Shown here in pieces: positions 1 to 41,635 of a stretch of DNA of 41,635 nucleotides. This stretch comes from Candidatus Moraniibacteriota bacterium (GTDB lineage: Bacteria; Patescibacteriota; Minisyncoccia; Moranbacterales; UBA2206). Where the stretch lies: assembly GCA_030679995.1 (NCBI GenBank), contig JAUXSK010000007.1:1-41635 (forward strand), written 5' to 3'. The number at the start of each line of letters is the position of its first letter. Positions within the stretch are counted from its first letter, which is position 1. The position numbers and the translations under genes were made by a program. The notes below the pieces were generated by a model that was not told where the DNA came from, searched no databases, and saw only the letters and a list, made by a program, of their open reading frames with translations.

Positions 1-49
1 CTTTTTCAAAGCCGAATCGGTTAAAATCAATATCTTGCCGAGAAAATAG
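1..49 (+). CDS. C-terminal end of a CDS entering from the left edge (..FFKAESVKINILPRK*)
   Basis: Open frame from the window edge to TAG at 47-49, followed directly by a hairpin terminator. Confidence 0.35.
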   Translation, partial: FFKAESVKINILPRK

Positions 50-70
50 CCACCCGACACGCAGTTATCC

Positions 71-100
71 AAAAAAAACCGGAAGTCCGGTTTTTTTTCT
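71..100. terminator. Rho-independent terminator, possibly bidirectional
   Basis: aaaaaaaccggaagtccggttttttttctt: ACCGGA/TCCGGT stem with A and T tracts. Confidence 0.8.
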
Positions 101-123
101 TCCAATGAGAAATATCCACCGGA

Positions 124-537
124 TTAATAGATGTTTTTGACGGGATATTTCGTCCCGCGCCTAAGCAAATTTATTTCAACATCCTGTAATTTGAATTTTT
201 CCTTGAAATAGTCCACTACGAAATCAACTTGTAAGCCGTTGCGGCAGGTGTAAATATCGGCGCTCACGAAACCGCGGGCTGGAAAAGTATGCAGGGCGAT
301 ATGGCTTTCCGCCACCACCACGAATCCGCGCCACCCACCCGGATCTTTCTCTCCGTTTTCCGGCGCAAAGAAAACCGCCGGCGTGCTCAGTTTTTTCATC
401 TTGAGCAGGTCCGGCAATTCATTGACCACATCGAAGACGTTTTTTTTGTCGCCGAGTTTGGCTAAATCACCACCATAGCCGTCAATCGTCAGATGCTCGC
501 CGAAATGCACGGTTTCGGCGCTTATTTTTTCCTCCAT
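124..537 (-). CDS. speD: S-adenosylmethionine decarboxylase proenzyme
   Basis: ESHIALHTFPARGFVSADIYTCRNG matches the AdoMetDC self-cleavage SHxxxHT...DxxTC signature. Confidence 0.9.
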   Translation of the reverse strand: MEEKISAETVHFGEHLTIDGYGGDLAKLGDKKNVFDVVNELPDLLKMKKLSTPAVFFAPENGEKDPGGWRGFVVVAESHIALHTFPARGFVSADIYTCRNGLQVDFVVDYFKEKFKLQDVEINLLRRGTKYPVKNIY

Positions 538-552
538 AATATTTAAATTAGT

Positions 553-1605
553 TTATAACCTTTCGATTTCCTCCAGCAGGCTTCGCAAAATATCTTCTTC
601 CTTGACCGATTTGATGACTTTGCCTTTGCGGAAAATCGCGCCCATCCCCTGGCCGCCCGCCACGCCGATATCCGCCTCCCGCGCTTCGCCCGGACCGTTC
701 ACTACGCAACCCATCACGGAAATATGGATATTTTTGTCAATATCTTTGGTCGCCTCCTCCACTTTTTTCACCAATTCGATCAAGGCGATCTGGGTGCGGC
801 CGCAAGTCGGACAGCTGGTGATAGTCACGCCTCTTTTCCTCAGCTTCAAAGATTTCAAGATTTCCCAGGCCACGCCGATTTCGTCCAGAGGATCGGCCGT
901 CAACGAGACGCGCAAAGTCGCACCGATCCCATCATAGAGCAGGATGCCCAGTCCGATTGAAGACATAATCGTGCCGCGGAAAGCCGTTCCGGCCTCTGTG
1001 ATTCCGATGTGCAACGGATAATCGACTTTTTTCGCCAGCAACCGATAGGCTTCCACCGTCCTCTCGATATCGGACGCTTTCAGGGAAACTAAAATGTCTT
1101 TGAATTTATATTTTTCCAAAATGCGGATATGGCGCATCGCTGACTCGACCATCCCTTGGGCCGTCACCTTGTTTTTATATTTTTTCAAAATATCCTTTTC
1201 CAGCGACCCGCCGTTAATGCCGATGCGGATCGGGATTTTTTTCTTTTTGCAAGCCATCACCACCGCTTTCGTTTTTTCTTCCGAACCGATATTACCCGGA
1301 TTGATGCGCACCTTGTCGATGCCTTGTGCGATCACCTCCAAAGCCAGCTTGTGGTCAAAATGGATATCCGCCACCAGCGGGATATGGATCCGCTTTTTAA
1401 TGGCACCAATCGCCTTGGCCGCAGCCATATCCAAAACCGCCACCCGCACGATTTCGCAACCCTCTTTTTCCAAAGCCAAAATCTGATCAACCGTCGCGTC
1501 CACGTCGCGCGTATCCGTATTACACATCGACTGCACGCGCACCGGATTCTTGCCGCCCAATTTGTACGGACCGACCTTGACCACCCGGGAAAGATATTTC
1601 TTCAT
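553..1605 (-). CDS. ispG: 4-hydroxy-3-methylbut-2-enyl diphosphate synthase (GcpE)
   Basis: 350 aa; SCPTCGRTQ and MGCVVNGPGEAREADIGVAGG Fe-S motifs. Confidence 0.96.
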   Translation of the reverse strand: MKKYLSRVVKVGPYKLGGKNPVRVQSMCNTDTRDVDATVDQILALEKEGCEIVRVAVLDMAAAKAIGAIKKRIHIPLVADIHFDHKLALEVIAQGIDKVRINPGNIGSEEKTKAVVMACKKKKIPIRIGINGGSLEKDILKKYKNKVTAQGMVESAMRHIRILEKYKFKDILVSLKASDIERTVEAYRLLAKKVDYPLHIGITEAGTAFRGTIMSSIGLGILLYDGIGATLRVSLTADPLDEIGVAWEILKSLKLRKRGVTITSCPTCGRTQIALIELVKKVEEATKDIDKNIHISVMGCVVNGPGEAREADIGVAGGQGMGAIFRKGKVIKSVKEEDILRSLLEEIERL

Positions 1606-1787
1606 ATTATTGTGCCATTAATGACTTAACCGCTCCAATGCCATTATATGCCAGAAACCCCAATAAATCTAGGATGCTATCCATAGCTGGCACAGTTCTG
1701 ACCAAGCCAATCTTTACAACTGATGTTTTTTTATGTTAGTTTTTTTATGTACTTTTAAAAAAACAATAACTATACGCGGAGGCAGCT

Positions 1788-2234
1788 ATGAGGGAAATCA
1801 CAACAGGAATAGGTTTGCTCCTGTTTTCAAACGGCCACATACTGGCCCTACGGGAATTGCGGAATAAACCGCAATATCATAAATATGCGGGAATGCTTTC
1901 ATTCCCCATAGAAACTTTCGATGGCAACAAGGATAGCAATCTCACGGATACGCTGGTCCGGCTCTCCAGGGAAGAGCTGGGCATATCCAATGCGGATGAA
2001 ATGCGTATTTTAGGAATTATTCCGACAGTTTTCAATCCGATTCCAGAAAGAAGGGATATTCATATACGCTACAGCCTTGGAGCGTTCCTTGGAGATCCCC
2101 ACAGGATCTTCGTACCGGAAGATAAGGATGTCGAAATAGTCGGTTGGATGAAACCGGAAAAGCTGCACGCATCCCACCCAATCCGGATCGAAGTCAAACC
2201 CATTCTTGAGGATTTTTTCTCAAGAAAAAAATAA
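1788..2234 (+). CDS. Nudix-like domain protein
   Basis: Nudix-box-like GMLSFPIETFDG...RLSREELGI; RBS-like ggagg upstream of ATG. Confidence 0.6.
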   Translation: MREITTGIGLLLFSNGHILALRELRNKPQYHKYAGMLSFPIETFDGNKDSNLTDTLVRLSREELGISNADEMRILGIIPTVFNPIPERRDIHIRYSLGAFLGDPHRIFVPEDKDVEIVGWMKPEKLHASHPIRIEVKPILEDFFSRKK

Positions 2235-2255
2235 GACACCGACCAATCAACACCC

Positions 2256-2290
2256 GTCAGGGCGATCCATATATGGATCGCCCTTATTTT
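2256..2290. terminator. Hairpin terminator
   Basis: agggcgatccatatatggatcgcccttatttt. Confidence 0.75.
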
Positions 2291-3099
2291 ATGCTTATCA
2301 CCGTATGGGGGAACTTTTTTCCCAGGAGGACATTTTCAAAATTTTTCCCGTCCAAACCATTGAAGATTTCCACGGCTTTCAAACAGCTCCCATGCTTCAA
2401 ACCAAGGCTCTTTATTTTCCCCCCAAGGCCGCCCGTGACATCCACGCTGTGCGAGCCGGAAATTTTTATCTTGTCGCTATTTAAGATTTCTTTTAATCCT
2501 ATATTTTCTACCAATTTCGCGTCATCATGCCGGTGTGGATCCTTGTCGAAAATCCCGTCGATATCGGAGGCGAAAAATATCCTTTCCGCTTTCATCTTCC
2601 TGGCTAGAAAAGAGGCGATCGCGTCGCCGGAACAGGGCGACATATCCAAAGCCTGATCGAAAACCATCTCACCATACAACATCGGCGGACAGCCGCGTTT
2701 GAGGGATTCTTCGACCATCCGCGTATCGAAATACGATATTTCCTTGTTTTTCTGAACTATCACCGAAGAGGTGTGGATGGGGAAAACCTTCAATCCACAA
2801 GCGACGAAAATTCCAAATATCACGTTATCCAGCTTTTGAATTTCTAAGTCACACAGCAAGGAACCGTTGAATTTCCCATCATTTCCAAACGACCCGCCTT
2901 CCAATCCGTATCTACTAGCTAATTGATGCCCAGCCGCTCCGGCACCATGGATCAGGATGAGATCGAATTTTTTCTTAACTTGCGCTTTTTTTATGGCACG
3001 GGCGATTTTCCCAAGCAAGTCCGTCCGCACCGAAACACCCTCCTTATCTTTGTGGGTCGCCACACTTCCCCCGATTTTCAGAATATACAGCGGTTTCAT
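2284..3099 (-). CDS. Amino-acid-kinase-fold protein, probable isopentenyl phosphate kinase
   Basis: N-terminal LKIGGSVATHK; LIHGAGAAGHQLASRYGL resembles the IPK glycine-rich/His motif; ASDIDGIFDKDP and TGGLGGKIKS are typical of the AAK superfamily. Confidence 0.75.
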   Translation of the reverse strand: MKPLYILKIGGSVATHKDKEGVSVRTDLLGKIARAIKKAQVKKKFDLILIHGAGAAGHQLASRYGLEGGSFGNDGKFNGSLLCDLEIQKLDNVIFGIFVACGLKVFPIHTSSVIVQKNKEISYFDTRMVEESLKRGCPPMLYGEMVFDQALDMSPCSGDAIASFLARKMKAERIFFASDIDGIFDKDPHRHDDAKLVENIGLKEILNSDKIKISGSHSVDVTGGLGGKIKSLGLKHGSCLKAVEIFNGLDGKNFENVLLGKKFPHTVISIK

Positions 3100-3114
3100 A
3101 AAATATTCGCCGAT

Positions 3115-3846
3115 TTAATTTTTTCCTAGCGGACATACGCCACCCGCATCACTCTGGCAGGAAACATCAGTACTTGCACCGTCCGAAATGGAAAGATTTT
3201 TGCCGGCCGCAGCGCTCTCATCCGCAGCGCAATTTTCCGTGGCTGGATCGCAATCAGCACTTTCAACCGCACAATCTTCCGATTCCGGATCACATTCCAC
3301 CTCCTCTTCGACATCGCAATCCCCCTCAACCTCCGGATCGCATTCGACATCTTCACTGGCCGCGCAATCATCAACCTCCGGATCGCATTCGGAGTCTTCT
3401 TCCTCCGCCGGATTGTCTATGGCATATTGGACTGGATCATTGCAAGTATCGCCTTCCGGAACATTCGTCTCATCGCACAATTCATAGGAACAATTATCCT
3501 CGCCTTCCCCGCAAACCAAGGCTGTACAGTCTTCACCGTTCGGGTCGCAATCTGGAATATTATAGGCCATCCGGCTGATATTTTTGGTGAACCAAGTGTC
3601 TTCTTCCGGATCGCCCATGCACCACTCCCCGTCCGCGGCCGGATCCGGATCGCAAATATGCACGAAACATTTTTCCTCATATGGATCGCAATCGGCCTGC
3701 GCCACGATCACATAATCGCGTTTGACCATTATTTTCCAATAGGTCACGCCGATCGAACCGACGATCAATAGGATAAAAACCAGGAAGAATATCCTTTCAG
3801 TCCGTGGTCGGACCGCTTCCGGTTGGGCTTCGATTTCCATTGCCAT
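3115..3846 (-). CDS. Membrane-anchored acidic Cys-rich repeat protein (CDPxxxxC repeats)
   Basis: Single N-terminal TM (IFFLVFILLIVGSIGVTYW), then repeated CDP...C units; ATG start. Confidence 0.7.
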   Translation of the reverse strand: MAMEIEAQPEAVRPRTERIFFLVFILLIVGSIGVTYWKIMVKRDYVIVAQADCDPYEEKCFVHICDPDPAADGEWCMGDPEEDTWFTKNISRMAYNIPDCDPNGEDCTALVCGEGEDNCSYELCDETNVPEGDTCNDPVQYAIDNPAEEEDSECDPEVDDCAASEDVECDPEVEGDCDVEEEVECDPESEDCAVESADCDPATENCAADESAAAGKNLSISDGASTDVSCQSDAGGVCPLGKN

Positions 3847-4024
3847 ATTTTTTATTTAGGATTTATGTGTTCCGGTACTTTGTTCCTTATATTATAGCAT
3901 CCGGCTCGGCCCATTGACAAACCTTATGGATACTGCTATACTGGCTTTTTATGTTAATACTTCACGGATAGCTTCTTCTAGTCGAGTTGAGACATAAAAT
4001 TTTTAATTTTTATGTTTCAATTCA

Positions 4025-5263
4025 ATGTACAACAGAAACCCGAGGCGCAGTTCCGCCCCGACAGGCCGGCCTGCTCAAAATTCAAGATTCAGAGGCGCAA
4101 AACCCGCCAATAACCGTAAAAATTCCGGCGGAAACCGCAAGGGTGGATTTGCCGGCGTTTATATCGACCCGAAAATGTTTATCAACAAAGCCGTGCCGGA
4201 ACAACAAGAAGCGACAGCCCATGTCGTGAAATCCTTATTTGCCGATCTGGCACTCAATGATATGTTGAAACGTGCCATTGCCAAGCGTGGCTATGAACAT
4301 CCGACTGATATCCAAGCCAAAACCATCCCCCATATATTGAAAGGTAAGGATGTGATCGGACTGGCCAATACCGGCACTGGCAAAACTGGCGCATTCCTAT
4401 TGCCTATGATTAACAAAATTATGCAAGACCCGAAACAAAAACTTTTGGTCGTTGTGCCAACTCGCGAGCTAGCCATTCAAATCCAGGAGGAATTTATGGC
4501 TTTCACCGAAGGACTCCGCATCCAAGCGGTCGTAGCGGTCGGCGGTGCCAATATCCGCCCGCAAATCCAAAGACTGCGTTCACGCCACAATGTCGTCATC
4601 GGTACGCCCGGACGGCTCAAGGACCTCATTAACCGCAAAGATTTGAAACTGGAAACTTTCACCAATGTCGTACTTGATGAAGCTGACCGGATGTTGGATA
4701 TGGGTTTCATTAACGATGTCAAATTGTTAATGTCGCTTCTGTCCAGCCCGCGCCATACGCTATTATTCTCCGCCACCCTGGCGCCGGAAATCGAAGCCTT
4801 AGTGCAACAATTTTTAACCGACCCGGTACGAGTCTCTATCAAATCACGTGAAACTTCCGCCCAAGTAGACCAAGATATCGTGCGCGTCGGCAAAGATGAA
4901 GATAAAGTCGAAGTCTTGCGCAAACTGCTTATCCAATCGCATTTCCAAAAAATCCTGATCTTTACCCGCACCAAGCGCGGAGCGGAAAAACTTTCCCAAG
5001 CTCTCTCTAAATTGGGTTTCAAAGCGGAATCGATCCATGGCGACAAATCTCATTACCAGCGCCAACACTCTTTGCAGCAATTCAAAAACGGCCGCATAGA
5101 TATTTTGGTAGCCACCGATGTCGCCGCCCGCGGATTAGATATCCCGAACGTCAGCCACGTCATCAATTTCGATTTGCCAGCCAGTTATGAAGATTACATC
5201 CATCGCATCGGCCGGACCGGTCGCGCTGACAAAACTGGGACTGCGCTGACTTTCATTAACTGA
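4025..5263 (+). CDS. DEAD-box ATP-dependent RNA helicase (RhlE-like)
   Basis: Q motif, ANTGTGKTGAF, PTRELAIQI, LDEADRMLDMGF, FSATL, HRIGRTGRADKTG. Confidence 0.97.
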   Translation: MYNRNPRRSSAPTGRPAQNSRFRGAKPANNRKNSGGNRKGGFAGVYIDPKMFINKAVPEQQEATAHVVKSLFADLALNDMLKRAIAKRGYEHPTDIQAKTIPHILKGKDVIGLANTGTGKTGAFLLPMINKIMQDPKQKLLVVVPTRELAIQIQEEFMAFTEGLRIQAVVAVGGANIRPQIQRLRSRHNVVIGTPGRLKDLINRKDLKLETFTNVVLDEADRMLDMGFINDVKLLMSLLSSPRHTLLFSATLAPEIEALVQQFLTDPVRVSIKSRETSAQVDQDIVRVGKDEDKVEVLRKLLIQSHFQKILIFTRTKRGAEKLSQALSKLGFKAESIHGDKSHYQRQHSLQQFKNGRIDILVATDVAARGLDIPNVSHVINFDLPASYEDYIHRIGRTGRADKTGTALTFIN

Positions 5264-5278
5264 TAAATAACGCGAAAT

Positions 5279-5312
5279 AAAAAAATACGCTCGGAATGAG
5301 CGTATTTTTTTA
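5279..5312 (+). terminator. Rho-independent terminator
   Basis: aaaaatacgctcggaatgagcgtatttttt. Confidence 0.85.
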
Positions 5313-5362
5313 TTGGAGCGGATAAATTATTATACACCGGCATGACACACGGCCAGTATGTA

Positions 5363-6529
5363 TCATCCGATGACGATCAGCGGCACAAACATTTCCTCCT
5401 TGCTGGTCCCGCCATGGTTGCCGATAAAAATTTTATACTCTTCCCCTAAAACCGAATCTTTTATAATATAATTTTCTTTCATTATGAGGGTGTAGTCACC
5501 GATCCGGTCTTTTAGCCTCTTATCCGGTTCATAGAGACCGAAATAATTCTTTTCGATTAAATCCGCGCTTTTATGCATATCGCAATACTGGCTGAAATTT
5601 CTTTTGACATAGTCCTCGAATTGTCCGATCCTATCCGGCTTCACATAGCAATAGGCGGCCCGCAATTCTCCCGCCAACGGCATCGACAATGTCGCGACGA
5701 ATTCCGGGTGATCTTTCAATTCGATGATCCTATCACTTTCTCTCGTATCGATCAAGCCATGATCGGCCGTAACGATAATCACTGTGTCTTTGTTTTTCAA
5801 TGATTTGGCTAATGACGCGATTTTTTTATCCAATTCCCTGAAATGTCTTTCCGCCTCCCGGCTATCCGTTCCTTTTTTGTGACATACGCTATCGAATTTG
5901 TCCCAATACGCAAATACGTATTTCCTGCCCCGATTGCCGTCCAACGCCCTGCGTATCTGCCGGAAAAATCCGTTCAAAGTCACATAGCCCAATCTTTCCG
6001 CTCCCCGGGAAGTCGCAAGAGAATATGCCTTGCCGATATAATCTTTGCGCTTGACCAAAAAAGAGGCCGCGTCCAATTTTTCAAAAAAACTTTCCTGCCC
6101 GTAGATATCGCCGAAACTCATCCTGCTTTTGCATAAATTAATCCTGCCCGCCCTGGAGGCGAATCTTATGACCACCGAAAGTATCCCGATTTCTTTCAAA
6201 TACATAAACCAGCCTGTTAAGGCGTGCTGTTGCGGAGCGACGCCGGACAAAAAGCTCGTTATCGCCGCGGCGGTTGTCGCCGGAAAAACCGAGGTCATCT
6301 TGCCCTTCAGATTTTTATGCAAAAAACTATCCTGGCCATATTTGACCAAGTATTCATAGCCTAATCCGTCAATAACGACCATCACTATGTTTTTTTTCGC
6401 AAGGCTGGAGACATCGAAGCCCTCAAGAGGTCCATATAGCGAACTCCCTCCAAAAGCTTTTTTAATAGAGCCCATCAAATTGACGATACTCCCGCCCCGA
6501 TAGTCCGGCAAATTCATTTCAATTCCCAT
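5363..6529 (-). CDS. Alkaline-phosphatase-superfamily phosphodiesterase/nucleotide pyrophosphatase-like
   Basis: VMVVIDGLGYEYL, FPATTAAAITSFLSGVAPQQHALTGW, VTADHGLID and GNHGGTSKEEMFVPLIV motifs. Confidence 0.85.
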   Translation of the reverse strand: MGIEMNLPDYRGGSIVNLMGSIKKAFGGSSLYGPLEGFDVSSLAKKNIVMVVIDGLGYEYLVKYGQDSFLHKNLKGKMTSVFPATTAAAITSFLSGVAPQQHALTGWFMYLKEIGILSVVIRFASRAGRINLCKSRMSFGDIYGQESFFEKLDAASFLVKRKDYIGKAYSLATSRGAERLGYVTLNGFFRQIRRALDGNRGRKYVFAYWDKFDSVCHKKGTDSREAERHFRELDKKIASLAKSLKNKDTVIIVTADHGLIDTRESDRIIELKDHPEFVATLSMPLAGELRAAYCYVKPDRIGQFEDYVKRNFSQYCDMHKSADLIEKNYFGLYEPDKRLKDRIGDYTLIMKENYIIKDSVLGEEYKIFIGNHGGTSKEEMFVPLIVIG

Positions 6530-6587
6530 ATTCCGATTTTATCACAAAAAAACCCAGAAAGCGAAGCGGGGGAAACCGCCATTGGAG

Positions 6588-7232
6588 TCACGTTATCGTA
6601 ATATCGAAAGCCCCTAAAAGCGAAATGGCTCCATCGGCAGAAAATTTAGCTTTTGAAATTTTATTATTAAGCGGATTGATGCGATAATTGCGAGCGCCGG
6701 AAAAATCAGTATGGCTTAAATTGGCATTTTGAAATTTACTTTCCCGCAAATCACAATTTGAAAAATCAGACCCGCTCAGATCGACATCCACGAAATCCGT
6801 ATCCCGGATCAAGCAATCTGAAAATTTAGATTTTTTAATGTCCAAATTGCTGAAATTGCAAAGCGCCAACGTGCAACCTTTGAATTCCCATGCTAGAAGG
6901 AACTTATTGATCAGACTGAACACGACGCCGACCATTTTGCATTCCTCAAAAACGACATTTTGAAAACTGCAGTTCAACAGTTCCGTATTGGAAAAGTTGC
7001 ACGTCAAAAACCGGCAATCTATGAATTTAGTCCCGACAAACTTGGCGTCGGAAAAATCGCAATTGGAAAATTTGCAATTGGAAATTTCCAAAAAATCCGG
7101 CTTCTTGCCAGACCAATCTTCATTTTGGACGATTCGATTTTCAAACGTCATCAGTTCCATAAATAAATTTAGCTTTTTTATCCCGCGCATCCTTATCATC
7201 ATCTTTATCATACCCCTGAACAAAGAAATCAC
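6588..7232 (-). CDS. Pentapeptide-repeat protein
   Basis: A(D/N)LxF-type repeats: FSNCDFSDAKFVGTKFIDCRFLTCNFS...DLSGSDFSNCDLRESKFQNANLSHTDFSGA. Confidence 0.9.
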   Translation of the reverse strand: MISLFRGMIKMMIRMRGIKKLNLFMELMTFENRIVQNEDWSGKKPDFLEISNCKFSNCDFSDAKFVGTKFIDCRFLTCNFSNTELLNCSFQNVVFEECKMVGVVFSLINKFLLAWEFKGCTLALCNFSNLDIKKSKFSDCLIRDTDFVDVDLSGSDFSNCDLRESKFQNANLSHTDFSGARNYRINPLNNKISKAKFSADGAISLLGAFDITIT

Positions 7233-7377
7233 AAAGGTTCAGCCTCTGGGAATACGCCAAAGCCTTCTTTTCTCTTGCTGCTCTTCCGGTTAAAACACAT
7301 CCGCCCCGCCAAGTCGCAGGAAGAAAATAAAAAAAGAGGGGTTGTAAAAAAAATTACACCCCCCCCTGAGTGCACGC

Positions 7378-8256
7378 TCATTTTTGCCGTGCCTTATCCT
7401 CATACATCCGGTTATCGGCTAACCTTAATAATTCATCGGGTTGCACCGCATCATCCGGATAAATGGCCAGACCGACACTCATGCCCACGGCCAGCGCGTG
7501 ACCATTGAAAATTATCGGTTCCGTAACGGCTTCGGTCAGCCTATTAATTACTTTGGACACTTCCTGGATGCCGATAGATTTTATCGCCAGCCCGAACTCA
7601 TCTCCACCGAAACGGACGGCATAATCGCTGCCCCGCATGCAAGCCATCAGCCTATTTGCCACCGCCACCAGGACAGCATCCCCGGCAGCATGGCCGAAAC
7701 CGTCATTGACCTGTTTAAACTTGTCCAGATCGAAATAAACGATGGCTATTTTTTGCGCATGCCGCTTGGCGTATTCCAGATCCTTAGCCAAACTGTCTAG
7801 GAATGCGTGACGATTTAACAAATCCGTCAGCGCATCATGGGTGGCCAGATGAAAAATACTTCTTTCCATCTCCCGCCGCCCAGTTATATCGCGGAAGATT
7901 CCGCGGGTAAAAAATGATCCATCCGCCCTATGTATCAGGACCACATTCCCCTCAGTGATAATCCTTCCTCCGGATTTCGTCAGGAAAGTCACCTCCAAGT
8001 TAACAAGTTTCCCGCCTTTCATCAAATATTCGAATTTTTTCAAACAATGCCCCAATGAATCAGGAGCGATAAACATGAAAATATTTTTTCCAATAACTTC
8101 CTCTTTATCATATCCAAGGCTGTCAAGCCAAGCCTTGTTAACATAAATCAGTTTACCTTCTGCATCTACGCCTTGAAACAAATCATGGGCACTATCCAGA
8201 AAACTTTTTAATTCTTCCAACTCCATGCAACAACCCGACGATACGTCTTTAGTCAT
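7378..8256 (-). CDS. PAS-GGDEF diguanylate cyclase
   Basis: PAS domain (GVDAEGKLIYVNKAWLDSLGYDKEEVIGKN) followed by GGDEF with RGSD(x5)GGDEF (I-site plus active site). Confidence 0.93.
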   Translation of the reverse strand: MTKDVSSGCCMELEELKSFLDSAHDLFQGVDAEGKLIYVNKAWLDSLGYDKEEVIGKNIFMFIAPDSLGHCLKKFEYLMKGGKLVNLEVTFLTKSGGRIITEGNVVLIHRADGSFFTRGIFRDITGRREMERSIFHLATHDALTDLLNRHAFLDSLAKDLEYAKRHAQKIAIVYFDLDKFKQVNDGFGHAAGDAVLVAVANRLMACMRGSDYAVRFGGDEFGLAIKSIGIQEVSKVINRLTEAVTEPIIFNGHALAVGMSVGLAIYPDDAVQPDELLRLADNRMYEDKARQK

Positions 8257-8474
8257 GCTTCACACCTCTATTGTATTGTATTATATTGTAAAAGAAGGTT
8301 TATCTGCTTCGCTAGCCGACCATATATAGTCTCACATCCGGAATGTTTTGTCAATAGCATCGGGTAATGCCCACATACATATGGCGGTTTTTCCAAAATA
8401 GGTATATCTTATAGAAATATAATCTTCCGGCAAGTGTACTATCGGTATCTGCAATTACTTGATAAATATGTAGT

Positions 8475-8642
8475 ATGACAAAAAATGAAAAAAAACGAGT
8501 AACCCTCTTTCTCAATCCGGTACTACTGAAACATGTCAAAGCGCAGGCAATCGTTGAGGGAAGAAGCCTGACCGCTATGGTAGAGCTGGCCTTGATTAGA
8601 TATTTGCCAAAAGAAACCATCCTCAAGAAATCTGACATTTAG
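8475..8642 (+). CDS. Small ribbon-helix-helix-like protein (55 aa)
   Basis: Own translation, below the ORF-track cutoff: MTKNEKKRVTLFLNPVLLKHVKAQAIVEGRSLTAMVELALIRYLPKETILKKSDI*; beta strand RVTLFL then two helices. Confidence 0.65.
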   Translation: MTKNEKKRVTLFLNPVLLKHVKAQAIVEGRSLTAMVELALIRYLPKETILKKSDI

Positions 8643-8709
8643 TTTTGTTTTAATATTTAAATGATGCCCTAGAAAGGTCCCGCCTCAAATAAAAATTAAT
8701 TACAATCGT

Positions 8710-9069
8710 ATGGACTCTTACACATCCCCCAGCACAAAACCCCTCTATCGGGGTACCCAAATCGTTTGGTATCTTCTAGGCATTCTGGAAATTTTTCTCG
8801 CCTTCCGCTTCGTTCTGAAATTATTAGGCGCCAACGCGGAAGCCGGATTTACCAGCTTCGTCTATGGCGTGACCTATATCTTCACCGCCCCGTTCCTCAG
8901 CGTCTTTCGTATAACGAAAGTTTCCGGCAGTATCTTTGAATGGACAACCCTTTTGACAATGCTTGTCTACTGGCTAGCAGCCCTTGCTATCATAAAATTA
9001 TTTCTGATGGGCAAAACCGTTTCCACGCCGGAAGCCGCCAAAGAATTAGACAGGCAAGACAGAAGCTAA
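8710..9069 (+). CDS. YggT-family membrane protein
   Basis: Hydrophobic protein with LEIFLAFRFVLKLLGAN...TAPFLSVFR typical of YggT. Confidence 0.75.
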   Translation: MDSYTSPSTKPLYRGTQIVWYLLGILEIFLAFRFVLKLLGANAEAGFTSFVYGVTYIFTAPFLSVFRITKVSGSIFEWTTLLTMLVYWLAALAIIKLFLMGKTVSTPEAAKELDRQDRS

Positions 9070-9095
9070 TTAAAAAAATTAATTTATAAAAAAAT

Positions 9096-9335
9096 ATGAG
9101 TATTCTAATCTGGGTCATCTTCGGAGCCTTAGTCGGCTGGGCAGCCTCAATGGTCATGGGTTCTGGCGGAGGAATAGCGCAAGACATCATCGTCGGTATC
9201 GTGGGCGCGGTGTTGGGCGGATGGATAATGAGCTTTTTTGGCGAAACAGGAATTACCGGCTTCAATCTATATAGCTTCCTAGTGGCTCTCCTCGGAGCAA
9301 TAGCGCTGATTGCGATCGTGCGGGCCGTGCGCTAA
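9096..9335 (+). CDS. GlsB/YeaQ/YmgE (transglycosylase-associated) family membrane protein
   Basis: WVIFGALVGWAASMVMG...DIIVGIVGAVLGGWIMSFFG. Confidence 0.9.
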   Translation: MSILIWVIFGALVGWAASMVMGSGGGIAQDIIVGIVGAVLGGWIMSFFGETGITGFNLYSFLVALLGAIALIAIVRAVR

Positions 9336-9356
9336 GTAAAAAAATATGGACTAAAA

Positions 9357-9391
9357 AAACAATCCCGGAGATTTGGGATTGTTTTTTCGTA
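9357..9391 (+). terminator. Rho-independent terminator
   Basis: aaacaatcccggagatttgggattgttttttcg. Confidence 0.85.
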
Positions 9392-9412
9392 TGCACGGGC
9401 TTGGGTACGTGC

Positions 9413-9490
9413 TTCGAGAGAATATATTGGAAAATTGGGATGTGATTGGGATTAGATTGGAGTGAGCGATGGCTTTGATGAAATAAAAAG
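9413..9490. repeat. Direct repeat copy 1 (pair with 11061-11138)
   Basis: ttcgagagaatatattggaaaattgggatgtgattgggattagattggagtgagcgatggctttgatgaaataaaaag; about 85% identical to copy 2 with all differences transitions. Confidence 0.85.
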
Positions 9491-9533
9491 AAGCCTCCGA
9501 TAGCAATGCCACCGAAGACTTCCGTTTGAAACT

Positions 9534-10901
9534 TTACTTCATTTTTAAGAGAATTTCCTCCTCCGTATTTTTCTCTTTGGACTGATTTACAGTTCTCTCC
9601 GCTATATGTTCTTTTCCTTCCTTAATCAGAACATTCAGGCGTTCGACCAGCTCAGGATCTGATTTCCCGAACTCGTCCAATATCCGGTTCGCCGTCATGT
9701 GACTCTCTTCGTCGTAAATCCAGAACTTCTGATGTTCGGTATTGTCCTTCAGAACCACGAATCTCGAGATTTGATGCCGAAGATCCTTGTGTCCATCCCC
9801 CGAAAGAAGCTGGAAAATCCGGAGAAGTCGCCAGTGATCTATCAAGTGCTGGCCGAAATGGCGATCTTTCACGAGATATTTCATCTGATCCGCAAACAAT
9901 ATACGCGAGTAGGTTATCTCTTCGCCGTAAGTTTGCGCCTGAATCATATCCGCATACCATTGCAAAGCTCCTTCCCATTCTTCCCGAGGTTGCGTCTTGC
10001 CATCGACTTCATCATCGACTATCTTGCGCATTCTTGCATCCGCAAGCCGTTTCCATTTCTCACCGACATCCGAATACATAAGATTAGTAAGGGGGGTATA
10101 ACCGGAAGCGTAATCCATATTCCAGTAGGTCGAGATATCCCGTAATGAAAACAATGGGAACAATTTCTCGCCCTGTTCTGGCGGCATCAGAGAAATCAAT
10201 GCCAAAATTGAATCGTTATAGAAGCGCAGGGCATTATGGTATTTGTCCGGAATGGACATAAACATCGTAACGCCTCCGCCTCCAGCCGAAACATTTTTGG
10301 GTCGGTCGCAGTGCAAGGGCGTCAGTATAGTAGTAAACTCAGTTATGAGCTCTGCCACATAGTTGAGCAAGTCCTGCGAAAGTCCCTTAAAAAAATCAGG
10401 GCTGTGATAGAACTTCCCTACATCTTCCTTCCAGTAGATCGGATTGTGGTCAGCCGACGGAACGATAAGCAGAAACAATGATCTTCTTTTGAAGCTGTCG
10501 TTCACATCGGATCTCAGAAGATCGCGCAGATCTCTCGTCCCCCTGCGCTTGTAGTCAACCCACTGCTTCCACATCTTATCGTCTCCTGTCGGAAACCATT
10601 TATTTTTCAGTCCTTCGATAAACACTTCGAGTTTTTTCAACATATCTTCCTCCATTGCTGTTTGCTCGTCAGACGGTATCCAATACCGTCCTTTCTTTGC
10701 TCTCCATCCTTGTCTCTTTTCCCGAAGTTCACAAAGAAAAACTACTTCTCCAGACTCCGGGCATTCCTGTTCCTGCCACACATTAGGCTCCAAAGAAAAC
10801 GTAATGGAACCAGTGAATCCTTGCGCGGTCGCAATAGCATACGGCCCATGCGGCCCCGCTGTGAAAATCTTCTCAACAATAGCCTTTATGGATTTTTCCA
10901 C
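9534..10901 (-). CDS. Hypothetical protein (455 aa), no family recognised
   Basis: Long ORF with GTG start preceded by AGGAGGTGAG; N-terminal GFTGSITFSL...GEVVFLCELREKRQGWRAKKGR may be a small beta-barrel (inference). Confidence 0.8.
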   Translation of the reverse strand: MEKSIKAIVEKIFTAGPHGPYAIATAQGFTGSITFSLEPNVWQEQECPESGEVVFLCELREKRQGWRAKKGRYWIPSDEQTAMEEDMLKKLEVFIEGLKNKWFPTGDDKMWKQWVDYKRRGTRDLRDLLRSDVNDSFKRRSLFLLIVPSADHNPIYWKEDVGKFYHSPDFFKGLSQDLLNYVAELITEFTTILTPLHCDRPKNVSAGGGGVTMFMSIPDKYHNALRFYNDSILALISLMPPEQGEKLFPLFSLRDISTYWNMDYASGYTPLTNLMYSDVGEKWKRLADARMRKIVDDEVDGKTQPREEWEGALQWYADMIQAQTYGEEITYSRILFADQMKYLVKDRHFGQHLIDHWRLLRIFQLLSGDGHKDLRHQISRFVVLKDNTEHQKFWIYDEESHMTANRILDEFGKSDPELVERLNVLIKEGKEHIAERTVNQSKEKNTEEEILLKMK

Positions 10902-11060
10902 CTTTTTCTCACCTCCTTTCGTATTCAGTTTTTAAAGGCCGAACCCTAACGACAAACAATATCATTTTGTATGCTATTTGTCAATGTTTGCGATGTCGGC
11001 TAGAGCTATTGAGGTCAGGAGCCTTTTTAGGTTTTAGAGCCTGGACTATATATGTAGGTT

Positions 11061-11138
11061 TCGAGAGAATACGCTGGAAAATTGGGATACGGTTGGGATT
11101 AGATTAGAACGGGCGATGGCCTTGATGAAATAAAAAAG
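11061..11138. repeat. Direct repeat copy 2 (pair with 9413-9490)
   Basis: ttcgagagaatacgctggaaaattgggatacggttgggattagattagaacgggcgatggccttgatgaaataaaaaa. Confidence 0.85.
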
Positions 11139-11356
11139 CTGCCGTTCATACAGACACGACAACCGGCGTTGGATAAGGCAGTTAGACTGCATTATTTTCC
11201 AACAAGTTTTTGCATGAGAAACTGGTTTTGTTCGAGAAGTTCCTGTTGCTTCTTGATAATCTGGATTATTTTGCCGGTCGAGGACCGTCCTCGCTAAGTA
11301 GTGGATTCACCTGTCCAGCAGCAATTCAACCCTAAAACCCTCCGTTTAAAATACTC

Positions 11357-11752
11357 CTATCTATTTAAATATGTAATTGTCAACTGCAACACTGTTGCAA
11401 AAGAAACCCAGAGCAGATATGGAATTTGGATATAGGCAATCCATCGGACATGGAGATAAATTGCAACCATTGCCCAGACAAGGGTTGAAAGCACCAGCAA
11501 AATATCGACTGCCGCAAGAAAGTTACTTTTTAGTCCGAACTGCAAGGGAGTGAAGGCCAAATTAAAAACAAGATTTAAAAAAAACGGCAAGGCAACCAAG
11601 AATGCTATTTCCTTTTTCCAAGCCAGCCAGAAAACTTTTCCAAAAGATACTGCAATGAGAACATACAAAAAAGTCCAAACTGGACCAAACAAAAAAGATG
11701 GAGGAGCCCAAAATGGTTTAACAAGCTGCAAATACCAATTGTATGAATTCAT
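11357..11752 (-). CDS. TspO/MBR family protein (short form)
   Basis: WYLQLVKPFWAPPSFLFGPVWTFLYVLIAVSFG and PYLLWVSFATVLQLTITYLN. Confidence 0.93.
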   Translation of the reverse strand: MNSYNWYLQLVKPFWAPPSFLFGPVWTFLYVLIAVSFGKVFWLAWKKEIAFLVALPFFLNLVFNLAFTPLQFGLKSNFLAAVDILLVLSTLVWAMVAIYLHVRWIAYIQIPYLLWVSFATVLQLTITYLNR

Positions 11753-11876
11753 AAATTTGATATTAATTAATTTATATTAATATCATAACACATTTCAAGC
11801 CCTATTTATTTCAAAATAAAATATCAGGATCTAAAAGAGACTTTTGCAAACCTCAATTTCAGTTCTATTCTGATTT

Positions 11877-11945
11877 GCACGGGGTAGTCAGGGATGTTAG
11901 AACTATTTTATGCAGAAAAAGGGGTATGTTTATATCCCAGGGCTG
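11877..11945. repeat. Dispersed repeat copy A (pair with 18922-18990)
   Basis: gcacggggtagtcagggatgttagaactatttt..., alignable with 18922-18990 by eye. Confidence 0.75.
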
Positions 11946-11966
11946 AAAGCACTAGATTTAATTTAA

Positions 11967-12001
11967 AAAAAGAAGGAGCTATCAAAAATCGATAACTCCC
12001 A
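11967..12001 (-). terminator. Terminator of the dTMP-kinase-like gene
   Basis: Reverse complement ggagttatcgatttttgatagctccttctttttttt: stem followed by T run. Confidence 0.7.
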
Positions 12002-12007
12002 CACTCA

Positions 12008-12547
12008 CTACAATAGCTTTGAGACTTTCTTTAACAAGAGACTCGGCTCAATATTGGTCGTGTCAATAATTTCATGATTTTCCTTTAACTGATAAAAAAA
12101 CAGTTTGTAAGTATCAAGAAGTTCATGATAACGACCATGCATCTCTTCGTCATTAATTGACATGCCTCTTTCTTTTAGTCTCCTTTGCTGCTCCTCATAA
12201 CTCACTGTCAGCAACAACGTGAAGTCAGGCTTCAAAATTTGATCGAAATCACAAGGGTCAACTTTGACATTTTTCAAGGCATGATAGACCAATGTCGTAA
12301 TCCAATAGCGATCAACAATGACATGCTTGTGTCTACGTAAAAGGAAACGTAAATCATCAGAGGCCTTTTTCACACCCCGAGTGTAAAAATCATACTGTTC
12401 CCCAGGAGATGAAAATTTGTCAATCTTTTTTCTCGTTTCTCTAAATTCCCTTGGTGGAGTGGCATAAATTTGATAGCCGCTTTTTTCTAACTTTGCAGTC
12501 AAGGTACTCTTGCCTGATGCATCAATACCTTCCAACACAAGCAGCAT
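12008..12547 (-). CDS. Thymidylate-kinase-like P-loop nucleotide kinase
   Basis: LEGIDASGKSTLTAKLE, VDRYWITTLVYH, LLTVSYEEQQRRLKERG. Confidence 0.85.
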   Translation of the reverse strand: MLLVLEGIDASGKSTLTAKLEKSGYQIYATPPREFRETRKKIDKFSSPGEQYDFYTRGVKKASDDLRFLLRRHKHVIVDRYWITTLVYHALKNVKVDPCDFDQILKPDFTLLLTVSYEEQQRRLKERGMSINDEEMHGRYHELLDTYKLFFYQLKENHEIIDTTNIEPSLLLKKVSKLL

Positions 12548-12708
12548 AACGCCACCTCCTTTTTATTATTGAAATAATATTTTAATGTACATCTACTTAC
12601 TATGGCAGATTATTAAACACATGTCAAGTATTGACAATATGTAAATAATTGGCTAATATACTAAATCGTTCTTAAAAAAATCCATCAAAAACCCAAAAGG
12701 AGGTGCCT

Positions 12709-13173
12709 ATGAAGTATTTTCTCAAGGAAGACTATGATGCGCTTTGCAATGAAATTGTCGTTTTGTGCGACAGAATCAAGGAGATCGGCAAAGAAATGGG
12801 CGCGAGTTGTCAGGAGGGAGCCGAAACATTTCATGATAATTTTGCCCATGAAGATGGGATTCGCCAACAACATATGTGGTCAACAAAGCTCAGGGATTTA
12901 ATTACAATCCGAAACGAATCCAAAATCATACCGATTCCAAGTACCCGCGTTGAAAAGGTTAGTCTCGGCAATACCGTAACCTACAAGGAGGTTGGGTCAA
13001 ACAAAGAAAATTGCCGAAAAATAAGCAGTTTCATAGTCTTCGTTGATCAGGAAAATTGCATCTCTTACAATTCCCCCGTAGCTCGTATTCTTACAGGAGG
13101 CATGGCTGGAGATATAAGAGAAGGCGTCGTGGGAGGAAAGAAGAAAAAATTCGAAATAATAAAAATTGCTTAA
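12709..13173 (+). CDS. GreA/GreB-like transcription-factor-related protein
   Basis: C-terminal CISYNSPVARILTGGMAGDIREGVVGGKKKKFEIIKI resembles the GreA C-terminal domain; ATG 12709 is preceded by AGGAGG. Confidence 0.65.
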   Translation: MKYFLKEDYDALCNEIVVLCDRIKEIGKEMGASCQEGAETFHDNFAHEDGIRQQHMWSTKLRDLITIRNESKIIPIPSTRVEKVSLGNTVTYKEVGSNKENCRKISSFIVFVDQENCISYNSPVARILTGGMAGDIREGVVGGKKKKFEIIKIA

Positions 13174-13212
13174 ACAAGAGCCGCTCAAAAAAAAGAGCGG
13201 TTCATTTTTATT
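13174..13212 (+). terminator. Rho-independent terminator
   Basis: aagagccgctcaaaaaaaagagcggttcattttta. Confidence 0.75.
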
Positions 13213-13669
13213 AAATTTCTACAAAATTATTCTTATCCCGCAATCCCATCAAAAGCCGCATATCGCCCACTGATTCAGGAATATTACTGATTTTAGGTTC
13301 AAAGTTTTTCAATTCATTATTCATGACCCATCTAAATTCTGAATATTCTTCATTCAATTTTATTTCTCCGCTCTTGTGGATTGCGTAATAATGAGGCAAA
13401 ATCATTTTCGAGCCATCCTTTTTTATAAAAAATAAATTGGCTGAATATTTGGCATATAGATCAATCCTGAAGTCCTTACCAACCTCTTCATCTTTTTCTC
13501 TGGCCAATCCCGCTACGATTGACTCGTCTGTTGTTTCCATTTTTCCCCCAATGAATGAAAAAATGCCATTATGATCCTTTTCGTCTTTTCGTCTACACAA
13601 TAAGACACTCTTTAAATCATTTGAAAAAACCACAATCTTGGGACAAAATTGGAAATTATATTTTTTCAT
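13211..13669 (-). CDS. Nudix hydrolase
   Basis: Nudix box GGKMETTDESIVAGLAREKDEEVG. Confidence 0.9.
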   Translation of the reverse strand: MKKYNFQFCPKIVVFSNDLKSVLLCRRKDEKDHNGIFSFIGGKMETTDESIVAGLAREKDEEVGKDFRIDLYAKYSANLFFIKKDGSKMILPHYYAIHKSGEIKLNEEYSEFRWVMNNELKNFEPKISNIPESVGDMRLLMGLRDKNNFVEI

Positions 13670-13695
13670 AACTTTTTATTATAAAATATTAACTA

Positions 13696-15282
13696 TCACA
13701 TTTTTTCCGGCTGATTAGATCTTGACCCATCTCGATAGATAGTTATTCCTTTTAGCCTTTGACTCATTGAATCAAGAAGCATCTGTTTTATCTCATCAAT
13801 GGTTGTTTCATTTTTTACATTTATAGTCTTCGATATTGATTCATCAACAAATTTTTGAATTTCCGCAATCACGCTGATTTGCTCATGACTAGTAACCTTC
13901 AAAAAATCTTTAAAATTTGGTTCTATGGACTGGGAGGCTCCAATAATTTGACTTGACCTGCCAGTCGGCGGCAGAGAAATCGTTGCGCAATGACGTATGC
14001 CATTTTCTTTAATTTCTTTAATCAAGTCAGCCCATTCGTTTTTGCTCACGGTTTTTGTTTGTTCGGATGCAATCCTATTCATTAGATGATTATTCTCGCC
14101 AACAAATTGAGATTCATTAAACATTTTAAAAGCACCCCGTTGTTTTGCTAGTTCTACTGACGATCTTTTTGAATGATAATTAATAAAACTTAATAATTCG
14201 CCGGCTAATTCGATCGATTCTTCTGAACCATACCTCAAAGACAAGTTTTTCAATAAATCATCAAACCCACAGATACCCAGCCCAATTTTGCGCTTATTGC
14301 GCATCATGGACACACTTTCTGCGTTGCTACTGTTCTTTATATTATAATCAACCACATTATCGAGAAAATGAATCGAGAAATTAATCGTATCTCCTAGCTC
14401 CTTGTAATTAACTTCGCCATTATTAACAAATTTTCCCAAATTTATATATGAAAATTGACAAGATTCTCCACGTGCTAGACCAATTTCACCACACGGCGCC
14501 ATCGAGATTGATTCTCCGGCGCTAGGCACGGTATTATCAGCCTTAACCCTATCCATAAAAACCAGCCCTGGATCTCCAGACAACCACATTGCCTTAGCAA
14601 GATTATCCAATATTTCATCTGCAGATATTTTTCTGCCATCAGCCAACGTGATATCATCCTTATTCAATATTTTATCAATCTGTTCGTTATTAATACTTAC
14701 TGATAAATTAAACACCCAGTCTTCATTTCTAATTTCCGCATCGTCTTTTAAATTAATGAATTCGATAATTTTAGGATTGCCTAAAGACATTGTGCCAATA
14801 TTACCAACTGGTCTAAGTTGCCTTTCATCTTTCTGGCCATCGATGCCCACTTGGTTTAAAAATTTAATCATATAGATGGGATTGTCAGTTTCGTCAAAAT
14901 TAAAACCTGTGCCCATACCCTGAAGGTGCAATTCGTCGACCTTGGTTTTTATTTTTGACCAATCATCCTTAAATTCTATGAGTGGCACGATACAAGCTGA
15001 AAGTGTCACATTTTTAAATCGTCCAGCATTCATCAAGATCGGGGTGCTGGGTATTATTTTTTTTGATAGCAATTGATCCATAATATTTGCTTCAAATCCA
15101 GCAATATCACCATCATAGTCATCCTCTAGCGAGGCAATACTTTTTGCTACCCGAGCAAATGCATCTTTTAAGGTTTCCTTCTCTCCTATTATTTTCCATT
15201 TTCTCAAAGTTTCATTATCCAAGAACCCAGGCAGATTTCCCCCATTTATTTCCAATTCATTTACTCTTTCAAAATTTGTCAT
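13696..15282 (-). CDS. Ribonucleotide reductase, class II (adenosylcobalamin-dependent) like, compact and divergent
   Basis: PSTPILMNAGR..LSACIVPL, GMGTGFNF, APCGEIGLARGESCQFSYINLG, SLPPTGRSSQIIGASQSIEPNF, KGITIYRDGSR. Confidence 0.85.
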   Translation of the reverse strand: MTNFERVNELEINGGNLPGFLDNETLRKWKIIGEKETLKDAFARVAKSIASLEDDYDGDIAGFEANIMDQLLSKKIIPSTPILMNAGRFKNVTLSACIVPLIEFKDDWSKIKTKVDELHLQGMGTGFNFDETDNPIYMIKFLNQVGIDGQKDERQLRPVGNIGTMSLGNPKIIEFINLKDDAEIRNEDWVFNLSVSINNEQIDKILNKDDITLADGRKISADEILDNLAKAMWLSGDPGLVFMDRVKADNTVPSAGESISMAPCGEIGLARGESCQFSYINLGKFVNNGEVNYKELGDTINFSIHFLDNVVDYNIKNSSNAESVSMMRNKRKIGLGICGFDDLLKNLSLRYGSEESIELAGELLSFINYHSKRSSVELAKQRGAFKMFNESQFVGENNHLMNRIASEQTKTVSKNEWADLIKEIKENGIRHCATISLPPTGRSSQIIGASQSIEPNFKDFLKVTSHEQISVIAEIQKFVDESISKTINVKNETTIDEIKQMLLDSMSQRLKGITIYRDGSRSNQPEKM

Positions 15283-15385
15283 ATTTTTAGTAATAATTTC
15301 ATTGCTCTTGAGCTTATGTTATACTACCACAAAAAGTTAGAACCAAAAAGAAGCTATTTAAAGCCTAAATTTAGTTCTATTCTTA

Positions 15386-15538
15386 TCAGCACGAAGCCAT
15401 GGATAGGACAAGGGAGAATATTGTTGAAGTAACTTTTCCAGCTTGGTGAAGTTTTAATCTTTCTTTTAAATTTTCTGTATAGCCATAATAAAAATTTCTC
15501 GATTTTGAGCTATACAAAATATAGGTATAATAATACAT
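15386..15538 (-). pseudogene. Truncated GIY-YIG endonuclease relic (50-aa ORF)
   Basis: MYYYTYILYSSKSRNFYYGYTENLKERLKLHQAGKVTSTIFSLVLSMASC*: GIY-YIG N-terminal half, then unrelated tail. Confidence 0.8.
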
Positions 15539-15650
15539 TTTTTGTAACTGCGCCGCGGCCATTCTGAAGCCTCGGCGAAAGATGGCACAAATTTACCACA
15601 AAGCTCGAACTTTTTTCAAGAAAACTTTTGAAGAAGGTTTTCGGTTTGGC

Positions 15651-15820
15651 CTCCGTTCCGCTTTCCGCCCTGAAATTTTGAAGAAATTTCAGTCCCAAGA
15701 CAGAAAAATTTTCTCTACATTTTTTTGATGTCGCGCGCCTAAATTTTTTTTGAAAAAGGAAAAGAAAATTTTCTGTTTTGGAGTTCCGAGAATTCGGAAC
15801 GGCGGAAAGCGGAGCTACGG
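15651..15820. repeat. Imperfect inverted-repeat element with nested palindromes
   Basis: Arms share TCCGCTTTCCGCC and AGACAGAAAAATTTTCT / reverse complement; each arm carries a different inner palindrome (CTGAAATTTtgaaGAAATTTCAG; GTTCCGAgaatTCGGAAC). Confidence 0.75.
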
Positions 15821-15921
15821 AATTATAAATAAAAGGTAAGCGTGTTTGCCCCACTCAAACCCGTGCGCACACGCTTGAACAAATATAACTCCCGATAGCA
15901 ATTTGGCAAAATGTTATGACC

Positions 15922-16653
15922 CTAAAGAGCATCCGCTTTTTGTGGATATAATCTTGGAATATAGTTTCCATGAGGACTCTTTTCTAAATTTTTTAATATT
16001 TTTTTGAAATCACTGAATCTTAAGGAAATAATCATTTTATCTTCTGGCCATAGATACTTTTTATTAATTTTCCCTTGATAATAGCGATCGTAATAATCCA
16101 TAAAATTGATGTGCGGCGCGCCACTAACCAGCGGCGCAAATAAGGAAATGCATGTTGGCTGATTTGGCAAAAAATCAACTTTATTATACCTATCAAAATT
16201 AAGCAATCCAATTATTCTATTGGCTTGTGCTGGATTAATCAATAAAATCGCAAGCTGTGTTTTTACATTGATAGATGAATTGATTACAATATCCTTTTTC
16301 ATCAACTTGATTGGATATTTTGGCAGTGCCCTTAAAAATGTTTGGCACACATTTTTGTTTTCAAATACCTTCTCGCCTTCAACATACGCATCAATCGCTT
16401 CCTTCGTTTTTATTTTTTTAAGTTTTAAAAAATAATCCGCTCCTGGACAAAGTTGATTTTTCGCAGATACCACAACTGCCTCTTTATTTTTAAATGCTCG
16501 CGCTATAGCGGTGCAGGCGGTATCGCGATGGATATTTCCAGATCCTAAAAAATCAGCATCAACAAAAGTTACGCTTAAAATTTCTTCATCTATATTTAGT
16601 ATCTTTTTTAGTTGTTTAATCTGGGTGTTTAAATTTTTCATAAAATATATCAA
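15922..16653 (-). CDS. DUF169 family protein
   Basis: VSAKNQLCPGADYFLKL, NPAQANRIIGLLNFD, CISLFAPLVSGAPHINFMDYYDR, EDKMIISLRFSDFKKIL; ATG at 16641 is an alternative start. Confidence 0.75.
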   Translation of the reverse strand: MIYFMKNLNTQIKQLKKILNIDEEILSVTFVDADFLGSGNIHRDTACTAIARAFKNKEAVVVSAKNQLCPGADYFLKLKKIKTKEAIDAYVEGEKVFENKNVCQTFLRALPKYPIKLMKKDIVINSSINVKTQLAILLINPAQANRIIGLLNFDRYNKVDFLPNQPTCISLFAPLVSGAPHINFMDYYDRYYQGKINKKYLWPEDKMIISLRFSDFKKILKNLEKSPHGNYIPRLYPQKADAL

Positions 16654-16674
16654 AAAAATTATTAATAAGATTGG

Positions 16675-16715
16675 GAGCAGGGTAATTTTTAGTTACCCTG
16701 CTCTTTTTGAGAGAA
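16675..16715. terminator. Strong hairpin between radical SAM gene and DUF169 gene
   Basis: gagcagggtaatttttagttaccctgctcttttt; T run only on plus strand. Confidence 0.6.
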
Positions 16716-16723
16716 ATATAATT

Positions 16724-17830
16724 TTATATTCCCCTCGCTTTCGTCGGATTACAGGCAGGATGATTTTGTAAAATGCATCCTTCACATGTTGAAGGAACCA
16801 TGTCAGACAGCGAGAGGCGTTCTCGTGGGATATGTGGGCAATAATAGAAGCTTGCCCGCGGACAGCCTGTCATATCAAAAGCAGAACCACGACAACCGCC
16901 CGTGCAATCATCGAAGTGCTTACACTCATCCCGGCAATATCCATATATCCACTCATGTGGATTTTTTATGATCTGCCGCAAGGGATGCTGTAATATTGAG
17001 TCGAGTCCACCCTCAATGTGTCCATAACTAATGTCCTGATGCCCAACGCATGGAATAGATGTGCCATCAACTTTGAAATGAACTGATGTTTCCAGCATGT
17101 GACAAGTTTTGCCATAAGCCTGAGGGCTTAAAATATCTGCGCCTTTCCGCTGAAATTCCTCCTCATCAATTTCACGTAATTTCTGCAAAACCGACAACAT
17201 CTCTCCAGCCGTGATGTCCAGGCTACAGGATCTTTTAAATCCTGAACCTTCCTTAGTAAATTCCATCACTGGCTCGTATCCCTTCTGACGACACCAACGA
17301 AAAATCTCAAAGATGTCGCCAGATTCCACTACTGGCCGAGTAATACAGCATTGCACGCAAACTCTTTCCGATGGAAACATCATTTCCACATTCTTCCATG
17401 CCTGATACGAAGTTAATAGATGACTACCTCCAGTGAGTAATGATTCGAGCTTTTCAGCCTTAGCGTCATTATTGAGCGTATGCCGCTGCCCTGCAATTAT
17501 AACACCTGCTTCATAAATTTTGCGGCAGAATTCGACATCACTCAACTTGTCCATATTGCTCACCAAAATAACCGGATTGAATTTCCCATTAACATACTCG
17601 AGAAATTCAAATAGCTCAGGATGCAAAGTCGGTTCTCCGCCAAGAATGTAGAACTCGGTAAACTTAAGCCTAACCGCCTCATCCACAATCCTTGTGAATA
17701 TAGCATAGCTCATCTGACGCGGTGAATGAGTAGCAAAACAAGTTGGGCATCTGCGGTTACACACCTCAGTGATATCAATACCAATTCCTGTAAGGCTTTG
17801 CTCGTTTTTGGAAATTTCGCGAAACGGCAT
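16724..17830 (-). CDS. Radical SAM protein with SPASM-like C-terminal cysteine cluster
   Basis: ITEVCNRRCPTC (CxxxCxxC), LGGEPTLHPE; C-terminal CVGHQ..CRDECKHFDDCTGGCRGSAF..GCPRASFYYCPH...CEGC. Confidence 0.93.
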   Translation of the reverse strand: MPFREISKNEQSLTGIGIDITEVCNRRCPTCFATHSPRQMSYAIFTRIVDEAVRLKFTEFYILGGEPTLHPELFEFLEYVNGKFNPVILVSNMDKLSDVEFCRKIYEAGVIIAGQRHTLNNDAKAEKLESLLTGGSHLLTSYQAWKNVEMMFPSERVCVQCCITRPVVESGDIFEIFRWCRQKGYEPVMEFTKEGSGFKRSCSLDITAGEMLSVLQKLREIDEEEFQRKGADILSPQAYGKTCHMLETSVHFKVDGTSIPCVGHQDISYGHIEGGLDSILQHPLRQIIKNPHEWIYGYCRDECKHFDDCTGGCRGSAFDMTGCPRASFYYCPHIPRERLSLSDMVPSTCEGCILQNHPACNPTKARGI

Positions 17831-17842
17831 ATGCTACCCCCC

Positions 17843-18202
17843 CTATGAACGAATTATAATGCTTCCGCATTTTTTCTCTGGTGAATATAGTCCAAAAAAA
17901 CTATTGAGGCCATTGCTTATTGGTACGATATGTATGTCGCCCTGTATCTTTTTTTCAGCTCTTCTTCCAACTTTTCCAAGTCCAGAAGTCTCGCAATATA
18001 TTCCACCTCCTATCCATATCCCTTCGACTTCCTTTCCTAGATTAATTTTTTCACTTTGCTTTTCCACCATTGTTATTACTGCCACATAGGTTTCTCCATT
18101 TTCAGCAACAAAAGTGACAGTACCATTTGAGCGGTGAGAATTGTTAAAAGCATAGAGTACATCCTTAAGCGTTGGACCATTCTTTAGATTTAACTTTTTC
18201 AT
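17843..18202 (-). CDS. Hypothetical protein (119 aa), first ORF >60 aa after the T-box leader
   Basis: ATG preceded by AAGGAGA; ends 12 nt before the radical SAM ORF. Confidence 0.75.
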   Translation of the reverse strand: MKKLNLKNGPTLKDVLYAFNNSHRSNGTVTFVAENGETYVAVITMVEKQSEKINLGKEVEGIWIGGGIYCETSGLGKVGRRAEKKIQGDIHIVPISNGLNSFFGLYSPEKKCGSIIIRS

Positions 18203-18390
18203 TTCATTCTCCTTTTTGGTTTTTCATGACAGGTTAACGACTTTCTTACCATGTTTTTGCAAAAAATATTTGCAATTTCCCCACAAGATGTCAGCCTCCT
18301 CTTTGCATTTCTGGAAAATTATAATTCGCTCATCACCTCCAATTTTTCAAAGAACTTTTACTCAACAATGTTGAGCCGGGTTTTTGTTAA

Positions 18391-18710
18391 AAACAAAAAA
18401 CTCCCCGTCTTTTTGCCAAATGTAAAAACATTAGACAAAAGGACGAAGAGTCATACAAAAACCTCGTGTTGCCACCTTTTTTCCGAGAAACAAAAAACTG
18501 CCACGGATGTGCCAGCACTGTTTCCCGCTCATCAACTCAGACTTCGCTTTTCGCGAACGACATTGATTATCCCATGATTACGGAGGATGCCGAATCTCCA
18601 CTCACGCAGAGATCACCTTTCCGCCACTTTGGCGGATAAGCCAGACCCAACCCCGAATTTCTTCGGGATCCAACTTTTAGGCTTTGTAATTTTCAAAGTA
18701 TCTACAGCTT
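18391..18710 (-). promoter_or_regulatory. T-box leader with antiterminator and intrinsic terminator
   Basis: Minus strand AAAAGGTGGCAACACGAGG...CTCTTCGTCCTTTT (T-box and antiterminator, 18441-18480); terminator CTCTTCGTCCTTTTGTC...GGCAAAAAGACGGGGAGTTTTTT (18391-18450). Confidence 0.9.
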
Positions 18711-18921
18711 AGCACTAATAAAAAAGTTGTCAAGCGCTTGCGGCACTTTTTGCTATTTTTTAGTATAAATAGAAGTTCCTTGTTGCCGTCCGCGCAAGGG
18801 TGGGTTTTGGGCCAAGGACGGCCAAAGATATAAAACGAGATATTGGGGTCAGATACCTTTTTCTATTCCTGCGATTTTTGGCAAAACAAAAAGCGCATCT
18901 GGTAAAAATGCGCTTTTTCAT

Positions 18922-18990
18922 GCACGGGGTAGTAAAGGATGTTAGAACTGTTTTTATAAAGAGAAAAGAAAATATCTATATTCCAAGCCT
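18922..18990. repeat. Dispersed repeat copy C (pair with 11877-11945)
   Basis: gcacggggtagtaaaggatgttagaactgttttt... Confidence 0.75.
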
Positions 18991-19023
18991 TTCTGCCGCG
19001 GCGTCAGATTTGACTAATTAATT

Positions 19024-21000
19024 CTAAATCTCTGATGCAGCGTGTTCTTTTAATAAATTTTGCAATCTATTAGCTGCCACCTTATTGAACTCCATTTCGT
19101 TTTCTAAATATTTCCGTATTTCATCGTCTGTTGGATCCAATACTCCGCCCATCATATTTGGCAATAATTTTTTCAAGATTATTATGAAACTTTTTTCATT
19201 TCGTAGTAACACCTTGCGCAATCTTTCATTTCTTTTATTATAATAATTAACCTGCGCATCAATATCATCCTTGTTTTTAACAATAAGCTCCGTGCTATCC
19301 TCAATTCTTTTCAAGACATTGGTCCAGTTTTTAATATTTTCAATCTGTAGTAGCCCTACGATTTTTCCATTATCAAAACCGAGCAATTCAAGTTCATTTA
19401 TAACAACAACTGCCCTCATTAATATCTCATGATATCTAACTCTGAGGGATTCTTGTAATTTTTGTAATTCTTGCATTAATATTTGGCTCCAATCATCTTC
19501 GCCTTCATAAAATTTTGCCTTATTCTTAAGATCCTCTTCGCTACTAAAATAATCATATTCTCCGTTTTTTTCAATCAAGCCTTGATAGATCAACAAAGAA
19601 TCCTTTCCACTCTTATAGTAGGCAAGCATTTCATCTTTTCCCTTATCAAGTGCCCTATTGAAATCCATCTGCATCTCTCTATTTATCATATTTGAAATTT
19701 CTTCAGGACGTATTTCGCATTCTGCTAATGCTTTTTGCACTAGATTATTTATTTCATGTTTATATTCATGTACAACCGTTTCCCTGATCTCATTATCCTC
19801 ACGTAAAATATTCTTATTAATTATGATTATTCCTGTTATGTCATTTCCATCTTCATCAATAGTTTCTATTCCGACGTGTTGCCCCCAAATCTCGTCGGAT
19901 TTATTTATTTCTTCATCTGTTATTTCCTGATTACTACCGAAGAAGATGCGCGCGCAATCAGTCTTGTCATACAGATAAAAAATTAAAGTTAAAGGATATT
20001 TTTCAACTTCAATTTTTCCCACCATCAAGTGACCTGATATTTTTTCAAAAAGTTCTTTTGCAGATAAGTGTTTGTTTGCTTCCCAATGTGTATTGATTAC
20101 ATTAATTTTTTCTTCAAATTTATTAAAGACCATCTCATATCTTTCCATTTGCCATGGACTTAATTTCCATTTTTTTGCTTCTTCTTGAAAATATATCTTT
20201 AATTTCGCAATATCAATCCTCTCGATATCTGAAATATATTGCTCAAGATATGCATTTATTTCTCCAATACCCAGCATTTGGCTTCGCAAATTTTCCTTAT
20301 AACCCTTAATACTATTTTTCTTTTCCTCTGCTGAATTTGATAGTTTCGAAATATTCAACAACTCATCTTGCGGATCAAAAATACTATCTGCTTCTTTTAA
20401 TTTATTTATAGAATCTCGCGCTTGTTTTAACTTATGCATATGATCTTTTTCTAATTTTATACCATCATGTTTATTAGGTTCATCAATAGTATCTCTCTCA
20501 ATTATCCTACTTCTTAGCATGGTTGAAATATCAAAATCATTATCATCTTCAAACTCATCATCCTCGATCAGATCAATGTTTTGATCATCATGATTTTGTT
20601 CAAATTCATCTTCACCATCTTCAACCTCCTCGTCGTAATCATCATCTACCCCATTCTTTGCATCAAGAATTTCTTCAAATGTATCCAACAAACTATCATT
20701 ATCTGGAATAACTATCTGTCCATTATTTTTTTCCAATTGATCAATTAAAATATCTAATATTTTTATTTTCTCCACCTCAAAACTCACACGCTTTGCTTTT
20801 ATTTTTTTAATATCCATTTGACCAAAATATTTTGGCATACTGTGTGGTTCCTTACTCAATTCTTCAAGTGAATCCTCAATATAAATAAGGTTCCTAATTA
20901 AATAGAAATTCTTATTTACAAATTCATACAAATGATCATGATCACTAGGTGTGCGCTCTCTTTCTATTTCAATAATTTCGCTCTTTTTTTCCATATCCAT
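19024..21000 (-). CDS. Large acidic protein with HEXXH motif, putative zincin-like metallopeptidase
   Basis: About 658 aa; RETVVHEYKHEINNL contains HEYKH; strongly acidic DDDYDEEVEDGEDEFEQNHDDQ region. Track start 21033; ATG at 21000 also plausible. Confidence 0.7.
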   Translation of the reverse strand: MDMEKKSEIIEIERERTPSDHDHLYEFVNKNFYLIRNLIYIEDSLEELSKEPHSMPKYFGQMDIKKIKAKRVSFEVEKIKILDILIDQLEKNNGQIVIPDNDSLLDTFEEILDAKNGVDDDYDEEVEDGEDEFEQNHDDQNIDLIEDDEFEDDNDFDISTMLRSRIIERDTIDEPNKHDGIKLEKDHMHKLKQARDSINKLKEADSIFDPQDELLNISKLSNSAEEKKNSIKGYKENLRSQMLGIGEINAYLEQYISDIERIDIAKLKIYFQEEAKKWKLSPWQMERYEMVFNKFEEKINVINTHWEANKHLSAKELFEKISGHLMVGKIEVEKYPLTLIFYLYDKTDCARIFFGSNQEITDEEINKSDEIWGQHVGIETIDEDGNDITGIIIINKNILREDNEIRETVVHEYKHEINNLVQKALAECEIRPEEISNMINREMQMDFNRALDKGKDEMLAYYKSGKDSLLIYQGLIEKNGEYDYFSSEEDLKNKAKFYEGEDDWSQILMQELQKLQESLRVRYHEILMRAVVVINELELLGFDNGKIVGLLQIENIKNWTNVLKRIEDSTELIVKNKDDIDAQVNYYNKRNERLRKVLLRNEKSFIIILKKLLPNMMGGVLDPTDDEIRKYLENEMEFNKVAANRLQNLLKEHAASEI

Positions 21001-21131
21001 GCTTATAAGTTTTATAAAATAAGTATACCACACTACATCACTATTCCAAGTAACAAAAAACGACTTTAGATCAAAAAATCATAACCAAAAAAAGGCTCTT
21101 TTGAGCCTCTTTTTGCGTATATTATTCACTG

Positions 21132-21202
21132 CACGGGTGGAGAGAATCGAACTCCCGCCAAGGGTTTTGGAGACCCTCGTTCTGCCACTAAACTACACCC
21201 GC
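21132..21202 (-). tRNA. tRNA-Trp (CCA)
   Basis: GCGGGTGTAGTTTAGTGGCAGAACGAGGGTCTCCAAAACCCTTGGCGGGAGTTCGATTCTCTCCACCCGTG; loop CTCCAAA, anticodon CCA, G73. Confidence 0.95.
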
Positions 21203-21209
21203 AAATATT

Positions 21210-21461
21210 TTATTTTAAATCCAATCTCTTCATCAATGACATATACACCGATCCACTATCTTTTAAACCTTTTTCTCTCTTGAGCGCTAAATATTTATCA
21301 TCATAAGCCTCATAATAAATCAATATTGGATTTCTATTTTTAGTTGAACGAGTATTACCACTTCCATGTCCAATCATTCTTCTTTTTAAGTCACTTGTAT
21401 ATCCAATATAAAACTCCTTTCCACCAATACAATCTAAACTTAAAACATATACATAATACAT
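21210..21461 (-). CDS. GIY-YIG endonuclease-domain protein (83 aa)
   Basis: MYYVYVLSL...KEFYIGYTSDLKRRMIGHGSGNTRSTKNRNPILIYYEAY. Confidence 0.92.
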   Translation of the reverse strand: MYYVYVLSLDCIGGKEFYIGYTSDLKRRMIGHGSGNTRSTKNRNPILIYYEAYDDKYLALKREKGLKDSGSVYMSLMKRLDLK

Positions 21462-21465
21462 TGAA

Positions 21466-21533
21466 GTTTTGGAGACACCTGTCAGTCGCGACTGACAGGT
21501 GAGACCCTCGTTCTGCCACTAAACTACACCCGC
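21466..21533 (-). pseudogene. 5' half-copy of tRNA-Trp interrupted by a 24-bp palindrome
   Basis: gttttggagac [acctgtcagtcgcgactgacaggt] gagaccctcgttctgccactaaactacacccgc; removing the insert gives the intact tRNA sequence 21164-21202. Confidence 0.92.
21477..21500. repeat. Perfect 24-bp palindrome flanked by gagac direct repeats
   Basis: ACCTGTCAGTCG/CGACTGACAGGT; gagac at 21472-21476 and 21501-21505. Confidence 0.9.
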
Positions 21534-21678
21534 AAAATTAAAATCCTAAATTCTAAAATCCAAATCCCAAACAATATCAAAATTCAAATTTCCTAAATCC
21601 AAATATTTTTAAAGAATTTGGGCTTTGGTTATTTGGATTTGTTTAGAAAATAGATATTAGAAATTAGGATTTCCAATG

Positions 21679-21843
21679 CTATTTCGCCTCTTTGTGTGTC
21701 GTGTGGACTTTGCATTTCGGACAATGTTTTTTCATCTCCAGTTTCTCCTTCAGCGTCTTCTTGTTGCGGGTCGTGAAATAATTGGTCGTCTTGCAAACCT
21801 CGCATTTCATTTTCGCCAGGTTATCATTTCCTTTTTTTGCCAT
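21679..21843 (-). CDS. rpmG: 50S ribosomal protein L33
   Basis: [54 protein letters not shown]; track ORF over-extended into the tRNA. Confidence 0.93.
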
Positions 21844-21882
21844 AATGTTTGACTTTACTAAATTATATCTTTGATTAACGTG

Positions 21883-21955
21883 AGCCTGAGACCGGAATTG
21901 AACCGGTGACCTCATCCCTACCAAGGATGTGCTCTACCAACTGAGCTACCCAGGC
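21883..21955 (-). tRNA. tRNA-Thr (GGT)
   Basis: GCCTGGGTAGCTCAGTTGGTAGAGCACATCCTTGGTAGGGATGAGGTCACCGGTTCAATTCCGGTCTCAGGCT; loop TTGGTAG. Confidence 0.95.
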
Positions 21956-21963
21956 ATACGGTG

Positions 21964-22046
21964 TGGGCAGAGAGGGAATCGAACCCCCGTAGGCCGAAGC
22001 CGACAGATTTACAGTCTGTTGTAATTGACCGCTCTACCATCTGCCC
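21964..22046 (-). tRNA. tRNA-Tyr (GTA)
   Basis: Long variable arm; ACAGACTGTAAATCTGT, loop CTGTAAA. Confidence 0.95.
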
Positions 22047-22074
22047 ATTTTCAATATTCGTCACATCCATACTG

Positions 22075-22146
22075 AGCCGCTTTTCGGATTCGAACCGAAA
22101 ACCTACTGTTTACAAAACAGTTGCTCTACCGTTGAGCTAAAGCGGC
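22075..22146 (-). tRNA. tRNA-Thr (TGT)
   Basis: GCCGCTTTAGCTCAACGGTAGAGCAACTGTTTTGTAAACAGTAGGTTTTCGGTTCGAATCCGAAAAGCGGCT; loop TTTGTAA. Confidence 0.95.
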
Positions 22147-22171
22147 ATCCCTATTGTCAATTTCTAAAAAA

Positions 22172-22924
22172 TCAGCGCTTGTGCATCATCGTTTCCAACC
22201 TCCGCATCCGGTATTTAACGTTGCGATTCTTCGGATCCAATTTCAAAACCTGTTTGAAACACTCCTTGGCATCGTTCATACTGTCGATTTCCATATAGTA
22301 TTCCCCGAGTCTTTCATACGCCTCAATGTCTTTAGGATTGGCCGCGATCCTTTCAATCAACAGGTCTTCCAATCTATCTTTCATCTCAACCCGGGCTTTC
22401 GGCGTAACCACCCGGTCACTGACTGTCGGCCTGATTATCCGTTCCTCCTTGTCAGTTTCAAATCCGCCTTGGAAAACGGACTTCCCCGGATCAGCCAGAT
22501 GCCCCTTCTTGTTGGCCGGCTGGTAATTTTTAACCCTATTTATTATATCATCCTTTTCGATATTTTCCACTCCGCCATCCCGCGGATCGCCGTGTCTCAA
22601 TTTATGCTTGTTTTTCGTATTGCGGATTGAATCATTCAAATTGCGCGATCTGCTTTCCAATTTCAGGAATATGATTCTAGCCCGCCGGGTTATCTTCTCC
22701 GAAACCACCAAGAACAGATGCTTGGCATCGTTCCAGCCGACGCTCTTTGACCGGATGAAAATCCGCTTGAAGAATCCGGCCTTCGCCAACGACTCCTCGC
22801 GCTCCCTGTCCAGATTCTCCTCGTCGCCCAAATTCGCGATTTGCGAAGCCTTTTTCATAAAAAATACTATGATTCCGGCCAGACTCAGGATTATCAATAT
22901 CGGAGGTATGATGGAATACAACAT
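22172..22924 (-). CDS. Membrane-anchored TPR-like protein
   Basis: N-terminal TM; C-terminal NPKDIEAYERLGEYYMEIDSMNDAKECFKQVLKLDPKN. Confidence 0.75.
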   Translation of the reverse strand: MLYSIIPPILIILSLAGIIVFFMKKASQIANLGDEENLDREREESLAKAGFFKRIFIRSKSVGWNDAKHLFLVVSEKITRRARIIFLKLESRSRNLNDSIRNTKNKHKLRHGDPRDGGVENIEKDDIINRVKNYQPANKKGHLADPGKSVFQGGFETDKEERIIRPTVSDRVVTPKARVEMKDRLEDLLIERIAANPKDIEAYERLGEYYMEIDSMNDAKECFKQVLKLDPKNRNVKYRMRRLETMMHKR

Positions 22925-22927
22925 AAT

Positions 22928-23707
22928 TTATTTTATAGCTTCCTTTTTTACTGATATATATTTCCCGCTTTCCAATTTCACTTTTATATCTTGCGTAATC
23001 GCGTTCACTTCGATTACGAACCCTTTTCCTTCCGGAGTATTCACCGTACTATGGACTTCCGGCATACCCACCAGCATCTCTTTGTATTGTTGCGCTTCAT
23101 AAATCAGGCAACACATCAACCTACCGCACAAGCCTGATATCCTATCGGTCCCCCGGTGGGAGATCTGCTGGACCCTTGCCATATCCGTCGTGATGCTTTG
23201 CATATTGCCATTATTCCTCACGCAGCAAAGTTCTCGTCCGCAAATACCATATCCGCCTAATTTCCGCGCCTCATCCCGCGAGCCGATCTGCTGCATACGG
23301 ATCAACCGTTTGAATTGCCTGGACAGGTTTTTGACCAATTCCCGGAAATCTATCCGTCCATCCGCCGTAAAAGCGAAAATGATCTGTTTGCCATCCAGGC
23401 TGATCCGCGCGTCAATCAATTTCATTTCCAATTTAGCCAGCTTTATCTCACTCCGGCACGCTTCTAAACAGTCTTGCCTTTGCTTTTCATTCTGTGAAAA
23501 AACATCCCGATCCCTTTCGGTAGCGATCCGCAATATCCGTTCCTTAGGTTCTTCCTTCGTGGCTACATCAACATCAACTACGATACCTATCTCATTGGCA
23601 TATTCGGTCGCCACGATAACTTTATCTCCCTTTTCTAATTTGAAATCGCTCGCATACAATTTAGGACTCTCCCAGGAATATAAACTGACTAGAACTTTCA
23701 TTTGCAA
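22928..23707 (-). CDS. PSP1 domain protein (RicT/YaaT-like)
   Basis: RIDFRELVKNLSRQFKRLIRMQQIGSRDEARKLGGYGICGRELCC, SGLCGRLMCCLIYE. Confidence 0.92.
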   Translation of the reverse strand: MQMKVLVSLYSWESPKLYASDFKLEKGDKVIVATEYANEIGIVVDVDVATKEEPKERILRIATERDRDVFSQNEKQRQDCLEACRSEIKLAKLEMKLIDARISLDGKQIIFAFTADGRIDFRELVKNLSRQFKRLIRMQQIGSRDEARKLGGYGICGRELCCVRNNGNMQSITTDMARVQQISHRGTDRISGLCGRLMCCLIYEAQQYKEMLVGMPEVHSTVNTPEGKGFVIEVNAITQDIKVKLESGKYISVKKEAIK

Positions 23708-23772
23708 ATTATCGCGGTTTTAGGGGCAAATGCATCCGGATAAAACATCCGCGCACTGCAACTATCCGCATT

Positions 23773-24357
23773 TTATAATTCAATCCGGGAAAATTCACCG
23801 ACCTGGATGTTTTCCCCCATTTTGCTTATTTTTTCAGTTAGCAATCCGCCGATAGTTTGGTCCGGATTTTTTATGAACGGCTGGGTCAAAAGGGAATTTT
23901 CTTCCCTGAATTTTTTCTCCTTGCCGGCCAGGATAGTGTCCATAATATCTTCAGGTTTATTCTCGGAAGCCAACTGTGCCGCCCAAATCTCTTTCTCTTT
24001 AGCCACTACTTCAGCCGGCACATCTTCCGGCTTCAAATATTTAGGATTGGCCGCCGTAATATGCATCGCAATGTCCTGGGCCAAAGACTTGAATTCTTCG
24101 TTGCGCCCTACGAAATCTGTCTCACAAAGAAGTTTCACGATCGAACCGACCCGGCCATTGGAATGCACATATGAGACTATCACGCCCTCCCCGGCAATCC
24201 GGTCCGATTTTTTCATAGCCTTTTCTTGGCCGCGCTTGCGCAAAATCTCGATCGCCTTCTGATCGTCGCCCTGCGCTTCTTCCAACGCTTTCTTGACCTC
24301 TACGATTCCCGCGCCGGTCCTTTCCCGCAAGCTCTTTATTTGTTCTAATGTAGCCAT
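23773..24357 (-). CDS. tsf: Translation elongation factor Ts
   Basis: IKSLRERTGAGIVEVKKALEEAQGD, LLCETDFVGRNEEF. Confidence 0.97.
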   Translation of the reverse strand: MATLEQIKSLRERTGAGIVEVKKALEEAQGDDQKAIEILRKRGQEKAMKKSDRIAGEGVIVSYVHSNGRVGSIVKLLCETDFVGRNEEFKSLAQDIAMHITAANPKYLKPEDVPAEVVAKEKEIWAAQLASENKPEDIMDTILAGKEKKFREENSLLTQPFIKNPDQTIGGLLTEKISKMGENIQVGEFSRIEL

Positions 24358-24435
24358 ATTTTTTCAGTGGCCAGCTTCCAACGGCCGGAAACCGTTAATC
24401 TTCCGTCAACCATCAGCCGCGTCCATTTTTTATTG

Positions 24436-25290
24436 TTAATTTTTACTTTCCGTTTTTACCGCAGCGACGGCAGCGGAATTTTTCAACGCCATAGCTTTTT
24501 CTTTTCCGGATAACACCGCTTTCACTATGTGAGCCATCATCAATCGCAACGCGGAGACCGCGTCTTCATTCGTAGGGATAGGATAATCGATCATACTTGG
24601 ATCGACATTCGTATCTACGAAAGCGACGATCGGAATGTTTCTTTTTATAGCCTCTTTAATTGCCAGATCATCCTCGATGACGCCGGTCACGAAAATCGCA
24701 GCCGGTAACTTCAGCATATTCTTGATTCCGCCCATCCTTCTTTCCAATCTTTCCAATTCCTCGGCTATTTTCATCTGTTCGAACTTGGTATATTTATCAT
24801 AATCGCCCCGTTTCGTCTTTTCTTCCCCATCGCGTAAAAATCTCGTCCGGCTGGATATGGCGCTGAAATTCGTAAATGTTCCGCCTAACCATCTGTCGAT
24901 GACATATGGAGCTCCGCACCGTTTAGCGCCTGACTCCACTAATTTTTTAACTTGTTTTTTGGTCCCGACAAAAAGTATTTCCTGTCCCTCGGAAACGGTT
25001 TTTTCAATAAACTTGACGGCTTCACCCAATTTGGATACCGTTTTCTGCAAATCGATGATATTCACGCCGTTCCTGGTGCCGAAGATGTATTCGTCCATTT
25101 TCGGATTTCTTCTTGATTTTTGATGGCCGAAATGGACGCCAGCTTTGAGCATCATATTCATATCGACTGCCAAATTGGCAAAATCAAAACCAGCGAAATA
25201 GTCTTCGCTGCCAGTTTTTGAAGCTGATTCTTTGGCGCCAGCTTCAACCGCCACCTCCTGCGCTACGGCAGTCTTTTGTTCCTCTGTCAT
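24436..25290 (-). CDS. rpsB: 30S ribosomal protein S2
   Basis: LKAGVHFGHQKSRRNPKMDEYIFGTRNGVNIIDLQKT; RWLGGTFTNF. Confidence 0.97.
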   Translation of the reverse strand: MTEEQKTAVAQEVAVEAGAKESASKTGSEDYFAGFDFANLAVDMNMMLKAGVHFGHQKSRRNPKMDEYIFGTRNGVNIIDLQKTVSKLGEAVKFIEKTVSEGQEILFVGTKKQVKKLVESGAKRCGAPYVIDRWLGGTFTNFSAISSRTRFLRDGEEKTKRGDYDKYTKFEQMKIAEELERLERRMGGIKNMLKLPAAIFVTGVIEDDLAIKEAIKRNIPIVAFVDTNVDPSMIDYPIPTNEDAVSALRLMMAHIVKAVLSGKEKAMALKNSAAVAAVKTESKN

Positions 25291-25607
25291 TATTTTTTTA
25301 ATCCTTAATTATTATTTCCCCGAAGGGACCGCTACTTTCCGTTTGCTCGCCCCATAATCCATCAGGATAATAGGTTCGATTCGGCCCTTTAATCCGCTCT
25401 GCCGACCGGCAGAGAGGCAGGAATAGGCCCAAAAAGTATGTGTTTTATACCTAGCCAGTATATCAGCCCCCCTCCCCCTTGTCAATTCCCGCAGGATATG
25501 CTAGATTGTCTAAGTAATTTAAATGCCTTTTATTAACATAATTTCCAACCCGTACAAGCGCATTTGCGTACTTGCAAATTCGTACGGGCTTCGTAATTTA
25601 CAGACAT

Positions 25608-25865
25608 ATGAAAAAAAAGATACACCCGGGTTATCATAGCGACGCAAAGATAATCTGCGCTTGCGGCAACATCGTTGAGACCGGATCAATCCTGGAAGAA
25701 ATGAAAGTTGAAATTTGCGCCGCTTGCCACCCATTTTACACCGGCAAAAAGAAAAATCTTGACGCGACTGGCCGAGTTGACCGCTTCAAAAAACTGGCTG
25801 AAAAAGCTGCGACTAAGAAGAAAGTTGTCAAAAAATCGCCAAGGGTAGCCAAAAACAAGAAATAG
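25608..25865 (+). CDS. rpmE: 50S ribosomal protein L31
   Basis: [27 protein letters not shown]...[28 protein letters not shown]; internal ATG of the track ORF. Confidence 0.95.
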
Positions 25866-25880
25866 ACATCGTTTCAATAA

Positions 25881-25915
25881 AAACAAAAACCCCGCAAAGG
25901 GGTTTTTGTTTTGCC
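25881..25915. terminator. Bidirectional terminator
   Basis: aaaacaaaaaccccgcaaaggggtttttgttttg. Confidence 0.88.
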
Positions 25916-26832
25916 TATCGGAAAAAAGCCAGCTTGACCGTCATCCCTTGTTTGCGTTTCCTATGTTTGATAGCTCCTAAAAAATGGTTTGATTCTTTGT
26001 GAAAACCCGCCGATTCGATCAACGCGCCCCAATCCTCCATCGACTTATACAGTCCCGTCCAAGGCATATAGGCGTTTTGCAAATTCATCAACCAATCGTT
26101 TAGGAAGAGAAATTTGATTTTTTCTTCTTCGGACAAACGCAAAAAATCCTGCGTCACCTCGGACATTTCCAAATTGGATTTGCCAAGATAGTTCTGGATT
26201 TCCTCCGCGCTGCAATCCCCAGCCGGAAAGGATTCTTCAAAAACGATCAGTTTTCCGCCTGACCGCAAGACACGTCTAAGTCCCTGAAAAATATTTCGCG
26301 CTTCCTGGCCATTATCCAAATGATGCAAAACCAATTTGATGACCGCCAAATCTGCCGAGGCATCGGCAATGCCATCCAAGCTCCGTGAAAATTCAATCCG
26401 CGGATCCAAACCCTCCAAAACCGGCTGGCTCTTGGGATCCACTCCGATGAATCTTTTGATATCCGCGTTTTGTTCCGCCATATTTTTTAAATATGCCAGC
26501 TTGCCGCAACCGAAATCCAAAACTGTCCCGATTCCGCCAAATTCGTCTCCCATTATCTCCAAAAACATATCCCCCGGCATCTCCAGCTTCAAATGCGCGT
26601 TCCGATATTCTTTAAGCTTCTTATTATAATGTTTGTTTATCTCATGGTTTGAAATTTTTTCTTCGGCCACGTTTTCAAGATAATTAAAAAATTCCTCCAC
26701 AAATTTTTCCGGCTGGGTCAGATTTTCATGATTGCTGATCCAGTGTTTTTTCAGCGCCGCTAAAACAGCCGCCGACTTCAGGATCAGCAGGGGGCTTTCC
26801 AATATTTCCGGATTTAAACCATTTTCCGCCAT
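25915..26832 (-). CDS. Class I SAM-dependent methyltransferase
   Basis: VLDFGCGKLAYLKNM, FIGVDP, LKLVLHHLDNGQEARNIFQGLRRVLRSGGKLIVFEE-type motifs. Confidence 0.85.
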   Translation of the reverse strand: MAENGLNPEILESPLLILKSAAVLAALKKHWISNHENLTQPEKFVEEFFNYLENVAEEKISNHEINKHYNKKLKEYRNAHLKLEMPGDMFLEIMGDEFGGIGTVLDFGCGKLAYLKNMAEQNADIKRFIGVDPKSQPVLEGLDPRIEFSRSLDGIADASADLAVIKLVLHHLDNGQEARNIFQGLRRVLRSGGKLIVFEESFPAGDCSAEEIQNYLGKSNLEMSEVTQDFLRLSEEEKIKFLFLNDWLMNLQNAYMPWTGLYKSMEDWGALIESAGFHKESNHFLGAIKHRKRKQGMTVKLAFFR

Positions 26833-26940
26833 AGGTTCATGCTTAATTAATCACGCCTCATCTAAGCCTAGCAAAAATGCGCCATTCTGGCTATACGGCG
26901 GATCAGACAGGACCCCGCCTTATCCCGGAGAGCCAGGCGC

Positions 26941-26985
26941 TTGACACGCCGGGATATCCATATTATCATACCTGTACCATAGGTA
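26941..26985 (+). promoter_or_regulatory. Sigma70-type promoter with overlapping inverted repeat (candidate operator)
   Basis: TTGACA-17 nt-TATCAT; TACCTgtaccatAGGTA at 26969-26985. Confidence 0.65.
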
Positions 26986-27013
26986 TAGGTAAATAATTAT
27001 TAACATACCCTCT

Positions 27014-27301
27014 ATGCAAAAATTGACTGACAACAAGGAACGTATCACTATCGCCTTGAAAAAGGCGCTCGCTTCGCTCGAAAAAATAATCCCTATGGTG
27101 GAGCAAAAAAAGGACTGCTTCTCCATCATCCAACAGAATTTGGCCATTATCGGTTTGCTCAAAAACACCAATCTCCTGATGTTGGAAAGCTATATGGACC
27201 AGCACCTCGGCCTGATGAACAAAAACAAATCGTCACGCCGCGACCTTGAAACCATACGGACGGAAGTTCTGAAAATCGTCCGCACCGCACAGAACAAATA
27301 A
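27014..27301 (+). CDS. CsoR/RcnR-like (DUF156) regulator, tentative
   Basis: All-helical ~95 aa: ALKKALASLEKIIPMVEQKKDCFSIIQQNLAIIGLLKNTNLLMLESYMDQHL; Cys and His at CsoR-like positions; next to an RND operon. Confidence 0.5.
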   Translation: MQKLTDNKERITIALKKALASLEKIIPMVEQKKDCFSIIQQNLAIIGLLKNTNLLMLESYMDQHLGLMNKNKSSRRDLETIRTEVLKIVRTAQNK

Positions 27302-27336
27302 TTTCCTTTAATATACATAATCCTATCGACAATCTT

Positions 27337-28482
27337 ATGCTCAAAAAGAAATATTTGCTTATTTTCGCCCTAGTTTCCATTCCTTTCGGCATTTTACTGG
27401 CCATAAGCAATTCCTCGGATAAAATTACGGCATCCACCGATACCCCGGGCAGAAAAGTGGTGACGACCCCGATTACGCTTGTCGAATTTTCACCCCAAAG
27501 CCCCTATTGCGGATTCGCAGTCGGCGCCCAACGGGCTGAAATCGTTCCGGAAATAAACGGCACAATCCAAAAACTTTTCAAAAATGAAGGCGACACCGTC
27601 CGCACCGGAGAAACAATCGCCATCATAGACGACTCGACTATCGATGCGCAAGCGTCCGGATTGGCCCAAGTTTCCAGTGATTCGCAAAAAACATACGATG
27701 ATACCAAGAAACTTTACGCCCAAAAAGTCGACGAAGCCAAGGCCGCCCTCAAAAAAAGCAAAGTTAGCTATGATGACGGGGATGCCACCAGAGAAGATGT
27801 GAAGTTGGCCGAGGAAGCGGTCAACAGCGCCAAGCGCGCCCGCGATTTGCAGATTTCCGCCGCCCATATCCAGGTTTCCAGCGCTGAAAGCCAGCGATCA
27901 GTCGCCGACAGTTATGCGCAAAAACGGATCATCCGCGCCCCTTTTTCCGGCACGATCACCCGGCGCCACACGACAACCGGTTCATTTGTCGCTGCCGGAA
28001 CGCCCATCTATTCCCTTTCCGCTCCCGGCGCGATAGAAATCGAATTTAACATCCCCCAACGGATAATCACCAACCTCGCCGCCAATCAAAAAATCGACCT
28101 CATTAAGGAGAATTCCGCGATTACATCCGGCTTCGTTTATGCCAAAAATCCTTTTTCAAATTCAGCCGATTCGAACGGTATCGTCCGTTTGCGCACGAAA
28201 AATCCGCTAGAAAATCCTGTTTTGATCGGAGATTATATCTGCGCCAAATTTCCTTTGGAAAATCCCAAAGAGGCGCTGGCTGTTCCGGAAAACTCCATCC
28301 TGCATGAATTCGGCGACTCTTTTATCTTTGTCGCCCAAGATAGCATCGCCCGCAAAAAAAACGTCACCACCGGCGCGACTGCGGAAGGCAGGACGGAAAT
28401 CCTCTCCGGATTGCAACCTGGAGAAATAGTCATCACGCAAGGTTTGAATGAAATCGATGATAATGATCTGATAATTTATTAA
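27337..28482 (+). CDS. RND efflux periplasmic adaptor (MFP/HlyD family)
   Basis: EINGTIQKLFKNEGDTVRTGETIAIID, RIIRAPFSGTITRRHTTTGSFVAAGTPIYSL. Confidence 0.93.
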   Translation: MLKKKYLLIFALVSIPFGILLAISNSSDKITASTDTPGRKVVTTPITLVEFSPQSPYCGFAVGAQRAEIVPEINGTIQKLFKNEGDTVRTGETIAIIDDSTIDAQASGLAQVSSDSQKTYDDTKKLYAQKVDEAKAALKKSKVSYDDGDATREDVKLAEEAVNSAKRARDLQISAAHIQVSSAESQRSVADSYAQKRIIRAPFSGTITRRHTTTGSFVAAGTPIYSLSAPGAIEIEFNIPQRIITNLAANQKIDLIKENSAITSGFVYAKNPFSNSADSNGIVRLRTKNPLENPVLIGDYICAKFPLENPKEALAVPENSILHEFGDSFIFVAQDSIARKKNVTTGATAEGRTEILSGLQPGEIVITQGLNEIDDNDLIIY

Positions 28483-28500
28483 TGCGCCATCGAATATCCT

Positions 28501-31500
28501 ATGGACAACGAAAAAAATACCGTCGGTATCTCAGGCAGAATCACACGCCTTTTTCTTAATAACCGCGAGCTAAGCATCCTCTCTATCCTCATCATTGCCG
28601 CCTGGGGCATCGTGAGTTTTGTTTTGATGCCTAAACAATACAATCCGGAAATCGTCGCCCCGGCCTTTATCATTTCCACCGATCTTCCCAACGCCACCAG
28701 CCAGGAAGTTTTTGAGTTGGTCACCCGCCGGATGGAAGACACTATCAAGGAAATTCCCGAGGTGGATGAAATTTCCTCCCAATCATTTTCCGGCGGCCAA
28801 AGCATAGTGATGGTCAAATTCTATGTCGGTTCTGATTTGGAAAAAGCCAAAATAACCCTTACCCAGAAAATGCGCGATAACGCCCAATTGAAACCTGCCG
28901 GCGCTTCCGATCCGGTCGTCCAAACGATGGATCCGGAAGATGTCCCGATTATTTCCATCGGCCTTACTTCTGACAAATTTTCTGAGGAAGCTTTGCGCAA
29001 AGCGGCCATCACCATCTCCGACAATCTTAAACAAATTGACGGAACATCCAAAATAGAAATCAAAGGCGGACGCATCAACAATCTCAATGTGAATCTTGAA
29101 GCCGGAAAACTTGCCGCGTTAAAAATTTCCCCCCTTGAAGTCACCCAGGCCATCCAATCAGCCAATGGAACCTACGGGGTGCACGCGCTCAAAAACGAAA
29201 ACTACAATTCCGTTTTGACCGTCGACGGCAATATCCAAGATGTCCGAGAATTGGAAAACATCATCATCCGATCGCAAAATTCCTCGATTATCCGCGTGTC
29301 GGATGTCGCTACGGTAAATTACGGATCGGGAGAAATCACTGATTATGTCCGCTTGCGCGAGAAAAAACGATCCGATTCCGCTAAGCCGGTAGTCTATATC
29401 GCTATCTCCAAATTAAAAGGCACCAATGCCACGACAGTTGCCAATGCGATTATCGCCAAATTGGATGCCGGTAAAAATTCCTATATCCCGCGGGAAATTG
29501 AAACCCAAATCCTCCATAATGAAGGTGCGACCGCCGATGAAGAAATTACCAAGCTATCCATCGAACTGGCCAAATCGATCGCTATCGTCGGCGCGGTGCT
29601 CTTTTTAATCTTGGGATTCCGCAGCGCACTCATCGTTTCGCTGGTTATCCCGCTCATCCTTTTAGCGGTTTTTGCCGTCGGCGACCTGTTCGGGCAAACG
29701 ATCAACCGCATCACCCTTTTCGCCCTTATCCTCTCACTCGGTCTTTTGGTGGATGATGCCATCGTGGTCGTGGAAAATATCAACCGCTATTTCCGGATGA
29801 AATTAGGCCTAAGCAAAACCGAAACCGTAGTGCGCGCCGTGGACGAAGTCGGTTCGGCTCTTTTTATGTCCACTCTTACGATGATCCTGGCTTTCGTGCC
29901 GATGGCCTTCGTTTCAGGGATGATGGGGCCATACATCGGACCGATTCCTTTTTTTGTGCCAGTCGCCCTGGCGGCTTCCCTGCTTTTCGCCATCACCCTT
30001 AATCCGTTTTTCGCCCATCTCTTCACCAAAGAACAAACGCAGGAAAAAAAGCCGAATGTCATTAACCGCGCTATCGGAAAAATCGAAGCGATTTATGCCA
30101 AAACCATACAACTATTGCTTGATAACCAAAAAGCGAGGCGGATATTTTTAGCCGGAACAGCCATCGCCATCATCGCCTCCCTCTCATTGCCACTATTTAA
30201 AATCGTGAAGTTCCGGATGCTGCCCAAGGCCGACAAAGCGCAATTCTATCTCTATTTCGATTTGCCTAACGGAACCGATATAGAAAAAACCGACTCGCTT
30301 TCCGCGGAATTGGAAAAATCCATCCTGACGCAGAACAACGTCGAAAGTGTGGAAAGTTTTGTCGGGCAATCACAAATCGTCGATTTCAACGGGCTCTTCA
30401 AAGGAAGTTCGTTCCGCGTCCAGCAAAATCAGGCGACACTAAAAATAAACCTGACCGATCCGGAAAGCCGGAACGCGACCAGTGAAGAAATCGCTTCGGA
30501 AGTCAGGCGTATTTCAGAAAAATTTTCCCTGTCGCATCCGGACGCCAACATAAAAATCGTCGAGGATCCGCCAGGACCACCGGTGCTAGCCACCCTCTTT
30601 CTGAAAATCCAAGGAGAGGATACTGAAAAAATAACCGCTATCGCCCGCGACATAAAGAAAACCGTTTCCACTATTGACGGGATTGTCGATCTTGATACTT
30701 CCATTCCGGAACAGAATGCCAACAAAACCTATCGCATTAACACGGAAAAATCCCAGCAACTTGGCATCGCTCCCAGCAGCATCAACCAGGCTCTTTTTCT
30801 TGGCCTGCACGGAATGCCTGCCGGCGCCTATCATCGCCAAAACAATGCACTCGGCCGGATGAGCGACCAGGAACAGATTATCGTCCGCCTGGATGGGACA
30901 GACCGGCAATTTATCGAGGATTTGAACCGATTGACTGTGCCATCCCAAAACGGGACACCGATCCCCCTGTCCGAACTCCTGATTGAAACTAATTCCAAAA
31001 TCGACAGCTTAATCTATACCGATGAACGGCAAAAAACCGTTTCCATTTCGGCGGAAATGGAAAACCGGAGCGTGGTATACGCGGTATTCGATATCTTTCC
31101 TAAATTATTGGATTATAAATTGCCCGGCGCCCGTGAAACAAAAGCTGACTGGACTCCTTTCGGCGTGACCTACACCGACACGGGAACCGGCGAGCAATAT
31201 TCCGTCATAATCGACGGGGAATGGAAACTCACCTTGGAAGTGTTCCGCGACCTGGGAATCGTGATGGCACTCGTGATGTTTTTGATTTATTTCGTCGTCG
31301 CCGCCCAAACCGAATCGCTAGTTATCCCGCTTCTGATTATGGGCAGCATCCCGCTTTCACTTATCGGAGTCTTGCCGGGATTCGCCATCTTAGGAGCCAT
31401 CAAAGGCACTTATTTCAACGCGACCTCGATGATCGGAGTCATCGCCCTATCCGGGCTGGCGGTCAAAAACGCCATCATCTATCTGGAATATTTGGAACCG

Positions 31501-31734
31501 CTCCGCAAAAAAGGTTTGCCGTTGAAAGATGCATTGGTCGAAACCGGACGCATCCGCCTCCTGCCGATTATCCTCACCTCCCTCACCGCCATTCTCGGCT
31601 CCCTCACCATCGTCAGCGATCCGGTTTGGGAAGGTTTGGCCTGGGCGATCGTTTTCGGTCTCACCGCCTCCACGTTGCTCACCCTGCTGGTGTTCCCGAT
31701 TCTCTATTATCTTTTTGAGCGGAAAGAAAAATAA
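28501..31734 (+). CDS. RND family efflux transporter (AcrB-like)
   Basis: 1077 aa; LSLGLLVDDAIVVVENINRYF, GSALFMSTLTMILAFVPMAFVSGMMG. Confidence 0.96.
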   Translation: MDNEKNTVGISGRITRLFLNNRELSILSILIIAAWGIVSFVLMPKQYNPEIVAPAFIISTDLPNATSQEVFELVTRRMEDTIKEIPEVDEISSQSFSGGQSIVMVKFYVGSDLEKAKITLTQKMRDNAQLKPAGASDPVVQTMDPEDVPIISIGLTSDKFSEEALRKAAITISDNLKQIDGTSKIEIKGGRINNLNVNLEAGKLAALKISPLEVTQAIQSANGTYGVHALKNENYNSVLTVDGNIQDVRELENIIIRSQNSSIIRVSDVATVNYGSGEITDYVRLREKKRSDSAKPVVYIAISKLKGTNATTVANAIIAKLDAGKNSYIPREIETQILHNEGATADEEITKLSIELAKSIAIVGAVLFLILGFRSALIVSLVIPLILLAVFAVGDLFGQTINRITLFALILSLGLLVDDAIVVVENINRYFRMKLGLSKTETVVRAVDEVGSALFMSTLTMILAFVPMAFVSGMMGPYIGPIPFFVPVALAASLLFAITLNPFFAHLFTKEQTQEKKPNVINRAIGKIEAIYAKTIQLLLDNQKARRIFLAGTAIAIIASLSLPLFKIVKFRMLPKADKAQFYLYFDLPNGTDIEKTDSLSAELEKSILTQNNVESVESFVGQSQIVDFNGLFKGSSFRVQQNQATLKINLTDPESRNATSEEIASEVRRISEKFSLSHPDANIKIVEDPPGPPVLATLFLKIQGEDTEKITAIARDIKKTVSTIDGIVDLDTSIPEQNANKTYRINTEKSQQLGIAPSSINQALFLGLHGMPAGAYHRQNNALGRMSDQEQIIVRLDGTDRQFIEDLNRLTVPSQNGTPIPLSELLIETNSKIDSLIYTDERQKTVSISAEMENRSVVYAVFDIFPKLLDYKLPGARETKADWTPFGVTYTDTGTGEQYSVIIDGEWKLTLEVFRDLGIVMALVMFLIYFVVAAQTESLVIPLLIMGSIPLSLIGVLPGFAILGAIKGTYFNATSMIGVIALSGLAVKNAIIYLEYLEPLRKKGLPLKDALVETGRIRLLPIILTSLTAILGSLTIVSDPVWEGLAWAIVFGLTASTLLTLLVFPILYYLFERKEK

Positions 31735-31742
31735 TCCGGACA

Positions 31743-31780
31743 AAAAACAGACAGTCGCTATGATTTGTCTGTTTTTATTC
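31743..31780 (+). terminator. Rho-independent terminator
   Basis: aaaaacagacagtcgctatgatttgtctgtttttatt. Confidence 0.7.
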
Positions 31781-31898
31781 CGATACCGATACAAACAAAA
31801 TCGTGATTATGGAAAAATACGGTCTTTTGACTTTGATAGCCGCCTGTCTTATAATACACTAAGGTTTTAAAGTAAAATATCCCGCTAAGCCCGTAAAT

Positions 31899-32960
31899 AT
31901 GAATCCTCTCATCGAAGAAATAAAAAAGGAATATGCCGAAATATCAGCCCAGCTCAATTCGCCTGAGCTGTTTTCCGATATGGCTAAAATGGCCCAACTC
32001 GGCAAAAGACAGGCGGAACTTTCCGATACCATCTCCAAAATCGAAACCTTGGAAAAAATAGCGGCGACAATGAAAGATAATGCGGAAATCATCAATACCG
32101 ACGAAGATGCTGAGATGAAACAGATGGCAATGGACGAAAACATACGGCTCGCTGAAGAAAAGGAAAAATTAGAGAAAGAACTGGAGTTGATACTTATTCC
32201 CAAGGATCCGAATGACAATAAAAATATCATCGTGGAAATCCGTGCCGGAGCCGGTGGAGACGAATCCGCCTTGTTTTCAGCCGAACTCTTCCGGATGTAT
32301 GCCCGTTTCGCCGAAAAGCACGGTTGGCGGATCGTTCTGCTCAACTCCAATGTCACCGGTGTCGGCGGATATAAAGAAGTTACCTTTGAAATAAACGGAC
32401 TGGGAGCCTATGGCAAGATGAAGTTCGAATCCGGCGTGCACCGAGTACAAAGGATTCCGGAAACCGAAAAGAACGGCCGGGTGCACACTTCCACCTCGAC
32501 CGTGGCCGTTTTACCGGAAGCCGAAGAAATGGATTTCAAGCTGGATGATAACAATATCCGCGTGGACACTTTTTGTTCTTCCGGACCAGGCGGACAGTCC
32601 GTCAACACCACCAAGAGCGCCGTGCGGTTGACCCACATCCCGACCGGCCTTATCGTTTCCTGCCAAGACGAGAAATCGCAAATTAAAAACAAGGAGAAAG
32701 CTATGAAAGTCTTGCGCTCCCGTCTAAAACAGATTGAGGAAGACCGCCGAAGCAAGGAATTAGGCGACGCCAGAAGAAGCCAGATCGGCACCGGCGACCG
32801 CAGTGAAAAAATCCGGACCTACAATTTTCCGCAAGACCGCATCACCGACCACCGCATCAAACAGAATTGGAGCAATATCCACGGCATCTTGGAAGGCGGC
32901 CTCGATGACATCATCAACGCGCTGATCGAAGAAGACGTCAAACTTAAAATGCAAAAATAA
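31899..32960 (+). CDS. prfA: Peptide chain release factor 1
   Basis: [23 protein letters not shown] (GGQ), [27 protein letters not shown] (PxT, RF1 type). Confidence 0.95.
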
Positions 32961-32966
32961 TTTTCG

Positions 32967-33003
32967 ATAAAAAACTCCGGTTAACCGGAGTTTTTTGTTT
33001 TTC
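32967..33003. terminator. Bidirectional terminator
   Basis: aaaaaactccggttaaccggagttttttgttttt. Confidence 0.88.
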
Positions 33004-33009
33004 AATCTC

Positions 33010-33264
33010 TTATTTTTCCGTATCCACCGACGATTCCGGCGAATATTCCTCTATGGCATCCTCAAGCATCTTTTTAGCTTCCGGATTCGTAAGTTTGTCT
33101 AAAATATTTTTAGCCTCTTTGATATACACTTTTCTCGCGCTATTCCCTTGTTCATCCACCATATACGGATTATTGATGTGCCCGACCAAATTCATAACTA
33201 TCTCCATATCTGTCGCCTCTTCATTCCCTCTGCCAATAGCATTTAACCCTTCCATCTCCTTCAT
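33010..33264 (-). CDS. Hypothetical protein (84 aa)
   Basis: ORF with ATG, flanked by a terminator; helical acidic composition. Confidence 0.55.
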   Translation of the reverse strand: MKEMEGLNAIGRGNEEATDMEIVMNLVGHINNPYMVDEQGNSARKVYIKEAKNILDKLTNPEAKKMLEDAIEEYSPESSVDTEK

Positions 33265-33470
33265 ATTTTTTTACGCGCGATTCCGGATGGCCGCTGGCGC
33301 ATCTGAAGCCGCGCTTGTCTTATGTTAATTAAATCATACTTGAAGTGCCGAAAATTTCCCCTGACTGCTCATGCGGATACGAAGCCGGCTTGATATCTGC
33401 CAGTTTCAATAATATACTAGGGCCTTGCTTTTAATTATACCACACGAATCCGCCCAATGTCCTATCTGAT

Positions 33471-34505
33471 TCACATTTTTTCTAATTTGTCCGCGAAGTA
33501 TCCGAACAATTCTTGGAATATCCTCGTCAGATGTCCGACATATTTTTCACGGTCATCAGTATAATGTTGGTTCCGGATGTCGACCAAAAGCGCGCCGAGA
33601 CAGCGTTCCGCCATCGCCATATCGAACTTCCTTTCAAAATCCGTATCCTGCGCAATGCTGGGGATTTTTTTATACGCCTCAAACCAGCTTTGCAAATATC
33701 CTTTGATTTGCGCGGCAGTCATATTTTGGTCGCGCAAACTTTTCAAGCCATACCAAAGATGGAAAGTCATATCGTAGCATTCCGGCCGGTAGGACCAGAA
33801 CAGATTAGACATCAGGACATACTTGTTGCCAGGAAGCTTGAAAATATCTTCACTGGTAAGATGCCCGTGCATAAATTCCATCCCGATCGAAGGCAGATGG
33901 CGCCCAGCCAAAGAAAGAAACCTTCCTACATTTTCCACTCTGCCTTCGGTCAAATGTCCCTTGGCTTGCGCGATCCTAGCCCAATGCGAAACACGTTGCG
34001 CGGTAAAAACCAAACTGCTTCGTTCATTCGGTTCTTTCGAAAAGAACGGCTCACTCAAACATTTGGTCTTATATTCCTGGTAAAAAGCGCAGAAATCGTC
34101 CGTTTGCTTCCGATTGGCGAAAGGTGTCTGATAAATCCGGGGCGCATCGATATATTCCAAGAGCAGATAGCCATAGCCGGCCCGCTCATCCCATTTCGAA
34201 CCGCCGTAAAATTCCGGCAGTCTGATCGCGGAGCTTCCGTTCTGGCCATTGAACGCGCCAATCATCCTGATCTCATCAATCTCCGGCCGAAGTCCTTGGA
34301 TTTTCAACACTGCCGGTCCGTCCCGCCAAACGCCTTTATAAACCAGACTGGCCACCTTATCATCGTCATATATCTGGCCGCGGAAAATCTCCTTCTCCGG
34401 TTGGAAGCCCGTCTTGGCGATTATTTCCGCAAGCGCCCTCTTTCCTTGATCCGCGAAGTCAGCGTGCTTGAAATATTTTTCCACGATTTCATTGCCCATT
34501 TCCAC
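33471..34505 (-). CDS. Aminoglycoside-phosphotransferase/kinase-fold-like protein, degenerate active site
   Basis: VLKIQG (Lys strand), LLLEYIDAPR hinge-like, MEFMHGHLTSEDIF in place of HGDLxxxN. Confidence 0.6.
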   Translation of the reverse strand: MEMGNEIVEKYFKHADFADQGKRALAEIIAKTGFQPEKEIFRGQIYDDDKVASLVYKGVWRDGPAVLKIQGLRPEIDEIRMIGAFNGQNGSSAIRLPEFYGGSKWDERAGYGYLLLEYIDAPRIYQTPFANRKQTDDFCAFYQEYKTKCLSEPFFSKEPNERSSLVFTAQRVSHWARIAQAKGHLTEGRVENVGRFLSLAGRHLPSIGMEFMHGHLTSEDIFKLPGNKYVLMSNLFWSYRPECYDMTFHLWYGLKSLRDQNMTAAQIKGYLQSWFEAYKKIPSIAQDTDFERKFDMAMAERCLGALLVDIRNQHYTDDREKYVGHLTRIFQELFGYFADKLEKM

Positions 34506-34624
34506 TAAATCAAAAGATGCTTCATAACCGGATTATATCACAACCCACCCTATGCTACGAATTGCGTTTTCAGCCGATAAAAAGCCAGATTCAAGCCCTT
34601 TTAAAGCAATCCAGATGCCGGTTA

Positions 34625-34653
34625 TTGACAAAAAGTCAGGGATGTGCTATACT
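34625..34653 (+). promoter_or_regulatory. Sigma70-type promoter
   Basis: TTGACA (34625-34630), 17-nt spacer, TATACT (34648-34653). Confidence 0.85.
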
Positions 34654-34658
34654 CTTAT

Positions 34659-34862
34659 GTTGGGATGAGGTTTCGCGCTATGCCGGCGCGATACCATATC
34701 GGAGGGCATGTTAAGGAAAGCCTCGGCATTTCAAAGGCTATAAGGGGCATGCGTATTCCGTCCAGTTAAGAAGGAATTCCTCAGAATAACCCGACAACAA
34801 ATCCATCGCTGAAAAGATAGCATTCTTTTCATAAGCCGATGGATTTTTTATTTTTATTGAAA
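34659..34862 (+). ncRNA. Structured non-coding RNA, family unassigned (6S-like is one possibility)
   Basis: Near-consensus promoter, GUUGGGAUGAGG/CCUCAgaauaaCCCGAC closing stem, nested internal stems, terminator aaatccatcg...cgatggattttttattttt, no ORF. Confidence 0.75.
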
Positions 34863-34967
34863 AATTTTGGGCACTGGCATTTTGGATGGTCGTGCGGATT
34901 CCAATTGTGCCTTGGCTAAGCTTGTGCTAGATTTATTTTATCCGCAAATTATTAATATTCGAATCCT

Positions 34968-35852
34968 ATGCGAACCATCACCGATATCCGGAAGGAATAT
35001 TTTAAAAAACTTGATTATCTTGATCTGGAGTTGATCATCGCGCACGCGCTCAAAAAATCGCGGGAATTCGTCGTGTCGCACCTGGAATACGAGCTCTCAG
35101 AAGCCCGCTTGGCTGCAATCCAATCATTCGTCGTCAGACGCGCCAAGCACGAGCCCTTGGCCTATATCTTGGGCCACAAGGAATTCTACGGCTTCGATTT
35201 TAAAGTCACGCCCAACACTCTCATCCCCCGCCCTGAAACCGAATCGTTAGTCGAAGATGTCTTGCGACATTTGCAAGCCGCGGACCGCGGACAGAAAACC
35301 GTCATCGACATCGGCACCGGCTCAGGCAATATAATCATTTCTCTTGCGAGAATTTTAAGTGATTCCAAATTCCAAATTCCAAATTCCAAATTCTACGGCA
35401 TCGACATTTCCAAGGAAGCTTTGCGGATCGCCAAACACAATGCCAAATCCAATGGCGTTTCAGAAAAAATAAAATTCCTGCACGGAAACTTGCTCGAACC
35501 GATGTTTGAAATCCATTCCGCATTCCGCATTCCGCATTCCATCATTATTACCGCCAACCTCCCTTATCTCTCACGGGAAATTTACGATGCCACACTGCCA
35601 AACGTAAAAAAATATGAACCTAAGTCGGCCCTATACAGTCCGGATGAAGGACTCGCGCATTATGAAGCATTATTCAAACAGCTGGAAAAAACGATTGCGA
35701 ATTATGGACCGCAAATTGAAATTTTTCTGGAAATCAGCCCGGAACAGAAAACCAAGCTCCCAAAGCTGATAAAAAAACATCTGCCTGACGCCCGTGTCGA
35801 ATTCCGGAAAGACTTAGCTGGGAAATGGCGTGTGTGCCATATAGCGCTTTAA
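34968..35852 (+). CDS. prmC: Release factor glutamine methyltransferase
   Basis: PLAYILGHKEFYGFDFKVTPNTLIPRPETESLVE, VIDIGTGSGNI, TANLPYLSREIY. Confidence 0.94.
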   Translation: MRTITDIRKEYFKKLDYLDLELIIAHALKKSREFVVSHLEYELSEARLAAIQSFVVRRAKHEPLAYILGHKEFYGFDFKVTPNTLIPRPETESLVEDVLRHLQAADRGQKTVIDIGTGSGNIIISLARILSDSKFQIPNSKFYGIDISKEALRIAKHNAKSNGVSEKIKFLHGNLLEPMFEIHSAFRIPHSIIITANLPYLSREIYDATLPNVKKYEPKSALYSPDEGLAHYEALFKQLEKTIANYGPQIEIFLEISPEQKTKLPKLIKKHLPDARVEFRKDLAGKWRVCHIAL

Positions 35853-35862
35853 TTTCCACATA

Positions 35863-35898
35863 TCAAAAACCCGCGTGTTAGCGGGTTTTTGATATGCA
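35863..35898 (+). terminator. Rho-independent terminator
   Basis: tatcaaaaacccgcgtgttagcgggtttttgata. Confidence 0.85.
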
Positions 35899-35972
35899 AC
35901 CTTATCTTATAATTCCCTAAATGAATTTATTTACGGACTTATTCAAAAGTTGACAAGTTATGTGGAAAAAGA

Positions 35973-36092
35973 CTATTTCTTTTTCTTAGCTGCTGCTTTC
36001 TTTTTTGGAGCTGCTTTTTTCACAGTCTTCTTTACTGCTTTTTTCACAGCCTTCTTTACTGCTTTTTTAGCTACTTTTTTCTTTGCTGCCAT
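35973..36092 (-). CDS. Histone-H1-like Lys/Ala-rich small basic protein (39 aa)
   Basis: MAAKKKVAKKAVKKAVKKAVKKTVKKAAPKKKAAAKKKK*; RBS AAAGGAAGG upstream. Confidence 0.85.
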   Translation of the reverse strand: MAAKKKVAKKAVKKAVKKAVKKTVKKAAPKKKAAAKKKK

Positions 36093-36742
36093 TTTGTTTC
36101 ACCTTCCTTTCTATTTTAATTTTCCCGCTTAGCGGGATCAGCCTCGCGCTGATATTTAATTTATTTTTGTTTCGACCTTTTTGTAAGAAACATTTTTAAA
36201 AAATAAAAATATTTCTTAACTGAGTAAATTATAGAACATATAATTTATTTTGCAATAGCAAAAAGTTATCCACAGATAAAATTTTTACAAAAATAAATCA
36301 TATCTGCTTATACTACAAAATTATACCGCGAATATTTCTTGCGATACCAAAAAAATCCTGACCGTAAACTTAAACTTCTCATCGCTTCGCCAGTTAAAAA
36401 AATCATTCCGCTGAAAATAATTTCAAATTCGATTTGGGAAATATTATTATTGGAAATTATTCTGAAAACGTCGATTTAAAAAACATATATCATCCCTTTG
36501 TTTCCAACCGGGTCCATTCAAAATCGCCATAACCGCAAAAAAAGCTTCCGTTATCTCGATATTAAGCCCTAAATGGCATTTTTTGTCTAGTTGACGCCCC
36601 CGCCAGCTTTGCTAGAATTTAAAGACAGACTAGGATTTGGTCGGAATGCTCCAGCTTATGGAGTAAAACGCCCGCCTAAGGCGGACAAGCTTCAACGTAA
36701 GCCCTTTAATAATTAAAAATAGAAAGGAAGGTGATAAAACAT

Positions 36743-37318
36743 ATGGAGGATGAAATCAAAACCGAAGATGAAACAAGCCAAGAGACGACCGGACAATGGT
36801 TGCAAGACAATTTGCGTGTCATTATCAGCATCCTGATCGTAGTCGCTATCGCTGGCGGAATTTATTCTTATTCAAAAAGAACCGAAGCTCCGACAGCCGA
36901 CAAGCAAGAAACCACCCAGGAAGAAGCGACGCAAGAAAATACGACAACTAATATCGACAGTATCACTGAAAACGCTACGACGGAAAAAAAGACTGCGCCT
37001 GCCGCATCCAGCCAGGAGACGGAAAACACTTTTATCGAAACCGCTGGCAAGGGAGACAGTTTGACCGTCTTAGCCCGCAGGGCGCTTGCGAACCATCTTG
37101 AAAAAAATCCTGACTCAGCCCTGACACCTGAACATAAAATTTACATCGAAGACTATCTGAGAAAAAATGTTTCCCACAAAGGAGGCATCTATGTCGGAAC
37201 TTCAGTGGAATTTTCCAAGAGCCTGATCCAGGATGCGATTGTAAAATCGAAGAACTTAAATGAAAAACAGCTTCAGAACCTGCACAAATACGCCGTTCGG
37301 GTTCCGTCACTGTCATAA
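36743..37318 (+). CDS. Single-pass membrane protein with LysM-like C-terminal region
   Basis: TM VIISILIVVAIAGGIYSY, Thr/Glu-rich linker, ETAGKGDSLTVLARRALANHLE; ATG 36743 after GGAAGGTG. Confidence 0.7.
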   Translation: MEDEIKTEDETSQETTGQWLQDNLRVIISILIVVAIAGGIYSYSKRTEAPTADKQETTQEEATQENTTTNIDSITENATTEKKTAPAASSQETENTFIETAGKGDSLTVLARRALANHLEKNPDSALTPEHKIYIEDYLRKNVSHKGGIYVGTSVEFSKSLIQDAIVKSKNLNEKQLQNLHKYAVRVPSLS

Positions 37319-37394
37319 TTTTTCCAAGAGATAGATTAAAAAATTCTACTGTTCCTTTATCAAGCCAAGTATAATATTACTTTCTGATAGCAAA

Positions 37395-37426
37395 ACCCCC
37401 CGATTGATTTCGGGGGGTTTTGCATT
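37395..37426. terminator. Rho-independent terminator
   Basis: aaaaccccccgattgatttcggggggttttgc. Confidence 0.85.
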
Positions 37427-37442
37427 TTTAAAAGCAATCGAT

Positions 37443-37910
37443 TTAAAAATGGATTTCATCGCCGATCTTCAAGCCGATCTCGTCGCTCACTCCCGCATTG
37501 AATTCCAAAACCTTATCAATCGGAGCATCCGGCCTTACCACCTCGCGTTCCCCTTCCACAAAAGGCACGTTTTTTTCGATAGACTTCACCGATGCGCCGG
37601 ATATCCAAACTATATCAAGATTGAATTTCATATCCTTCATCCAAAAAGAATACCGGGCTGGTTCAGGAAAAATAAATAGCATCGCGCAACTATGGCACAT
37701 TTCTTCGCGCCCGGACAAACCCAGCATTCTTTTCTCCGCGCTCGACACCGCCTCGGCCATAAAAACATCGTCCGCAATCCGTATTTCCATTACCGGATTG
37801 CCAAAAGCGGATACGGCATATTCCGGCCTGTTTTTTCCAGGATACATCCAAAAAATCGCTGAGCCTGCCGCCAATATTAGCACGCTGGTTGGTATCATTA
37901 TTTTTTTCAT
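37443..37910 (-). CDS. DUF192 family protein
   Basis: RMLGLSGREEMCHSCAMLFIFPEPARYSFWMKDMKFNLDIVWI. Confidence 0.92.
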   Translation of the reverse strand: MKKIMIPTSVLILAAGSAIFWMYPGKNRPEYAVSAFGNPVMEIRIADDVFMAEAVSSAEKRMLGLSGREEMCHSCAMLFIFPEPARYSFWMKDMKFNLDIVWISGASVKSIEKNVPFVEGEREVVRPDAPIDKVLEFNAGVSDEIGLKIGDEIHF

Positions 37911-37914
37911 CTGC

Positions 37915-38937
37915 CTATCCCCTGCGGGCCAATTTCTTGTTTATTAAAATTATGGCGGACGCTATGATAATAAATGTGACCGCCAAAGTTATGCTTTTGC
38001 CGATAGCGCGCGTATTGAGAGCCACGATCGCGATTAACGCGGTCACACCGTAAAAATGCAGGGCGATTTTTCGTTGGGACCAGCCCAGCTCCAACAATTT
38101 ATGATGCAGATGGTTCTTATCCGCCATAAAAACCGACTTTTTATTGCGGATCCGCTCGCCTATCACCCAGACAAAATCGATAATCGGCAATGATAAGACT
38201 AGAATCGCGGTAGCGATCTTGGTTCCGGAAAAAATAGCCAATGCCGCCAAGGCGAATCCCATAAACATCGAGCCGGATGTTCCGGCAAGCACGAAAGACG
38301 GATGGAAATTGAAAAATACGAAGCCGAGAATCACTCCCGACAGGATTACCGCCAATATGGCGACTGGCGGCTGATTGACTTCCGGCTGCAAGCTCAAAAT
38401 AAATATCGTAATCGCGCAAATAAAAGAAACACCCCCGGAAAGACCGTCGATGCCATCTAGCCAATTCATTGAATTGATCATCACTACGATCCAAAGCACG
38501 ACCAGGAAGATAGAAAAAATGATGCCGACAGATCCAACATTAAAATTCAAGACGCTTCCAGTCAACGGATTAACGATATTATATATCCGCAAACCGAGTA
38601 TGAACACCAGGATAGCGACGGCTACCTGGTAGAAAAGCTGGGTTTTCCAAAAAACCTCGCGCAGATCGTCCCAAACCCCTACCGCCAAAATGACCAGTGA
38701 CGCGGCCATCACTCCATATAATTGCGTCGTGATAAAAAGATCCTGGTTGGACCAGATGGCCAGATTGAACGCGATTATCATCGCTATGCCGCCAATCCGA
38801 AAAACATCGCCTTGATGGATATGGCGGGAAGAACTACGCTCGGTCCAATTGATTTTTTTTGCAATAGATTTAAGAGCTAGCACAAGCAGTACCGTAATGA
38901 TGAAAGCGGTTGCGAATGGAAGCAAATATTTCAGCAT
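37915..38937 (-). CDS. MraY/WecA-type glycosyl-1-phosphate transferase (GT4)
   Basis: INSMNWLDGIDGLSGGVSFI, GFVFFNFHPS, DKNHLHHKLLELGWSQRK. Confidence 0.93.
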   Translation of the reverse strand: MLKYLLPFATAFIITVLLVLALKSIAKKINWTERSSSRHIHQGDVFRIGGIAMIIAFNLAIWSNQDLFITTQLYGVMAASLVILAVGVWDDLREVFWKTQLFYQVAVAILVFILGLRIYNIVNPLTGSVLNFNVGSVGIIFSIFLVVLWIVVMINSMNWLDGIDGLSGGVSFICAITIFILSLQPEVNQPPVAILAVILSGVILGFVFFNFHPSFVLAGTSGSMFMGFALAALAIFSGTKIATAILVLSLPIIDFVWVIGERIRNKKSVFMADKNHLHHKLLELGWSQRKIALHFYGVTALIAIVALNTRAIGKSITLAVTFIIIASAIILINKKLARRG

Positions 38938-38953
38938 CTCTTATTTCTGCGTA

Positions 38954-39373
38954 TTAATAATTAATCAGGATGATACTGGTAGACGCGACAACCAAACTCA
39001 ATTGGATCATCAAGACGGCTATTAATAAGATATAGCTGGCGATCCGCTCTTTTTGTCCATAAAAATAGATTGAAAGCGAAGAATTGATCAGGAACAGGAT
39101 GAATCCGATCAGCGGCAAGATATAAACCTGCCGGTAACCGCCCACCAAATCAACCCCGAAATAAACATTATAATGCAAGATGATGGGAAAGGCGACCGGC
39201 TGGATCCATATTTTCAAGATGGCCCAGTTGATAAGGTTAGTCGTTAAACTTAAAATTAAAAGCCAGATAGTTATATGGCTTTTAAAATATTCCTGGGCAA
39301 AAAAAGACTTGATTCCGGCTCGCGGGCCCTGGATTATCCAAGATCCGATATATTTTAATCTTATTTTCCCCAC
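38954..39373 (-). CDS. Hypothetical multi-pass membrane protein
   Basis: Hydrophobic ORF; GTG at 39373 (VGKIRLKYIGSWIIQG) avoids overlap with the rmuC ORF in the 39466 track start. Confidence 0.65.
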   Translation of the reverse strand: MGKIRLKYIGSWIIQGPRAGIKSFFAQEYFKSHITIWLLILSLTTNLINWAILKIWIQPVAFPIILHYNVYFGVDLVGGYRQVYILPLIGFILFLINSSLSIYFYGQKERIASYILLIAVLMIQLSLVVASTSIILINY

Positions 39374-39377
39374 AATA

Positions 39378-40463
39378 TTATTCTGCGCTTGGCTTGTCCA
39401 GCATGATCGGTTCGATGCTTTTTTCCACTTCAGTGATTCTGGAAACATCCTTGTCAATCTTCCCAAGCTCCTTATATGCAGTATTAAAATGATTAACTGT
39501 CGTTCCGAGACTTCCCTGCACTTTTTTCATATATTCCTCAAAAGCCACGATGTGTTTTCCGAGCTTCTCCACGTTCACCCGGATCTCCTTGGCGCTCTCT
39601 TCGATCTGGAAAGCCCGCAATCCCTGTAGGACCGTCTGCAAATAAGCCAGAAAGGAAGTCGGGGAAACGATAATGACTTTCTTGTCCCGAAAAGCATATT
39701 CCACCAGGTCGCGAGTATTGACCTTGACCGCACCCACTTTATTTATCAATAAATCGTAATAGATCGCCTCGGACGGGATGAACATAAAAGCGAAATCCAT
39801 CGTGCCTTCTTCCGGTTTTATATATTTCGAAGTCTCATCGATCCTGTTTTTCAAATCCTGCTTGAATATCTTTTCCAACTCAGTTTTTTCTTTCATATCC
39901 GTCGCGCCCAAGATGCGTTCATAATTCTCCAGGGAAAATTTAGAATCGACCGGCACGACTTTATCTTTGACGAAAACCACCGCATCCACGATCACCCCAT
40001 CGGAAAAAACATATTGCATCTGGTAGGAATTCGGCGGCAAAACGTTTTTCAATGTTTCTTCTAGAAAATATTCCCCCAAAACACCCCTTTGTTTCGGATT
40101 TTTCAAGATATCCTGCAAATTTTGGAGTTGGGCTGAAAAATTGACCACTTGTTTATTGGTCTCATCCAGTTTGGTCAGTTTTTCCGTCACATCGGTTATC
40201 AGTTTGTGCGATTGGCCGCTGATCCCCTGCACGGTCTGGATCGTCTGATTGATTTGGGCTTGCGTCGTACGATGGGTCTCCGACAATTTCCGATCGACCA
40301 TATTCCGAAGATCTTCATTTTGTTCCGAAAGCATTTTCAGACGCTCGACTATCGCCACCGTATCATTACTCCGATTTCCCTGGGTCTGCCTGATAAAACC
40401 GACAAACCATACGAGGAAAGCTGCGAACGCCACTATGATGATTATTGAAAAAATATAAGTCAT
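39378..40463 (-). CDS. rmuC: DNA recombination protein RmuC
   Basis: NPKQRGVLGEYFLEETLKNVLPPNSYQMQY, VDSKFSLENYERIL, VIIVSPTSFLAYLQTVLQGLR. Confidence 0.95.
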   Translation of the reverse strand: MTYIFSIIIIVAFAAFLVWFVGFIRQTQGNRSNDTVAIVERLKMLSEQNEDLRNMVDRKLSETHRTTQAQINQTIQTVQGISGQSHKLITDVTEKLTKLDETNKQVVNFSAQLQNLQDILKNPKQRGVLGEYFLEETLKNVLPPNSYQMQYVFSDGVIVDAVVFVKDKVVPVDSKFSLENYERILGATDMKEKTELEKIFKQDLKNRIDETSKYIKPEEGTMDFAFMFIPSEAIYYDLLINKVGAVKVNTRDLVEYAFRDKKVIIVSPTSFLAYLQTVLQGLRAFQIEESAKEIRVNVEKLGKHIVAFEEYMKKVQGSLGTTVNHFNTAYKELGKIDKDVSRITEVEKSIEPIMLDKPSAE

Positions 40464-41062
40464 TATGCTTTTCTTTTAGCGATAAAATGTTTGAGTCCCG
40501 GAATCTTATTGACCAGCTCTTCGTGCGGTCCTTCTAAGAATTCCAAGATGAACTTATCCAACATATTCAACCGGTATTTGAATTCCTCCCCGCTCATCAG
40601 TACAAAATCGATTTCTTTTCCTATCTCAGCTTCCAAACTCGACATCAGATTCTTCAGCTTAGCGCGCCGGATATCATCGCCGACGATGATCATATCGGCT
40701 TTACCCTTTTGATAATTGATGAAGACGCCGCTGATAGCCGCCAATTTGATATTTCCGATTTTCCCCACGTTAGCCAAACTTTTACATTGCGGATAAATGT
40801 TCGATTTTGAAATAAGATTTTTCAATTCCGGATAAAAACTGAATTCCTGGTTTAAAACATAGGAAATTTTGCCTTTATGGATGTGGCGGGAAATAAATTT
40901 GATTTTTTTAAGCTTCTCCACTTCTCCTTTGACATTGCCTCTCAGCATATTCCGACGCACGATCTCAGCATACGTATATTCCTGATCAGGATTTTGTAAA
41001 AAAAACCTAAGCAGACTCGCTCTCTCTCTTGAACCAAAAAGACTTTCTAAAACTTCAGACAT
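40463..41062 (-). CDS. Winged-helix/nucleotidyltransferase-like regulator
   Basis: LFGSRERASLLRFFLQNPDQEYTYAEIVRR wHTH plus C-terminal NTase-like KADMIIVGDDI. Confidence 0.7.
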   Translation of the reverse strand: MSEVLESLFGSRERASLLRFFLQNPDQEYTYAEIVRRNMLRGNVKGEVEKLKKIKFISRHIHKGKISYVLNQEFSFYPELKNLISKSNIYPQCKSLANVGKIGNIKLAAISGVFINYQKGKADMIIVGDDIRRAKLKNLMSSLEAEIGKEIDFVLMSGEEFKYRLNMLDKFILEFLEGPHEELVNKIPGLKHFIAKRKA

Positions 41063-41268
41063 CGGATTATTATTTAATATTTATAGTTATAAGACTGGAA
41101 AATGCCCTATCCATAGTATAATGTCTAGCCCTCAAAAAGTAAACACTGGAGACATTTATCTGTTTTTAAGGCCTGCTGCCATATTCCGCTTCAAACAAAA
41201 GCGCCGTTTTTTAAAAAACAGCGCCCTATTATTTAAATATGAAAATTAAAATCATCAGATAAATCCCC

Positions 41269-41635
41269 CTACAACGTCGTCGCCGTCAGCACTACGCTAG
41301 TGGCATAGGTGCCGGTGGGTTGGAATTTGTTAGAGCCGATTTCCGAACCGAATTGGATGATTTCATCTGAACCAGTCTGGAGGGTTTCAGTGGTGCGGGA
41401 GACGAGTTGGTAGGCGGAGGTGGGGATATTGAGCCAGTTGCCGGTGTAACCATCGCTGGTGCCCCATAGGTCAGTGTCAGAGTCAGCGGAGGTTGATTTG
41501 AGACGAGCGCCCCAAGCCGAAGTAGCTTGGTCGAGATTCCAAACTTCGGGAGTGTTCGGGGTAGTTGGGAGATAACCTGAGATGGTGTCGGAGTTGGCGT
41601 TGGTCATTTCAGTGCTGGCGGTAGACCATTCCAGT
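41269..41635 (-). CDS. C-terminal part of a surface-type protein running off the right edge
   Basis: Frame open to the edge (LEWSTASTEMTNANSDTISGYL...); Ser/Thr-rich beta-type sequence. Confidence 0.7.
   Translation of the reverse strand, partial: LEWSTASTEMTNANSDTISGYLPTTPNTPEVWNLDQATSAWGARLKSTSADSDTDLWGTSDGYTGNWLNIPTSAYQLVSRTTETLQTGSDEIIQFGSEIGSNKFQPTGTYATSVVLTATTL

Follow-up and report, generated by a model that had tools for sequence, protein, structure and literature searches.

The region from 18733 to 18395 on the minus strand of the window (the whole 41,635-nucleotide stretch analyzed here) is best explained, with high confidence on comparative sequence grounds, as a transcriptional T-box riboswitch that senses tRNA-Trp. 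Promoter, full T-box leader, and intrinsic terminator all lie within this region; ~305 nt of leader follow the promoter, and the terminator ends at 18395. The features of the leader and of the genes behind it are as follows.

18706 to 18733, minus strand: promoter, assigned by sequence, with TTGACA (−35) at 18733-18728, a 16-nt spacer, and TAAGCT (−10) at 18711-18706
18679 to 18682, minus strand: 5′ strand of the Stem I base helix, GCCU, partner 18618-18615; double-sided changes in 4/4 pairs, 96% of cells paired
18639 to 18675, minus strand: Stem I specifier arm, with lower helix 18675-18669/18645-18639 and upper hairpin 18667-18652 (GAAA loop)
18647 to 18649, minus strand: predicted specifier codon UGG (Trp) within the internal loop of the Stem I arm, with the purine G18646 directly after it; from conservation
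18620 to 18636, minus strand: extra hairpin between specifier arm and Stem I base helix, closing a three-way junction; conserved, with compensatory changes and variable length
18615 to 18618, minus strand: 3′ strand of the Stem I base helix, AGGU; from covariation
18594 to 18613, minus strand: Stem II hairpin; double-sided changes in 5/5 pairs
18569 to 18592, minus strand: Stem IIA/B pseudoknot, CGGCAUCCUCCGUAAUCAUGGGAU, with F-box CCGUAA; CGG/CCG invariant
18531 to 18567, minus strand: further hairpin, AUCAAU...GUUGAU; seen in homologues, outside the scored covariation set
18485 to 18526, minus strand: Stem III, GGGAAAC...GUUUCUC, with an inner hairpin; seen in homologues, outside the scored covariation set
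18438 to 18479, minus strand: antiterminator (T-box), AAAGGTGGCAACACG...TCGTCCTTT, with bulge UGGCAAC (18474-18468) for the tRNA 3′ end GCCA
18395 to 18451, minus strand: intrinsic terminator with T6 (−25.4 kcal/mol); strand CUUCGUCCUUU common to the antiterminator
18344 to 18356, minus strand: boxA-like element AGUUCUUUGAAAA just past the terminator; from motif count, putative in function
17843 to 18202, minus strand: first gene, a 119-amino-acid orphan protein without a Pfam or NCBIfam match
16724 to 17830, minus strand: radical-SAM protein (PF04055) with a SPASM-like C-terminal region

The T-box reading, which an initial annotation of the window had put forward, draws support from covariation, from paralogues and homologues, and from gene context. 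Rfam model RF00230, with which that annotation had suggested a check, aligns over its full length, from first to last model position, though the match is weak: a search of 801 bases gave E 7.6e-4 and 26.6 bits, under the gathering score of 93 bits, which is a database cut-off rather than a biological trait and is exceeded in 9/290 Patescibacteria genomes. In a plain Rfam scan of the window, tRNAs alone reach gathering scores. Folding of the whole leader scores z = −6.7 against dinucleotide shuffles, and a grammar of T-box, antiterminator, and T-run found 1 match in the window and 0 in 200 second-order Markov copies; a chance origin of the leader was ruled out on these two results. The miRNA-like Rfam matches on the terminator hairpin were dismissed as chance matches to an inverted repeat.

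The TTGACA element noticed upstream in the initial annotation does start at 18733, and the −10 sequence TAAGCT is acceptable, giving a sigma-70-like promoter. Homologues keep TTGACA-N16/17-TGCTAYAAT at the same position.

Covariation was scored across 21 leaders on a structure comprising the base helix, the two helices of the specifier arm, the extra hairpin, Stem II, IIA, and the IIB pseudoknot. In this alignment 97.0% of cells are paired, a percentage that is somewhat flattering because the structure was drawn from the same 21 sequences; shuffles give 88.5%, and sliding the 3′ partners by 1 to 3 columns drops pairing to 33 to 61%. Double-sided changes are the stronger evidence, and they occur in 20/29 base pairs, pseudoknot included, with 68 such cells observed versus 19.5 in shuffles and 3 to 11 with slid partners. 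In the specifier arm, 99.3% of cells are paired in the lower helix and 100% in the upper, with double-sided changes in 7/11 pairs, while the AUCC/GGAU helix of Stem IIA/B covaries in 2/4 pairs. The arm ends in a short hairpin whose loop, GAAA in the window, varies among homologues, and the distal elbow-binding module (the interdigitated double T-loop) is absent from Stem I. Two short palindromes that had been thought to obscure the specifier are present and prove to be conserved leader elements, one forming the upper arm of Stem I (18667-18652) and the other the extra hairpin (18636-18620); the specifier itself can be placed at 18649-18647, just 3′ of the first.

The antiterminator described earlier on the minus strand is also borne out. 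The T-box segment at 18479-18438, folded alone, forms a canonical antiterminator (5-bp A1, 7-nt bulge UGGCAAC, 6-bp A2; −6.9 kcal/mol), and the canonical fold recurs in 20/20 leaders, where 10 or 11 of the 11 pairs are kept through G-C/A-U exchanges. The mutually exclusive terminator with its T6 run, likewise proposed from the letters alone, spans 18451-18395 and is 18.5 kcal/mol stronger; each of the 20 inspected leaders shares its T-box strand between the two folds, pairing in either antiterminator or terminator. The presence of this intrinsic terminator sets the leader apart from a terminator-free switch that hides a Shine-Dalgarno sequence.

The bulge UGGCAAC lies one base off UGGNACC, and this deviation, together with an orphan target gene in the window and a relative (L071, in genome G018) whose leader is without antiterminator and terminator, could be taken to mean a decaying T-box that has lost its regulation. 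We consider such a relic highly unlikely, since the window leader retains all of its helices along with an intact specifier, terminator, and promoter, and since the AAC bulge recurs in both copies of this genome and in their homologue from the same genus. In all, four related leaders share the UGGCAAC form.

The leader is thus best read as an intact T-box, and its specifier as UGG, so that tRNA-Trp would be the sensed tRNA; this assignment is supported by the invariance of UGGG, the fit of the bulge, and the trp genes and trpS found behind the leader in relatives. UGGG is invariant in 38/38 leaders, comprising the 21 aligned (21/21) and 17 further ones (17/17) found by a covariance model across the class and read directly. 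A purine after the specifier codon is customary. In the shortest leaders (L150 and L152) the arm is so reduced that the codon sits in the apical loop. The bulge base is C or U among leaders, both of which fit the G73 of tRNA-Trp; the window carries a tRNA-Trp gene with anticodon CCA and G73 at 21131-21202. The tentative guess of tRNA-Trp in the initial annotation, made from the bulge, is upheld by the specifier and by the relatives' genes. The ileS leader of the same genome has an AUC loop and bulge UGGU, and the glyS leader has a GGC loop and bulge UGGA. The usual discriminators are A73 for tRNA-Ile and U73 for tRNA-Gly, so the bulge bases U and A of these two leaders serve as an internal control.

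A UGGC bulge alone would suit any G73 tRNA (Ser, Asn, Asp, Gln, or Glu), and the loop GGUUGGGU also holds GUU, UUG, and GGG, so a T-box reading a different codon in the same loop is conceivable. The chance of this is very slim: UGGG alone is invariant, the preceding position takes all four bases among homologues, and relatives carry the leader before trp biosynthesis genes and trpS. Specificity for proline, raised by the proB/proS genes behind the paralogue on contig C30, was ruled out, as a separate promoter and leader-peptide attenuator serve those genes and the leader codon is UGG. Still harder to credit is a tryptophan attenuator in which a ribosome stalls on a Trp-rich leader peptide. A terminator does stand ahead of genes that are Trp linked in relatives, and in the same lineage proline genes seem to be under a leader-peptide attenuator; however, conservation tracks the RNA helices and the T-box and F-box signatures rather than a reading frame, and by inspection no conserved Trp-rich frame was noticed in the leaders.

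The genes behind the tRNA-Trp T-box differ among relatives. NCBIfam models confirmed trpE and trpF at L137, between which trpG, trpD, and trpC were read, giving trpE-G-D-C-F; trpE followed by trpS at L145; trpS at L136 and L142; trpB and trpA at L084; and trpB2 at L078 and at L148, where trpS was read next. Other targets of the Trp leader are a TrpD-like phosphoribosyltransferase with BtpA, HAD, M20, and PfkB proteins; EamA transporters; small CxxC proteins; and a GCS2-like ligase with an aspartoacylase-like protein. At three loci (L133, L134, and L135), radical-SAM, EamA, TrpD-like, HAD, M20, PfkB, and BtpA genes cluster near trpS and a Trp T-box, and this cluster could represent an uncharacterized tryptophan-linked pathway. 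At six (L007, L071, L072, L073, L077, and L084), the first gene encodes a small protein with Cys pairs (zinc-ribbon-like), most ending in GW-G/R; two small CxxC proteins checked against NCBIfam had no match. The L071 leader (G018:C6), in which antiterminator and terminator are lost, keeps Stem I to III and is followed directly by a boxA-like site and a small zinc protein ending in GWGGG.

In the window, as the initial annotation had said, neither an aminoacyl-tRNA synthetase nor a transporter follows the leader, and the genes that do are without a known tryptophan link. The 119-amino-acid orphan has no homologue among 143 relatives. The radical-SAM gene starts 12 to 13 nt after it, and the two are likely cotranscribed. 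Homologues of the radical-SAM protein are rare (4/143 relatives), yet all lie within ~1.5 kb of a Trp T-box leader, upstream of it; two of the carriers (G111 and G114) are closely related, which leaves no more than three independent cases. Structure prediction gave mean pLDDT values of 46 for the radical-SAM protein (4 sequences) and 41 for the orphan, too low for a fold search. The genome's own trpS is on contig C18, with no T-box match nearby, and the whole genome holds a single PALP-family gene. Past the terminator, GTTCTTT occurs in 16/34 post-terminator regions versus 0.6 expected, and the boxA-like 13-mer occurs once in the whole genome. The motif was rejected as T-box specific because it is found in other 5′ leaders of the order too; the assembly holds no SSU rRNA for a boxA comparison.

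The host is a member of Candidatus Moranbacteria (Patescibacteria) with a 0.99-Mb genome, 99.3% complete and with 0.02% contamination. It carries four T-boxes, each an RF00230 match: those of ileS (C8:5018) and glyS (C8:14709), both genes named from reading the protein sequences, the window leader, and the C30 paralogue. RF00230 matches occur in 110/143 relatives (E ≤ 0.01) and in 87/290 genomes sampled across the phylum (~30%; E ≤ 1e-5), and BLASTN with the leader found close homologues in ~20 genomes of the order. One exact DNA pattern search for the IIA/B core, which misses divergent leaders, in a collection that may omit this genome's own records, retrieved named records that are mostly Candidatus Moranbacteria or Parcubacteria; a few bear other or unplaced labels, among them one “Micavibrio.” These names and the matches in relatives agree with the candidate phyla radiation context assumed at the outset. 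T-boxes are best known from Firmicutes, so a misassembled Firmicute contig, named in the initial annotation as what would refute its reading, or a chance match might be suspected. The probability of such an artifact is negligible: S2 and tRNA genes lie on the same contig, a paralogue lies on another, some 20 independent genomes of the order, a part of them named, carry homologues, contamination is 0.02%, and random windows gave zero grammar matches. The named homologues, the low contamination, and the matches in relatives therefore identify the T-box as the host's own rather than a Firmicute contaminant.

The initial annotation had also called a T-box in this setting unusual. This holds insofar as no synthetase or transporter gene follows, but the leader is no lone oddity, since T-boxes occur in about 30% of the sampled Patescibacteria genomes. 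In the open-licence literature, no paper was found that links the T-box to Moranbacteria, to Patescibacteria, or to the candidate phyla radiation, and the TBDB article does not mention candidate phyla (PMC7778990). As far as this search showed, T-boxes are common in Patescibacteria yet undescribed, although some leaders may already be listed in sequence databases such as Rfam. Among the other Moranbacteria T-boxes (loci L008-L031), most stand before an IleRS-like gene, their Stem I being ultrashort and its apical loop carrying AUC; two stand before an AspRS-like gene and have GAC instead.

The anatomy, covariation, mutually exclusive folds, specifier, and gene context of relatives are the observed part of the mechanism; tRNA binding, charging dependence, and read-through would follow as in established T-box biology. 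RNA polymerase would start near 18699 and transcribe the leader, and UGG in the Stem I arm would pair with the anticodon CCA of tRNA-Trp. An uncharged tRNA-Trp would dock its 3′ end GCCA on the UGGC bulge and hold the antiterminator, allowing read-through into the 119-amino-acid and radical-SAM genes. Charged with tryptophan, the tRNA end could not dock, and the stronger terminator would form and stop transcription at 18395. By this analogy, the leader most likely switches its genes on when charged tRNA-Trp is short.

Like the transcriptional T-boxes of Bacillota (trp operon, trpS), these leaders have a specifier followed by a purine, Stem II, IIA/B with F-box, Stem III, an antiterminator with a UGGN bulge, and a terminator, with Trp targets in relatives. 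Unlike them, the Moranbacteria Stem I arm is short and lacks the distal double T-loop by which the tRNA elbow is gripped; here an extra hairpin makes a three-way junction, radical-SAM and orphan genes are targets, and about half of the leaders have a boxA-like element past the terminator. A review describes the distal Stem I module as essential to transcriptional T-boxes, whereas translational ones, mostly from Actinobacteria, generally lack it (PMC7583486); a terminator-type leader lacking it is the main departure from known T-boxes. The Actinobacteria T-boxes with intermediate or ultrashort Stem I (ileS; PMC7583486) also have no elbow-binding module, and their apical-loop codon is shared by Moranbacteria ileS, aspS, and glyS leaders and the shortest Trp leaders; those T-boxes mostly act on translation, masking the Shine-Dalgarno sequence, whereas these leaders have an intrinsic terminator. 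Moranbacteria leaders perhaps rely on Stem II together with the IIA/B pseudoknot, in the way that the review describes for short-Stem-I types (PMC7583486). The rtpA (anti-TRAP) T-box of B. subtilis, a tRNA-Trp T-box before a small zinc-binding protein (PMC11255114), resembles the C30 paralogue and several relatives in which a small CxxC-type protein, often ending in GWG, comes first; the likeness is one of layout, the two small proteins tested having no NCBIfam match.

We tentatively suggest, while leaning slightly against it, that Patescibacteria have their own class of transcriptional T-box without an elbow-binding Stem I, within which a Moranbacteria Trp branch commands a tryptophan-starvation regulon of uncharacterized genes (those for the radical-SAM protein and for the small zinc proteins with a GWG end, and the TrpD-like/BtpA/EamA cluster next to trpS). 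A common view of bacteria with tiny genomes, probably host dependent, is that most of their regulation has been shed; those considered here appear to keep direct tRNA sensing of amino acid starvation. The distribution bears on the age of T-boxes, which may be older than the Gram-positive lineages or have spread by transfer, and leaders that have a terminator but no elbow-binding module put a stated rule of T-box mechanics to the test. In addition, the invariant UGG marks uncharacterized genes as tryptophan linked in organisms that can hardly be cultured.

Further observations concern neighboring genes. A TspO/MBR tryptophan-rich sensory protein is encoded at 11357-11752 of the window, on the same strand and ~6.6 kb after the T-box, and HlyD-type and AcrB-type RND efflux genes occur at 27337-31734 in this Patescibacteria genome. 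At L007 (G000:C30), ~260 to 560 nt after the T-box, and at L077, a terminator, a new promoter, a leader peptide, and a second terminator precede a proB-like gene. The proline leader peptide has 29 codons with three conserved prolines (MNNFKYANSIPADPRPRQLGCLCVFEINR), and the gene order at L077 is proB-proC-proA; by its sequence, this region is likely a ribosome-mediated proline attenuator in Patescibacteria.

Follow-up and report, generated by a model that had tools for sequence, protein, structure and literature searches.

The window, that is the whole stretch of 41,635 nucleotides analysed here from a Candidatus Moraniibacteriota genome (contig JAUXSK010000007.1), carries on its minus strand, in this order, rpmG, a 5' copy of tRNA-Trp, the tetranucleotide TTCA, an ORF of 83 aa coding for a GIY-YIG nuclease, 7 nt and an intact tRNA-Trp (Table 1). 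An earlier note on this DNA had described the same succession of half tRNA, 4 nt, ORF, 7 nt and intact tRNA-Trp, which we found again, but had taken the half as continuous and overlooked a 24-nt palindrome. The half copy is discontinuous and reads GCGGGTGTAGTTTAGTGGCAGAACGAGGGTCTC, then the palindrome ACCTGTCAGTCGCGACTGACAGGT, then GTCTCCAAAAC. The palindrome reaches 26 nt when the outer C/G is counted, and GTCTC is present on either side of it. In this class of palindrome, named here class A, the window sequence corresponds to ACCYGTCAnTCGCGAnTGACRGGT, sited at GGTCTC. The shuffled window sequence contained no match to it, even with 3 mismatches allowed. Both the palindrome and the element as a whole are single-copy in their own genome.

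Table 1 Features of the tRNA-Trp locus in the window.
Feature	Position	Strand	Remarks
rpmG (ribosomal protein L33)	21682..21843	-	conserved upstream neighbour; locus anchor in relatives
Dead tRNA-Trp 5' half copy, whole extent including palindrome	21533-21466	-	
Dead tRNA-Trp 5' copy, first part	21501..21533	-	33 nt identical to intact gene, as are 3 nt (T) upstream
Perfect 24-nt palindrome in anticodon loop of dead copy	21477..21500	.	class A, cognate to the GIY-YIG clade of the window
Dead copy, continuation past palindrome	21466..21476	-	opens with GTCTC repeat
GIY-YIG nuclease ORF	21210..21461	-	83 aa, catalytic domain only; ATG at 21461
Intact tRNA-Trp (CCA anticodon)	21131..21202	-	7 nt 3' of ORF; sole tRNA-Trp in window

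The protein coded by the ORF matches the Pfam GIY-YIG family (PF01541, E 1.8e-11) and the residues Y3/Y5, Y18/G20, R28, H32 and E51 are conserved in its domain. Its predicted model has the GIY-YIG fold (pLDDT 90.6), and the nearest proteins, both by sequence and by fold, are UPF0213 and SLX1. SLX1 is a structure-specific repair nuclease, and we know of no role as mobile elements for either of these two nucleases. The catalytic domain takes up the whole protein, with no joined DNA-binding domain. No NCBIfam family was assigned to it, and the absence of any match among 50,697 phage records led us to reject a phage origin. For the scan of the collection a closer GIY-YIG set was used, the alignment of 16 diverse GIY-YIG proteins being too divergent. 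The window also contains, at 15428-15535 on the minus strand, the remnant of a second, decayed GIY-YIG gene whose frame is broken after about 36 residues.

The tRNA-Trp site in related genomes

We could place rpmG in 102 of the 131 genomes of the order; most of these loci were fetched and annotated, with a few added from the GIY-YIG search. A GIY-YIG gene, truncated in a few cases, was present at tRNA-Trp in about 18 of about 105 surveyed loci. In about 80 loci the interval between rpmG and tRNA-Trp had no GIY-YIG gene, and usually the spacer was just 10-180 nt long and free of palindromes of the window type. In these loci lacking both palindrome and GIY-YIG gene, a threshold-based scan detected no dead tRNA-Trp 5' half, and every upstream dead tRNA-Trp half that was found has a palindrome. 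Half copies independent of the element, which the earlier note had named as the observation that would refute it, were thus not seen. In L016 and L021 the GIY-YIG gene does not adjoin the dead half. The searches that the note had suggested gave both things sought, the empty sites and the same half/GIY-YIG/tRNA arrangement in other host families, and these favour its proposal that a GIY-YIG element entered the anticodon region of tRNA-Trp and that the tRNA was restored by means of its 5' half.

The class A layout of the window was found in L013, L012 and L193. In the last of these, the layout, the palindrome class and the nuclease clade are as in the window and the tRNA-Trp differs; the contig was binned as Thermodesulfovibrionia, but the surroundings of rpmG and the tRNA point to a CPR contig put in the wrong bin. 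Both in L193 and in the window, the half equals the intact tRNA-Trp of its own genome. That the halves are host-specific while the two tRNAs differ speaks for the second of the two options left by the earlier note (a carried or a duplicated 5' half restoring the tRNA).

For genus g58, the flanks of the two copies were compared with an empty relative. Identity with this relative was 0.62-0.66 for the sequence upstream of the dead half and 0.44-0.50 for the flank of the intact copy. Judged from these sequences, the dead half, and not the intact copy, occupies the ancestral position of the tRNA in the empty site and keeps its upstream flank, a pattern in keeping with an insertion in which the 5' half of the tRNA was duplicated. 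By analogy, the dead copy of the window would lie at the native upstream position. The outer dead halves of G003 and G269 can pair with each other in the acceptor stem, and between them stands an intact copy of another type (by eye), which suggests that in some cases the tRNA may have been replaced by a foreign one.

Targets, palindromes and repeats of the wider family

The nuclease profile matched 242 of the 384 sampled genomes of the class, which are mostly metagenome bins. A tRNA was found on the same strand at most 60 nt downstream of the GIY-YIG gene in 18 of 67 class-level loci, upstream in 2 and on the opposite strand in 0, compared with 27 of 296 for the other ORFs in the fetched tRNA-rich loci; the loci were picked by profile score and these fractions are not frequencies for all GIY-YIG genes. 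The intact tRNAs located 3' of the gene at the class level are Trp, Ala, Val, Tyr, Phe, Glu, Ser and Cys, and those for Gln and Asn were found in the order-level set. Often the ORF is preceded by a dead 5' part of the tRNA that follows it: in 18 of 76 cases, repeated hairpins being counted as well, the direct-repeat score exceeded the 99th percentile of mismatched pairs. The layout of the window was found again at tRNA genes for Tyr, Glu, Ser, Cys, Gln and Asn. The hairpins of the dead copies, placed by eye as were the cases of tRNA replacement, are situated in the anticodon loop for Trp and Glu, in the T loop for Tyr, Ser, Gln and Cys, and in the D loop for Asn, and outside tRNA-Trp they are often double. 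A second palindrome class, class B (CCCCGCCnnTCGCGAnnGGCGGGG), spans the anticodon loop to the T loop. Other insertions are located within or at the edges of 23S, 16S, RNase P RNA and tmRNA genes. Four of the RNase P RNA insertions (L125, L128, L178 and L189) occupy one spot directly 5' of GAGGAAAGTCC, in both orientations, with inverted repeats at the expected position of the P3 arm. In L150 and L170 the elements are inserted at a DnaA-box-like sequence, TGTGGATAA, with TGTG duplicated.

The arms of 24 palindromes covaried, with a value of 0.588 versus 0.159 in shuffles. In 55 relatives the class A palindrome occurred at 6 places, 5 of them at tRNA-Trp; with these few places and one copy in its own genome, we rejected the possibility that it is a dispersed repeat. 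Similarity between end sequences follows similarity between nucleases, with a Mantel r of 0.61 for the palindromes and 0.62 for the inverted repeats (reached in 0 of 2000 permutations; pairs of proteins more than 85% identical were left out). In the nuclease tree, built on 81 columns and with few forks resolved, the labels for the target fall into clusters, with 34 changes as against 41.1 in shuffles, and the nucleases at tRNA-Trp stand together, the group with class A palindromes, including the window, forming a starred clade.

Of 73 loci in the relatives, 40 have the ORF enclosed by inverted repeats of 14-22 bp with a score of at least 26, which is reached by 1.5% of mismatched pairs. The starts of their consensus sequences include ACCCCCACAC, CCCCGCC and GCCCCTCAC. 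Most units measure 285-330 bp, and the sole ORF of these units of about 300 bp is a GIY-YIG gene of about 84 aa with the active site kept. No known transposase class (DDE, HUH, serine, tyrosine) is present in them, the GIY-YIG protein being all that fits in such a length. Direct target duplications of at least 4 bp were found in 17 of 43 units, for a null mean of 0.97 and a maximum of 4, and in many units duplications of 4-9 bp lie next to the inverted repeats. Genome G137 contains two copies of 307 bp that share about 94% identity and have the duplications TAAG and TGTG, and G162 two copies of 294 bp, 87% identical; in both genomes the flanks of the copies are unrelated. At tRNA genes the duplicated segment runs from about nt 1 of the tRNA to the insertion point, which lies between 8 and about 62 nt into the tRNA. 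The TSD-like duplications range from 4 to about 62 nt. The mobility of the GIY-YIG family between and within genomes is well supported by these comparisons, and nuclease and palindrome or repeats travel together, towards specific targets that are often structured-RNA genes. The locus of the window was absent from the inverted-repeat hits, no such repeats being found around its ORF. Its copy belongs to the family by sequence and by target, not by inverted repeats, and what is said below of transposons is restricted to the relatives. With a palindrome and a half present and no repeats around the ORF, we regard this copy as a variant of a free-standing GIY-YIG homing element.

Origin of the locus

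The likely origin of the locus, in our view, is the insertion of a minimal selfish GIY-YIG mobile element into the tRNA-Trp gene of a CPR bacterium, with duplication of the 5' half and survival of the tRNA. Comparison shows the element to consist of the GIY-YIG nuclease gene and the cognate palindrome, and we infer that the nuclease itself drives the insertion. In the mechanism that we propose, the GIY-YIG protein would make one nick in the anticodon loop of the tRNA gene and another close to the 5' end of the tRNA, and repair would join the element between the two nicks, so that the segment from nt 1 of the tRNA to the cut would be found on both sides. Two nicks at variable spacing would give a duplication of variable length, and selection would retain the insertions that leave a complete tRNA; since survival needs the essential tRNA to be restored, only the insertions that rebuild it would be seen. 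The upstream copy, bearing the hairpin, would be dead and the downstream copy would be the complete, working tRNA. The hairpin or inverted repeats would probably be the ends of the element, comparable to REP/RAYT or IS ends, and serve for recognition, for shielding the dead copy from re-cutting, or both. Our preferred guess is that the site may be found by recognition of structure, as in SLX1. Several points count against this insertion model: the window copy is single and has no inverted repeats around its ORF, half and gene are apart in L016 and L021, a bare catalytic domain has no DNA-binding domain to explain the choice of site, the restored tRNA retains the presumed target loop and yet escapes re-cutting, and the variable length of the TSD-like duplications is unlike classical transposition.

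That the palindromes and inverted repeats are MITE-like or REP-like units moved by an unlinked enzyme, the GIY-YIG gene hitch-hiking or cutting for recombination, seems unlikely to us. Palindromes similar to that of the window do occur without GIY-YIG gene at five tRNA-Trp loci (L005, L068, L079, L080 and L084) and, in L006, near rRNA, and a lone nuclease of 84 aa is a small toolkit; against this, the GIY-YIG gene is the sole ORF of the units of about 300 bp and has retained its active site, the end sequences co-vary with the nuclease lineage, and the repeat sequence of G137 is confined to the two GIY-YIG copies. The dead half and its hairpin might also be a functional 5' leader controlling expression of the GIY-YIG gene, by sequestering the start or by tRNA mimicry, and be kept for this regulation. 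The hairpin of the window, strongly folding and situated about 15 nt 5' of the ATG, would suit such a role, and homing genes of phage T4, including segB, have 5' hairpins that restrict their translation (PMC2988022). We nevertheless regard regulation as an improbable reason for the arrangement, because similar hairpins are found 3' of an intact tRNA with no ORF (L013, L020, L022 and L123) and the relatives in the class have repeats at both ends of the ORF; the leader reading is in any case compatible with the insertion of a mobile element.

A tandem duplication of tRNA-Trp followed by decay, with the GIY-YIG gene as a bystander, would account for the direct repeats formed by the intact gene and the half and for the several loci with more than one dead fragment. 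It is very improbable, given that the about 80 loci without palindrome and GIY-YIG gene have no dead 5' half, that the layout is repeated at six other kinds of tRNA gene and that the dead copies are broken at loops and bear hairpins. Group I introns are known at the anticodon loops of tRNAs, as are GIY-YIG intron genes, and a degenerate intron of this type with its homing gene might be supposed in the anticodon loop. The Rfam search of the window gave four tRNAs only, bearing out the remark of the earlier note that no intron core is evident; moreover, the flanks of 4 nt and 7 nt are too short for a core and a full copy of the tRNA lies downstream. We therefore rejected this explanation, to which almost no credence can be given.

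Returning to the selfish element, its relatives could, more tentatively, represent a new class of transposable element, a possibility that we hold somewhat short of even. Such an element would measure about 300 bp, have one GIY-YIG mobility protein of about 84 aa and ends made of a hairpin or inverted repeats read by structure, target the loops of structured-RNA genes and, at tRNA genes, make its own rescue by duplicating, or sometimes replacing with a foreign one, the essential tRNA. This rescue would be a natural counterpart of cleave-and-rescue drives.

Relation to known systems

To our knowledge, GIY-YIG is not an enzyme of prokaryotic transposition. Should the nuclease alone mobilise the units, these would be among the smallest self-contained DNA mobile elements, and a nuclease class new to prokaryotic transposition would be at work. 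The family shares with insertion sequences (TIR and TSD) the inverted repeats and the target duplications, the copy of the window being without inverted repeats. In REP/RAYT systems, palindromes are cognate to one small nuclease gene, whose enzyme is a Y1 HUH transposase. The link between palindrome type and enzyme lineage is alike here (the Mantel correlation for the palindromes and the class A clade), but the enzyme is a GIY-YIG nuclease and the palindromes are few and tied to RNA genes.

The nearest free-standing GIY-YIG homing endonuclease located in a tRNA gene region is SegB of T4, which drives the inheritance of this region and likewise lies beside tRNA genes with a 5' hairpin (PMC2988022). 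As with homing endonucleases of this type, the gene adjoins its target and relatives with an empty target exist (about 80). The window locus differs from SegB by a protein reduced to its catalytic domain, by the dead tRNA half and by the cognate palindrome, and the relatives differ by terminal inverted repeats, target duplications and targets that include rRNA, RNase P RNA and tmRNA. In mitochondria of Allomyces and Glomus, mobile ORFs carry or replace the end of atp6, atp9, cox2 or nad3 (PMC3630166). There also an endonuclease gene lies within a gene, a duplicated part restores the function and the native remainder is dead; the carried part is however 3' and foreign (PMC3630166), whereas the 5' half of the window matches the intact gene of its own host. 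The target here is moreover a tRNA, with a palindrome, and foreign replacement of the Allomyces/Glomus kind is suggested in G003 and G269 only.

In CPR bacteria, GIY-YIG-encoding insertions of rRNA genes that match no intron have been described in a paper that judged GIY-YIG to be outside spread by homing (PMC11270868). The hosts and the presence of a GIY-YIG ORF in non-intron insertions are as in our loci, and these insertions are probably members of the present family (L140, L159 and L187); a search of the text of that paper gave no mention of tRNA, palindromes or hairpins. Our literature search, which covered sources other than preprints and most subscription journals, returned no account of the present arrangement, nor any CPR element of GIY-YIG type that has palindromes or inverted repeats or is aimed at a tRNA. 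Should the nuclease alone move the units, these would also help to account for the abundance of GIY-YIG genes in CPR genomes, for the odd insertions in rRNA genes that are not introns and for the strong variation of tRNA-Trp between close relatives. The system also gives testable predictions on the way in which an essential RNA gene present as a single copy can be invaded by a selfish element while the host survives.

Further observations were made at these tRNA genes. The acceptor and anticodon stems of tRNA-Trp are highly variable within a single genus (g17, g39), as if the gene were often replaced. In L078, L016, L079, L131 and L174, tRNA 3'-end fragments are present 3' of the intact tRNAs, beyond inserts of about 110 nt that start near the T-loop sequence, and these inserts look as if a different type of insertion had taken place at the T loop. 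An ORF of about 216 aa was found in the identical interval, between rpmG and tRNA-Trp, in seven genomes of several families (L040, L043, L044, L064, L076, L094 and L117); it has an HTH-like start followed by a part without Pfam match, no dead half accompanies it, and tRNA-Trp may be a hotspot that also receives elements of a second type.

Follow-up and report, generated by a model that had tools for sequence, protein, structure and literature searches.

The tRNA-Trp gene of a Candidatus Moraniibacteriota bacterium is preceded by a broken copy of itself that is interrupted by a 24-nucleotide hairpin. On balance, we favor as the probable reading of this locus a GIY-YIG homing cassette that occupies tRNA-Trp and contains a mobile hairpin, with the hairpin disabling the tRNA copy displaced by the cassette. 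The observations behind this reading are a family of related hairpins, target duplications at their ends, covariation between their arms, empty sites in relatives, and a position that is conserved among the broken tRNA copies accompanying GIY-YIG genes. The features discussed lie as follows in the window, that is, the whole stretch of 41,635 nucleotides that was analysed.

21131..21202, minus strand: intact tRNA-Trp (CCA), the restored copy (ARAGORN).
21203..21533, minus strand: proposed cassette insertion of about 331 bp, reaching from the beginning of the broken copy to that of the intact tRNA (from empty loci in relatives).
21210..21461, minus strand: 83-amino acid GIY-YIG nuclease ORF of the cassette (Pfam PF01541, E value 1.8e-11).
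21466..21533, minus strand: displaced, truncated tRNA-Trp copy, made of nucleotides 1-33 (21533-21501), the palindrome, and nucleotides 29-39 (21476-21466).
21472..21476, no strand: gagac, one side of a 5-bp direct repeat that is single in the intact tRNA.
21477..21500, no strand: perfect 24-bp palindrome ACCTGTCAGTCGCGACTGACAGGT, the hairpin element (read from the sequence; its skeleton family occurs in relatives).
21501..21505, no strand: gagac, the other side of the direct repeat (read from the sequence).

The first-pass annotation had described a perfect 24-bp palindrome flanked by gagac inside a half-tRNA, and its coordinates and letters are correct to the base. The two parts of the broken copy, one to each side of the palindrome, match the intact tRNA-Trp at 100% identity. 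Deletion of the palindrome and one gagac does restore the tRNA, as had been claimed, giving GCGGGTGTAGTTTAGTGGCAGAACGAGGGTCTCCAAAAC, which matches the first 39 nucleotides of the intact tRNA-Trp, with divergence beyond that point. If the terminal C...G is counted, the palindrome extends to 26 bp, and the 5-bp repeat then overlaps its outermost base pair. A chance palindrome is ruled out, as the expectation is 0.003 perfect 24-bp palindromes for a window of this size and composition and 0 near-matches to the element within it. No second copy with up to three mismatches was found in the window (0 expected) or anywhere in the 0.99-Mb genome. Two further perfect 24-bp palindromes of unrelated sequence lie in the window (2260-2283 and 32971-32994); set against an expectation of 0.003, the three indicate structured sequence in the window rather than rare accidents. 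An intrinsic terminator was rejected for the window copy because no T run directly follows the hairpin; the minus strand continues gtctccaaaac and the plus strand gagaccctcg.

Between the broken and the intact tRNA-Trp lies the 83-amino acid GIY-YIG ORF. Its dN values of 0.17-0.28, with dS above 1.1, relative to the homologs in genomes G050, G110 and G113 indicate that it is under purifying selection. In most family members examined (for example, G006 and L251), rpmG is followed by tRNA-Trp with neither a remnant nor a GIY-YIG gene between them. The locus thus has the character of a homing element, in that the insertion splits its target gene and hosts lacking the insertion keep that gene uninterrupted. 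Adjoining the broken tRNA copy is an AT-rich inverted repeat of about 135 bp (window 21536-21675), and similar sequence occurs at several other sites in the same genome and in many relatives. A 669-amino acid ORF without a Pfam match (window 19024-21033, minus strand) lies next to tRNA-Trp.

A search of the anticodon region revealed palindromes at the identical tRNA-Trp nucleotide in six genomes belonging to four families, amounting to seven copies (one each in G000, G084, G075, G110 and G113, and two in G050), every one of them in a broken tRNA beside a GIY-YIG gene. The sequence GTCTC is exactly duplicated in four of the seven, and the second repeat is altered in three. In the window, G050 and G084, the order is 5' part, hairpin, short continuation, GIY-YIG gene and, at some distance, the intact tRNA; in G084, another broken copy and another GIY-YIG gene intervene before the intact tRNA. 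In G075 the GIY-YIG gene comes first and the hairpin follows the ORF, and in G110 and G113 the arrangement is reversed, with intact tRNA, GIY-YIG gene, hairpin, then the 3' part. In a second class of tRNA-Trp remnant, a 24-nucleotide hairpin built on the same general skeleton separates CCAA from CGATTC. Pairing persists across 19 hairpins at tRNA-Trp remnants, with changes on both sides. Downstream (3') of the intact tRNA-Trp in L049, two consecutive 3' tRNA-Trp remnants, each with a hairpin between CCAA and CGATTC, look as if they had been left by earlier invasions.

These observations speak against the first-pass view that insertion of the palindrome followed the tRNA duplication, if this is taken to mean a late event private to this genome: it occupies the same nucleotide in six genomes of four families, which excludes a private random insertion, and next to GIY-YIG genes broken tRNA copies as a rule have a hairpin where they are broken. 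The shared site and this rule together imply that the hairpin travels with, or is inherited with, a GIY-YIG/tRNA module.

Hairpins with the skeleton ACCNGTCNNTCNNGANNGACNGGT occur in 23 of 131 genomes of the order, with up to 17 copies per genome, and a reversed-pattern control over the same order gave no matches. Beyond the order, the skeleton was detected in one of about 346 genomes of a class-wide sample. The exact window palindrome had no match in a collection of genome contigs. In viral contigs, 10 stretches resembled it loosely; most lacked complementary arms, and they were attributed to chance. The count across relatives thus divides the alternative that the first-pass annotation had set against mobility, a unique palindrome formed by local inverted duplication: the window palindrome is indeed unique in its own genome, but relatives carry its family.

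Family members have a common geometry of 24 nucleotides, with a stem of 11 and a loop of 2. The free positions of the skeleton form Watson-Crick pairs in 64/69 and 68/69 copies, compared with 37 and 27 expected, and, judging from these counts, the arms of the hairpin covary. At pair 4/21, T.G or C.A predominates, so that perfect symmetry, as seen in the window, is not required. The motif NGTC is part of the paired stem, and ACC and GGT, at the two ends, pair with each other. Dispersed copies reside in intergenic DNA and in tolerant places within genes, some with T runs 3' of the hairpin; no hairpin was seen inside an intact tRNA.

Direct repeats of at least 3 bp flank 28 of 61 non-redundant copies, whereas 5.1 would be expected under re-pairing of the flanks, and none of 5,000 permutations reached the observed level. 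The duplications vary in length from 3 to 5 bp. Exactly 27 bp, corresponding to the 24-bp hairpin plus a 3-bp repeat, are absent from the miaB, leuS and mutM orthologs in sister species, and holA shows a net 27-bp difference between sister species; the MPG-type glycosylase gene and dusB gave no clean empty sites in such comparisons. In miaB (L031), leuS (L080), mutM (L074) and the MPG-type glycosylase gene (L072), the repeat is a whole codon, GAA or AAA, so the frame is kept and nine residues are added. Translational bypass of these in-frame copies, which lie between identical flanking codons, was considered; with the frame kept, plain translation suffices.

Dispersed relatives, flanking repeats above chance, and exact empty sites in sister species bear out the earlier proposal of a tiny non-autonomous mobile palindrome, as well as its expectation that other copies would carry short duplications, here of 3-5 bp rather than uniformly 5 bp. 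The encoding transposase that it envisaged was not found, either by a Y1 search of palindrome-rich genomes or among genes shared in the flanks. The Y1 family PF01797 (IS200/IS605-type) had no match in the palindrome-rich genomes G081, G069, G096, G105 and G075, matched only weakly in G047, and is present in G085; none of the Y1 loci examined contained a skeleton palindrome. No gene family is common to the flanks of the copies, apart from the tRNA/GIY-YIG loci and orthologous neighborhoods. The genome richest in palindromes, G081, has no close match to the window's GIY-YIG protein, so that this nuclease is not needed for the spread of the dispersed palindromes.

The association of hairpins with broken tRNAs extends well beyond tRNA-Trp. 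Within 160 bp downstream of 40 of 89 GIY-YIG loci of the order, there is an intact tRNA on the same strand; the isotypes are Trp, Glu, Ser, Tyr, Gln, Asn, Cys, Ala, Leu and Gly. The 89 loci were picked by similarity to the window's ORF, a choice that biases the sample relative to GIY-YIG genes as a whole. For the 31 non-redundant 5' tRNA remnants near GIY-YIG genes, a hairpin with a stem of at least 7 coincides with the break in 23, versus 3.8% of random positions. In most of the other eight, inspection by eye, without a control, showed hairpins, single or double, whose stems are shorter or imperfect; an example in tRNA-Glu is GGTTTT/TCAGCCAAAGGCTGA CCACCC..GGGTGG/CATCC. The breaks fall in D, anticodon or T arms, and the hairpins in remnants of other tRNAs differ in sequence from that of the window. 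Identity between remnant and intact tRNA is 100% in most cases, suggesting either a recent duplication or gene conversion. At L192, L198, L208, L222, L238, L249 and other loci, a 35-nucleotide 5' tRNA-Glu remnant that ends in a double hairpin in the anticodon loop is followed by a GIY-YIG gene and then by the intact tRNA-Glu, and similar layouts are found at tRNA-Ser, Tyr, Gln, Asn and Leu.

If hairpins inserted anywhere, and within tRNA genes only hits in dispensable broken copies survived, the link to GIY-YIG genes would be indirect. Dispersed copies in intergenic DNA and tolerant gene positions, and the lack of any seen in an intact tRNA, agree with such neutral landing; the same tRNA-Trp nucleotide in four families, however, and the exact coincidence of hairpin and break in most 5' remnants, across many isotypes, are not what random landing would produce, and we regard this explanation as improbable. 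Equally improbable, in our estimation, is that a staggered GIY-YIG cut in a tRNA loop traps hairpin DNA during repair, the 5-bp repeat being a filled-in overhang and the hairpin a scar. This would account for short repeats at the insertion point and for hairpins that are unrelated in sequence among different tRNA remnants and all fall in loops or arms, but G081 has dispersed copies with target duplications despite lacking a close GIY-YIG match, and a mere scar would not keep its arms paired through two-sided changes as those at the tRNA-Trp site do. A role in RNA, with the hairpin masking the start site of the GIY-YIG gene or terminating its transcription, fits the predicted stable RNA hairpin, its position immediately before the ORF in the window, G050 and G033, and the T runs after some dispersed copies, but is very improbable given hairpins after the ORF in G075, G110 and G113, a window copy lacking the T run, and dispersed copies inside coding genes.

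In the homing-cassette reading, members of the hairpin family insert with a 3-5 bp target duplication, and the window copy belongs to a cassette of about 331 bp that lies between a displaced 5' tRNA copy, broken by the hairpin in the anticodon loop, and the intact tRNA-Trp. The predicted nuclease would cut tRNA-Trp genes that lack the hairpin, repair would copy the cassette into the cut gene, and the cassette's own 5' tRNA segment would rebuild the tRNA downstream. The upstream copy, displaced and hairpin-broken, would then provide no tRNA function and permit no renewed cutting. Here we infer the target of the nuclease, its homing, the protective role of the hairpin, and whatever mobilizes the hairpin. 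Because the intact tRNA keeps the presumed cut region, the model requires that the upstream flank be recognized; an enzyme reading that flank together with the 5' part would recut the displaced copy unless the hairpin spoiled the site, which could explain why a hairpin is nearly always present. The reversed order in G110 and G113 is not predicted by a simple self-protection model. The palindrome richness of G081 and the differing hairpin sequences in remnants of other tRNAs likewise weigh against the reading.

Hairpin-broken tRNA copies beside enzyme genes point to a genetic parasite of tRNA genes that is very small and so far undescribed. More tentatively, they could represent a class of tRNA-invading cassettes of about 300 bp, each a bare GIY-YIG gene with an immunizing hairpin, that spans many isotypes within one order and whose hairpins would count as some of the smallest target-duplicating mobile elements of bacteria. 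If the reading is true, disabling of the displaced copy by the hairpin would render the cassette immune to its own enzyme. The genomes of the order contain many short GIY-YIG genes, and many of these adjoin intact tRNA genes together with hairpin-broken copies of the same tRNA, an arrangement that offers a testable model for their function and for the invasion of an essential gene that is not lost in the process. The 24-bp element is in itself an unusually clean mobile palindrome, with empty sites, target duplications and in-frame insertions in important genes, and bears on what moves palindromes without a transposase.

A limited literature search turned up no earlier account of tRNA copies broken by hairpins in company with GIY-YIG genes. 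SegB, a free-standing GIY-YIG homing endonuclease of T-even phages, cuts in tRNA genes and promotes their duplication (PMC13096335). As in our loci, its gene lies beside tRNA genes; unlike them, SegB is phage-borne, and the portion of that account considered here describes no hairpin-broken tRNA copies, while the protein in the window has only 83 amino acids. GIY-YIG genes are also found in CPR hosts within rRNA-gene insertions that resemble neither intron class (PMC11270868), but there the target is rRNA rather than tRNA, and the main text contains neither 'tRNA' nor 'hairpin'. REPs, comprising GTAG and CGTC super-families and including some Rickettsia palindromic elements, are likewise short, dispersed palindromic repeats, some within genes, and their CGTC types have no known transposase (PMC3733652). 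Unlike REPs, the present hairpins have paired ends with no unpaired GTAG or CGTC tag and no CCA tail, short target duplications, few copies per genome, and a recurrent site in tRNA remnants. A GTAG REP mobilized by a RAYT was rejected, as the flanks of 74 copies contain no GTAG tag and a Y1 transposase is absent from most palindrome-rich genomes; so was a CGTC REP, which would have an unpaired terminal CGTC and a CCA-like tail where here NGTC lies within the stem and ACC and GGT are paired. The target-site duplications, short and variable in length, are shared with MITEs and other DNA-transposon derivatives, and the in-frame insertions in miaB, leuS, mutM and the MPG-type glycosylase gene with Rickettsia palindromic elements. 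The latter are around 100-150 bp long, unlike the 24 bp seen here. Further parallels are the GC clusters of yeast mitochondria, for which help by the endonucleases of mobile introns has been proposed (PMC4478555), the repetitive hairpin-forming elements of sponge mitochondria (PMC2800124), and fungal double-hairpin elements: all are mobile hairpins of tiny size that are flanked by short repeats, have constrained stems, occur sporadically and encode no enzyme themselves. The hairpins described here differ from these in their sequences, in residing on a bacterial chromosome, and in their fixed association with tRNA remnants and GIY-YIG genes.
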